A stretch of 40,544 bases of DNA from Clostridia bacterium (lineage in GTDB: Bacteria; Bacillota; Clostridia; Oscillospirales; Acutalibacteraceae), in assembly GCA_017623575.1 (NCBI GenBank), contig JAGAOS010000020.1, forward strand, positions 1 to 40,544, written 5' to 3'. Below, piece by piece: positions 1 to 40,544 of this stretch (positions are counted from its first letter, which is position 1; every line of letters starts with the position of its first letter). The notes under the pieces are model-generated. The model did not search any database. It worked only from the letters and a program-made list of their open reading frames with translations, and had not been told where the DNA came from. Made by a program: the position numbers and the translations under genes.

Positions 1-1667
1 TTACGCATTTTACCGCTATTCTCTTCCATTTCATTTACATAGCCAACAATTTTTTCAAAGATGTTATTATCGCTTTTTAGTTCAATCGACTTATGAGACT
101 CCAGCGGTTTATTAACATAATCAATCCAATATAAAGAATCAGAAGTTTTTCCCATTTTTTCCAAAGCTTCTTTAAAATACAAATAATTTATTCTGGGCTT
201 TCGGTATTTGTCCACCAAACCTTCGGCAAGATTACCATCTATACAAGCAGGTCTGCCACGATTATAATCATTTAACTCTGACCATTCCCAAAACGAAGCA
301 CCCGCAAGCGCTCCCTCGTCGGAGGCGTTTAGATATAGATTATACATTTCTTTCATATACTCTGTTAATAACTTTGGATTATCGTAGACAAAATATCCAC
401 CCCATTCGGTAAAAAGCAGAGGTTTGTCGTTTAAAATTTTTGTCAATCGACGTGCGCGATCAAAAGTGTATTCATAAGGGTGCATTGTATAAAAATCAAA
501 TCCGCAAAGATTGTAATATTTTATAGTATCCTCTTCGTTCATACAATTAGCACCTGAAACAAGCCTTGTAGGATCTAAAGCGCGGCAGGTTTTTGCACTA
601 TCAACCAAATATTGTTCGGTAAAACGACACTCATTGAAGCTAAGCCAAAAAACAACGCTTGGATGGTTTCTATCCCTTAAAATTGTGCGGCGCAGAACCT
701 CTAAACTGCCGTTACTAACCTCAGGGTCAGATGTATCAGACCACCAAAGACCGGGCTCCTCAGAAACCATTAAACCTATTTCATCAGCTATTTCTAAAAC
801 TTTTTTATTATGAGGATAATGAACAAGGCGAACAAAATTGCAACCGGTGTCTTTAATCATTTGCAAATCATAGCGCATTTGTTCCAAGCTAGGGCAATGA
901 CCGCTATCACCAAACATTTCATGCTTACAAACACCTTTTATGAACAAGTGCTCACCATTAAGCAAAAAACGGTGTTTATCACAAATAAATTCACGAAAAC
1001 CTACTTTGCAGGTATAGATGTCTAACTCTTTTTCACCATTTAACAATGTAACTTTAAGAACGTATAGATTCGGGCTGTCGGGCGACCATAAATTAACGTC
1101 ATTAACCACACCGTTGAAAACATTTTTGTCATTTGATTGTTTTAAAACCACAATCGGATTTTCATCCCAAAATAGTTCTACTTTTACGTCGCCCGAAGAA
1201 TTAGCCAGTTTAGTTTCTACAGTAAATTCCGCCTTGGAATAACCATCTGAGAGGGTTGAATAAAAGAAAACGTCTTCTATATAATTTTCATCGTAGTAAA
1301 TTAGTTCAACATCACGGATAATTCCGCCAAAATTCTCCCATCCGGCGGTTGGACCAAATGCAGGCGAAACATCTTCCATCTCTAACAGAAGTAGGTTATC
1401 CTTTATTTTTACGTAATCTGTAACATTAAATGAATATTCGCAGTAAGGTCCCATTTCACCTAAATAAACATCATTCAAATACACCTTTGCATAATAGGTA
1501 ATTCCGTAAAACTTAATAAAAATATTATCGGTTTTTTGCTTTAAATCGAAAACATTTTTGCATTCAAAATGACCTACCGGATGTTTTGAAAAAGGAACAG
1601 TAATGGTGCTGAACTCCCCTTTTCCAATGCGGTATTTCCACTCTCCGTTAAGAGTTTGAGATTTCAT
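1..1667 (-). CDS. Glycoside hydrolase family 2 protein, 3' end off window
   Basis: A retaining exo-glycosidase of the beta-glucuronidase/beta-galactosidase type. I translated this frame directly; 555 codons are present without a stop and the frame is still open at base 1, so only the last few residues are missing compared with the usual ~600. Domains in order: N-terminal jelly-roll (GEWKYRIGKGEFSTITVP), Ig-like sandwich, then a TIM barrel. The acid/base is Glu346 in NHPSVVFWLSFNE and the nucleophile is Glu421 in LLFTEWGGYF. There is no signal peptide, so it probably acts inside the cell on an imported glycoside. The ATG lies 20 bases inside the preceding mtlD-like gene and has a strong AAAGGGGG site, so it is the last gene seen of the operon starting at 8218. 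Sugar specificity (glucuronide, galactoside or other) cannot be read from the sequence. Confidence 0.9.
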   Translation of the reverse strand, partial: MKSQTLNGEWKYRIGKGEFSTITVPFSKHPVGHFECKNVFDLKQKTDNIFIKFYGITYYAKVYLNDVYLGEMGPYCEYSFNVTDYVKIKDNLLLLEMEDVSPAFGPTAGWENFGGIIRDVELIYYDENYIEDVFFYSTLSDGYSKAEFTVETKLANSSGDVKVELFWDENPIVVLKQSNDKNVFNGVVNDVNLWSPDSPNLYVLKVTLLNGEKELDIYTCKVGFREFICDKHRFLLNGEHLFIKGVCKHEMFGDSGHCPSLEQMRYDLQMIKDTGCNFVRLVHYPHNKKVLEIADEIGLMVSEEPGLWWSDTSDPEVSNGSLEVLRRTILRDRNHPSVVFWLSFNECRFTEQYLVDSAKTCRALDPTRLVSGANCMNEEDTIKYYNLCGFDFYTMHPYEYTFDRARRLTKILNDKPLLFTEWGGYFVYDNPKLLTEYMKEMYNLYLNASDEGALAGASFWEWSELNDYNRGRPACIDGNLAEGLVDKYRKPRINYLYFKEALEKMGKTSDSLYWIDYVNKPLESHKSIELKSDNNIFEKIVGYVNEMEENSGKMR

Positions 1668-2751
1668 TTATAATACCCCCTTTATTGTTTTGAAGCTTAC
1701 CGATTAATGAGATTATATTACCAAAAAGCTCTTCGTCCCTTTTAAGACCGCAAACATTTATTAAAATCTCTTCAAAGGTGTTTTCGGCTTTGATTTTTGT
1801 CCAGGTTGCATCGTTAGGATCATCATAAAGTAATGCTGCAGCCGCAGTCAGCTCCAAAACCGAAGAATCCTGACCGCATTCGCGAAGCAGCTTTGCGGCG
1901 CCCATAATCCGCTCATTTGCGCCCAGCTTTCTGTGTGGCTCTCTGGCATTGCGCGCTACAGTATCCACTATGGTGCGATCACAGAATTTAACCTTAGAAA
2001 GCGCGGCAAATTCGGCTTGATCCTTAGGCTCGTATCCAAATTTCATACACATTGCAGTGTTGGTGGCTGCATAGTTTTTATCCAATAGCTTCAAAATAAC
2101 GGGTGTATTGGCGGCCTCGCCGTAATCTGTGTAGCCCAAAACGGCGCCAATATACGCAATAACACAGCTTGCCGCATTGTAAGTGAACAGCTTTCTTGTA
2201 AGAAAATCTGCAAAATTGGCAATAGGTTTAACCGAAGCAACGGGCGGAATATATCCCTCCAACAGCTCTGCGTTGCATTGTAAATAGGGGTAATTTTCAG
2301 AATTAATGTTGTATCCGTCCGATTCTATTGTGGTACAAAAAACCGTTGCCTCACTAACGGAAACACATTTTTCTATGATAGCGTTTTTAAGGGTTACCGA
2401 TGGCTTGGAAGCATTCTCGCAGGTAATAATATAATACTTTTTATCATTTTTAAGAAGCTTGGATAAGCTTGCTCCCACATCTGTTAAATTCTGCCCGCAA
2501 ACAGATACAAATATAAGGTTTGCATCCTCTAAATCAGCATTTTCCCAGGTGTAGGCTTTGTAGTTATCTACCCTGACGGCAGAACGGCTATTGCCGAAGA
2601 ATTCTACCAAAAAGCTACCCTCAGTATTAAGCTTATCTACCAATTTTTTGTTTTTATCAATAAAAATAATATCGCAGTTTGCTTCCTTTAAAAGGCGACC
2701 GATAAAGCCTCTTCCTGTTTTGCCTGCGCCTATAACAATTGCTTTGCTCAT
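1648..2751 (-). CDS. Mannitol-1-phosphate-dehydrogenase-like protein, copy B
   Basis: A 367-residue member of the long-chain polyol dehydrogenase family, expected to interconvert a polyol (or polyol phosphate) and a ketose or aldose using NAD(H). The N-terminal Rossmann motif is VIGAGKTGRGFIG (residues 6-18), close to E. coli MtlD FGAGNIGRGFIG. The catalytic signature K-x4-N-x2-H is altered: K187 and N192 are kept (RKLFTYNAAS), but the histidine position is Ser195. I place the start at the ATG whose first bases overlap the TGA of the upstream gene as ATGA, which suggests translational coupling; a GTG five codons upstream is possible. It is a distant paralogue of the neighbouring copy A. It may be an enzyme with a changed substrate, or a partner subunit. 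Family placement is strong and substrate unknown. Confidence 0.8.
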   Translation of the reverse strand: MSKAIVIGAGKTGRGFIGRLLKEANCDIIFIDKNKKLVDKLNTEGSFLVEFFGNSRSAVRVDNYKAYTWENADLEDANLIFVSVCGQNLTDVGASLSKLLKNDKKYYIITCENASKPSVTLKNAIIEKCVSVSEATVFCTTIESDGYNINSENYPYLQCNAELLEGYIPPVASVKPIANFADFLTRKLFTYNAASCVIAYIGAVLGYTDYGEAANTPVILKLLDKNYAATNTAMCMKFGYEPKDQAEFAALSKVKFCDRTIVDTVARNAREPHRKLGANERIMGAAKLLRECGQDSSVLELTAAAALLYDDPNDATWTKIKAENTFEEILINVCGLKRDEELFGNIISLIGKLQNNKGGIINEISNS

Positions 2752-3923
2752 TGTATCCAACCCCACTTCTTTATTTCTTCTACCTTGCTAAGAATCAACT
2801 TAGCGAGTGTGCCGTTTGCATCCAGCTTACATACATTCTCCAACACATATAAAATGCCGTGTTTTTCACGCATTTCTTTAAGCTGTACGGCGAATTCATC
2901 CGTAGGCTGTTCATAATGAATAGCGCAGGCAATGGCAATTGCCAGATTTTCAGGCATTACACCATATTCCAGACAAAGTCGAGCAGAGCCTACCAGACGG
3001 TCATCGGGACCAAGCTTGCGAATGGGATCACGCGCATTCCGTTCTATGTAATCCACAATGTTTTTATCTTGCAGCTTGTTAAGTGAGGTGCGGGTGAATG
3101 CCCACTGCTCATCAAACGGGAAATTGTGTTTTTTGGATAGCGCAGTTGCAGTTTCTTTGTAAACACCATCTAATATTTTTAGTATTCTTTCGTCATAAGC
3201 GGCGTCAGCGATATATTCATACCCCAAAACAGCACCCACAAAGGAGGTTGTTCCGTTAGCCGCATTGTATGTATAGAATTTTCTCTCCAAAAATCCCGTA
3301 AATTCATATATAGGCTCTAAGCATATCATTTTTTCAGGCATTGGAGCTTTAAGTCTTGATGCATCGAAGGGGAATTTCCAAAAGTCCTGCACATTAACAA
3401 CCAATGGGTCTTTGGCAAGAAGCTCCGGTGTGGACTCAATAGCCGAGCGCATAATAACCGCTTCGGTAATACCTACATTTTCTTCAAAAAAGGTTTTATA
3501 GTTATCTGGAATAATTTCAGTAATACCGTCCCTTAGAATATCTGCGGGCTTTTTCCAGTTTTCGCATGTGATAATATTTAATGGTTTTGGATTTTCCTCT
3601 GCCCGTTTTTTAATACCCGCCGTAAGAAAGGGGACTATTTCGCCTAAGTTCTTTCCGCCCACAGAATTAAAAACACAATCCGCATTTGCAATTGCGGCGG
3701 CAATTTCTTCTTTTTGGGAGAATTTAAGCGCCCTTGCATTTTTAACAACAGTATTCTTACTGCTATCCCCAAGGATATTTACCAAATACTCCTGTCGTTC
3801 ATTAATAAGGTCGCACAGGGAATCCACCTTTTCTACAAACACAAAGTCAATGCCGCTTAAATAAAGCAAATGACCCACAAAGCCACGAGCAATTTTACCT
3901 GCTCCGAAAATTACACAACTCAT
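2748..3923 (-). CDS. Mannitol-1-phosphate-dehydrogenase-like protein, copy A
   Basis: 391 residues, the usual MtlD length. The N-terminal NAD-binding motif is CVIFGAGKIARGFVGHLL (residues 3-20), followed by the family landmarks NIITCEN (residues 116-122) and RNARDPIRKLGPDDRL. In the K-x4-N-x2-H catalytic signature K215 and N220 are kept (ERKFYTYNAAN), but the last position is Asn223 instead of His. The start ATG overlaps the TAA of the FGGY kinase gene by one base, with an AAAGGAG site inside the kinase coding end. It is followed by copy B through an ATGA overlap. Two unlike copies side by side, both lacking the histidine, suggest two consecutive or paired oxidoreductions on a non-mannitol substrate; that is inference. 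Confidence 0.8.
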   Translation of the reverse strand: MSCVIFGAGKIARGFVGHLLYLSGIDFVFVEKVDSLCDLINERQEYLVNILGDSSKNTVVKNARALKFSQKEEIAAAIANADCVFNSVGGKNLGEIVPFLTAGIKKRAEENPKPLNIITCENWKKPADILRDGITEIIPDNYKTFFEENVGITEAVIMRSAIESTPELLAKDPLVVNVQDFWKFPFDASRLKAPMPEKMICLEPIYEFTGFLERKFYTYNAANGTTSFVGAVLGYEYIADAAYDERILKILDGVYKETATALSKKHNFPFDEQWAFTRTSLNKLQDKNIVDYIERNARDPIRKLGPDDRLVGSARLCLEYGVMPENLAIAIACAIHYEQPTDEFAVQLKEMREKHGILYVLENVCKLDANGTLAKLILSKVEEIKKWGWIQ

Positions 3924-5320
3924 TATATTTCTCCTTTCAAAAGTGAAAAATCCTTAAAAGTATCTTCCAGATTTCTATACAGTTTTTTATAAATGGCATA
4001 TCGCTCAAGCAATATTTTTTGCAGTTTTGGGTTTGGCTCAGCCATTGTTTTATAATCAACAAGATTTTTTGTTACCTCAAAAGGTGCCGCGCCTTCACCA
4101 ACCATTGCCAGCATAGCGGCACCCAAAGCAGAGGAATCATTTTCACACACTCTGACTATTTCGGTGTTAAACAATGCCGCTTTTAGAGTTGCCATAAGTG
4201 GGTCTTTTGCCGAACCACCACCTGTGATAATTCGCTTTGGCACCTTAAGCCCTAAGGCTTCAACAATATGGTACAGACTAAAAACTACACCTTCTAATAC
4301 TGAATATGCCATATCCTGCTTTTGGGTAGTGTTGGAAATTCCAAAAAACACACCTCTGGCATTTTCGTCATAAACAGGCGCTCTTTCGCCACACAAATAA
4401 GGCAAAAATATTGGTGGTTGCCTGTAGATACTATCAATCGTTACTTTTTCAATACCTAATTGCTGAATTGCAAAGTCACAAGCTATACCCGAGGCTTTTG
4501 TGCCGCCATAGGTTGCATATCCGTTAAAGAAAGGGCCACTTACAAACGCGCCTTCCTTTAAATGCTTAGTTATTGCGCCTATATGCTCACTGGTGCCGGA
4601 TAATTCAAACATTTCGTCGTCTTTACATACACCCATGCCCAACAAGCCTGCAAAAAAATCGTTGCACCCAACATATACGGGCGTATTAATCGGCAGACCG
4701 TATTTTTCTGCCGCCGTCTTTGTAATGCATCCCGCTTTGTCTGTAGGTGATGCAACTTTTGGTAAACTAAAATCAATACCAAAGCGTTTAAGCAAAACAG
4801 AAGAATAGGCTTTTTTTGTGGAGTGACAAAGTCCGCGCCAGCTAAAATAGTCCGTTACGGCTTCGCCCGTTAATTCCAGCAGTAGCCATTCCTTTGGCAT
4901 CATCACAGCTTTGCAGTTTGGAAAATGTCGTTTTATGTACAGTAGGCGAGGTAAAGGATAGGAGATAAGTGAGGGATGTATCATCTCAATCTCCTGCAGC
5001 CATTCGGCATTAGAAACCAAACCGCAAATTTCATCTAATTCGCTTTTGCCTGCCGCATCTGACCAACTGATAATTTCGCCGCTATCGGCAATATATGTTC
5101 CAACCTGAGAGGATAAGGATATAGCGGCAACATTTGTTAAAGTCACCGTATTTTTCAGCTCTGCCACCGCTGTGCGCAGGGCATCACACCACCCTTTTGG
5201 GTTGGATGCTGTATATTCACATTTAGCTCTGGCCTGCACACCTGCCGCCGTTACCAATAACACCTTAACCGACGATGTGCCTAAATCAATGCCTATATAT
5301 TCTTTTTCCATATCAGTCAT
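3923..5320 (-). CDS. FGGY-family carbohydrate kinase
   Basis: An ATP-dependent sugar or polyol kinase of about 465 residues, similar in size to xylulokinase. Visible motifs: the N-terminal phosphate loop YIGIDLGTSSVKVLL, the catalytic Asp in GCNDFFAGLLGMG, the second phosphate loop ELSGTSEHIGAI, and the C-terminal adenosine motif ITGGGSAKDPLMATLKAALF followed by SALGAAMLA. The substrate loop reads ISWSDAAG rather than the W-x-D-x-R form of xylulokinases, so the substrate is probably not D-xylulose. Start: ATG at 5320, six bases into the end of the alcohol dehydrogenase gene (stop 5313-5315); a second ATG at 5311 (MEKEYIGID) and a TTG at 5323 are alternatives and no site is ideal. It should supply the phosphorylated intermediate of this operon. 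Confidence 0.88.
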   Translation of the reverse strand: MTDMEKEYIGIDLGTSSVKVLLVTAAGVQARAKCEYTASNPKGWCDALRTAVAELKNTVTLTNVAAISLSSQVGTYIADSGEIISWSDAAGKSELDEICGLVSNAEWLQEIEMIHPSLISYPLPRLLYIKRHFPNCKAVMMPKEWLLLELTGEAVTDYFSWRGLCHSTKKAYSSVLLKRFGIDFSLPKVASPTDKAGCITKTAAEKYGLPINTPVYVGCNDFFAGLLGMGVCKDDEMFELSGTSEHIGAITKHLKEGAFVSGPFFNGYATYGGTKASGIACDFAIQQLGIEKVTIDSIYRQPPIFLPYLCGERAPVYDENARGVFFGISNTTQKQDMAYSVLEGVVFSLYHIVEALGLKVPKRIITGGGSAKDPLMATLKAALFNTEIVRVCENDSSALGAAMLAMVGEGAAPFEVTKNLVDYKTMAEPNPKLQKILLERYAIYKKLYRNLEDTFKDFSLLKGEI

Positions 5321-6332
5321 CAAAGGTAAACACAGCCTTTACAAATCCTGCGGGGCGCTTGCGGGCATCTTCAAGACCCTTTTCAAACGACTCCAGCGGA
5401 AGCTTTTCTGTAATAAACAGATCCATATTCAACTTTTTGTCGCTTATTAACTGTATTGCCTTTTTGTGCTGATTCCAGTTGTTTCCTGCACCTATGACTC
5501 TAAGATTGTTTATATGGATATCATCAATACGAATAGACATATTTTTCCCACGACCGTATCCCGCAAGAAGCACAGAGCCACCCTTTTTACATAGCTTGAA
5601 GCTATTACTAATGCATTCCTCCACACCGGTTGCTTCTATAATGTAGTCACTGCCATCCGGATGAATTTTTTTCATTTCTTCAAACAAATCCTGCTCGCGG
5701 GAGGCAATTACATAGTCTGCGCCCAACTGCTTTGCAATCTGCAGACGGTCCTTTGTGGTAGCAACCACCACAATATTGCGCATACCAAGTGCCTTTGCCA
5801 CGCATAGGCAACATAAACCAATTGAGCCTGCTCCGTAGATCATACAGGTTTTGCCGATTTCAGGATCGGCTTTTGCCCATACACCCAACGCCACGCCCAT
5901 AGGCTCTGCCAGAGCCGCATATTCAAAAGGCAGGTCATCGGGCAGTTCTACCAATCCGTGAACGGGTACATCAATATATTCTGCATAGGCGCCCGGTTGC
6001 TTAAATCCAATTTCTTCAAACTTTTTACAGTACCGCCAATTTCCGCTTCGGCAGGCTTCACATACACCGCAGAAAACATCATTGGAGCCGGTTACTCGTT
6101 TACCTAGCCAAGCCGAGTGTTCAGGATTTTCCACTTCACTTACCACACCCGACCATTCGTGACCCGGAATTAACGGATAATTTGCAGGAATATTACCGTC
6201 TACCACCTCTAAATCGGTGGCGCAAATTGCCGCCGCCTTTACCTTAATACGGGCAAAATCCTTACGCAAAGGCGGTAATGGTCTATCATCTAAATGCACC
6301 TTATGGGGCGCCTCAATAACAACACACTTCAT
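5313..6332 (-). CDS. Zinc-dependent alcohol dehydrogenase (sorbitol/threonine DH type)
   Basis: A 339-residue medium-chain dehydrogenase. The catalytic zinc ligands are Cys in AICATDLEVVDG and His-Glu in PGHEWSG. The structural zinc loop has four cysteines in CGVCEACRSGNWRYC. The nucleotide fold has GAGSIG. It should oxidise a secondary hydroxyl of a polyol, sugar or sugar acid with NAD(P). The start is supported by an AAGGAGG site just upstream of the ATG, located 11 bases after the lactonase-like gene stop. The gene runs into the FGGY kinase gene. Together with the UlaG-like lactonase next door it could form an oxidise-to-lactone and open-lactone pair, although lactone formation is not shown by the sequence. 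Confidence 0.9.
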   Translation of the reverse strand: MKCVVIEAPHKVHLDDRPLPPLRKDFARIKVKAAAICATDLEVVDGNIPANYPLIPGHEWSGVVSEVENPEHSAWLGKRVTGSNDVFCGVCEACRSGNWRYCKKFEEIGFKQPGAYAEYIDVPVHGLVELPDDLPFEYAALAEPMGVALGVWAKADPEIGKTCMIYGAGSIGLCCLCVAKALGMRNIVVVATTKDRLQIAKQLGADYVIASREQDLFEEMKKIHPDGSDYIIEATGVEECISNSFKLCKKGGSVLLAGYGRGKNMSIRIDDIHINNLRVIGAGNNWNQHKKAIQLISDKKLNMDLFITEKLPLESFEKGLEDARKRPAGFVKAVFTFDD

Positions 6333-6343
6333 AAGCTTCCTCC

Positions 6344-7168
6344 TTACATAATATAAAGCTCACCCGGAGCAAAAATATGATATCTGCGATAGGTATCCAG
6401 TTCTTCAATTGCATCCACAAAATGAGCTGTTCGTACTTTATTAACAGCATAAAGATCGTGATGCATAGGTACCAACCGTTTTGCCCCAATTTCCTTGGCT
6501 AACAACACGGCTTCTTCACAGGTGAAATTACCTATAATATCATCGCGGTTGCGGAAGTAATCGCGGCCGTTTATGGGCAAAAATGCCGAATCTACAGCAA
6601 ATGGCTTTAATGCCTCAATCAAGCCGTCATACATACACATATCACCTGCGTGGAAAATGGTCTTTCCGTTCATTTTTACCACATAGCCCAGCTCACAATA
6701 ATTGCCGTTTTCATCCATATGAAAGGTTTCGTGAGCGGAAGGCAAGGGAAAAATTTCAAAGCCATCAAGAATAAGCGGTTGATTTGCAAAGGCAGAAATA
6801 ATACGCTCCTTACCAATACCGTAGCCTGCTACCGTTTTTACGGCAGGGGCAGGCACCACAAACCGTGTGTAAGGGTTGGAATTAGCCAATTTCAAAAGAG
6901 TTTCGGGATCCGTATGGTCATAATGCAGGTGAGTGCAAAGCACCACATTTAAAAAGGATAATTCTTCTGCCTGTATTGGCGGCGCATAAAGTCGCTTCCA
7001 TTTTACAAGCTCACTGCAATTTTTATCTACATAATCGCTTAAATATGGGTCTATTGCCAGATATGTATTTTTGTTTTTAAACAAAAAACCTTCCTGACCC
7101 AGATACCATACTCCTACCTGACTTTTATGTAAAGTACAGTTTACAATATCTTTAGCTGTTATTTTCAT
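6344..7168 (-). CDS. UlaG-like metallo-beta-lactamase-fold hydrolase (putative lactonase)
   Basis: 274 residues with the metal-binding THLHYDH motif (H-x-H-x-D-H), an AGD ligand segment (FHAGDMCMYDG) and the PMHHDLYAVN segment, which matches the PFHHDIWSN region of E. coli UlaG, the L-ascorbate-6-phosphate lactonase. It also has the LPINGRD stretch typical of this subfamily. No signal peptide, so cytoplasmic. The start ATG has an AAGGAG site that overlaps the end of the ROK gene. It is second in the operon. Most likely role: opening a sugar(-phosphate) lactone made by this pathway. No UlaABC transporter or UlaD/E/F genes are nearby, so it is not a standard ascorbate operon. Confidence 0.85.
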   Translation of the reverse strand: MKITAKDIVNCTLHKSQVGVWYLGQEGFLFKNKNTYLAIDPYLSDYVDKNCSELVKWKRLYAPPIQAEELSFLNVVLCTHLHYDHTDPETLLKLANSNPYTRFVVPAPAVKTVAGYGIGKERIISAFANQPLILDGFEIFPLPSAHETFHMDENGNYCELGYVVKMNGKTIFHAGDMCMYDGLIEALKPFAVDSAFLPINGRDYFRNRDDIIGNFTCEEAVLLAKEIGAKRLVPMHHDLYAVNKVRTAHFVDAIEELDTYRRYHIFAPGELYIM

Positions 7169-7180
7169 ATGCGTATCTCC

Positions 7181-8218
7181 TTAATACTGAAATTTATCTA
7201 TTGCCATTTTAGCGGCGCCATATGCCGCATCGGTTACATTTATAGCGGCTATTTCAGCTTTTTGAGTGGATATAGCAGTGCGTGTATAATACTGCATCAG
7301 CGTAGCGGAAAACAGGGGATAATAGTTGGTAATATCTCCGCAAATAACTATTTTATCCAAAGCAAATAAGTTGCAAACATTGCCCAAGGTAATCCCTAAA
7401 TATTTACCTACATCTTCAAAAAAATGCTGTGTTGCAGAATCGCAAATATCAATGCTTTTACCACACGCTTTTTCCATAGCTTTTATGGATACTTTATCGT
7501 GAAGCCGTTCACCCTGTTCGTTCACCACAATATGCCCGATTTCCAGTAAATCGTTTTTTAAAAAAGCGTTATTAGTATATATTGCCGCGCCAATGCCGCT
7601 GTCTAAACGAACAACCATTGTGTTGTTGCAGGTAGTATCCAAACAACCGTATAGAATGCAGTTAGGATCGTGTTCCACCAAAAACGGTAAGGATAAACGA
7701 TGAGCAAAATCATTTTTAAAATGCACTTCAAAATTAGGCTTTGCGGGGAAGTTCCATACCTGCCGTTTTGTATTAAATATACCCTGCATTGCAAACCCAA
7801 CACCGCGAATTTCTTTGTGCTTATTGGTTATTTCATCCACAAAGGAGCCAACCGTTTCTACAAACGCCTCCTTGGAATCGCAGTTTAATACACTTTCAAA
7901 GGAATCAATTTTTTCGCCCGATAAATTACAAACACAACCGCGCAAACCGTTTAAATTAATATCTATACCTAAAAAGCAAATATCGTTGTTTAAGGTCAAC
8001 ACCATAGGTGTGCGCCCTTTGGCTTTTATGCCCTCTACTTCTTGCTCTTTTAAAATATCTTGCATTAATAAAATAGAAACCAGCTCTGATACACAACCCC
8101 AGCTAAGCTCCAAATCATCTGCTATCTGTCGGCGACTTTTAGCGCCGTTTGCCCTAATATACTGCAAAATAGCCGCAATATTTTCACGCCGTTCCAAATA
8201 TTGTTTTTCGCTTGGCAA
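7181..8218 (-). CDS. ROK-family transcriptional regulator
   Basis: 345 residues. The N-terminal winged helix-turn-helix is clear (NGAKSRRQIADDLELSWGCVSELVSILL, residues ~24-51), followed by a ROK/ASKHA fold (FLGIDINLNGLRG, LDSGIGAAIY, LEIGHIVV). The usual ROK zinc motif C-x-C-G-x2-G-C after EIGH is absent: the segment reads EIGHIVVNEQGERLHDKVSI and has no cysteine. The start is a TTG with a strong AAAGGAGGG site 7-8 bases upstream; no in-frame ATG fits. It is the first gene of the seven-gene operon and probably binds the palindrome at 8238-8252, giving autoregulated control by a sugar or sugar phosphate. Confidence 0.88.
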   Translation of the reverse strand: MPSEKQYLERRENIAAILQYIRANGAKSRRQIADDLELSWGCVSELVSILLMQDILKEQEVEGIKAKGRTPMVLTLNNDICFLGIDINLNGLRGCVCNLSGEKIDSFESVLNCDSKEAFVETVGSFVDEITNKHKEIRGVGFAMQGIFNTKRQVWNFPAKPNFEVHFKNDFAHRLSLPFLVEHDPNCILYGCLDTTCNNTMVVRLDSGIGAAIYTNNAFLKNDLLEIGHIVVNEQGERLHDKVSIKAMEKACGKSIDICDSATQHFFEDVGKYLGITLGNVCNLFALDKIVICGDITNYYPLFSATLMQYYTRTAISTQKAEIAAINVTDAAYGAAKMAIDKFQY

Positions 8219-8237
8219 ATTTCACCCTCCTTTATTA

Positions 8238-8252
8238 TATCAACCGTTGATA
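8238..8252. promoter_or_regulatory. Operator-like palindrome at the ROK operon start
   Basis: A perfect 15-bp inverted repeat, TATCAACCGTTGATA (7-bp arms around a central C). It lies just downstream of the -10 box of the minus-strand promoter, over the expected transcription start and before the ROK ribosome site. Position and symmetry suggest the binding site of the ROK regulator; no second copy was found in the window. Confidence 0.65.
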
Positions 8253-8257
8253 AATAT

Positions 8258-8286
8258 ATTATAGCATTCGCATATTTTTTTGTCAA
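8258..8286 (-). promoter_or_regulatory. Sigma-A promoter of the ROK operon
   Basis: On the minus strand: TTGACA (8286-8281), 17-bp spacer, TATAAT (8263-8258), with an extended -10 (TGC before TATAAT). This is a perfect consensus promoter for the seven-gene operon and would be strong unless repressed. Confidence 0.85.
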
Positions 8287-8339
8287 TAGCAAAATGCTTT
8301 AGCTAAACGGAGTTGATTTTTTTAAAGTCCAAAATGCTC

Positions 8340-8368
8340 TTGTAATATTTTGTAAAAAAATGTATAAT
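8340..8368 (+). promoter_or_regulatory. Sigma-A promoter of the CARF-nuclease gene
   Basis: TTGTAA (8340-8345), 17-bp spacer, TATAAT (8363-8368). The expected start is near 8375, leaving a leader of about 25 bases to the ATG at 8401. It is divergent from the ROK promoter. Confidence 0.7.
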
Positions 8369-8400
8369 TGTAGTAGCCAACAAAATCTTAGGGTGATACT

Positions 8401-9654
8401 ATGACAATTATAGAATTTTTTGACCGTACACCAATTGAAAATATAATAAGCTCCATAACGGTTGAGTTTAACAAAATTATTTTTTTGGGCAACGGAAAAA
8501 TGATGGACGAATTCAAGGATATTTATGATGAATTTCTTAAAAAAAGAGAAATGAAAATCGAGGTTCGTTACCGTAACATAAACCGCAACAATCTTCAAAG
8601 TATAGTGGATGATTTATCTGAAATAGTTGAAGAGGAGGAGCAGTGTGTTTTTGATTTGAACGGCGGTGAGGATCTTGCTCTTGTTGCAATGGGAATAGTC
8701 TACAATAAGTATTCTGATAAAAACATACAGATGCAGCACTTTAATATTAATACCAACAAGGTTGAAGATTGCGATAATGACGGTATGGTTGTTGCAAATA
8801 AAAATCCTGAAATCACAATTGATGAGATAATAGGTATTCACGGCGGCAGTATAAAATACTCAAAGGAAAATGCCGAGAACGATATTGGAACCTACAAATG
8901 GGATTTTTCCGATGATTTTATCAATGATATTGATGTTTTATGGGAGCTTTGCCGAAATGACCCCAAAAAGTGGAATACCGAGCTTCGTGTTATAGAAAGA
9001 ATATGCAGTATGGAGCACAACAAAAATGCTTTAAGTGTAACCGCAACCTATGCCGAACTAGAGGAAAGCTTTAAAAATCAAACCCATAATCTGGTGGATA
9101 TAACTGAAATTTTAAGCAATCTGCAAAGTAACAGGCTTATAAACGGATTATTTACAAAAGGCGAAAGCGTTTCCTTTACCTTTAAAAACAAGCAGATTAA
9201 AAAATGTCTGGTTAAGGAGGGCACTGTTTTAGAGCTTAAGGTTTTAACAGCCGCTTCTGGCGCAACCCGTAAGGACGGAACAAAAATATATGATGAATGT
9301 ATGAACGGTGTTGTAATTGATTGGGACGGTGGTCTGCATAACGAAACCGACACCTTTAACGAAATAGATATTATATTGCGCGCAGGGGTAAATACAATAT
9401 TTATATCCTGCAAAAACGGACAGATCCCGCAAGAGGAACTTTATAAATTGGATGCCGTTGCAAATGAGTTTGGCGGCGAAAATGTAAAAAAAGTATTGCT
9501 GGCAACATATTTAGGTAAAAGCGATGCTTCAAAAAATCGCTTTGTTAAGCGTGCTGAGGATATGGATATAATCTTTATTGATAATGTTCACCAAATGAGG
9601 TCTGCAGCCTTTAAGGGTATGGTTAAGAACTTAATTAATGTTAAACCAAATTAA
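8401..9654 (+). CDS. Card1/Can2-like CARF-nuclease (DUF1887 type)
   Basis: 417 residues. The N-terminal half looks like a CARF ligand-binding Rossmann domain: beta strand plus phosphate-loop-like segment FDLNGGEDLALVAMG (residues 84-98), comparable to the DLTGGTK loop of CARF proteins. A helical linker follows, then a C-terminal PD-(D/E)xK-like nuclease: LELKVLTAA (277-285), FNEIDIILRAG (319-329) and IFISCKNG (333-340) with Asp323 and Lys338 as the likely metal and catalytic residues. The residue two before the lysine is Ser336, where classical enzymes have Glu or Asp. Characterised relatives are activated by cyclic oligoadenylate made by type III CRISPR systems and cut DNA or RNA. Here it has its own promoter, and no cas gene or repeat array is in the window. 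Family call from remembered motifs; function is inference. Confidence 0.75.
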   Translation: MTIIEFFDRTPIENIISSITVEFNKIIFLGNGKMMDEFKDIYDEFLKKREMKIEVRYRNINRNNLQSIVDDLSEIVEEEEQCVFDLNGGEDLALVAMGIVYNKYSDKNIQMQHFNINTNKVEDCDNDGMVVANKNPEITIDEIIGIHGGSIKYSKENAENDIGTYKWDFSDDFINDIDVLWELCRNDPKKWNTELRVIERICSMEHNKNALSVTATYAELEESFKNQTHNLVDITEILSNLQSNRLINGLFTKGESVSFTFKNKQIKKCLVKEGTVLELKVLTAASGATRKDGTKIYDECMNGVVIDWDGGLHNETDTFNEIDIILRAGVNTIFISCKNGQIPQEELYKLDAVANEFGGENVKKVLLATYLGKSDASKNRFVKRAEDMDIIFIDNVHQMRSAAFKGMVKNLINVKPN

Positions 9655-9660
9655 ATTAGA

Positions 9661-9697
9661 CGAAGCATTCAAACTTGAATCAGGTTTAAATGCTTCG
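9661..9697 (+). terminator. Hairpin between CARF-nuclease and prsW genes
   Basis: CGAAGCATTCAAAC (9661-9674) pairs with GTTTAAATGCTTCG (9684-9697) with one mismatch, around a 9-base loop TTGAATCAG. It is not followed by a clear T-run, so it may be a weak terminator, an attenuator or an RNA-processing site setting the level of prsW. Its reverse complement shares over 20 bases, with two mismatches, with 32162-32185. Confidence 0.55.
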
Positions 9698-9716
9698 GCA
9701 GAGGAGAGATATTTTT

Positions 9717-10604
9717 ATGGATTTTTTAAACGAGGTACTTTTGTTTTTTGCGGCAGTTTTTCCTGCTATTGCTCTATGTGTTTATGTATTTAAAAAGGAC
9801 CGCGCCGAAAAGGAGCCGATTGGCTTGCTTTTGGGACTTTTTGCTTTGGGGGCGCTTATTTGCTTTCCCGCGGCTATGGCCGAGGAGGCTGTTCTGGATG
9901 CAATAGTTGAGGTGTTTAAGTCGTTTGGCAGGGTAGAAGACGGTATTGTTAAGCTTAGTAGCACCGCCTACACATTTTATAACATAGCCGAAAATTTTGT
10001 GGGCATAGCTCTGGTTGAAGAGGGACTTAAATTTTTAGTTTTATATCTTGTTACGAAAAACAATAAAAATTTCAACAGCCTTTTTGATGGACTTATTTAT
10101 TCGGTATTTGTTTCCTTGGGCTTTGCCGCTTTGGAAAATGTGCTTTATGTTACCGATTCGGGATTTCATCTTGCCATAATCCGCGGCGTTCTTTCGGTTC
10201 CGGGACATATGTTTTTTGCCGTAATTATGGGTTATTATTATAGTATGTGGAATTTGTACGGCAAGGCAAATTCATTAGAAAAGCAGTGCAAATCAAACGG
10301 TATTATTCCACAAAATGCAGTGGAATACAAGTCAGGTAAATATCTTGCGCTAAGCCTTGTTATGCCCATTCTGGCACACGGCTTTTATGATTACTGCTGT
10401 ACTGTAGATGAGGTTACTGCCACAGTTGTTCTTTATGTGTTTGTTGCTTTTCTTTATGTGTATTGCTTTAATAAAATAAGAAAAATGTCTAAAATGGATT
10501 GTTATAACAATGCTCTTGTATTAGGACTTTTAATTAATAAATATCCCGGCATTACGGGGTATTTAGTTCCTGATTCTGCTTTTAATGCTTCTGATGAGAA
10601 TTAA
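9717..10604 (+). CDS. PrsW-family intramembrane protease
   Basis: A 295-residue multi-pass membrane protein (about 7-8 hydrophobic segments). Protease family motifs, numbered from this start: VEEGLKFLVLYLV (Glu101-Glu102), LFDGLIYSVFVSLGFAALEN (Glu140), PGHMFFAVIMG (His164) and LAHGFYDYC (His221). PrsW cleaves the anti-sigma factor RsiW in Bacillus subtilis; no sigma/anti-sigma pair is present here, so its substrate is unknown. The start is the ATG at 9717 with GAGGAGAG upstream; an in-frame ATG at 9690 lies inside the hairpin and is unlikely. It follows the CARF-nuclease gene by 62 bases and may share its transcript. Confidence 0.88.
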   Translation: MDFLNEVLLFFAAVFPAIALCVYVFKKDRAEKEPIGLLLGLFALGALICFPAAMAEEAVLDAIVEVFKSFGRVEDGIVKLSSTAYTFYNIAENFVGIALVEEGLKFLVLYLVTKNNKNFNSLFDGLIYSVFVSLGFAALENVLYVTDSGFHLAIIRGVLSVPGHMFFAVIMGYYYSMWNLYGKANSLEKQCKSNGIIPQNAVEYKSGKYLALSLVMPILAHGFYDYCCTVDEVTATVVLYVFVAFLYVYCFNKIRKMSKMDCYNNALVLGLLINKYPGITGYLVPDSAFNASDEN

Positions 10605-10641
10605 ACTAATACCGATTCTGATTTAACCGATTTTTAAATTT

Positions 10642-11514
10642 ATGTACAGAACTTTAAATGAACATTTAAGGCAAAAATTCGGCACCAAGGTTTATAAACT
10701 TTCGGTGGATGCAGGCTTTACCTGCCCGAACCGTGACGGAAAAATAGGGAATAAAGGATGCATTTTTTGCTCTGAGTTTGGCTCAGGTGAGTTTGCCGAA
10801 AGGGGCGAGGATGTTATTGCCCTTTTGGAAAATGCCAAAAAAAGGGTGGAGCATAAAAACAAGGACGGAAAATACATAGCATATTTTCAGTCCTTTACAA
10901 ATACTTATGCCCCTGTGGAGCGGCTGGAAAAATTATATACCGCAGCTATTTCGCCCGATTATATAGTCGGTCTTTCGGTGGCTACCCGCCCCGATTGTCT
11001 GCCCGATGAAACGGTGGAGCTTTTAAAAAGGCTTAACCGCCAAAAACCTATAATGGTTGAATTGGGATTTCAGACTTCAAACGAAAAAACCGCAGAATAT
11101 ATTCGTCGCGGCTATAAAAATGATGTGTATTTTAATGCTGTAAAAAGGCTTAAATCAGCGGGAATTGAGGTTGTTACCCATATAATAATCGGTCTGCCGG
11201 GTGAATCCCGCGATGATGCCGTAGAAACCACCCGCAAAGTAGTTGCGGCAGGTAGCAATGGGGTTAAATTTCACCTTCTTCACATTATTCGCGGCACCGA
11301 TTTGGAAAAGGAATACAATTCAGGCAAAATAACCTGCCTTTCGCAGGAGGAATACGCGCAAATTTTAAAGGCTTGCGTTGCAGTGCTGCCCAAAGATGTT
11401 ACGGTACATCGTATTACAGGCGACGGAGCAAAAAGGAATTTGGTAGCCCCGCTATGGTCAGCAGATAAAAAGCGGGTGCTGAATTACCTTAATAAATATC
11501 TTAGTGAGGAATAA
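10642..11514 (+). CDS. Radical SAM protein, YhcC/TIGR01212 type
   Basis: 290 residues. The radical SAM cluster motif is C28-x11-C40-x2-C43 (TCPNRDGKIGNKGCIFC), the spacing typical of the YhcC family, with FQSFTNTYAP, LSVATRPDCL, VELGFQTSNEKT and HIIIGLPGE following in order. The family is conserved in bacteria but its substrate is not firmly established. No convincing Shine-Dalgarno sequence precedes the ATG (AT-rich ACCGATTTTTAAATTT), so translation may depend on upstream prsW translation, which ends 37 bases earlier. A small gene follows directly downstream. Confidence 0.9.
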   Translation: MYRTLNEHLRQKFGTKVYKLSVDAGFTCPNRDGKIGNKGCIFCSEFGSGEFAERGEDVIALLENAKKRVEHKNKDGKYIAYFQSFTNTYAPVERLEKLYTAAISPDYIVGLSVATRPDCLPDETVELLKRLNRQKPIMVELGFQTSNEKTAEYIRRGYKNDVYFNAVKRLKSAGIEVVTHIIIGLPGESRDDAVETTRKVVAAGSNGVKFHLLHIIRGTDLEKEYNSGKITCLSQEEYAQILKACVAVLPKDVTVHRITGDGAKRNLVAPLWSADKKRVLNYLNKYLSEE

Positions 11515-11517
11515 CTT

Positions 11518-11955
11518 ATGGAACCAAAGGATTATACAGTTGTAAAAATTTCGGGAGAATACGCTTATTTAAGCAGAGGAGGAATATGCGAACTCGCCTG
11601 AAATAGCATTATTTCGGCGATTTTCGGTTTACTGCGGTTGGCAGGCGACAGCCTTGCCGACCTTGTTGCACACAAAAATCTCTCAAAATTCTGCATATTT
11701 CAGGTCGCAGAATTTTGAAGTGGTAAATTTTGCACTCTGCAAGGCAAAAACACAGTAAATCCTGACGGATTTACGAGTATTTTAACAAAGCAGAGGGGAA
11801 AGTGAACCCGTCAAAATCGGGTTCGTTTATTCCTCCTCTGCTTAAGAGATGATGCCACTGCCGACGAGCTTTTTATAGCTCTTGCTCTTCTGCCCGAGGG
11901 CACCGACATTGGCACCAGACTCCACTATGAAATGTTTGAATATAGAATAATTTAA
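11518..11955 (+). pseudogene. Small conserved protein gene split by a MITE-like insertion
   Basis: The reading frame starts with MEPKDYTVVKISGEYAYL at 11518 and is interrupted at 11569-11573; the current frame ends at a TGA at 11599-11601 inside the insertion. The remainder resumes at 11846 with RDDATADELFIALALLPEG and ends YRII at a TAA (11953-11955). Removing the 269-bp element plus one TTAA copy rejoins the halves exactly in frame as a 54-residue protein. It sits 3 bases after the radical SAM gene with a GAGG site, as a co-transcribed partner. I recognise it as a small conserved Firmicutes-type protein but not its function. Loss is probably recent because both halves keep intact reading. 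Confidence 0.8.
11573..11841. mobile_element. MITE-like element, copy 1, with TIRs and TTAA duplication
   Basis: 269 bp with no coding capacity. The ends are inverted repeats: TTAAGCAGAGGAGGAATA (11569-11586) is perfectly matched by the reverse complement at 11829-11846, including a TTAA on each side that behaves as a target duplication (TTAAG is equally possible). Internal hairpins in order: GAAATA-GCAT-TATTTC (11610-11625); GGCAGGC/GCCTTGCC (about 11640-11658); CAAAATTCTGC/GCAGAATTTTG (11684-11694/11707-11717); GTAAATCC-TGAC-GGATTTAC (11755-11774); and a right-end hairpin (11790-11841). The core block 11742-11790, ending GAGTATTTTAACAAAG, is shared with copy 2 at 37151-37200. It needs a transposase supplied elsewhere if still mobile. 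Confidence 0.85.
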
Positions 11956-11977
11956 GCAGGGGTTTTGCCCCTGCTTA
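11953..11977. terminator. Bidirectional terminator
   Basis: TAAGCAGGGG (11953-11962), loop TTTTG, CCCCTGCTTA (11968-11977), followed by AATTATTCTTTT on the plus strand. It closes the radical SAM transcript and the convergent nucleoside hydrolase gene. The TAA of the broken small gene forms the foot of the stem. Confidence 0.9.
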
Positions 11978-11979
11978 AA

Positions 11980-12918
11980 TTATTCTTTTATTATTTTGTT
12001 TATAAGGTCGGTTGCCAAAGCATCACGGGAAATATAATAAACATAGTTAATCAACCTATTGCTATCAGCGTTAGGGGAGTATGTTTTGTCATATTCGGGC
12101 ATAGGGGCGGCAACAATATTGCTTTGCATAAAGCAATCATTATCATTAAGCAACCAGGCAACGGCGGTAACATCCCATATTACCTTGGAATAAACCTTGT
12201 TGTCAAAATCCGCTTTGATTTCGCCCTCATTTTTATACTGAACCATATTTTCAAAAAGAAAATCGCACAGTTCATTTTTGCCTTTGAGATACTGCTCCAG
12301 TTCTGCAAGTGAAAAATAAAAACTGCTTACTACACCAACACAAGGAAGCTGAACCAAGGGAGCCTGACTTTTAAACACAACCCTAGCGGCGGCAATATCC
12401 TGTACCATATTGAATTCGGCGGTGTCCTTATGGTTGTGACAGTGACCGCCCAGCCACACAATTACTATGTTTTCAGCAATTTCAGGGGCGGCAATAAGAG
12501 CAGATGCAATGTTGGTTATTGCGCCAATCGCTACCACATAAAGCGGATTTTCGGGTGAATAGTTTTTTGCGCGGTTAATAAGGTCGGTAACAGCGGGGGA
12601 TATTACGGGAGTATTTTCGTCCTTTAGATAGTTTTCAGAGCCTTTAAAGGTAATACCTTCAAGCTCCTCTTTCCCCATAAGCTTTAAAAGCTTTAAAATT
12701 TCATCATAGCTTTTTTGCATACCGTCAGCAGGGGATTTGCTTCTATGATTAAAAAAAGGTGCTGCATAAATTGCAACGGTGTTAAGCTTTTCGGTAGATT
12801 TTAAAAGATATGCCAAAGCAAATTGGTCATCAATCTCGTTATAGGCATCGGTGTCCATAACAACATCAATTTTGCCCTTTGGTACTTGAAGACTTTTAAT
12901 ATACAAAGATTTTTCCAT
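11980..12918 (-). CDS. Nucleoside hydrolase-like protein 1
   Basis: 312 residues from the ATG at 12918 (AAGGA site 10 bases upstream; a GTG at 12927 is too close to that site). Inosine/uridine nucleoside hydrolase fold: calcium-binding Asp cluster VVMDTDAYNEIDDQFALAY near the N-terminus, VVAIGAITNIA, and AEFNMVQDIAAARVVF. In characterised nucleoside hydrolases a His-Asp pair near the C-terminus binds substrate and calcium; here it reads VIWDVTAVAWLL, so Trp replaces His while Asp is kept. It should hydrolyse an N-ribosidic or related glycosidic bond, but the substrate may differ from inosine and uridine. It follows the LacI regulator gene by 24 bases and is paralogous to the gene at 21229. 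Confidence 0.88.
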   Translation of the reverse strand: MEKSLYIKSLQVPKGKIDVVMDTDAYNEIDDQFALAYLLKSTEKLNTVAIYAAPFFNHRSKSPADGMQKSYDEILKLLKLMGKEELEGITFKGSENYLKDENTPVISPAVTDLINRAKNYSPENPLYVVAIGAITNIASALIAAPEIAENIVIVWLGGHCHNHKDTAEFNMVQDIAAARVVFKSQAPLVQLPCVGVVSSFYFSLAELEQYLKGKNELCDFLFENMVQYKNEGEIKADFDNKVYSKVIWDVTAVAWLLNDNDCFMQSNIVAAPMPEYDKTYSPNADSNRLINYVYYISRDALATDLINKIIKE

Positions 12919-12942
12919 AAAAATCACATCCTTGCTTACAAT

Positions 12943-13923
12943 CTATTCCTCCAATATCGGTTTTTCTTTTGCAGGACCAACACTTTCTCTTAAAATCAGC
13001 TTGCTTTTTACGGTTATTTGCTGCAGACTTTTAAAAAATGGGTTTTTAATTTTTTTACAAAGCAGACCCCAGGCAATTTCGCAAATTTCTTCTGCACCTG
13101 CATCTATGGTGGTAAGGGGAATATCTGTATATTCAGAAAAGCTTATGTTATCAATACCTATTACCGAAAAGTCATCGGGTATTTTGTAACCGTTTTTCTT
13201 AAGCTCTTTGATAGCTCCAAAAGCAATGTTGTCATAGGCGCAGATTATAGCGGTGCAACTGCTTTTAGATTTTAAAAGCTGCCTTGCACAATCTTTACCA
13301 ACCCGTTCAAAGCGTTCCTTGCTTTCAAAAATTTTATAGTCATCTAAAATTTGTTCGGCAAATTTAACAAATCGGGCACACTTTTGTTCGGTTAAACGCT
13401 CACCAAAAAAGGCTACATTTTTATGGCCGAAGGCTTTAAGTGTATTAACCGCCTCCCTGATGGTTGAGTTAATATCAACATTAACAGAATCAACATTGGG
13501 GTCAATAGAGGAAAATAGCGAAACAATGGGAGTTTTATATCCCCTTTTCAGCTTTGAATTTAAGCAGAACACTATTATTCCGTCCACCTTCAGGTAGGAG
13601 CTGTAATATTCAATAAGCTCACTTTGCTTTGATGCGCTGAAATTGTCAACCGAAACAAGGCATATTCCGTTGTCTTTTTCAATGAGGTATTGAAAAATAT
13701 TTATAAATCTTGTATAATTGCTACTGCCAAATTCGTGACAAATTATTGCAATAGTTTTTTTGTGATATTTTCCTTTATAAAATTTTCCGAAACAACCATA
13801 CTGTTTTGCAATTTCAAATATGCGATTTTTGGTAGCTTGATTAATATCATCTGCCTCGTTAAAGGCTTTGGAAACGGTAGATACCGAAACATTTGCAAGC
13901 TTTGCAAGCTCTTTCATTGTCAT
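12943..13923 (-). CDS. LacI-family transcriptional regulator
   Basis: 326 residues from the ATG at 13923, chosen for its AAAGGTGG site. The N-terminal LacI headpiece is unmistakable (MTMKELAKLANVSVSTVSKAF, with the N at residue 22), then a periplasmic-binding-protein-like sensor domain (IAIICHEFGSSNYTRF; AFGHKNVAFFGERL; AIICAYDNIAFGAIKELK; DFSVIGIDNISFSEY; PLTTIDA). It is transcribed with nucleoside hydrolase 1 and is divergent from the MFS gene, so it most likely controls uptake and hydrolysis of one compound. A candidate operator is the inverted repeat at 13992-14006 between the two promoters. Confidence 0.93.
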   Translation of the reverse strand: MTMKELAKLANVSVSTVSKAFNEADDINQATKNRIFEIAKQYGCFGKFYKGKYHKKTIAIICHEFGSSNYTRFINIFQYLIEKDNGICLVSVDNFSASKQSELIEYYSSYLKVDGIIVFCLNSKLKRGYKTPIVSLFSSIDPNVDSVNVDINSTIREAVNTLKAFGHKNVAFFGERLTEQKCARFVKFAEQILDDYKIFESKERFERVGKDCARQLLKSKSSCTAIICAYDNIAFGAIKELKKNGYKIPDDFSVIGIDNISFSEYTDIPLTTIDAGAEEICEIAWGLLCKKIKNPFFKSLQQITVKSKLILRESVGPAKEKPILEE

Positions 13924-13957
13924 ATTACTTGCCACCTTTACTTGATTCTGCAATTAG

Positions 13958-13986
13958 ATTATACTTATTAAATAAAAGCAAGTCAA
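13958..13986 (-). promoter_or_regulatory. Promoter of the lacI-type/nucleoside hydrolase operon
   Basis: Minus strand TTGACT (13986-13981), 17-bp spacer, TATAAT (13963-13958). The leader to the ATG at 13923 is about 28 bases. Confidence 0.8.
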
Positions 13987-13991
13987 CATTT

Positions 13992-14006
13992 TCGAAAAAG
14001 TTTCGA
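13992..14006. promoter_or_regulatory. Candidate LacI-type operator
   Basis: TCGAAA-AAG-TTTCGA, a 6-bp perfect inverted repeat with a 3-base centre, located between the two divergent promoters. The central spacing is not the classic CG-centred LacI operator, so this is a candidate only. Confidence 0.4.
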
Positions 14007-14017
14007 TGAATTTTTTG

Positions 14018-14046
14018 TTGAATAGATAGATTTTAAATGTTATAAT
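14018..14046 (+). promoter_or_regulatory. Promoter of the MFS transporter gene
   Basis: TTGAAT (14018-14023), 17-bp spacer, TATAAT (14041-14046) with an extended -10 (TGT before it). Confidence 0.8.
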
Positions 14047-14089
14047 AGCTAAATGATTATAGATTATAGATGTTTTATGAGGTGTAGTT

Positions 14090-15352
14090 ATGTTTGATTT
14101 TGACAGCAGGGAATTTAAAAGAGGCCGCACAATGTATATTTTTGAGGCGGCATTGGAATTTTTTATAGCTATGCTTGTATCGGGGTCATATTTGGCTACC
14201 CTAACAAAAGCTTTAGGAATGTCAGATAGCCTTACCGGAATAATATCCTCGTTTATATCCCTTGGATGCTTGTTTCAGCTTTTTGCGGTTTTTATGCGAA
14301 AAAGCAGGGTAAAGCCCACCGTTATTGTGCTTAGTGTAATAAATCAGTTGCTTTTTGCCGTTCTTTATATAATACCCCTTGCGGATTTTGGGGCAACAAT
14401 TAAAAACATTGCGTTTATTGTGGCGATTTTTTCTGCATATATTATTTACAATTTTGCTCACCCCAAAAAAATGAATTGGTTTATGAGCTTGGTTCCGGAT
14501 AAAAAAAGAGGTAGCTTTACCGCCGATAAAGAGATTTTTTCCCTTATTACCGGAATGATTTTTTCTTATTCAATAAGCTTTTTGTTTGACTATTTTAAAG
14601 AAAACGGACAAATAAGAACCGCCTTTATAATTTCTGCATCGGTTATGTTTTTTATTATGGTTTTACATACGGTGACTATGCTTTTGACGGTGGAACCTGA
14701 AGAAGAAAAGAAACCTACAAAAAGTCTTAAAAAGGCAATAAAAACTATTGTAAAAAACAAGCTGATTATGAAGGTTGCAGTGGTGCTGATAATTTACAAC
14801 ATCGCCTATTATTGCTCAATTCCGTTTTTTGGTACATATTTAATCGGCGAGTTGGGTATGAGTCTTAATACAGTATCCATTTTTACTATTGTGGGTAATG
14901 TATGCCGTATACTGATTTCAAAATTCTGGGGTCGCTATGCCGATAAAACCTCATTTGCAAGGATGACCGAAAAGTGCTTTTTGCTTTTGGGTCTTGCTTT
15001 TATTTTCCACGCCTTTGCCACTCCCAAAACTGCTTTAATAACCATAGCTCTGTATTATGTATGCAACGGAATTGCTCTGGGCGGTGTAAACAGCGCCCTT
15101 ACCAATTTGGTATTTGATTATTCTCCCCACGAAATCCGTGCCGATGCATTGGCAATTTGTCAGGCTGCGGCAGGTCTTACAGGCTTTTTAACAACATTGG
15201 TTGCCAGCTTGTTTGTAACCCTTATTCAAAATTGTGGAAATCAGATTTTTGGTATTACCATTTACGCACAGCAGATTTTAAGCGTAGCTTCCCTTATAAT
15301 TATTCTTTTGGCAATTGTATATTTAAAGAAAAACTTCTTAAATAAAAAATAA
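14090..15352 (+). CDS. MFS transporter
   Basis: A 420-residue integral membrane protein with about 12 hydrophobic helices and a basic central loop (EPEEEKKPTKSLKKAIKTIV, residues ~202-221) separating two six-helix halves, the MFS layout. The cytoplasmic N-terminus is MFDFDSREFKRGRT. Short charged turns such as HPKKMNWFM, PDKKRG and GRYADKTS mark the inner-face loops. The start is supported by a GAGGTG site. It is divergent from the LacI-type regulator and nucleoside hydrolase, so it may import the nucleoside or glycoside that the hydrolase cleaves. Substrate not readable from sequence. Confidence 0.85.
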   Translation: MFDFDSREFKRGRTMYIFEAALEFFIAMLVSGSYLATLTKALGMSDSLTGIISSFISLGCLFQLFAVFMRKSRVKPTVIVLSVINQLLFAVLYIIPLADFGATIKNIAFIVAIFSAYIIYNFAHPKKMNWFMSLVPDKKRGSFTADKEIFSLITGMIFSYSISFLFDYFKENGQIRTAFIISASVMFFIMVLHTVTMLLTVEPEEEKKPTKSLKKAIKTIVKNKLIMKVAVVLIIYNIAYYCSIPFFGTYLIGELGMSLNTVSIFTIVGNVCRILISKFWGRYADKTSFARMTEKCFLLLGLAFIFHAFATPKTALITIALYYVCNGIALGGVNSALTNLVFDYSPHEIRADALAICQAAAGLTGFLTTLVASLFVTLIQNCGNQIFGITIYAQQILSVASLIIILLAIVYLKKNFLNKK

Positions 15353-15362
15353 AATGATAATA

Positions 15363-15405
15363 AACACACAGAAGACGGCTGAATTAAACCTGTTTCCTGT
15401 GTGTT
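15363..15405 (+). terminator. Terminator after the MFS gene
   Basis: AACACACAG (15363-15371) pairs with CTGTGTGTT (15397-15405), followed by TTAGTTAG. The loop is long (25 bases) and may fold further. Confidence 0.6.
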
Positions 15406-15424
15406 TTAGTTAGCTCCGGCTATG

Positions 15425-15453
15425 TTGACAATATTGTATTTATATGGTAAAGT
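15425..15453 (+). promoter_or_regulatory. Promoter of the rtcB-like gene
   Basis: TTGACA (15425-15430), 17-bp spacer, TAAAGT (15448-15453). The -35 is perfect; the -10 is moderate. Confidence 0.55.
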
Positions 15454-15502
15454 AAAACTAATATTAAACTAAATTTGTTGTAATATTAGGAAAGGGAAAA
15501 CC

Positions 15503-16690
15503 ATGTTTGAAATAATAGGCAAGTACAACAAGGCAATGGTTTATGCAACAACGGTTGATAACGGCTCCTATGCACAGGTGCTTAAAATGTGTAATACGGA
15601 AAAGCTTAAAAACAGCAAAATTGCTATGATGCCTGATATGCACGCGGCAGAGGGTTGTACTGTTGGCACCTCCTTAACAATAGATGAATATGTGAACCCT
15701 GCTTTTGTTGGTGGCGATATTGGTTGCGGAATGCAAGTGTTCAGGCTGTCAGACAGCGCTATTGATTTTACAAAGCTTGATGAATGTATTCGCGAAAAAA
15801 TTCCATCGGGGGCAAAAATTTATGAAAAAAGCCTGCCCGCAGTAAGGGATATAGATTTTGAAGCCCTGCATTGTTATGAATATATTCGCCACGAAACGGT
15901 TTTAAAATCCTTTGGTACTTTGGGTGGTGGCAACCATTTTATTGAGGTTGCCCGCGGAAGCGATGATGCCCTTTATTTAATTATTCATTCCGGTAGCCGA
16001 AGGCTGGGTCGTGATGTTGCGCAGTATCATCAGGTTCAGGCGTTTTTTGAGCAACACGGAATTGATTCAGAGCAGGCAAGGAAGAATAAGCTCAGGGTTT
16101 CGGCGGTAAGGTCATCTGTGCATCCCGATGAGTGCTTTTTATCGGGAGAAAATCTTAAAAAATATTTAAGTGATATGGATATTGCCGTTCAGTACGCATT
16201 AAAAAGCCGCATAACTATGGGTGAGGTTATTATAAATACACTTGGTCTTACAGTGGAGGATAGCTTTGCTACAATCCACAATTATATAGATATTTCTGCG
16301 GGTGTGCTCAGAAAAGGTGCTGTTTCCGCTAAAAAGGGCGAAACCCTTTTAATCCCCATTAATATGAAGGATGGCAGTTTGCTTTGCAAAGGAAAGGGAA
16401 ATGAAGAATGGAACTTCACAGCCCCCCACGGCTCGGGTAGAATTATGAAGCGTTCCGAGGCAAAGGAAAACTTTTCGCTGGAGGAATACCGTAGTGAGAT
16501 GGCGGGAATTTTCACCACATCGGTAGGGGAATCAACTCTGGATGAGGCGCCAATGGCATATCGCCGTATTGATGAAATATTGGATGCCATTGAACCCACC
16601 GCAGATGTAGTGGATATTTTAACGCCTGTTTATAATTTTAAAGCCAGCAAGCCTGTTTTAGATGAAGAAGTTATGGATGGAGAGGATTAA
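15503..16690 (+). CDS. rtcB: RtcB-family RNA ligase
   Basis: 395 residues, the short RtcB form. RtcB joins 2',3'-cyclic phosphate (or 3'-phosphate) and 5'-OH RNA ends using GTP and Mn2+, for RNA repair or splicing. Conserved metal and catalytic residues are in order: Asp72 and Cys75 (GGDIGCGM), His145 (GTLGGGNHFIE), His162 (IHSGSRRLGR), His259 (FATIHNY) and the guanylylated His309 (PHGSGRIMKR). The usual RKGA segment is also present. No archease or RtcA gene is nearby. It overlaps the ribosome site of the next gene, a TIM-barrel epimerase-like protein, so the two are probably co-transcribed although no functional link is evident. Confidence 0.92.
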   Translation: MFEIIGKYNKAMVYATTVDNGSYAQVLKMCNTEKLKNSKIAMMPDMHAAEGCTVGTSLTIDEYVNPAFVGGDIGCGMQVFRLSDSAIDFTKLDECIREKIPSGAKIYEKSLPAVRDIDFEALHCYEYIRHETVLKSFGTLGGGNHFIEVARGSDDALYLIIHSGSRRLGRDVAQYHQVQAFFEQHGIDSEQARKNKLRVSAVRSSVHPDECFLSGENLKKYLSDMDIAVQYALKSRITMGEVIINTLGLTVEDSFATIHNYIDISAGVLRKGAVSAKKGETLLIPINMKDGSLLCKGKGNEEWNFTAPHGSGRIMKRSEAKENFSLEEYRSEMAGIFTTSVGESTLDEAPMAYRRIDEILDAIEPTADVVDILTPVYNFKASKPVLDEEVMDGED

Positions 16691-16693
16691 TTT

Positions 16694-17551
16694 ATGAAAA
16701 CATCAACAGAAATTGCTTCAATTGCAAAGCATATAGGTGAAGAAGCGGCGGTAGAGATGGTAGCAAAGGCAGGCTTTGATGCCTTTGATTTTTCAATGTT
16801 TGAAATGGGTAGATATAATTGGACGACCAAAAGTATGCTAAAAACCAATCACCCCTTGCAGTCCAATGATTATCTTGCCTTTGCAAGAAAAATAAAGAAA
16901 ATTGCTAATGATAACGGCATAATATGTAATCAGTCCCACGCACCCTTTCCTATTTGTTGTCCGGAAATTTTAAATCTGCAAAAGCGTGCTATTGAGTGTA
17001 CCGCCGAAGCGGGTGGCGCCATATGCATAATCCACCCTGATAACAATAAATCTGCCGAAGAAAATGCCGAAATTTATATGGAGCTTCTTCCCTTTGCAAA
17101 GGAGCACGGTGTAAAAATTGCCACCGAAAATATGTTTAATTGGGATATTGAAAAGAATTGTGCCTTGCCCGCCGCCTGTAGCGATGCAAAAAGCTTTCTT
17201 GAACACATAAAGGCGGTCAATGACCCGTTTTTTGTTGCCTGCCTTGATATTGGTCATGCCGAAATGAAGGGCCTTAATACCTCCGCAACTGAAATGATTC
17301 ATACCCTTGGTGCGCATCTGCAGGCGCTTCATATTCACGATAATGACCTTGCGCATGACAGTCATCAAATACCTTTTTCAATGGATATTGATTTTAATGC
17401 CGTTGTAAATGCACTTAAAGCTGTTAAGTATAACGGATTTCTTACTTTAGAGGCTGATCGTTACTGTGGCAATGCTACAAAGGATAATATTTTTTCTAAG
17501 ATTCAACAAATGTCAGCCGCCGCTAAAAAATTAAGTGATATGTTTGATTAA
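16694..17551 (+). CDS. Sugar phosphate isomerase/epimerase-like TIM-barrel protein
   Basis: 285 residues of the AP-endonuclease-2/xylose-isomerase-like fold. Metal ligands appear at the usual strand ends: Glu in IATENM, Asp-x2-His in CLDIGHAE, His-x-Asp in LHIHDND and Glu in FLTLEADRY. It should isomerise or epimerise a ketose, keto acid or inositol derivative. The ATG is 3 bases after the rtcB stop with GGAGAGGA upstream, so translation is probably coupled. Substrate unknown. Confidence 0.85.
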   Translation: MKTSTEIASIAKHIGEEAAVEMVAKAGFDAFDFSMFEMGRYNWTTKSMLKTNHPLQSNDYLAFARKIKKIANDNGIICNQSHAPFPICCPEILNLQKRAIECTAEAGGAICIIHPDNNKSAEENAEIYMELLPFAKEHGVKIATENMFNWDIEKNCALPAACSDAKSFLEHIKAVNDPFFVACLDIGHAEMKGLNTSATEMIHTLGAHLQALHIHDNDLAHDSHQIPFSMDIDFNAVVNALKAVKYNGFLTLEADRYCGNATKDNIFSKIQQMSAAAKKLSDMFD

Positions 17552-17567
17552 ATTTAATAAACAAAAT

Positions 17568-17613
17568 TACCCGTCGGAATTCATAGCTTTAGGCTACGGA
17601 ATTCCGACGGGTA
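17568..17613. terminator. Strong bidirectional terminator
   Basis: TACCCGTCGGAATTC (17568-17582) and GAATTCCGACGGGTA (17599-17613) form a perfect 15-bp stem with a 16-base loop, followed by TGTTTTT. It separates the convergent epimerase-like and aldo/keto reductase genes. Confidence 0.9.
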
Positions 17614-17631
17614 TGTTTTTGAAAAACATTT

Positions 17632-18750
17632 TTATAATTTAGATGTAAAGTCCTTCATCATTTCACTTATTTTAATGTTTTGCGGGCAAACAGCCTCACA
17701 GGAACGGCAGCCTATACAGGCTGATGGTCTTTTTTCCTCTGCCATTGCACCAATTGCCATAGGCGCAATAAAGCCGCCGCTTGAAAAATTATGCTCGTTA
17801 TATAGCTCAATAAGTCCAGGAATATCAAGTTCCTTAGGACAATGGGTAACGCAGTATCTGCAGGATGTACAAAGAAGCGATTTTTCGCTTATCATTTCTT
17901 TTGCTATGTTTTTAAGGGTGTTTAAATCAAAGGGTGTAAGGGGAGTATGAGTTTTAAAAATTTCAACATTTTGCTTTAATTGCTCAAAGTTGGACATACC
18001 TGAAAGGGTTACTGTTACACCGGGGACGCTTTGAAGATACCTGAAAGACCATTCGGCTATGCTCCATTCAGGGTGTAAAGAGTTAAGTATTTCACTGTGC
18101 TTTTGCGCAATCTTTACAAGACTTCCGCCGCGCAAAGGCTCCATAACCCAAATAGGTATATTAAGGGAATTTAAAAGAGAAACCTTTGCTTTGGCATTTT
18201 GTAAATCTACATCCAACCAATTAAGCTGAATCTGAGCAAATTCCATATCATTGCCGTAAGCCTCTAAAAAGCGTTTTGTGGTGTCAATATTTCCATGCAC
18301 CGAAAAACCAAGGTGACGGATACGCCCCTTTCTTTTTTGCTCAGTCAAGTATTTGTATATGCCAAATTCAGGGTTTAAATATGCATCAATATTTGCTTCG
18401 CATACATTGTGAAACAGGTAAAAATCAAAGTAATCCACACGGCATTTTTCAAGCTGCTTTTCAAAAATCTCCTCAACCTTGTTAATGTTGTTAAGGTCAT
18501 AGCCGGGGAATTTACTGGCAATATAAAAGCTCTCGCGTGGGTATTCACTTAAAATTTCACCCATAACGGTTTCGGATTTTCCACCGTGGTAGCCCCAGGC
18601 GGTATCAAAATAATTCACACCGTTTTTAATGGCAAAATCCACCATTTCTTTGGTTTTTAATATATCAATTTCATTACCGTTGCAGGGCAGTCGCATACAG
18701 CCCATACCCAAAGCAGAAAGCTTTATTCCTTTAAAATCATTAAGTACCAT
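17632..18750 (-). CDS. Aldo/keto reductase with C-terminal 2x[4Fe-4S] domain
   Basis: 372 residues. The N-terminal ~285 residues form an aldo/keto reductase barrel with the catalytic tetrad visible: Asp in NYFDTAWGYHGG, Tyr in the same segment, Lys in IASKFPGY and His in YLFHNV. The C-terminus carries two ferredoxin-like clusters, CTSCRYCVTHCP and CIGCRSCEAVCPQN. This arrangement is common in anaerobes and suggests electrons from ferredoxin or reduction of a substrate alongside NAD(P)H. Start ATG with TAGGAGAG site. It stands alone in its own transcript. Confidence 0.92.
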   Translation of the reverse strand: MVLNDFKGIKLSALGMGCMRLPCNGNEIDILKTKEMVDFAIKNGVNYFDTAWGYHGGKSETVMGEILSEYPRESFYIASKFPGYDLNNINKVEEIFEKQLEKCRVDYFDFYLFHNVCEANIDAYLNPEFGIYKYLTEQKRKGRIRHLGFSVHGNIDTTKRFLEAYGNDMEFAQIQLNWLDVDLQNAKAKVSLLNSLNIPIWVMEPLRGGSLVKIAQKHSEILNSLHPEWSIAEWSFRYLQSVPGVTVTLSGMSNFEQLKQNVEIFKTHTPLTPFDLNTLKNIAKEMISEKSLLCTSCRYCVTHCPKELDIPGLIELYNEHNFSSGGFIAPMAIGAMAEEKRPSACIGCRSCEAVCPQNIKISEMMKDFTSKL

Positions 18751-18775
18751 TTAATCACTCTCCTATAATAAAACA

Positions 18776-18804
18776 ATTTTATCATATAGTTTAATTAAAA
18801 TCAA
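18776..18804 (-). promoter_or_regulatory. Promoter of the aldo/keto reductase gene
   Basis: Minus strand TTGATT (18804-18799), 17-bp spacer, TAAAAT (18781-18776) with TGA directly before the -10. Confidence 0.55.
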
Positions 18805-18896
18805 TATCCTGTTTTTGCAATATCTACAAAAAATATCTGCTTTGATTTAGCCCATATGTATGGACACTTTGTACAAATAAAAGTCAAAATATTGTA

Positions 18897-18925
18897 TTGA
18901 AAAAATCCTGTAGCGGCTGTATAAT
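18897..18925 (+). promoter_or_regulatory. Promoter of the DUF6067-like glycosidase gene
   Basis: TTGAAA (18897-18902), 17-bp spacer, TATAAT (18920-18925), about 40 bases before the ATG. Confidence 0.75.
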
Positions 18926-18966
18926 AAAACTGTAAATATCCTTTATAATGAAAGGAAGAAAGAATT

Positions 18967-21012
18967 ATGGAAAATACAAAATATCCTGTTTTGGAAAATC
19001 AGGGTGCAAAAAAGGTAGTCAAGGTTCCTTTAAGGGAATATACCTTTAAGGATTCCTGCTTCCCCACATCGGTTAAATCAATGGGTCAGGAAATTTTAAA
19101 CGGCCCTATCCGTTTGGTATGTAAGGCAAACCAAACAGAACAGGAGTTTGAGCCTGCCGAGCTTTTTGTAACCAACTATAAGGAAGATGCCGTTAATCTT
19201 ACTGCCACTATGCAAAGTGAAGTGTTTTTTATAAACACAAATACAAGCGTGGAGGAGGATGGCGCATCCTTTGTTGATATGAGCATTATGCCCCGCGGTC
19301 TTACCGTACCCCAGATGTTCGGTCTGGAGCCGCAGGTGTGGCACCGAAGGGTTATAGATAAGCTTTGGTTGGAGATTCCCATTAAAAAGGAATGTGCTAC
19401 CTATTATCAGGTGCCACCTTACACCCGTCTTTATGGTGATATTGAGTACCGCGATGTTGATAAGGGTGAACCCTGGCAGATTTCCTGGTCGGGATTGGTA
19501 CCAAAGGACGGATTTTCTTCTGAGTTTACCTGCCAGATAATACTTGCTAATGATGATGTTGGCTTTGGACTTTTCTTCTACAGTGATGAGCATTGGAATA
19601 TAAGGGATAAGAAAAAGGCCTTTCAGGTAGAGGTAACCGAGGACGAATGTATTTTGCGTATACATCTGTTGGATGGCGAGCCCGATGTATGGAGAGGACA
19701 TACCACCGATGACGGTTCAATGTGGTTACACCCTGTTAATTTCCGTTTTGGTTTTTCTGCAACTCCCTATCACGAGCTTGCCTCCGCACCCTTTACCGAA
19801 AAAGCATTACACATAGATTGCTTTAAAAAGGTTCTTAATAATTATGAGGACTTTTTATCTGCTCCCGTTGTGGAGGGTGATACCGAAATCGGCTTTGACC
19901 GCCTTAAAAGACTTGGTGTTGAGGTGCTTTACATTCACGAAAAATGGAACGATATTCAAAACAGCCCCATTTTAACCGACCGCACCAAGCAAAGGGCAAA
20001 ATATATAATTGAGGAATGTCATAAGCGTGGCATTAAGGTAGTGCCCTATTACGGATTTGAAATATCCTCACTTTCACCATATTTTGGCAAATACGGTCAT
20101 AGGTGGAAAAGAATACCCCTCCCCGGATGCAATAAAAACTACAACTGGAACCGTTGGCCGGGGCAGAGGGACCTTCATGTTTGTATGAACAGTGATTGGC
20201 CCGATGTATTTATTGAAGGCGCAATCAAGGTTATTGAAGAGTTTGGCTTTGACGGTATTTATCTTGATGGCACAATGTCACCCGAATCCTGCGCCAACAC
20301 CGAGCACGGCTGCGGTTATAAGGATATGGACGGTAATTATCATGTTACATATTCTCAGGACGGCACCCGAAAGGTAATAAAGGGAATTTATAAATACATC
20401 AGTGAGCACGGACTTATTATGAACTGTCACTGTAGCGGAAATATGAACCTGGCAGGTCTTAGCTACTGTACCTCTGTTTGGGAGGGTGAAACCTTCCAGA
20501 ATCCTCTGCTTCACGGCAAGGTTACTAAAATGCCCGAGGGTCATCTTAGAATGATGTTTGGCAGTAAGCATTTCGGTGTTCCCGTATATTCCCTTTGCTA
20601 CTCCAATGACCCCATATGGACCTACCACAACGCTATTGCAACCCAGCTTTTACATAATTCTATGCCCAAGCCGGTTGATATTGGCGCTCCACTTGAAGAA
20701 ACATCAAGGGTCTGGAAGGCTTATGATGCATTCCCAATTGCTAAATCAGAGTGGAAGCCTTACTATACCGAAAATGGCGTTACCACCTCTGACGAAAGGG
20801 TTAAGGTAAGCTATTACGATGCCGGGGATAAAATTATGGCAGTAGTTGCAGGCACCGAAAAGGGCATTGAAAGTGATGTTACGGTTGATTTCGGTGCGTT
20901 GGGTGCAACCAACCTTACCGATGCCTTCACAGGTGAAAAGATTGCCGATGGTTCTTCTTACACCGCAAGGGTAGAGGGCTTTGAATATCGCCTTGTTCTG
21001 GCAGATAAATAA
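18967..21012 (+). CDS. Putative glycoside hydrolase, DUF6067/GH123-like
   Basis: 681 residues with no signal peptide, so cytoplasmic. The N-terminal ~280 residues look like a beta-sandwich ending in a FRFGFSATPYHELASAP linker, reminiscent of the ATPVKP linker of DUF6067 proteins. The central part is a TIM barrel (VEVLYIHEKW; GIKVVPYYGFE; FGFDGIYLDGTMSPESC; SVWEGETF), with Asp in YLDG and Glu in WEGE as candidate catalytic residues. A small C-terminal beta domain follows (MAVVAGTEKG...VTVDFG). The start has AAAGGAAG upstream. It is a single-gene transcript with its own promoter. Assignment to a glycoside hydrolase clan is reasonable, but the exact family and substrate are uncertain. Confidence 0.65.
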   Translation: MENTKYPVLENQGAKKVVKVPLREYTFKDSCFPTSVKSMGQEILNGPIRLVCKANQTEQEFEPAELFVTNYKEDAVNLTATMQSEVFFINTNTSVEEDGASFVDMSIMPRGLTVPQMFGLEPQVWHRRVIDKLWLEIPIKKECATYYQVPPYTRLYGDIEYRDVDKGEPWQISWSGLVPKDGFSSEFTCQIILANDDVGFGLFFYSDEHWNIRDKKKAFQVEVTEDECILRIHLLDGEPDVWRGHTTDDGSMWLHPVNFRFGFSATPYHELASAPFTEKALHIDCFKKVLNNYEDFLSAPVVEGDTEIGFDRLKRLGVEVLYIHEKWNDIQNSPILTDRTKQRAKYIIEECHKRGIKVVPYYGFEISSLSPYFGKYGHRWKRIPLPGCNKNYNWNRWPGQRDLHVCMNSDWPDVFIEGAIKVIEEFGFDGIYLDGTMSPESCANTEHGCGYKDMDGNYHVTYSQDGTRKVIKGIYKYISEHGLIMNCHCSGNMNLAGLSYCTSVWEGETFQNPLLHGKVTKMPEGHLRMMFGSKHFGVPVYSLCYSNDPIWTYHNAIATQLLHNSMPKPVDIGAPLEETSRVWKAYDAFPIAKSEWKPYYTENGVTTSDERVKVSYYDAGDKIMAVVAGTEKGIESDVTVDFGALGATNLTDAFTGEKIADGSSYTARVEGFEYRLVLADK

Positions 21013-21082
21013 TATTGGCTTTATAATAAATGTTGGCGTAACCAATTAGAGCCCATAAAATAAAAATATAAAAATAATAAAA

Positions 21083-21160
21083 GTAGAGCATATTTGGCTA
21101 AAATCCGTTAAAATGGAAAGAATTAGTAACCATAAACGAAAAAAACCAAATATGCTCTAC
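21083..21160. repeat. 78-bp segment bounded by 15-bp inverted repeats
   Basis: GTAGAGCATATTTGG (21083-21097) and CCAAATATGCTCTAC (21146-21160) are perfect inverse copies around an A-rich 48-base spacer. It could be a long-loop terminator shared by the convergent glycosidase and nucleoside hydrolase genes, or the ends of a decayed insertion element. No flanking target duplication is visible. Confidence 0.6.
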
Positions 21161-21228
21161 AAACATTTATAGAAAAATTTCTTGAATTTTTGAAGGCGCA
21201 ATGGGAATTAAAACTATTGCCGTAAAAA

Positions 21229-22152
21229 TCAGTTCCCTAAGGTTTTAAATAAATCATCAAAAATTGCATCTCTGTATACCCTGTAAACCTGACAAATTTT
21301 ACCTCTGTTTTCATCAAAAGAATATTCCTTTGTATATTCGGGCATTGGGGCGGGAATTAATTTATCCTGCATATATTTTTTATCGTTGTTCATAAGCCAA
21401 AACAGGGTGGAAATATCCCAAATAACACGCGACCAGGTTTTATAGGGCGAATATTTTTCACCATCGGCTACAGTACGGTTATAAAGATAATCGCAAATTT
21501 GATTTTTACCCTTTAGCCAATATTCAAGCTCGGGTTTTGTAGTTAAAAGCCTATCAACAACACCCATACAAGGTAGTTGTACAAGGGGGACTCCCGAACC
21601 CATTAAAACCCTGGATGCCGTTAAATCGTTGCGCATATTATATTCGTTTGCGCCCATTGGAAGGTGTGTAGCATTTCCGCCAAGCCAAACAACAACGGTA
21701 TTTTCTTTTGCCTTTGGATTTTTTAGTATTGCCGATGCAATGTTTGAAACTGCACCAATAGCAACTATGTACAGAGGATTTTCGGGAGAATATTTATTTG
21801 CAGTATTGGCAATAAAATCCGCCGCATCAGATTCTACGGGAGTAATTTCATTCTCTAAATAAGCCGCCGAACCTTTAAAGACAATGGGGTTTAAATCTTC
21901 TCTGTTTAATAGTTTTAAAAGCCTTAAAATTTCATCATAACTTTTAAGCATACCTTCTTTAGAACTCTTTGCCCTTGGAGGTTTGCAAAATGGCGCAGCA
22001 CAAATACCCTTAATATTAAACTTTTCGGTTTTTAAAACTGCATAACATATAGCGTATAAATCGTCAATTTCGGTAAAAGCATCAGAATCTATGATTATAT
22101 CTACTTTGCCATTGGGGGGAGTAAGATTTTTTAGAAATTGCTCGTTATTCAT
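21229..22152 (-). CDS. Nucleoside hydrolase-like protein 2
   Basis: 307 residues, a clear paralogue of the gene at 11980. Calcium-site motif IIIDSDAFTEIDDLYAICY, then VVAIGAVSNIASAI, WLGGNA and NEYNMRNDLTASRVL. As in copy 1 the C-terminal His-Asp pair is Trp-Asp (RVIWDISTLFWLM). In this copy the Asp-cluster Asn is also changed to Thr (DAFTE instead of DAYNE). It follows the GH51 gene by two bases, so the two are one operon. That context suggests it acts on an arabinofuranosyl or similar compound rather than on a nucleoside, but this is inference. Confidence 0.85.
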   Translation of the reverse strand: MNNEQFLKNLTPPNGKVDIIIDSDAFTEIDDLYAICYAVLKTEKFNIKGICAAPFCKPPRAKSSKEGMLKSYDEILRLLKLLNREDLNPIVFKGSAAYLENEITPVESDAADFIANTANKYSPENPLYIVAIGAVSNIASAILKNPKAKENTVVVWLGGNATHLPMGANEYNMRNDLTASRVLMGSGVPLVQLPCMGVVDRLLTTKPELEYWLKGKNQICDYLYNRTVADGEKYSPYKTWSRVIWDISTLFWLMNNDKKYMQDKLIPAPMPEYTKEYSFDENRGKICQVYRVYRDAIFDDLFKTLGN

Positions 22153-22154
22153 AA

Positions 22155-23588
22155 CTATTCAACCTCAATTTCAATGGCGGCAACTGCTGCCGCAGGAAGT
22201 TTAAAGTTTAAGCCCTCGATTTCTTTTGTTTTATAAGCAAAAACATCGGGGTTTAACATTGTTACTTCGGTTGTAGTATTCTCAGCAATATAGTGCATTT
22301 TAATTTTCTTTGCTTTTTTACCGCCTAAATCCAAACTTATTTCCTCAGATGAAGACATACTTGTATTTGCAATATGTATAAAGATTTTATTATCGGTAGC
22401 CGATGCAACAGCATCAATAGTTCCGTTATAATTTATATCAAGAGCAAACTCTCCCTGATGTTTTTTAAAAAGCGACATAACCGAGCCAACCGGCTGTAAA
22501 TAAGGTTTGAAATGCTCCCATTTTAAGGCGCCCGGAATTAAAATAGCATTAACCTGCCAAACGTTGCCAAAGAAGTCTGCCATAGTAGCAATATCTAAAA
22601 CATCGCTATGGCGCATAATTGTGTTAAGGCAACGGGCATAGGCAACACCCGCCACCCAAGAAGAAAGCACCTCGTTGCGATTTCTGCCCTGCATAATAAA
22701 ATGACCCTCTGTCATAGCAAGACGTTTATTACCACAGTCAGCACGCATAGTTTTAATGTGCTCATCAAGGGACTTATATCCATCCATTAGCAGATTCCAT
22801 GTGTTTTCGGGATTAAGTCTATAATCAGTACCGTTAAGGGGTGAATCGTAAAAATCTGCACCAAAATGGTGATGAAAAGCAAGCATATCAAGGGAATCTA
22901 TTTCGCTCATTTTTTTGCACCATTTAATATTGTCGTAGGATCTGTCACCCCAACCTATAAGCTTAATACTCGGGTCGACGATTTTCATTTTTTCGGCAAA
23001 ACGGCAGGTAACGTCATAACCTTCATCAAGCTTAAAACCTGTGTTGCCGCAAATTCTATATGAAGTTTCGTTGCCAATTTGCCAATATTTTACGTTAAAA
23101 GGGTTACCCTTACGCAAAGCATTTTCAGGATTATTACAGTAATCAACCCACTCTGCCGCTTCTTCGGCGGTGCCTAATCTGCTGTTATCGTTTTTAGGAT
23201 TTGCCCAGCAGTCAAATCCGTCCGACTCGGTATTAACAACCAATAAAGGTTCTGCATTTACCTGACGGCAAAAATCTACAACCTCATTGGTACCAACGGC
23301 ATTGCTGTAAATACCGCCCCAACAATGATTAATCATAGGCTTGCGGTCTTTAAAATCACCAACACCTTCCTTCCAATGGTAATAGGCGGCAAAGGTACCA
23401 CCAAAACGAACCATTGTGGGGGAAAGTTCATTAACCCTTTCTATTAAAGATGGATACCACTTGTTTTCGGTATAATCCCAACCTGCATCTACAGACGTAT
23501 CGGTAGCGCTTAAAGGCTCCATAAACTGCATATATAAATATGGTGATATTTTATGCTTTTTCTCGGTGTTTATTTTAAGGTTTGACAT
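22155..23588 (-). CDS. GH51 alpha-L-arabinofuranosidase-like enzyme
   Basis: 477 residues from the ATG at 23588, chosen for its AAGGAGAAG site. A (beta/alpha)8 barrel with the GH51 acid/base Glu in VKYWQIGNETSYR and the nucleophile Glu in RLAMTEGHF, both at the expected strand ends (clan GH-A). A C-terminal beta domain follows (IFIHIANTSMSSSEEISLDL). No signal peptide, so it probably cleaves short arabinosides after import. It is the first gene of an operon with nucleoside hydrolase 2 and is divergent from an AraC-type regulator. Family confidence good; related GH-A families remain possible. Confidence 0.82.
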   Translation of the reverse strand: MSNLKINTEKKHKISPYLYMQFMEPLSATDTSVDAGWDYTENKWYPSLIERVNELSPTMVRFGGTFAAYYHWKEGVGDFKDRKPMINHCWGGIYSNAVGTNEVVDFCRQVNAEPLLVVNTESDGFDCWANPKNDNSRLGTAEEAAEWVDYCNNPENALRKGNPFNVKYWQIGNETSYRICGNTGFKLDEGYDVTCRFAEKMKIVDPSIKLIGWGDRSYDNIKWCKKMSEIDSLDMLAFHHHFGADFYDSPLNGTDYRLNPENTWNLLMDGYKSLDEHIKTMRADCGNKRLAMTEGHFIMQGRNRNEVLSSWVAGVAYARCLNTIMRHSDVLDIATMADFFGNVWQVNAILIPGALKWEHFKPYLQPVGSVMSLFKKHQGEFALDINYNGTIDAVASATDNKIFIHIANTSMSSSEEISLDLGGKKAKKIKMHYIAENTTTEVTMLNPDVFAYKTKEIEGLNFKLPAAAVAAIEIEVE

Positions 23589-23620
23589 AAACTTCTCCTT
23601 AATATAATTAATCCATAACA

Positions 23621-23649
23621 ATCATATCACTTTAAAATCTTCAATTCAA
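23621..23649 (-). promoter_or_regulatory. Promoter of the GH51/nucleoside hydrolase operon
   Basis: Minus strand TTGAAT (23649-23644), 17-bp spacer, TATGAT (23626-23621). Confidence 0.65.
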
Positions 23650-23684
23650 TGGAAATAATGGACAACACTGTGCGCCAAATGTCT

Positions 23685-23711
23685 GAATTGTATACTTTTG
23701 CAGAATTGTAT
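23685..23711. promoter_or_regulatory. Direct repeats, candidate AraC-type binding site
   Basis: GAATTGTAT occurs at 23685-23693 and 23703-23711 (18-bp period), upstream of both divergent -35 boxes. AraC-family activators commonly bind direct half-sites of about this spacing. Confidence 0.5.
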
Positions 23712-23719
23712 GTTTTTAA

Positions 23720-23747
23720 TTGACATTTTTTCTTATTATGCTATAAT
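23720..23747 (+). promoter_or_regulatory. Promoter of the AraC-type gene (leaderless transcript)
   Basis: TTGACA (23720-23725), 16-bp spacer, TATAAT (23742-23747) with an extended -10 (TGC). Only six bases separate the -10 from the ATG at 23754, so transcription should begin at or next to the start codon. Confidence 0.75.
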
Positions 23748-23753
23748 TACAAT

Positions 23754-24629
23754 ATGAAGAACACTAAAACCAATACATCTTATCCACAAATAAGTGTTGA
23801 TATCGGCGAATTGAGTTTAAATATTTTTCGCGTAGGTAAATCCCCCCTTATAAAAGCTTTTGACGGTCCGCCAAACCACCATCACATAAGAGCAACTCAT
23901 ACCCATTTTACCTATGAAATCTTTTTTGTTACGTCGGGAAGCCTTAAACTTGTAACAACTAACAGCATTATGGAATATAAAAGCTCGGTGCTTATTATTC
24001 CGCCAAAAACAAAACACGTGTCTGTTCCAACCGGAGGTGAAAGCTATTGCTTGTTATTTTCATTTAATGGAAATCCAAGCATTGCGGAGCAGTTAAATCA
24101 AGGTATATGCGAACTACCAATAAACGAAGAAATAATTTTTTACGTTAAAAAATTCACCGAAAGCACCTTAGAAAATACTTATTCATCAACTGTTAATGTG
24201 AAACATTTAGCAGCCCTTATTTTTAATAATGTTTTTAATAATCTAAGTTCTACAGACCTAAAAATATATAACAATAAAAAATATGTTTCACAGCATATTA
24301 ACGCCATAGAAACATACATAAATTCGCATATAACTAATAATATATCTTCCAAATTAACTCTTGTTGACGTTGCAAAAAACGTGTTTTTGAGTACTAAACA
24401 GGTTTCGCGCATTATTGTAAATGAATACGGTTGTACTTTTTCTAATCTTATAACTGAAAAAAGACTTGTTGTTGCCGAAGCTATGCTTAAAAATACCGAT
24501 GTAAAAGTATCTGAAATTGCAAATCAAACCTTTTTTGGAAGCGAAAAGTATTTTTATAGAGTTTTTAAAGCAAAATACGGAATGTCACCACTTAAATACC
24601 GCAAAGAAATTCGTATTTTAGAAAAATAA
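23754..24629 (+). CDS. AraC-family transcriptional regulator
   Basis: 291 residues. An N-terminal cupin-like sensor (HHHIRATHTHFTYEIFFVTSGSLKL; VLIIPPKTKHVSVP) is followed by a C-terminal double helix-turn-helix (KLTLVDVAKNVFLSTKQVSRI and VKVSEIANQTFFGSEKYFYR, ending YGMSPLKYRKE). It is divergent from the GH51/nucleoside hydrolase operon and so probably activates it in response to an arabinoside. No ribosome site precedes the ATG and the promoter -10 is six bases away, so translation is probably leaderless; no later in-frame ATG keeps the cupin domain. Confidence 0.92.
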   Translation: MKNTKTNTSYPQISVDIGELSLNIFRVGKSPLIKAFDGPPNHHHIRATHTHFTYEIFFVTSGSLKLVTTNSIMEYKSSVLIIPPKTKHVSVPTGGESYCLLFSFNGNPSIAEQLNQGICELPINEEIIFYVKKFTESTLENTYSSTVNVKHLAALIFNNVFNNLSSTDLKIYNNKKYVSQHINAIETYINSHITNNISSKLTLVDVAKNVFLSTKQVSRIIVNEYGCTFSNLITEKRLVVAEAMLKNTDVKVSEIANQTFFGSEKYFYRVFKAKYGMSPLKYRKEIRILEK

Positions 24630-24655
24630 AGAAGCAAAACTTCTACATAATATTT

Positions 24656-24679
24656 AAAGGGGCCAACCGGTCCCTTTAC
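24656..24679. terminator. Terminator between convergent genes
   Basis: AAAGGGGCC pairs with GGTCCCTTT around an AACC loop (one G-U pair), followed by ACTTTTTT on the plus strand. It closes the AraC-type gene. Confidence 0.8.
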
Positions 24680-24683
24680 TTTT

Positions 24684-25406
24684 TTACTCCAAATAAAAAA
24701 GGTCATCCTTCCAGTACCCTTCGGGAGAACTGCAAACAACATTGGTTATACCGTTTTTAAGGCTTTTATAGTTATCGTAAAATTCAGTGTAGCTTATATT
24801 GGTTTTAGAGCTTTGATTTAAAGTCTTGTAGCTTTCTGTAGTACATTCCTTTATAAACTTAAAACAGAGCTCGCCCATAACATAACAATAATATGCTTGC
24901 TTTTCTACAGAAGGCTGCTTTTCGGCGGTAAACATTGTGCAAATGGAAGCGCCGTATACATTTAATTTTTCATCCTGCGCAATTATTGCGCCTGTTCCGG
25001 CAGGTGCGGGAAGTCCGTAAGGCGTTTCTATTTCAATACCGTTTATAAAGTTTATGGTGTTTTTAAAGCCTGAAAGGGTAAATGCAATTGTTTTGTCGTA
25101 TGGTGTTTTAATTTCTTCGTTACTTGAATTAACAGAATTCTTTGGCAAACAGCTAAGGACTATATTTTTGTTTTTTAACGAAAATATAGCCTGAAAATTA
25201 ATAGGACAATTATCAATAGATATTAAAACGGTAAATTCTTTTAGTTCATAAGGGGGAGAATAGGGTACAGAAGCATCTGTTTTTTCAACAGTAATCTCTT
25301 TTGAATCGCCCGGCAAAAAAAGGTAAAGCATAACTGTGCAGAATACAGAAAGGCTAATTAAAAAGCTTATGAATGCAGTGGTAATAAACTTTGGTAAAAT
25401 TTTCAT
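24684..25406 (-). CDS. Membrane-anchored protein, divergent LCP-like
   Basis: 240 residues. One N-terminal membrane anchor (FITTAFISFLISLSVFCTVM, residues 8-27) with a short basic cytoplasmic tail; the rest is outside. The pattern FTVLISIDNCPINFQAIFSL, then IVLSCLPKNS and FTLSGFKNTINFINGIEIE, resembles LytR-CpsA-Psr (LCP) phosphotransferases, but the conserved arginines of active LCP proteins are not seen and the domain is short. The start has a strong AGGAGG site. It is divergent from the capsule operon, which fits a cell-surface glycopolymer role. If not LCP-like, it is an unrecognised anchored exoprotein. Confidence 0.5.
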   Translation of the reverse strand: MKILPKFITTAFISFLISLSVFCTVMLYLFLPGDSKEITVEKTDASVPYSPPYELKEFTVLISIDNCPINFQAIFSLKNKNIVLSCLPKNSVNSSNEEIKTPYDKTIAFTLSGFKNTINFINGIEIETPYGLPAPAGTGAIIAQDEKLNVYGASICTMFTAEKQPSVEKQAYYCYVMGELCFKFIKECTTESYKTLNQSSKTNISYTEFYDNYKSLKNGITNVVCSSPEGYWKDDLFYLE

Positions 25407-25491
25407 TGCCGTACCTCCTGTTATTTATTCTGCCATATATAAAGGGAAATTTTCAAAAAATAAAATATTCGTTGAAAATATAAAAAAATAC

Positions 25492-25520
25492 TTGCAGAGT
25501 AACAGATATTATAGTATAAT
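25492..25520 (+). promoter_or_regulatory. Promoter of the capsule operon
   Basis: TTGCAG (25492-25497), 17-bp spacer, TATAAT (25515-25520), followed by a short leader with a GGAGG site before the ATG at 25553. Confidence 0.7.
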
Positions 25521-25552
25521 AATATAAATTATGACCATTTTGGAGGTTTAAA

Positions 25553-26263
25553 ATGAGCGAATTGTCTTTATCTACATTGTTGGGTATATTGAAAAAAAGT
25601 ATAATTTATATTGTAATTGCTGCTATAGTATTTGCAGCAGGAGCTTATATTTATTGTAAATTTGTGGCAGTGCCTACTTACCAAACAAAGGTTGCCCTAT
25701 TAGCAACTACCAGTAGTGGCTTTGCTAATCAGGATCAGGATTCACCCGGAACCGATACTACCGACCTTTCGGGTATTCGTGCCCTTATAGCCACTTTTAT
25801 TGATACTCTTTCAACCCGTGATTTTTCTGAACTTATAAAAGAAAAAACCGGTTTGGAGTATTCTGCTGATCAGCTTAAAGGCATGATTAATATAGTTCGT
25901 CGTTCAGACCAATCTTTGTTTATGGATGTAACAGTTACTTGTACCAATGCAAAAAATGCAGTTGTAATTGCAGAGGCAATATGTGAATACAGTGACGACT
26001 ATTTGGTTTCCAAGTTCCCTTCTGCTTATGTTCTGGCATTAGAGAATTCGGGTTCCAAGGCATATCAAAATTATCCCAATACTCCTATGACTGTACTTTC
26101 TGTTGCTGTTTTGGGTGCAGTTTTGATTTTTGCTATGGCAATAGTCATTAACATTATGGATAAAGCCATTAAGGGTGAAAAAGATTTTTCCGCTAATTAT
26201 GATATTCCCATTTTGGGTAATATTCCTAACTTTAAAATAGCCGCCAGAGAGGAGAAGAAATAA
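25553..26263 (+). CDS. Capsule/exopolysaccharide chain-length protein (CpsC/YveK type)
   Basis: 236 residues, a Wzz-like protein with two membrane helices (IIYIVIAAIVFAAGAYIYCK, residues ~18-37, and LSVAVLGAVLIFAMAIVINI near 182-201) flanking an extracellular domain. In Gram-positives this protein is the activating partner of the adjacent CpsD tyrosine kinase and helps set polymer length. The C-terminal DIPILGNIPNF segment after the second helix is the usual kinase-contact tail. Start with GGAGG upstream. First gene of a four-gene operon. Confidence 0.88.
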   Translation: MSELSLSTLLGILKKSIIYIVIAAIVFAAGAYIYCKFVAVPTYQTKVALLATTSSGFANQDQDSPGTDTTDLSGIRALIATFIDTLSTRDFSELIKEKTGLEYSADQLKGMINIVRRSDQSLFMDVTVTCTNAKNAVVIAEAICEYSDDYLVSKFPSAYVLALENSGSKAYQNYPNTPMTVLSVAVLGAVLIFAMAIVINIMDKAIKGEKDFSANYDIPILGNIPNFKIAAREEKK

Positions 26264-26266
26264 GGT

Positions 26267-26977
26267 ATGAAACATGCAACTTATTATAAATCAAAAAGCT
26301 ATTATGATGAAAGAAATGTTGAACCTGCCAACAGAACTGTCCCTTTCGCAGTTGTTGAAGCATATAAAGCAATAAGAACAAATCTTATGTTTTTGCTTTC
26401 TCAAACCCGCAGTCACACTTTTGAAATTTCCAGTTCTTTACCCGGTGAGGGCAAATCCTCCTGTGCTGTTAATTTGGCTATTGCTTTTTCACAAATAGGT
26501 AGCAAGATATTGCTTATAGATGCTGACCTAAGAAAGCCTTCTGTTTACCGTAAGTTGCGTTTACAGAATTCTAAAGGACTTAGTTCTGTTTTGGTTGATT
26601 TTTGCTCATTCTCTGATGCAGTTATGCAAATTAACACTAATTTTGATGTTTTACTTTCAGGGCCTATTCCTCCTAATCCCTCAGAATTATTAGGTTCAGA
26701 GCAGATGAGCCGTTTGCTTGATTCTGTCAGGGATAAGTATGATTATATTATTATAGATACACCTCCCGTAAATGTAGTTTCTGATGCGGTTGTCTTGGCA
26801 ACAAAAACCGAAGGTATTGTTATGGTTGTTCAGGATAGAAAAACAACCCATGATGAATTCAAAAAAGCAATTTCTTCTCTCAGCTTTGCCGATGCCCGTT
26901 TGCTTGGAGTAATTCTTAACAGCAGCGCCGAAAACAATGCCAAATATTCGGGTAAATCCCGCCGTTATCAATACTAG
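26267..26977 (+). CDS. Bacterial tyrosine kinase, CpsD/CapB type
   Basis: 236 residues, a soluble BY-kinase. Walker A is SSLPGEGKSSCAVNLA, Walker A' is LLIDADLRKPSVYRK and Walker B is YIIIDTPPV. The EAYKAIRTNLMF segment near the N-terminus is the family oligomerisation motif. The C-terminal tail is short, with three tyrosines (AKYSGKSRRYQY) as likely autophosphorylation sites. It partners CpsC upstream and is dephosphorylated by the PHP phosphatase encoded next. GAGGAG site inside the upstream gene. Confidence 0.92.
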   Translation: MKHATYYKSKSYYDERNVEPANRTVPFAVVEAYKAIRTNLMFLLSQTRSHTFEISSSLPGEGKSSCAVNLAIAFSQIGSKILLIDADLRKPSVYRKLRLQNSKGLSSVLVDFCSFSDAVMQINTNFDVLLSGPIPPNPSELLGSEQMSRLLDSVRDKYDYIIIDTPPVNVVSDAVVLATKTEGIVMVVQDRKTTHDEFKKAISSLSFADARLLGVILNSSAENNAKYSGKSRRYQY

Positions 26978-26980
26978 TTT

Positions 26981-27694
26981 ATGTTTACAGATATTCATTC
27001 ACACATACTGCATAATATAGATGATGGACCCGAAATTTTCGAACAATCGGTTGAGCTTTTAAATAAATCAATTCAAAATGGTGTCCAAAATATTATTGCA
27101 ACACCACACTTTTATGCCAGCAGACATTCTTTGAATGACCGATTACAAAAAACAGAAGAACGCTACAAGGAGTTAATCGATCATATATCCAAAAACAATA
27201 TTGATGTTTCAATATTAAAAGGCTTTGAGGTACGGTATTTTGACGGTATTTCCCACAGTGATTCGTTATTAGAATTAAGTATTAACCGTTCTGGAGTTTT
27301 ATTGTTGGAGCTTGAGCCTTCACCCATTACAGAGAAGATAGTGGATGAAATTTTAAATATGAATTATTGCGGATATAGTATTATACTGGCACATATTGAA
27401 CGATATATAAAGGTTCCGGGCTTTAAGCATATTAAAAACCTAATTGCAGAGGGTGAGGTAATCTCCCAATGCAATGCGTCATCTTTTATATCGGGCTTCC
27501 TGCAAAGAGGAACCTTTAAGCTTTTAAAGGAAAATATGATTTCGATTATTGCAAGTGATATGCATTCTGTAGACGACCGCCCGCCAAGATTAAAAGAAGC
27601 CTATGAAATAGTTGAACGAAAATTTGGTTTGAATGTAAAGAATAAATTGATTTTTAAAGCAGAAGAGATATTTAACTCCTGTTTAGAAAAATAA
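26981..27694 (+). CDS. PHP-family tyrosine phosphatase, CpsB/YwqE type
   Basis: 237 residues of the PHP metal-dependent hydrolase fold. Ligands: His6 and His8 (FTDIHSHIL), the DDG turn, ATPHFY, FEVRY, LAHIERY and ASDMHS near the C-terminus. It removes phosphate from the CpsD tyrosine tail and so resets polymer synthesis. It begins 3 bases after the kinase stop with only a poor ribosome site, which suggests coupled translation. Confidence 0.92.
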   Translation: MFTDIHSHILHNIDDGPEIFEQSVELLNKSIQNGVQNIIATPHFYASRHSLNDRLQKTEERYKELIDHISKNNIDVSILKGFEVRYFDGISHSDSLLELSINRSGVLLLELEPSPITEKIVDEILNMNYCGYSIILAHIERYIKVPGFKHIKNLIAEGEVISQCNASSFISGFLQRGTFKLLKENMISIIASDMHSVDDRPPRLKEAYEIVERKFGLNVKNKLIFKAEEIFNSCLEK

Positions 27695-27717
27695 ATAATA
27701 AGAATGGTAGGATTAGA

Positions 27718-29592
27718 GTGTTAAAAACAAAACTTCATATAAAGTCACTTAGAATACCTTTTATTGTAATTGCAGATATACTTTTAATGACCTTATCTTT
27801 TTTTGTTACCTATAGTTTTGTTTCTCAATATGATAAAGCGGTCCATGAGTATTTTGATATTATTTTTTCTGTTGCTGTTTATGATTCGGTAACTACCTTG
27901 GCATTAATAGCCTTTGGTAGCTACAGAAGAAAAACCCTAGACAGAATAACCGATACCATATTTAGCGTATTTGGGTCGGTAATTGTTGCACAAACTGTAT
28001 GCACATTGCTTTTTATGTTACCGGTTTTTAGAATTAAATTGGGCATAGGTATGATTGTTTCAGCTGCTATTACAATGGTTTTAATACTCATTTGCCATGT
28101 TGCGCAGATCCAGTTTAGAAATTATTATTTAAAGAAATTATCGGTCAATTCAGAAGGGATTCCAACCCTTATAGTTGGCGCCGGTTTTACCGGAAAAATG
28201 GTATATAATGAAATCGTTTCAGATCCAAACAGCGGACTTATTCCCGTTTGCTTTGTGGATGATAATAAAGATATAATTGCTACCAAGGTTTGCGGACTTA
28301 ATGTATACGGTCCTATTATGCTGTTTTTGCCCGAGCTTTGCAAAAAGCATAATATAGGTATGATTGTTTTTGCAATTCCTTCCTGTCCTTCCGAGCAAAA
28401 AAACAGGATTTTATCCATATGTAACAGTACAGGTTGCGATGTAAGAGTAATACCCTCTGTTGGCGAGCTTCAGCGCGGCGCTGCATTTTTTAAGCAGGCG
28501 CGAACCATTAATGTTGAACAGCTTCTCGGTCGTGATACAATAAGCTTTGAAAATGAACATATTTCTAAAATTTTATACAATAAGGTTTGTTTGGTTACGG
28601 GCGGTGGCGGTTCAATAGGCTCTGAGCTTTGCCGTCAGATTGTATTGCTGCGACCTAAAAAGGTTGTAATAGTAGATATTTATGAAAATAACGCCTATGA
28701 TATTCAGCAAGAACTTGTGCGTCAGGGCTTTGGCGATAAGGTTTATGTAGAAATTGCATCTGTTCGCGATAAGAACAAAATGGAGCTTATTTTTAAGAAA
28801 TATAAGTTTGATGTAATCTTCCATGCGGCGGCGCATAAGCATGTTCCTTTAATGGAAACCAATCCTGAAGAAGCTATAAAAAATAATGTTGTTGGTACAT
28901 ACAATGTCGCCCATTTTGCCCATAAATATGATGTAAGTAAAATGGTGCTTATTTCTACCGACAAGGCAGTAAATCCCACTAATGTTATGGGTGCCAGTAA
29001 GCGCGTATGCGAAATGGTAATGCAGTATATGGCGCAGTCCTATTCAAAAACTATGTACACTTCTGTTCGTTTTGGAAATGTTCTGGGTTCCAACGGCTCT
29101 GTTATACCTTTGTTTACCAAGCAGATTGAAGCGGGTGGTCCTGTAACAGTAACTCATCCCGAAATAATACGCTATTTTATGACAATTCCCGAAGCGGTTT
29201 CATTGGTTTTAGAGGCGGCTACAATGTCTGTGGGTGGCGAAACCTTTGTTCTGGATATGGGACAACCTGTTAAAATTGTAACCTTGGCTGAAAATCTTAT
29301 TAAAATGTACGGTTATGAGCCCTATAAGGATATGCAGATAGAATTTTGCGGACTCAGACACGGTGAAAAGCTTTATGAAGAACTGCTTTTAAGTACAGAA
29401 AATCTTAAAGAAACCCATAACAAAAAGATTTTTATTATGGATCAGCAAAATATTAACTGTACTGAATTTAAGGATAATTTGAAAAAGCTTTTAAATGTGG
29501 CGCATGAAAATGATTCCGAAAAAACGGTTGCAACGCTTCATAACATAGTTCCTGAATTTAAAACTCCCGAAGAGGTAAACGGAATAAAATAA
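27718..29592 (+). CDS. UDP-sugar 4,6-dehydratase, CapD/PglF/WbpM type
   Basis: 624 residues with a GTG start (weak GGTAGGAT site). About four N-terminal membrane helices (residues ~15-130) precede a first Rossmann domain (LIVGAGFTGKMVYNEI) and a second extended SDR domain (CLVTGGGGSIGSELCRQI). Family active-site landmarks: ISTDKAVNPTNVMGASKR and RFGNVLGSNGSVIPLF. It dehydrates a UDP-HexNAc to the 4-keto-6-deoxy sugar, the first step to sugars such as diNAcBac or FucNAc in surface glycans. Last gene of the operon; no glycosyltransferase, flippase or polymerase follows before the terminator. Confidence 0.93.
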   Translation: MLKTKLHIKSLRIPFIVIADILLMTLSFFVTYSFVSQYDKAVHEYFDIIFSVAVYDSVTTLALIAFGSYRRKTLDRITDTIFSVFGSVIVAQTVCTLLFMLPVFRIKLGIGMIVSAAITMVLILICHVAQIQFRNYYLKKLSVNSEGIPTLIVGAGFTGKMVYNEIVSDPNSGLIPVCFVDDNKDIIATKVCGLNVYGPIMLFLPELCKKHNIGMIVFAIPSCPSEQKNRILSICNSTGCDVRVIPSVGELQRGAAFFKQARTINVEQLLGRDTISFENEHISKILYNKVCLVTGGGGSIGSELCRQIVLLRPKKVVIVDIYENNAYDIQQELVRQGFGDKVYVEIASVRDKNKMELIFKKYKFDVIFHAAAHKHVPLMETNPEEAIKNNVVGTYNVAHFAHKYDVSKMVLISTDKAVNPTNVMGASKRVCEMVMQYMAQSYSKTMYTSVRFGNVLGSNGSVIPLFTKQIEAGGPVTVTHPEIIRYFMTIPEAVSLVLEAATMSVGGETFVLDMGQPVKIVTLAENLIKMYGYEPYKDMQIEFCGLRHGEKLYEELLLSTENLKETHNKKIFIMDQQNINCTEFKDNLKKLLNVAHENDSEKTVATLHNIVPEFKTPEEVNGIK

Positions 29593-29605
29593 CAAGATGT
29601 GTATT

Positions 29606-29639
29606 AAAATGCAGGTGCTTGATATGGCACCTGCATTTT
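29606..29639 (+). terminator. Terminator of the capsule operon
   Basis: AAAATGCAGGTGC (29606-29618), 8-base loop, GCACCTGCATTTT (29627-29639), then TTTGCAT. A perfect 13-bp stem with a T-run. Confidence 0.92.
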
Positions 29640-29696
29640 TTGCATACAACCTTGAAAATCACATATATGCACATATCTGCTTATATTCGTTTCGCC

Positions 29697-29728
29697 TTGA
29701 CAACATTATTTGGGTATGATACTATAAT
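29697..29728 (+). promoter_or_regulatory. Promoter of the AAA-like/VirD4-like pair
   Basis: TTGACA (29697-29702) with two possible -10s: TACTAT at 29720-29725 (17-bp spacer) or TATAAT at 29723-29728 (20-bp spacer). Confidence 0.6.
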
Positions 29729-29775
29729 ATTGGATTATTACAAAAATAAATCATTCAAAAAGGATGCATAGCATA

Positions 29776-30636
29776 ATGAACACTTATTATGATAAATTAA
29801 TGGAAATTAATGGCGCAGATGAACTTAAGGAGCTTGTAAAAAGTTGGGAAATTCTCTCTTGTAATTTAAGCAAACGCACCTTTGATGTTCCCGTTTTTTT
29901 GCCCGATCTGTTTATGTATACCCGTCCCGGCTACGGTAATACAAAGCTTATTTCTTTAATTGCTGAATATCTTGATTCCAAGCAGAATTTAATGAGCTTT
30001 TACGGCGATGTAAAATTCTTTGAATTTAAGCTGGAATACTGTTCTCCCGGCAGTAACTTCAGCGAGCTTTACAGGCTTATGGAATCAATTCAAACAGCGG
30101 CAGGATTTAGAAATGAATATAAAGGTGTTATCCGTATTAATGTTGATGATTGGGTTGGCCATCATAAAGAAAAGCACTTTTTAGACTTTTTACAATTTCT
30201 GCAGATTAATACATCATATTGGTTTGTAATTTTAACCATTTCAAATAAAAGTGAAAATGATGATACCCGCGATATGGAAGCCGTTGTAAGTATGTATCTC
30301 AGAATTACTACAATCACTCTGCATATGCCTTCGGATTCCGAGCTTGTGGATTATGCGGCTAAACATCTTATTAAATACGGTCTTGAGTTGGATGAGGGTG
30401 CAAAAAAGGTTCTTTTGGAATCTATTGCGGTGCTTAGAAATAATAAATATTTTTATGGACTTCATACCATTACCGACCTGTGTAATGATATTGTTTGCTC
30501 TTTGTTTTCTAAGTCAACAGATGTTGAACCCGTTATAAAGGCAGAAATGCTTAATGATTTCTCTGCAGATAGCGAATACATAAAAAGAACCGTTTTAAAG
30601 ATTAAAAAGACCGTAACACTGGGGTTTAACGGCTAA
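29776..30636 (+). CDS. Degenerate AAA-like protein paired with VirD4-like ATPase
   Basis: 286 residues from the ATG at 29776 (AAAAAGGA about 10 bases upstream; an ATG at 29764 abuts that site). It resembles an AAA-type ATPase whose P-loop has decayed: residues ~44-66 read FLPDLFMYTRPGYGNTKLISLI, with PGYGNTK where P-x-G-x-GKT is expected. A Walker-B-like strand follows (GVIRINVDDWVG) and a helical C-terminal domain begins near LHMPSDSELVDYAAKHLIKY, like a AAA lid. It probably does not hydrolyse ATP and may be an adaptor for the ATPase encoded 14 bases downstream. I do not recognise a named family. Confidence 0.6.
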   Translation: MNTYYDKLMEINGADELKELVKSWEILSCNLSKRTFDVPVFLPDLFMYTRPGYGNTKLISLIAEYLDSKQNLMSFYGDVKFFEFKLEYCSPGSNFSELYRLMESIQTAAGFRNEYKGVIRINVDDWVGHHKEKHFLDFLQFLQINTSYWFVILTISNKSENDDTRDMEAVVSMYLRITTITLHMPSDSELVDYAAKHLIKYGLELDEGAKKVLLESIAVLRNNKYFYGLHTITDLCNDIVCSLFSKSTDVEPVIKAEMLNDFSADSEYIKRTVLKIKKTVTLGFNG

Positions 30637-30650
30637 AAGGATGATAAATT

Positions 30651-32114
30651 ATGGAATATAAATTAGGTAAATATCAGAATATTAATCAAGAAACCAGATG
30701 GGCTACTGTTGAAGAAGTAAAGCGTTCCTCCACTTATGTTGATTTGAATGCAGAAAAGTATCCGGCGGCGGGGTTGCCAATTATGTCGGACGGCAATGAA
30801 GCCTATGTTGATGCCAGCGACACCCATTCGCTTATTTTTGGTGCTACAGGCTCTAAAAAAACCCGACTTTTTTGTATGCCTATGCTTAATATGTTTGTTA
30901 AAGCGGGCGAATCCTTTGTAGCAACCGACCCTAAGGGTGAGCTTTATGCCAGAACAGCGGGCATTGCAAAATTAAACGGATACAATATTGTAGTGCTGAA
31001 TTTTCGTGATATAGGTAAGGGAGATATGTGGAACCCCCTTTCTCTTCCTTACCAAATGTATCATAACGGTAAGTATGATGAGTCCGTTGCAATGCTTAAT
31101 GACTTTGTAAGAACCATTGCGGCTCCTCAGTTTGAAAATACCAAGGATGTTTTCTGGCCTGAAATGGCATCTTCCCTTGCTCTGGCAAACCTTTTACTTT
31201 TAATGGAGGCGGGCAAGCCCGAAGAGGCTAATGTTGCCAGTCTTGCCGCGCTTTGCTCAAGTGTTTCCATTGAAAAGCTTAAAAAACTTAGCGATAATAT
31301 GAGAATGGATACTATAGCAGGTCTTAATTATAAGAATATTTTTACAAGTGCTGAAAAGACACTTCAAAGCATAATGGTGTCACTTTTTGGTATGATCCGT
31401 ATTTTCACAACCCAAAAAAATCTTACAAATATGCTTTCGGGCAATACAATAGATATTTCTAAATTCGGCAGAGAAAAAACAGCCGTTTATCTTATTGTTC
31501 CTGATGAAAAAAGCACATATCATTTTTTAATAACAACCTTTATTAAGCAGGCGTATGAAATTCTTATAGCAGAGGCGCAAAAGGAACAAAAAAGAACCTT
31601 ACCTGTACGCGTGAATTTTGTGTTGGATGAGTTTTGTAATTTGCCTCAAATTCCTGATATGCCTTCAATGATTTCAGCGGCGCGAAGCCGTAATATGCGC
31701 TACTTCCTTGTTGCACAAAGCCTGCATCAGCTTAAATCACGCTATGGTGAGGATGCAGATACCATTAAGGGCAATTGTGATAACTGGGTATTTCTAACCT
31801 CAAAAGAGCTAGCCTTACTTGAAGAAATCAGCGCCCTTTGCGGTTCTTACTATACCGCAAACGGACTGAATCGCAGATTGGTTTCTGTTTCTGAATTGCA
31901 AAGGCTGGATAAAGAAAAAGGCGAAGCGCTTATTATGCATTCCCGTCAATATCCGGTGATTTCAGAGATTGCCGATATTGATCAATATGAAATGTTTAAG
32001 GGTTATGCTGCAATGCCGTTGACCGAGTATGTAATGCCTGAGGCTAAAATGTTTAATCTGGATGAGTTCTATTTTGATGTTGTTCATGAGCTGCGTCCGT
32101 TACCTTTCTCCTAG
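30651..32114 (+). CDS. VirD4/TraG-like coupling ATPase without T4SS genes
   Basis: 487 residues. Type IV coupling-protein ATPase fold: Walker A variant GATGSKKTR (residues 64-72, the usual GSGK glycine is lysine), FVATDPKGELYARTA (residues 89-103), Walker B VNFVLDEFCNLPQIPDMPSM (321-340), then the sensor region SAARSRNMRYFLVAQSLHQL. There is no N-terminal transmembrane segment, so it is a soluble form. Coupling proteins pump DNA or protein through type IV systems, but no relaxase, VirB4 or channel gene is in the window. Start with AAAGGATG site. It is co-transcribed with the AAA-like gene. Confidence 0.85.
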   Translation: MEYKLGKYQNINQETRWATVEEVKRSSTYVDLNAEKYPAAGLPIMSDGNEAYVDASDTHSLIFGATGSKKTRLFCMPMLNMFVKAGESFVATDPKGELYARTAGIAKLNGYNIVVLNFRDIGKGDMWNPLSLPYQMYHNGKYDESVAMLNDFVRTIAAPQFENTKDVFWPEMASSLALANLLLLMEAGKPEEANVASLAALCSSVSIEKLKKLSDNMRMDTIAGLNYKNIFTSAEKTLQSIMVSLFGMIRIFTTQKNLTNMLSGNTIDISKFGREKTAVYLIVPDEKSTYHFLITTFIKQAYEILIAEAQKEQKRTLPVRVNFVLDEFCNLPQIPDMPSMISAARSRNMRYFLVAQSLHQLKSRYGEDADTIKGNCDNWVFLTSKELALLEEISALCGSYYTANGLNRRLVSVSELQRLDKEKGEALIMHSRQYPVISEIADIDQYEMFKGYAAMPLTEYVMPEAKMFNLDEFYFDVVHELRPLPFS

Positions 32115-32116
32115 GC

Positions 32117-32137
32117 TTTACGAGTATTTAAACAAAG
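32117..32137 (+). repeat. Short fragment of the MITE-like element (copy 3)
   Basis: This 21-base stretch differs by one base from positions 11770-11790 of copy 1 and by two from 37180-37200 of copy 2. It contains GAGTATTTAAACAAAG, against GAGTATTTTAACAAAG in the full copies. It begins two bases after the VirD4-like stop codon. Upstream hairpins of the element are missing, so it is a remnant or a partial capture. Confidence 0.55.
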
Positions 32138-32173
32138 TATAACGAAAAATATGTGTTTCAAAACCTGGTTCAA

Positions 32174-32207
32174 GTTTAAATGCTCTGGCTAGCCGGAGCG
32201 TTTAAGT
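32174..32207 (+). terminator. Hairpin upstream of the all-helical protein gene
   Basis: A 15-bp stem with a CTAG loop (32189-32192), including several G-U pairs (TGCTCTGG with CCGGAGCG), followed by TCTTAATAATATT. It could be a weak terminator or RNA-processing hairpin. The segment just before and into it, 32162-32185, matches the reverse complement of the hairpin at 9661-9697. Confidence 0.5.
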
Positions 32208-32236
32208 CTTAATAATATTAAGCTGAGGATATAATA

Positions 32237-33085
32237 ATGATAGATTCAACAGGTAAAAAAATAGGTGAGGACAGCGAAAAGCCGGATAAAGAGTTTTTAT
32301 TGGCAGAAATTAAGTTTTTCCTAAAGGGCTTTAGTAACAATAAAACCGATAACAAGGCCTACACCATTGCCAAAAGCATAAATGAGTATTTAAAGCTAGG
32401 CGGTACGGATGAAGAAATAACAAAATTACTGCCTAAGCTGGAGGAATATATAGAAATTACCGAAAGCGAAGACTTTTTGTGGCAGATGGTGTATATTCAA
32501 AGAGAAATTTCTTCAGCAGCTATGAATCGTTTGCTTAAGCCTAGATTTTGTGCTGAATGTAAATATCGTGCGGCACAGTATTTTGATAAAATTTGTGAAG
32601 TAGAACCTACAACACATAATAATTGTTGCAGGGTTATAGAATATGTATTTGCCGCGCTTGGTTTTGAAAAATCTAAGGAAAACGAAAAAATACTGCCCCT
32701 TATTGAAAAGGCAGAGGAACTGTTTTTGCAAATTCCTGAAACTGACAGTGCCATTTATTACACCGCGGGTAGGCTGCTATATGATGAACTTCACCGAAAG
32801 CTTACTTTTGATGAGGCTGAGCAAGAGCTTGAAGTGCTAAAGAAGGTGGCAGATTACGCTATTAAATTATATAAAGCAAGACCTCTTAAATCCAATTTGG
32901 AGCGCGCGCTGTTTCACTATCTTGAGTATTGTAAAAATAATCTATTCTCTTTTGAAGCGGAGAAAGATATTTTAACAGAGCTTATTAAGTTGGCTGAAAA
33001 TACAACAGGTGTTGGTATGGAAACAGAAAAATATATTTCAGAGCTTAAAGAAATTCTGCAAAAATTCAGCTCCAATTCACAATAA
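32237..33085 (+). CDS. All-helical hypothetical protein (TPR-like)
   Basis: 282 residues, almost entirely predicted helix and strongly acidic to mixed charge, with no membrane segment or signal. Repeated helix-turn-helix units such as EKILPLIEKAEELFLQIPET and EQELEVLKKVADYAIKLYKA suggest a TPR-like solenoid (roughly residues 105-245). Several cysteines cluster in CAECKYRAAQYFDKIC (residues 99-114), not in a clear metal motif. GAGGAT site upstream. It is 122 bases downstream of the VirD4-like gene, separated by a repeat fragment and a hairpin, so it may or may not share that transcript. I do not recognise a family. Confidence 0.65.
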   Translation: MIDSTGKKIGEDSEKPDKEFLLAEIKFFLKGFSNNKTDNKAYTIAKSINEYLKLGGTDEEITKLLPKLEEYIEITESEDFLWQMVYIQREISSAAMNRLLKPRFCAECKYRAAQYFDKICEVEPTTHNNCCRVIEYVFAALGFEKSKENEKILPLIEKAEELFLQIPETDSAIYYTAGRLLYDELHRKLTFDEAEQELEVLKKVADYAIKLYKARPLKSNLERALFHYLEYCKNNLFSFEAEKDILTELIKLAENTTGVGMETEKYISELKEILQKFSSNSQ

Positions 33086-33100
33086 TAACATTTATTAAGA

Positions 33101-33139
33101 AAAACCAACGGTTGTTCATTCAGAATGTCCGTTGGTTTT
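33101..33139. terminator. Terminator before the arginine operon
   Basis: AAAACCAACGG (33101-33111) and CCGTTGGTTTT (33129-33139) form an 11-bp stem followed by GCATATTT. It closes the helical-protein transcript. Confidence 0.85.
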
Positions 33140-33176
33140 GCATATTTATGCGCAATATTCTGCATAAATATGCAAA
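33137..33176. promoter_or_regulatory. Pair of ARG-box-like sites upstream of argG
   Basis: GCATATTTATGC (33140-33151) and GCATAAATATGC (33162-33173) are ARG-box-like palindromes (consensus TGAATWWWWATTCA) with centres 22 bp apart, about two helical turns, as in ArgR/AhrC operators. Together they form a 15-bp inverted repeat and could also fold into a hairpin. Confidence 0.55.
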
Positions 33177-33284
33177 AATATAAAAGCTATTGTCAAAGTG
33201 TACAAAAAGGGCGTATTTTTCGCCTAAAAGCCTATATAAAGTGAGATTTTTAATTATTTTTACAATAAAAATTATAAAAAAGGG

Positions 33285-33313
33285 TTGACAAAAACAAAAA
33301 AATGTTGCATAAT
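33285..33313 (+). promoter_or_regulatory. argG operon promoter overlapped by an ARG-box-like site
   Basis: TTGACA (33285-33290), 17-bp spacer, CATAAT (33308-33313). The -10 lies inside TGCATAATTATACG (33306-33319), a further ARG-box-like sequence, so an arginine repressor bound there would block polymerase. Three sites spread over about 170 bp would allow cooperative repression. Confidence 0.65.
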
Positions 33314-33357
33314 TATACGCGTGATTTGAATAAATATTTCTTTTGGAGGAAATAAAA

Positions 33358-34590
33358 ATGAATAAACAAGATATTAAAAAGGTTGTTTTAGCTTATTCCG
33401 GTGGTCTGGACACTTCAATTATCATCCCTTGGCTTAAGGAAAATTATAACAATTGTGAAGTTATAGCAGTTTCGGGTGATGTTGGTCAGGGTACCGAGCT
33501 TGATGGTCTTGAGGAAAAGGCTCTTGCTACAGGCGCATCCAAGCTTTATGTTTTAGACCTTAAGCAGGAATATGTTGAGGAGTACATCTGGCCCTGCCTT
33601 AAAGCCGGCGCAGAGTATGAGCAGTATTTGCTTGGTACATCCCACGCTCGTCCCTGTATTGCAAAGGGTCTTGCAGAAATCGCAATAAAAGAGGGGGCAG
33701 ACGCTATCTGCCACGGTTGTACCGGTAAGGGTAATGACCAGGTTCGTTTTGAGCTTACCTTAAAGGCTTTCGCTCCCGAAATGGCAATTATTGCTCCTTG
33801 GAGAGAGTGGGATATCAAGTCCAGAGAAGAGGAAATTGAGTATGCAGAGGCACACAATATTCCCCTTAAAATAAACCGCGAAACCAACTATTCCAAGGAT
33901 AAAAATGTTTGGCACTTATCCCATGAGGGTCTTGATTTAGAGGATCCCGCAAATGAGCCCTTTTACAATAAAGAAGGCTTCTTGGAGCTTGGTGTTTCTC
34001 CCGAACAGGCTCCCGATGTTCCTACCTATGTAAATATCCATTTTGAGCAGGGTGTTCCCACCGCTATTGACGGTGTAGAAATGAACGGTCTTCAGATTGT
34101 TGAAAAGCTTAATGAGCTTGGCGGCGCAAACGGTGTAGGACTTTTGGATATTGTTGAAAACCGTCTTGTTGGTATGAAGTCCAGAGGCGTTTATGAAACT
34201 CCCGGTGGCGCTATCCTTTATAAGGCACACGAGCTTTTAGAGATGATTACTCTGGATAGAGAAACCTCCCACTATAAAAAGCTTGTTGCACAGAAGTTCG
34301 GTGAGCTTGTTTATAACGGTCTTTGGTTCACTCCTTTAAGAGAAGCACTTTCCGCTTTTGTAGATGAAACTCAGAAAACCGTTACAGGTGTCGTTAAGGT
34401 TAAGCTTTACAAGGGTAATATTATAAACGCAGGTGTTACCTCACCCTACACCCTTTATGATGAAAATGTTGCCTCCTTTGGTGATGACGGCGGCGCTTAT
34501 GATCAAAAGGATTCTGCAGGCTTCATTAACCTCTTTGGTCTTTCCATTAAGGTTAAGGCTCTGCTTGATAAAAAAAGAAACGAAAACTAA
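33358..34590 (+). CDS. argG: Argininosuccinate synthase
   Basis: 410 residues, full length. The N-terminal ATP pyrophosphatase loop is [18 protein letters not shown], followed by [41 protein letters not shown]-like NVWHLSHEG and [11 protein letters not shown]. It joins citrulline and aspartate with ATP to make argininosuccinate. The ATG at 33358 has a strong GGAGGA site; a TTG at 33343 lies before that site and is rejected. First gene of the arginine operon, under the ARG-box-like promoter. Confidence 0.98.
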
Positions 34591-34604
34591 TATATTAATC
34601 AAGG

Positions 34605-34634
34605 CGACAAAGGGGGAGTAATTTCCCTTTGTCG
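34605..34634 (+). terminator. Intercistronic hairpin between argG and argH
   Basis: CGACAAAGGG and CCCTTTGTCG form a perfect 10-bp stem with a 10-base loop, followed by TATTGTGCTTTTAATT. It may be a partial terminator or a stabilising end that makes argG more abundant than the downstream genes. Confidence 0.6.
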
Positions 34635-34673
34635 TATTGTGCTTTTAATTAAGGTGATTAAGGAGATAATAAA

Positions 34674-36044
34674 ATGCAGCTTTGGAAGGGCAGATTTCAA
34701 AAAGAATTAGACCCCAAAACCAATGATTTCAATTCCTCAATATCCTTTGACAGCCGTATGTTTAAGGAGGATATTGAAGGTAGTATTGCCCACGCAACAA
34801 TGCTTGCGGCTCAGGGTATAATCTCGGCAGAGGATTTAGGCGAAATAGCCGAGGGGCTTAAAAATATAAAGGCTGAAATTGAAAGCGGCGAACTGCTGAT
34901 TGACCCCAACGCTGAGGATATTCACACCTTTGTGGAGGGTGAGCTTACAGCCCGAATCGGCGCGGCTGGTAAAAGACTTCATACCGCCCGTAGCCGTAAT
35001 GACCAGGTTGCTTTAGATATAAGGCTTTATCTCCGCAAGGAATGTGAGGCATTATATGCTCAGCTTACCGAGCTTATTGATGTTTTAACAAAACAAGCCG
35101 AGCAGTATGCAAGCGCAGTAATGCCGGGCTATACCCACCTTCAAAGGGCACAGCCCATAACCTTTGGGCATCATCTGCTGGCATATGCTGAAATGCTTCT
35201 TCGCGATAAGGAGCGTCTGAATGATGCCAAAAACCGTATGAATTACTGTCCCTTAGGCGCATGCGCTCTTGCAGGCACTACCTACAATACCAACCGAGAA
35301 ATGACCGCAAAGGATTTAGGCTTTTTCGGTCCTATGCAAAACTCCTTAGACAGCGTTTCAGACAGAGATTTCTGTATTGAGCTGGCATCTGTTCTTTCAA
35401 TAATAATGGTACATCTTTCCCGTTTTTCTGAGGAAATTGTTCTTTGGGCATCCTTTGAGTTTAAATTCATTGAGTTGGATGATGCTTTTTCTACAGGCTC
35501 ATCCATAATGCCGCAGAAGAAAAATCCCGATATTACCGAGCTTATCAGGGGTAAATCGGGTAGGGTGTTTGGTGACCTTACAACCCTTCTCACAGTTATG
35601 AAGGGGCTTCCGCTTGCCTATAACAAGGATATGCAGGAGGATAAGGAAGCAATTTTTGATGCTTTTGATACCGTAAAAATGTGTCTTACCGCCTTTATTC
35701 CAATGCTGGATACAATGACTGCTCTCCCTGAAAATATGCGTAAGGCGGCGGCAGGCGGCTTTATAAACGCTACCGATTGTGCCGACTATCTGGTAGGTAA
35801 GGGCCTCCCCTTCAGAGATGCCTATAAAGCAACAGGTGAGCTGGTTGCCCTCTGCATTAAAATGGGTACAACCTTGGAGGAGCTTCCCCTTAGTGAATAT
35901 AAAAAAGTATGTAATATTTTTGATGATGGAGTTTATGCGGCAATCGACCTTGATAAATGCGTAAACGACCGTACATCCTTAGGTGGTCCTGCCCCCGCAA
36001 ATGTATTGGCGCAGGTAAAAAGAGTTAAGGAACTTAATAAATAA
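34674..36044 (+). CDS. argH: Argininosuccinate lyase
   Basis: 456 residues of the fumarase/aspartase superfamily. Landmarks: HTARSRNDQVALDIRLYLR, PGYTHLQRAQPITFGHHLLA (catalytic His) and the signature GSSIMPQKKNPDITELIRGK with the catalytic serine loop. It splits argininosuccinate to arginine and fumarate, the step after ArgG. AAGGAG site; 83 bases after argG with a hairpin between. Confidence 0.98.
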   Translation: MQLWKGRFQKELDPKTNDFNSSISFDSRMFKEDIEGSIAHATMLAAQGIISAEDLGEIAEGLKNIKAEIESGELLIDPNAEDIHTFVEGELTARIGAAGKRLHTARSRNDQVALDIRLYLRKECEALYAQLTELIDVLTKQAEQYASAVMPGYTHLQRAQPITFGHHLLAYAEMLLRDKERLNDAKNRMNYCPLGACALAGTTYNTNREMTAKDLGFFGPMQNSLDSVSDRDFCIELASVLSIIMVHLSRFSEEIVLWASFEFKFIELDDAFSTGSSIMPQKKNPDITELIRGKSGRVFGDLTTLLTVMKGLPLAYNKDMQEDKEAIFDAFDTVKMCLTAFIPMLDTMTALPENMRKAAAGGFINATDCADYLVGKGLPFRDAYKATGELVALCIKMGTTLEELPLSEYKKVCNIFDDGVYAAIDLDKCVNDRTSLGGPAPANVLAQVKRVKELNK

Positions 36045-36055
36045 CAGGTGATGAA

Positions 36056-36994
36056 ATGACAAAGATTTTTATTGACGGCAGTCAGGGTACTACCGGACTT
36101 AAAATATTTGACAGACTAAGCGGCAGAGAGGATATTGAGCTTATTACTTTAAGCGAGGAGCTTCGCAAGGATACCGCTGCTCGCAAAACGGCGCTCAATT
36201 CAGCAGATATAGCTTTTTTGTGTCTGCCCGATGATGCGGCTATAGAGGCTGTAAGTCTTATTGAAAATGATAATACCGTGGTTATTGATACATCCACCGC
36301 GCACCGCACCAATGAAGGCTGGGCATATGGTTTTCCCGAGCTTTCAGGCGAGCTGGAGGCAAAGCTTAAATCCTCCAAAAGAATTGCGGTACCCGGTTGT
36401 TATGCAAGTGGCTTTATCGCCCTTGTAAAACCCCTTGTTGATAATGGCTTTATTGATGCAGGTCTGGATATTTTTGCCCACGCAATGTCGGGATATAGCG
36501 GCGCAGGCAAAAAGGGCATCGCCCAGTATGAGGATAAAAACCGTGATAAACTATTAGATGCCCCTCGCGAGTATGCCTTAACCCAACAGCATAAGCATTT
36601 AAAGGAAATGAAAATAATAAGCGGTTTAGAGAATGAGCCTGTTTTTTGCCCTTATGTTTGTGATTATTTCTGCGGTATGGTAATGACAGTGCCAATTCTT
36701 GCAAAGGATTTAAAAAACGGTAAAACCGCCGAGGATATTAAAAAGCTTTACAAAGAAAAGTATAATAGTCAAATTGTAAAATATAAAGATACAATTGATG
36801 AAAATGGCTTTATTTCGGGTAATGCAATGTCAGAAAATGACGGTATGGAAATAACCGTTGCAGGCAATAATGAACGCATTTTATTGATTGCCCGTTATGA
36901 TAATTTAGGCAAAGGCGCAAGCGGAGCGGCTTTGGAATGTCTTAACTTTAAAATGGGTCAGAATCCCGAATATATGCTTAGGGTTAGCAATTAA
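36056..36994 (+). CDS. argC: N-acetyl-gamma-glutamyl-phosphate reductase, type 2
   Basis: 312 residues, the shorter type 2 form (type 1 enzymes are ~345). N-terminal Rossmann loop FIDGSQGTTGLKIF, the active-site cysteine Cys115 in AVPGCYASGF, and CPYVCDYFCGMVMTVP near the C-terminal half. It reduces N-acetylglutamyl phosphate with NADPH. The start, 11 bases after argH, has AGGTGATG. A MITE-like element begins after its stop and separates it from argJ. Confidence 0.95.
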   Translation: MTKIFIDGSQGTTGLKIFDRLSGREDIELITLSEELRKDTAARKTALNSADIAFLCLPDDAAIEAVSLIENDNTVVIDTSTAHRTNEGWAYGFPELSGELEAKLKSSKRIAVPGCYASGFIALVKPLVDNGFIDAGLDIFAHAMSGYSGAGKKGIAQYEDKNRDKLLDAPREYALTQQHKHLKEMKIISGLENEPVFCPYVCDYFCGMVMTVPILAKDLKNGKTAEDIKKLYKEKYNSQIVKYKDTIDENGFISGNAMSENDGMEITVAGNNERILLIARYDNLGKGASGAALECLNFKMGQNPEYMLRVSN

Positions 36995-37260
36995 ACCCGA
37001 ACCCGCCGCAAAGCGGCATGTTTTGGGCTTTTTGCTCCGTTCGTTCTCGTAAGGCGAGAGCATTATTTCGCCCGACCGAAACAAAAATCTCTCAAAATCT
37101 TCACGCTTTGAGGTCGCAGATTTTGTGAAGTGCGGATTTTTGTTCAGGCGAGGCACAAAACACAGCAAATCCTTTTGGATTTGCGAGTATTTTAACAAAG
37201 GATGAGCGAAAATCCGCCTTCACAAAACGGTGTTCGGATTTGATTGCTCACCCTAATATA
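36995..37260. mobile_element. MITE-like element, copy 2, inside the arginine operon
   Basis: A non-coding insertion-like stretch between argC and argJ, homologous to copy 1 at 11573-11841. Identical blocks include AGCATTATTTCG (37059-37070) and ACAAAAATCTCTCAAAAT (37081-37098). The block 37151-37200 ends GAGTATTTTAACAAAG. Hairpins recur with changed bases: CAAAATCT/AGATTTTG (37093-37100/37118-37125), GCAAATCC-TTTT-GGATTTGC (37165-37184), and a right-end hairpin near 37200-37253. The left end is diverged (GCCGC-AAA-GCGGC at about 37005-37017) and no terminal repeat matches, so exact ends are uncertain. Confidence 0.75.
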
Positions 37261-37272
37261 TAGGTGATAAGT

Positions 37273-38490
37273 ATGGTAGAATTTATAAATGGCGGTGTTA
37301 CCGCACCTAAAGGCTTTAAGGCAAGCGGAATCCATTGCGGAATAAGAAAGAACAAAACCAAAAAGGATTTAGCCTTAATAGTGGCAGATACCGAGTGTGA
37401 TGCCGCGGCAGTTTATACTCAGAATTTAGTTTATGGCGCACCCATAACCGTTACAAGAAATAATATTGCAGATGGAAAAGCAAGGGCAGTTATCTGCAAC
37501 AGCGGTATTGCTAACACCTGCAATGCAGATGGTGTGGAAAAGGCAGAGCTTATGTGTTCTCTTGCCGCTGAGGCAACAGGCTTTAAAGCTACTGATTTTG
37601 TTGTAGCTTCCACAGGCGTTATCGGTCAGCCAATTAATATTGAACCTATTCAAAAGGGTATGGCTCAGCTTGTAGGTGAGCTAAGTTATGATGGCTCCGT
37701 CAATGCCGCCGAAGCTATTATGACCACCGATACTGTTAAAAAGGAATTTGCGGTTGAGTTTGCCCTTGGCGGTAAAACCTGCAGAATAGGTGCAATCTCT
37801 AAAGGCAGTGGTATGATTCATCCCAATATGGCAACAATGCTCTGCTTTATTACTACCGATGTAAGCATCACATCAAATATGCTTAAATCGGCGCTTAGTG
37901 AGGTTGTTAAGGATAGCTTTAATATGCTATCTGTTGATGGTGATACCTCTACTAATGATACCGTTGCAGTTTTGGCATCGGGTATGGCAGAAAATGTAAG
38001 AATCGAAACCGAAAACGATGATTATAAAACCTTTGTTTTGGCACTTGCTGCAATTTGTGAGAGTCTTGTTAAGCTTATGGCTAAGGATGGCGAGGGCGCA
38101 ACAAAGCTGGTTGAATGTCAGGTAAGCGGAGCAAAAACCAAGGATATTGCCAAGGTATGTGCTAAAGCTGTTATATGCTCCTCCCTTGTTAAGGCGGCTA
38201 TGTTTGGCGCTGATGCCAACTGGGGTAGAATACTCTGTGCCTTGGGCTATGCAGGTGTGAATATTGATGTTAATAAGGTAGATGTTTATTTTAAGTCTGC
38301 AGGCGGCGAAATTTTAGTTTGCAAAAACGGTGCAGGCGTAGAATTTTCTGAAGAAAAAGCAAAAGAAATCCTTGTTAAGGATGAGGTTTATATAATCGTT
38401 AAGTTAAATGACGGTGAGTTTGCAGCAAATGCCTACGGCTGTGACCTTACATATGATTATGTTAAGATAAACGGTGATTACCGTACCTAA
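37273..38490 (+). CDS. argJ: Glutamate N-acetyltransferase/amino-acid acetyltransferase
   Basis: 405 residues from the ATG at 37273 (AGGTGAT site; a GTG at 37264 overlaps that site). ArgJ cleaves itself at the Ala-Thr bond in KGSGMIHPNMATMLCFITTD, here before Thr188, which becomes the nucleophile. Other landmarks: GIANTCNADG, ASTGVIGQP, MTTDTVKKEF and NTNDTV-like SVDGDTSTNDTVAVLASG. It transfers acetyl from N-acetylornithine to glutamate, recycling the acetyl group; bifunctional forms also use acetyl-CoA. No argA or argE is in the window, consistent with the cyclic pathway. Confidence 0.97.
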   Translation: MVEFINGGVTAPKGFKASGIHCGIRKNKTKKDLALIVADTECDAAAVYTQNLVYGAPITVTRNNIADGKARAVICNSGIANTCNADGVEKAELMCSLAAEATGFKATDFVVASTGVIGQPINIEPIQKGMAQLVGELSYDGSVNAAEAIMTTDTVKKEFAVEFALGGKTCRIGAISKGSGMIHPNMATMLCFITTDVSITSNMLKSALSEVVKDSFNMLSVDGDTSTNDTVAVLASGMAENVRIETENDDYKTFVLALAAICESLVKLMAKDGEGATKLVECQVSGAKTKDIAKVCAKAVICSSLVKAAMFGADANWGRILCALGYAGVNIDVNKVDVYFKSAGGEILVCKNGAGVEFSEEKAKEILVKDEVYIIVKLNDGEFAANAYGCDLTYDYVKINGDYRT

Positions 38491-38502
38491 GGAGTAGAAC
38501 TT

Positions 38503-39357
38503 ATGAATCTTACTAATGCTGAAAGGGCAGAAGTGCTAACTCAGGCACTTCCCTATATAAAGCGCTATAACGGTGAAATTGTTGTAATCAAATATGGTGG
38601 CAACGCAATGATAAATGAGCACCTCAAACAACAGGTTATGGAGGATATTGTTCTTTTGTGGCTTATTGGTGTTAAGGTTGTGCTTGTTCATGGCGGCGGT
38701 CCCGAAATCAACGATTTAATGGATAGATTAGGTAAAAAACCCGAGTTTGTAGACGGACTCCGTGTTACCGATAAGGAAACTGTAGATATAGTTCAAATGG
38801 TGCTTGCCGGCAAGGTGAATAAAACCCTTGTAAACCTTCTGGAGATGAAGGGCGGCAAGGCAATGGGCATATCAGGTATGGACGGTTGCCTTATTGAAGC
38901 CGAAATCAAGGATGAGCGTCTTGGCTATGTGGGTAGAGTTACCAATGTTAATATTGAACCCATTAATGACCTTTTAGAAAAGGGATATATCCCTGTAGTT
39001 TCCACTATTGGCTGTGACAAAGAGGGTAATGCCTATAACATTAACGGCGATACTGCCGCCGCATATATTGCGGGCGCATTAAAGGCAGAGCGTCTTATTA
39101 TGATGACCGATATTGACGGTATACTTCGTGACCGTCACGACCCTTCAACCCTTATTCCCGAGGTTACAATTTCAGATATCGAAAAGCTCTGTCAGGAGGG
39201 CGTTATTTCGGGCGGTATGATTCCCAAGGTAGATTGCTGTGTAGAAGCAATTCACAAGGGCGTTAAAAATGTAATTATTATGGATGGTCGCGTACCTCAC
39301 TCCATTCTTATGGAGATATTAACCGACGAAGGCGCAGGTACAATGGTTAGTGAATAA
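38503..39357 (+). CDS. argB: Acetylglutamate kinase
   Basis: 284 residues of the amino acid kinase fold. N-terminal IVVIKYGGNAM, LVHGGGPEINDLM, and INGDTAAAYIAGAL in the ATP-binding half; GGMIPKVDCCVEAI near the C-terminus. It phosphorylates N-acetylglutamate, usually the arginine-inhibited step; whether it carries the N-terminal helix of inhibitable forms is suggested by the start LTNAERAEVLTQALPYIKRY. AAGGAGTAG site, 12 bases after argJ. Confidence 0.97.
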   Translation: MNLTNAERAEVLTQALPYIKRYNGEIVVIKYGGNAMINEHLKQQVMEDIVLLWLIGVKVVLVHGGGPEINDLMDRLGKKPEFVDGLRVTDKETVDIVQMVLAGKVNKTLVNLLEMKGGKAMGISGMDGCLIEAEIKDERLGYVGRVTNVNIEPINDLLEKGYIPVVSTIGCDKEGNAYNINGDTAAAYIAGALKAERLIMMTDIDGILRDRHDPSTLIPEVTISDIEKLCQEGVISGGMIPKVDCCVEAIHKGVKNVIIMDGRVPHSILMEILTDEGAGTMVSE

Positions 39358-39367
39358 GGTGAAATGA

Positions 39368-40528
39368 ATGCAAACTTTAACAAATAAAGATAAAAGCTAT
39401 GTAGCTAATACATATAATCGTTTTCCCGTAGAAATCCTTTCGGGTAAGGGATGCTATTTTTATGATGCAAACGGTAAAGAATATATTGATATGGGCTCGG
39501 GTATAGGTGTTAATGCCTTTGGCGCTTCAGATGATGAATGGAAATCGGCCGTTATTGAGCAGTTAAATAAGGTTCAGCACACATCAAACCTTTATTACAC
39601 CGAACCCTGCGCCGAGCTTGCCAGACTTCTTTGCCAAAAAACAGGCTTTAAAAAGGTGTTTTTCGGCAATTCAGGTGCCGAGGCAAATGAATGCGCCATA
39701 AAAATCGCAAGAAAATGGGCGGCAGATAATAAAGGTAAGGATTGCTTTAAAATAGTCACTCTGGAAAACAGTTTCCACGGCAGAACAATCACAACTCTTG
39801 CCGCAACAGGTCAGGAACATTATCATGAGCTTTTTAATCCTTTGACAGATGGCTTTATTCATACCCCTGCCAATGATATTGAGGCTCTCCGTAAAACGGT
39901 TAAAGAAAATAATATCGCCGCTGTTTTGATAGAATGTATTCAGGGTGAGGGTGGAGTTATTCCTTTAAATGCTGATTTTGTAAAGGAGCTTGAAAACCTT
40001 TCTAAGGAACATAACTTCCTTATAATGGTGGATGAGGTTCAAACAGGCAACGGTCGTACAGGTAAGCTTTACGCATATATGAACTTTGGATTAAAACCGG
40101 ATGTTGTATCCACCGCAAAGGGGCTGGGTGGCGGACTACCTATAGGTGCCGCACTGCTTTCTGAAAGGGTGGAAAATGTTCTGGGCTTTGGTGACCACGG
40201 TTCCACATATGGCGGAAATCCTATTTGTGCCGCCGCCGCAATCAGTGTTATAAATCGCCTTACCGATGAGTTTTTAGCTGATGTTAAGTTAAAAAGTGAT
40301 TATGTTTTCAACGAGTTTAAAAAAGCAAATGGCGTTGTAACGGTAAGCGGAATGGGTCTTATGGTTGGCATAAAAACTGAAAAACCCGCCGCCGAGGTTG
40401 TAAAGGCAGCTATAGAAAAGGGTGTTCTTTGCCTTACCGCTAAGGATAAGGTTCGTCTGTTACCTCCTCTTAATATTCCAATGGATGCGCTTAAAAAAGC
40501 TGTTGATATTATAAAATCTTGTATGTAA
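39368..40528 (+). CDS. argD: Acetylornithine aminotransferase
   Basis: 386 residues, a class III PLP aminotransferase. Landmarks: GSGIGVNAFG, FGNSGAEANECAIKIARKW, SFHGRTITTLAATGQ, IMVDEVQTGNGRTG and the PLP lysine in VVSTAKGLGGGLPIGAAL. It makes N-acetylornithine from N-acetylglutamate semialdehyde and glutamate. The ATG lies 10 bases after argB with AAGGTGAA. The next expected gene, argF (or carbamoyl-phosphate synthase), would lie beyond the right edge. Confidence 0.97.
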   Translation: MQTLTNKDKSYVANTYNRFPVEILSGKGCYFYDANGKEYIDMGSGIGVNAFGASDDEWKSAVIEQLNKVQHTSNLYYTEPCAELARLLCQKTGFKKVFFGNSGAEANECAIKIARKWAADNKGKDCFKIVTLENSFHGRTITTLAATGQEHYHELFNPLTDGFIHTPANDIEALRKTVKENNIAAVLIECIQGEGGVIPLNADFVKELENLSKEHNFLIMVDEVQTGNGRTGKLYAYMNFGLKPDVVSTAKGLGGGLPIGAALLSERVENVLGFGDHGSTYGGNPICAAAAISVINRLTDEFLADVKLKSDYVFNEFKKANGVVTVSGMGLMVGIKTEKPAAEVVKAAIEKGVLCLTAKDKVRLLPPLNIPMDALKKAVDIIKSCM

Positions 40529-40544
40529 TATATAATATATATAA

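What the first reader, a model, noticed from the sequence alone, without database searches (positions are those of the whole stretch)
8401..9654. Stand-alone Card1/Can2-like CARF nuclease with no CRISPR locus beside it
The gene has its own promoter and encodes a CARF-like N-terminus (FDLNGGEDLALVAMG) and a nuclease C-terminus (FNEIDIILRAG, ISCKNG). Known relatives are switched on by cyclic oligoadenylate from type III CRISPR. Here it sits between a sugar operon and housekeeping genes. It could be a remote effector of a type III system elsewhere, or answer another cyclic-nucleotide or stress signal. The residue two before the catalytic Lys338 is Ser, not Glu/Asp, which may change metal use or cleavage mode.
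Basis: partly seen in the sequence, partly recalled or inferred. Interest (0 to 1): 0.75.

Follow-up and report, generated by a model that had tools for sequence, protein, structure and literature searches.

The report
CRISPR-unlinked relative of Card1/Can2 nucleases
A bacterium related to gut and rumen Oscillospiraceae carries an intact switchable nuclease of the kind that type III CRISPR uses as an alarm effector, but with no CRISPR alarm found in its genus, an altered signal pocket and a rearranged active site, which suggests that it answers a different signal.

Summary
The gene is real, intact and under purifying selection. It belongs to PADLOC's CARF4--CARF_PDDEXK group (E 1.5e-26); its family profile matches VC1899 and Can2 in the PDB, while Pfam's Card1_endonuc stays below cut-off. 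The Ser before the catalytic Lys is no quirk: all 66 distinct S-C-K sequences examined carry a Glu on the next helix (346 or 349), which resembles the permuted PD...K...E site of Cfr10I-type enzymes. Where Can2 grips cA4 (Ser19, Lys99) this clade has Asp8 and Asp/Glu91, like the cA4-blind orphan VC1899. No Cas10 palm domain in the 8 genomes of the genus; 2 of 22 named carriers have one, one of them marginal. Of 36 close loci, one is a type III-B operon with an array; 17 instead hold a Clp-FtsH fusion protease and/or a membrane TrkA_N/RyR-like protein. Best reading: a CRISPR-unlinked, ligand-switched nuclease, from a protease/membrane-sensor gene network, answering something other than cA4. The structure machine was always busy; ligand, substrate and role are untested. 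New variant of a known kind.

The parts
8401..9654 (+). CARF4--CARF_PDDEXK nuclease gene, 417 aa
8401..8865 (+). CARF domain, about residues 1-155 (border approximate, from the alignment with Can2)
8422..8424 (+). Asp8, at the position of Can2 Ser19
8662..8673 (+). Gly88-Gly89-Glu90-Asp91; Asp91 at the position of Can2 Lys99
9196..9639 (+). PD-(D/E)xK nuclease domain, about residues 266-413 (border approximate)
9358..9369 (+). Asn320-Glu321-Ile322-Asp323, the NExD motif (Glu276/Asp278 in Can2)
9406..9414 (+). Ser336-Cys337-Lys338, in place of Glu-Cys-Lys
9436..9438 (+). Glu346, proposed relocated active-site Glu
9690..10604 (+). PrsW-family protease gene (alternative start 9717); conserved neighbour in one other species, membership not proven

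Best explanation
A ligand-switched nuclease of the CARF4/DUF1887 kind, homodimeric by analogy with Can2 (inferred), that is not the effector of a CRISPR system in this lineage. A small ligand other than cA4 binds an acidic CARF pocket (inferred from sequence); this opens the PD-(D/E)xK domains, which cut nucleic acid with a permuted active site in which Glu346 on the following helix stands in for the missing Glu of ExK (inferred from a swap present in all sequences examined). Relatives work in a recurrent gene cluster with a Clp-FtsH fusion protease and a membrane TrkA_N/RyR-like protein; the window copy is a diverged, detached member of that network, probably part of a defence or stress response. 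Shown here: domain make-up, conserved catalytic set, replaced cA4 contacts, carriers mostly without Cas10, operon-like links of relatives. Not shown: ligand, substrate, dimer, biological role.
For: PADLOC CARF4--CARF_PDDEXK and PDB profile matches to VC1899 and Can2. S-C-K with a Glu at 346 (43) or 349 (23) in 66 of 66 distinct sequences; the E-C-K proteins Can2, VC1899 and L121 have Thr/Lys, Thr/Lys and Phe/Lys there. The Cfr10I family has the same kind of permutation (PMC6344858, passages). Asp/Glu at the Lys99 position in 33 of 33 close rows; VC1899, an orphan with a largely acidic and hydrophobic pocket, is not cA4-regulated (PMC7969007, passages). Cas10 palm over cut-off in 1 of 10 strong carriers among 148 relatives, no enrichment (p 0.44), and in 2 of 22 named carriers, one marginal. 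Of 36 close loci 11 have the complete Clp-FtsH fusion and one more (L017) has it cut by the locus end, 10 have the TrkA_N/RyR-like gene, 17 have either; in 14 one of these is a same-strand neighbour within 200 bp. TrkA_N/RyR-like genes co-occur with the nuclease across genomes (4 of 10 strong carriers against 6 of 138 others, p 0.002, relatedness not corrected). dN/dS about 0.2 against two same-genus orthologues.
Against: The relative L028 sits 43 bp behind a type III-B cmr operon whose Cmr2 keeps GGDD, next to a CRISPR array, and has the same acidic motif (SGGED), so that pocket may still suit a Cas10-made messenger. A more distant carrier, G052 (L075), also has a Cas10 in its genome. The window copy itself lacks the protease and RyR-like neighbours; only 1 of its 2 same-genus orthologues has a shortened TrkA_N/RyR-like gene. 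19 of 36 close loci have neither (some with short flanks). Pocket and helix Glu rest on sequence alignment only. The E-C-K protein 8bao has Asp at 346, so the swap is not clean for all acidic residues. The TrkA_N and RyR labels of the membrane protein come from Pfam matches below cut-off.
Confidence: 0.55

Rival explanations
1. It is a remote effector of a type III CRISPR system: a Cas10 elsewhere in the cell makes a cyclic oligoadenylate or SAM-AMP that this CARF domain binds in a different way from Can2.
For: The relative L028 is directly behind a cmr operon with intact Cmr2 GGDD and an array, with the same CARF motif. The own assembly is 70% complete, so a type III locus could be missing.
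Against: No Cas10 palm domain in 8 of 8 genus genomes, of which 3 carry the nuclease, nor in 20 of 22 named carriers; Cas10 not enriched among strong carriers. L028 is nested within CRISPR-unlinked relatives in the tree, though its exact place is weakly supported.
Confidence: 0.17
2. It is a stress or repair nuclease of the host that senses a product of damage (for example RNA ends or NAD-derived nucleotides) rather than infection, as the CARF domain of RtcR does for RNA repair.
For: Neighbour families of relatives are proteases, membrane TrkA_N/RyR-like proteins and, in two, TIR-TPR proteins. RtcR is a CARF protein outside CRISPR (search listing of PMC9650030). No relatives on plasmids, phages or viral contigs.
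Against: Patchy occurrence (22 of 148 relatives with any match; 3 of 8 in the genus) suits an accessory gene better than a core repair function. Nothing shows a damage signal.
Confidence: 0.18
3. It is a degenerate leftover, cast adrift from CRISPR as was proposed for VC1899.
For: VC1899-like pocket and loss of the Glu of the ExK motif.
Against: Catalytic residues Glu278, Glu321, Asp323, Lys338 invariant in 41 of 41, dN about 0.33 against dS about 1.6, recurrent operon-like neighbours in relatives.
Confidence: 0.07

Closest known systems
Can2 / Card1 (DUF1887, PF09002)
   Same: CARF plus PD-(D/E)xK layout, NExD motif, family-level profile match to 7bdv.
   Different: Ser-Cys-Lys instead of Glu-Cys-Lys, helix Glu346, Asp at the Ser19 and Lys99 positions, no type III system found in the genus.
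VC1899 (1xmx), orphan DUF1887 protein of Vibrio
   Same: Profile match over most of the length, orphan, acidic pocket positions (PMC7969007, passages).
   Different: VC1899 has Glu-Cys-Lys and Arg96 where this clade has Ser-Cys-Lys and Asp/Glu91.
PADLOC CARF4--CARF_PDDEXK
   Same: Full-length match, E 1.5e-26.
Cfr10I/NgoMIV CCGG-family endonucleases
   Same: Permuted PD...K...D/E active site (PMC6344858, passages).
   Different: Site-specific restriction enzymes without a CARF domain; compared for the permutation alone, not for kinship.

Membership tests
CARF4--CARF_PDDEXK (PADLOC) | Full-length profile match | tested here: met
   PDLC01881, residues 2-413, E 1.5e-26
Card1/Can2 (PF09002) | Card1_endonuc profile over its curated cut-off | tested here: not met
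   14.9 bits against 26.4; the family profile does match Can2 and VC1899
Card1/Can2 (PF09002) | Glu-x-Lys catalytic motif | tested here: not met
   Ser-Cys-Lys; Glu346 may replace the Glu
Card1/Can2 (PF09002) | NExD acidic motif of the nuclease | tested here: met
   Glu321 and Asp323, invariant in 41 of 41
Card1/Can2 (PF09002) | cA4 contacts Ser19, Thr42, Lys99, Tyr118 (Can2 numbering) | tested here: not met
   Asp8, Asn31, Asp91, His113 by alignment
Card1/Can2 (PF09002) | cA4-activated DNase/RNase | not testable with these tools
   Needs purified protein
Card1/Can2 (PF09002) | Fold: CARF dimer and PD-(D/E)xK core | not tested
   All 22 structure requests were answered 'machine busy'
Type III CRISPR ancillary effector | Encoded beside, or at least in a genome with, Cas10 | tested here: not met
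   0 of 8 genus genomes; the own genome is 70% complete, so absence there is not final
Permuted PD...K...E nuclease | Acidic residue moved from ExK to the next helix | tested here: inconclusive
   66 of 66 sequences fit; no structure obtained
Clp-FtsH / TrkA_N-RyR-like gene cluster | Fusion protease or RyR-like gene within 6.5 kb of the CARF gene | tested here: not met
   Not for the window copy; met for its paralogue L082 and 17 of 36 close loci in all

The most novel reading that the evidence does not exclude
A CRISPR-independent signalling system in Oscillospiraceae: a membrane TrkA_N/RyR-like sensor, a Clp-FtsH fusion protease and a CARF nuclease with a permuted active site, answering a ligand that is not an oligoadenylate (perhaps NAD- or ADP-ribose-related, or cationic). 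Type III-B CRISPR has in one lineage (L028) recruited this nuclease, rather than the nuclease having been lost from CRISPR.
Probability: 0.35. Interest if true: 0.72.

Novelty: new variant of a known kind. Interest (0 to 1): 0.52.

Why it matters
What CARF domains sense outside CRISPR is open; the best-studied orphan, VC1899, was suggested to be degenerate (PMC7969007, passages). Here a large, conserved clade with an intact catalytic set and a VC1899-like acidic pocket sits in recurrent operons, so the question becomes testable: purify a member and find its ligand. The Ser/Glu swap names a residue (346 or 349) for mutagenesis. The Cmr-linked relative L028 is a natural control: the same pocket motif with a known kind of messenger source.

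Tried and rejected
The Ser as a peculiarity of this protein: rejected, it is family-wide. Type III elsewhere in the own genome: no Cas10 found. CD-NTase as signal source: SMODS in 2 of 148 relatives. Mobility: no relatives found in plasmids, phages or viral contigs. PrsW as a system member: its subfamily is in 12 of 148 relatives with varied neighbours in the four further loci looked at; it stands near a TrkA_N/RyR-like gene and a transglutaminase gene once, in L153, a genome without this nuclease, and beside the CARF gene in two species; I leave it as a neighbour, not a proven partner.

Corrections and rows dropped. My first gene table hid the CARF gene in L010, L014 and L029 under longer opposite-strand frames; one search puts them back. 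Its cluster c1 mixed the fusion protease with an ordinary FtsH (L005); L017, at first set aside for length, proved to be the fusion cut by the locus end and is counted (12 with fusion, 17 with either). L008 (a second contig of the assembly of L007) and L064 (same contig as L028) were left out, as was L031 (partial); L029 and L030 are 98% identical but count as two; window and L082, and L069 and L071, are pairs from one genome. Several loci have short flanks (for example L012, L039). The eight distant rows and L075 are not among the 36. In one search, 26 wider sequences were printed: 23 S-C-K (L108 and L110 are the same genes as L074 and L073), 2 E-C-K (L116 was not parsed) and one spurious pattern match (L100); L112, L119 and L120 gave no motif. 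The 66 are 41, L010, L014, L029 and L075 (read by eye), and 21.

Papers. Five searches for this gene combination showed no description in the held library; most subscription papers are not held, and the main CARF classification paper (Makarova 2020) and the nucleotide-centric-systems paper that I tried were not held.

Full report
What is there. The window is one contig of an unnamed 2.04-Mb assembly of 82 contigs, 70% complete. The ORF at 8401-9654 encodes 417 aa. The protein matches PADLOC CARF4--CARF_PDDEXK from residue 2 to 413 (E 1.5e-26). Pfam's Card1_endonuc is below its cut-off. A profile of 34 relatives (A2) matches the solved structures VC1899 and Can2. Against two same-genus orthologues (60% and 58% identical) dN is 0.33 and 0.32 and dS 1.55 and 1.72, so the gene is kept by selection; dS is near saturation.

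The Ser question. In Can2 and VC1899 the motif is Glu-Cys-Lys; here it is Ser-Cys-Lys. Ser336, Lys338, Asp323, Glu321 and Glu278 are invariant in 41 of 41 sequences. Residue 346 is Glu in 32 of them, each with Lys349; in the other 9, residue 349 is Glu and 346 is Ala or His. A wider Clostridia set, drawn with the Pfam model (29 of 291 genomes match), gives 23 S-C-K sequences, 21 of them new, all with Glu at one of the two places, and four more follow: 66 of 66, 43 at 346 and 23 at 349. L096 and L097 have Asp346 besides Glu349. The E-C-K proteins Can2, VC1899 and L121 have no Glu there, but 8bao has Asp346. Positions 346 and 349 would lie one helical turn apart. In Cfr10I-family enzymes the lysine and the acidic residue are interchanged, and PfoI shows a one-turn shift of another active-site Glu (PMC6344858, passages). 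I conclude, as inference, that the Ser marks a permuted active site rather than a dead one.

The signal question. Four residues of Can2 contact cA4 in the way shared with Can1: Ser19, Thr42, Lys99, Tyr118 (PMC7969007, passages). By the alignment they correspond to Asp8, Asn31, Asp91 and His113 here; the register at 91 is fixed by the Gly-Gly pair. Asp or Glu91 holds in 33 of 33 close rows, Asp8 in 30 of 33, and position 113 is Arg, His or Lys in 31 of 33. VC1899 has Asp9, Asp34, Arg96 and Val115 at these places, is an orphan, and has weak RNase activity not regulated by cA4 (PMC7969007, passages). The window protein is thus VC1899-like, and more acidic at 91. cA4 sensing in the manner of Can2 is unlikely; the ligand is unknown.

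Is a type III system near? The Cas10 palm profile finds nothing in the own genome or the 7 same-genus genomes; the Cmr2 profile finds nothing in the own genome; the Csm1 profile finds in all 8 only a weak match (31 to 35 bits, cut-off 170) to its N-terminal part in a protein of 520 to 595 aa, which I take to be an ordinary HD-domain protein (not tested). Of 10 strong carriers (over 200 bits) among 148 relatives one, G031, has Cas10 over cut-off; 8 of 148 have it in all, so it is not enriched in carriers (p 0.44). Among the 22 genomes with any match to the nuclease profile, G031 and the distant carrier G052 have Cas10. Of 22 genomes behind the named loci, G451 (L028, the same contig as in G031) has a clear Cas10 and G445 (L022) a hit of 27.9 bits against a cut-off of 27; the same model also rings in E. 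coli, so the latter may be an ordinary GGDEF protein. SMODS (CD-NTase) domains are in 2 of 148 relatives, G031 being one.

The exception. L028/L064, a rumen Ruminococcus assembly, has Cmr2 (palm E 5.9e-27), Cmr3, two RAMP proteins and a Cmr5-like protein (below cut-off) directly upstream on the same strand, the last of them 43 bp from the CARF gene, and 12 copies of a repeat at 66-70-base spacing downstream. Its Cmr2 keeps GGDD. This relative is very probably a type III effector, and it has the same GGED motif as the window protein. In the tree it falls in a five-row group with CRISPR-unlinked rows (98/93), inside the larger unlinked clade; its exact place is weak (88/49).

The other neighbourhood. 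Of 36 close loci, 11 have a complete fusion of a Clp-type AAA_2 module with an FtsH AAA and M41 peptidase within 6.5 kb (domains scanned on L007), and L017 has one cut by the locus end; the complete copies in these loci show two Walker A motifs and one HExxH each (L082 is cut there but complete). Ten have a membrane protein with TrkA_N-like and RyR-like regions (Pfam matches below cut-off in some members, none in others), including a shortened one in L065. Seventeen have either, and 14 have one as a same-strand neighbour within 200 bp. A separate 93-aa protein beside some of these is a plain RyR domain (E 7.4e-38). TIR-TPR, transglutaminase, VWA-like (weak) and Tubulin_2 proteins occur in some clusters. 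The paralogue in the own genome (C49, 41% identical) sits 131 bp before the fusion protease. The window copy does not; its genus group keeps CARF and then radical SAM, with PrsW between them in two species and the shortened TrkA_N/RyR-like gene in the third. CARF-free G001 has at that place a 284-aa protein without a match in my set. The own genome has a longer TrkA_N/RyR-like gene (748 aa) on another contig. Such genes also co-occur with the nuclease across genomes (4 of 10 strong carriers against 6 of 138 others, p 0.002; relatedness not corrected).

What is known. [quoted passage not shown] A survey of conflict systems describes FtsH, vWA and tubulin components; RyR and PrsW do not occur in its main text (PMC7159879, passages). 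I saw no description of this CARF, Clp-FtsH and RyR combination in five searches, which cover only openly licensed papers.

Verdict. A real, conserved, CRISPR-unlinked variant of the Card1/Can2 kind, with an acidic CARF pocket and a permuted active site by sequence. Its function as a ligand-switched defence or stress nuclease is inferred, not shown.

Noticed in passing
window 15503-16690 (+): Looks like an RtcB-type RNA ligase (read by eye, not scanned), 6 kb from a CARF nuclease.
   Followed up: no
window 30651-32114 (+): TraG/VirD4-like coupling protein (by eye) between exopolysaccharide-type and arginine-synthesis genes.
   Followed up: no
L082 1457-19900 (own genome, contig C49): Long cluster: VWA-like, Tubulin_2, a transglutaminase-like 1735-aa protein, a small lipoprotein-like protein, CARF nuclease, Clp-FtsH fusion.
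   Followed up: partly
L065 10528-11046: 172-aa protein that seems to be a TrkA_N/RyR-like membrane protein without its middle: N-terminal membrane part and C-terminal RyR-like end only.
   Followed up: partly
L064 9618-15873: VWA-like and tubulin-like genes directly after the CRISPR array of the type III-B locus; relatives of both families also sit in the own-genome paralogue cluster.
   Followed up: no
G031: The one close carrier with a Cmr system also has a CD-NTase (SMODS) gene on another contig.
   Followed up: no
L007 and L008: Two contigs of one assembly (RGIG3008) carry the same cluster; perhaps an assembly duplicate.
   Followed up: no
window 9661-9697: Strong hairpin (z -3.9) without a T run between the CARF and PrsW genes.
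   Followed up: no
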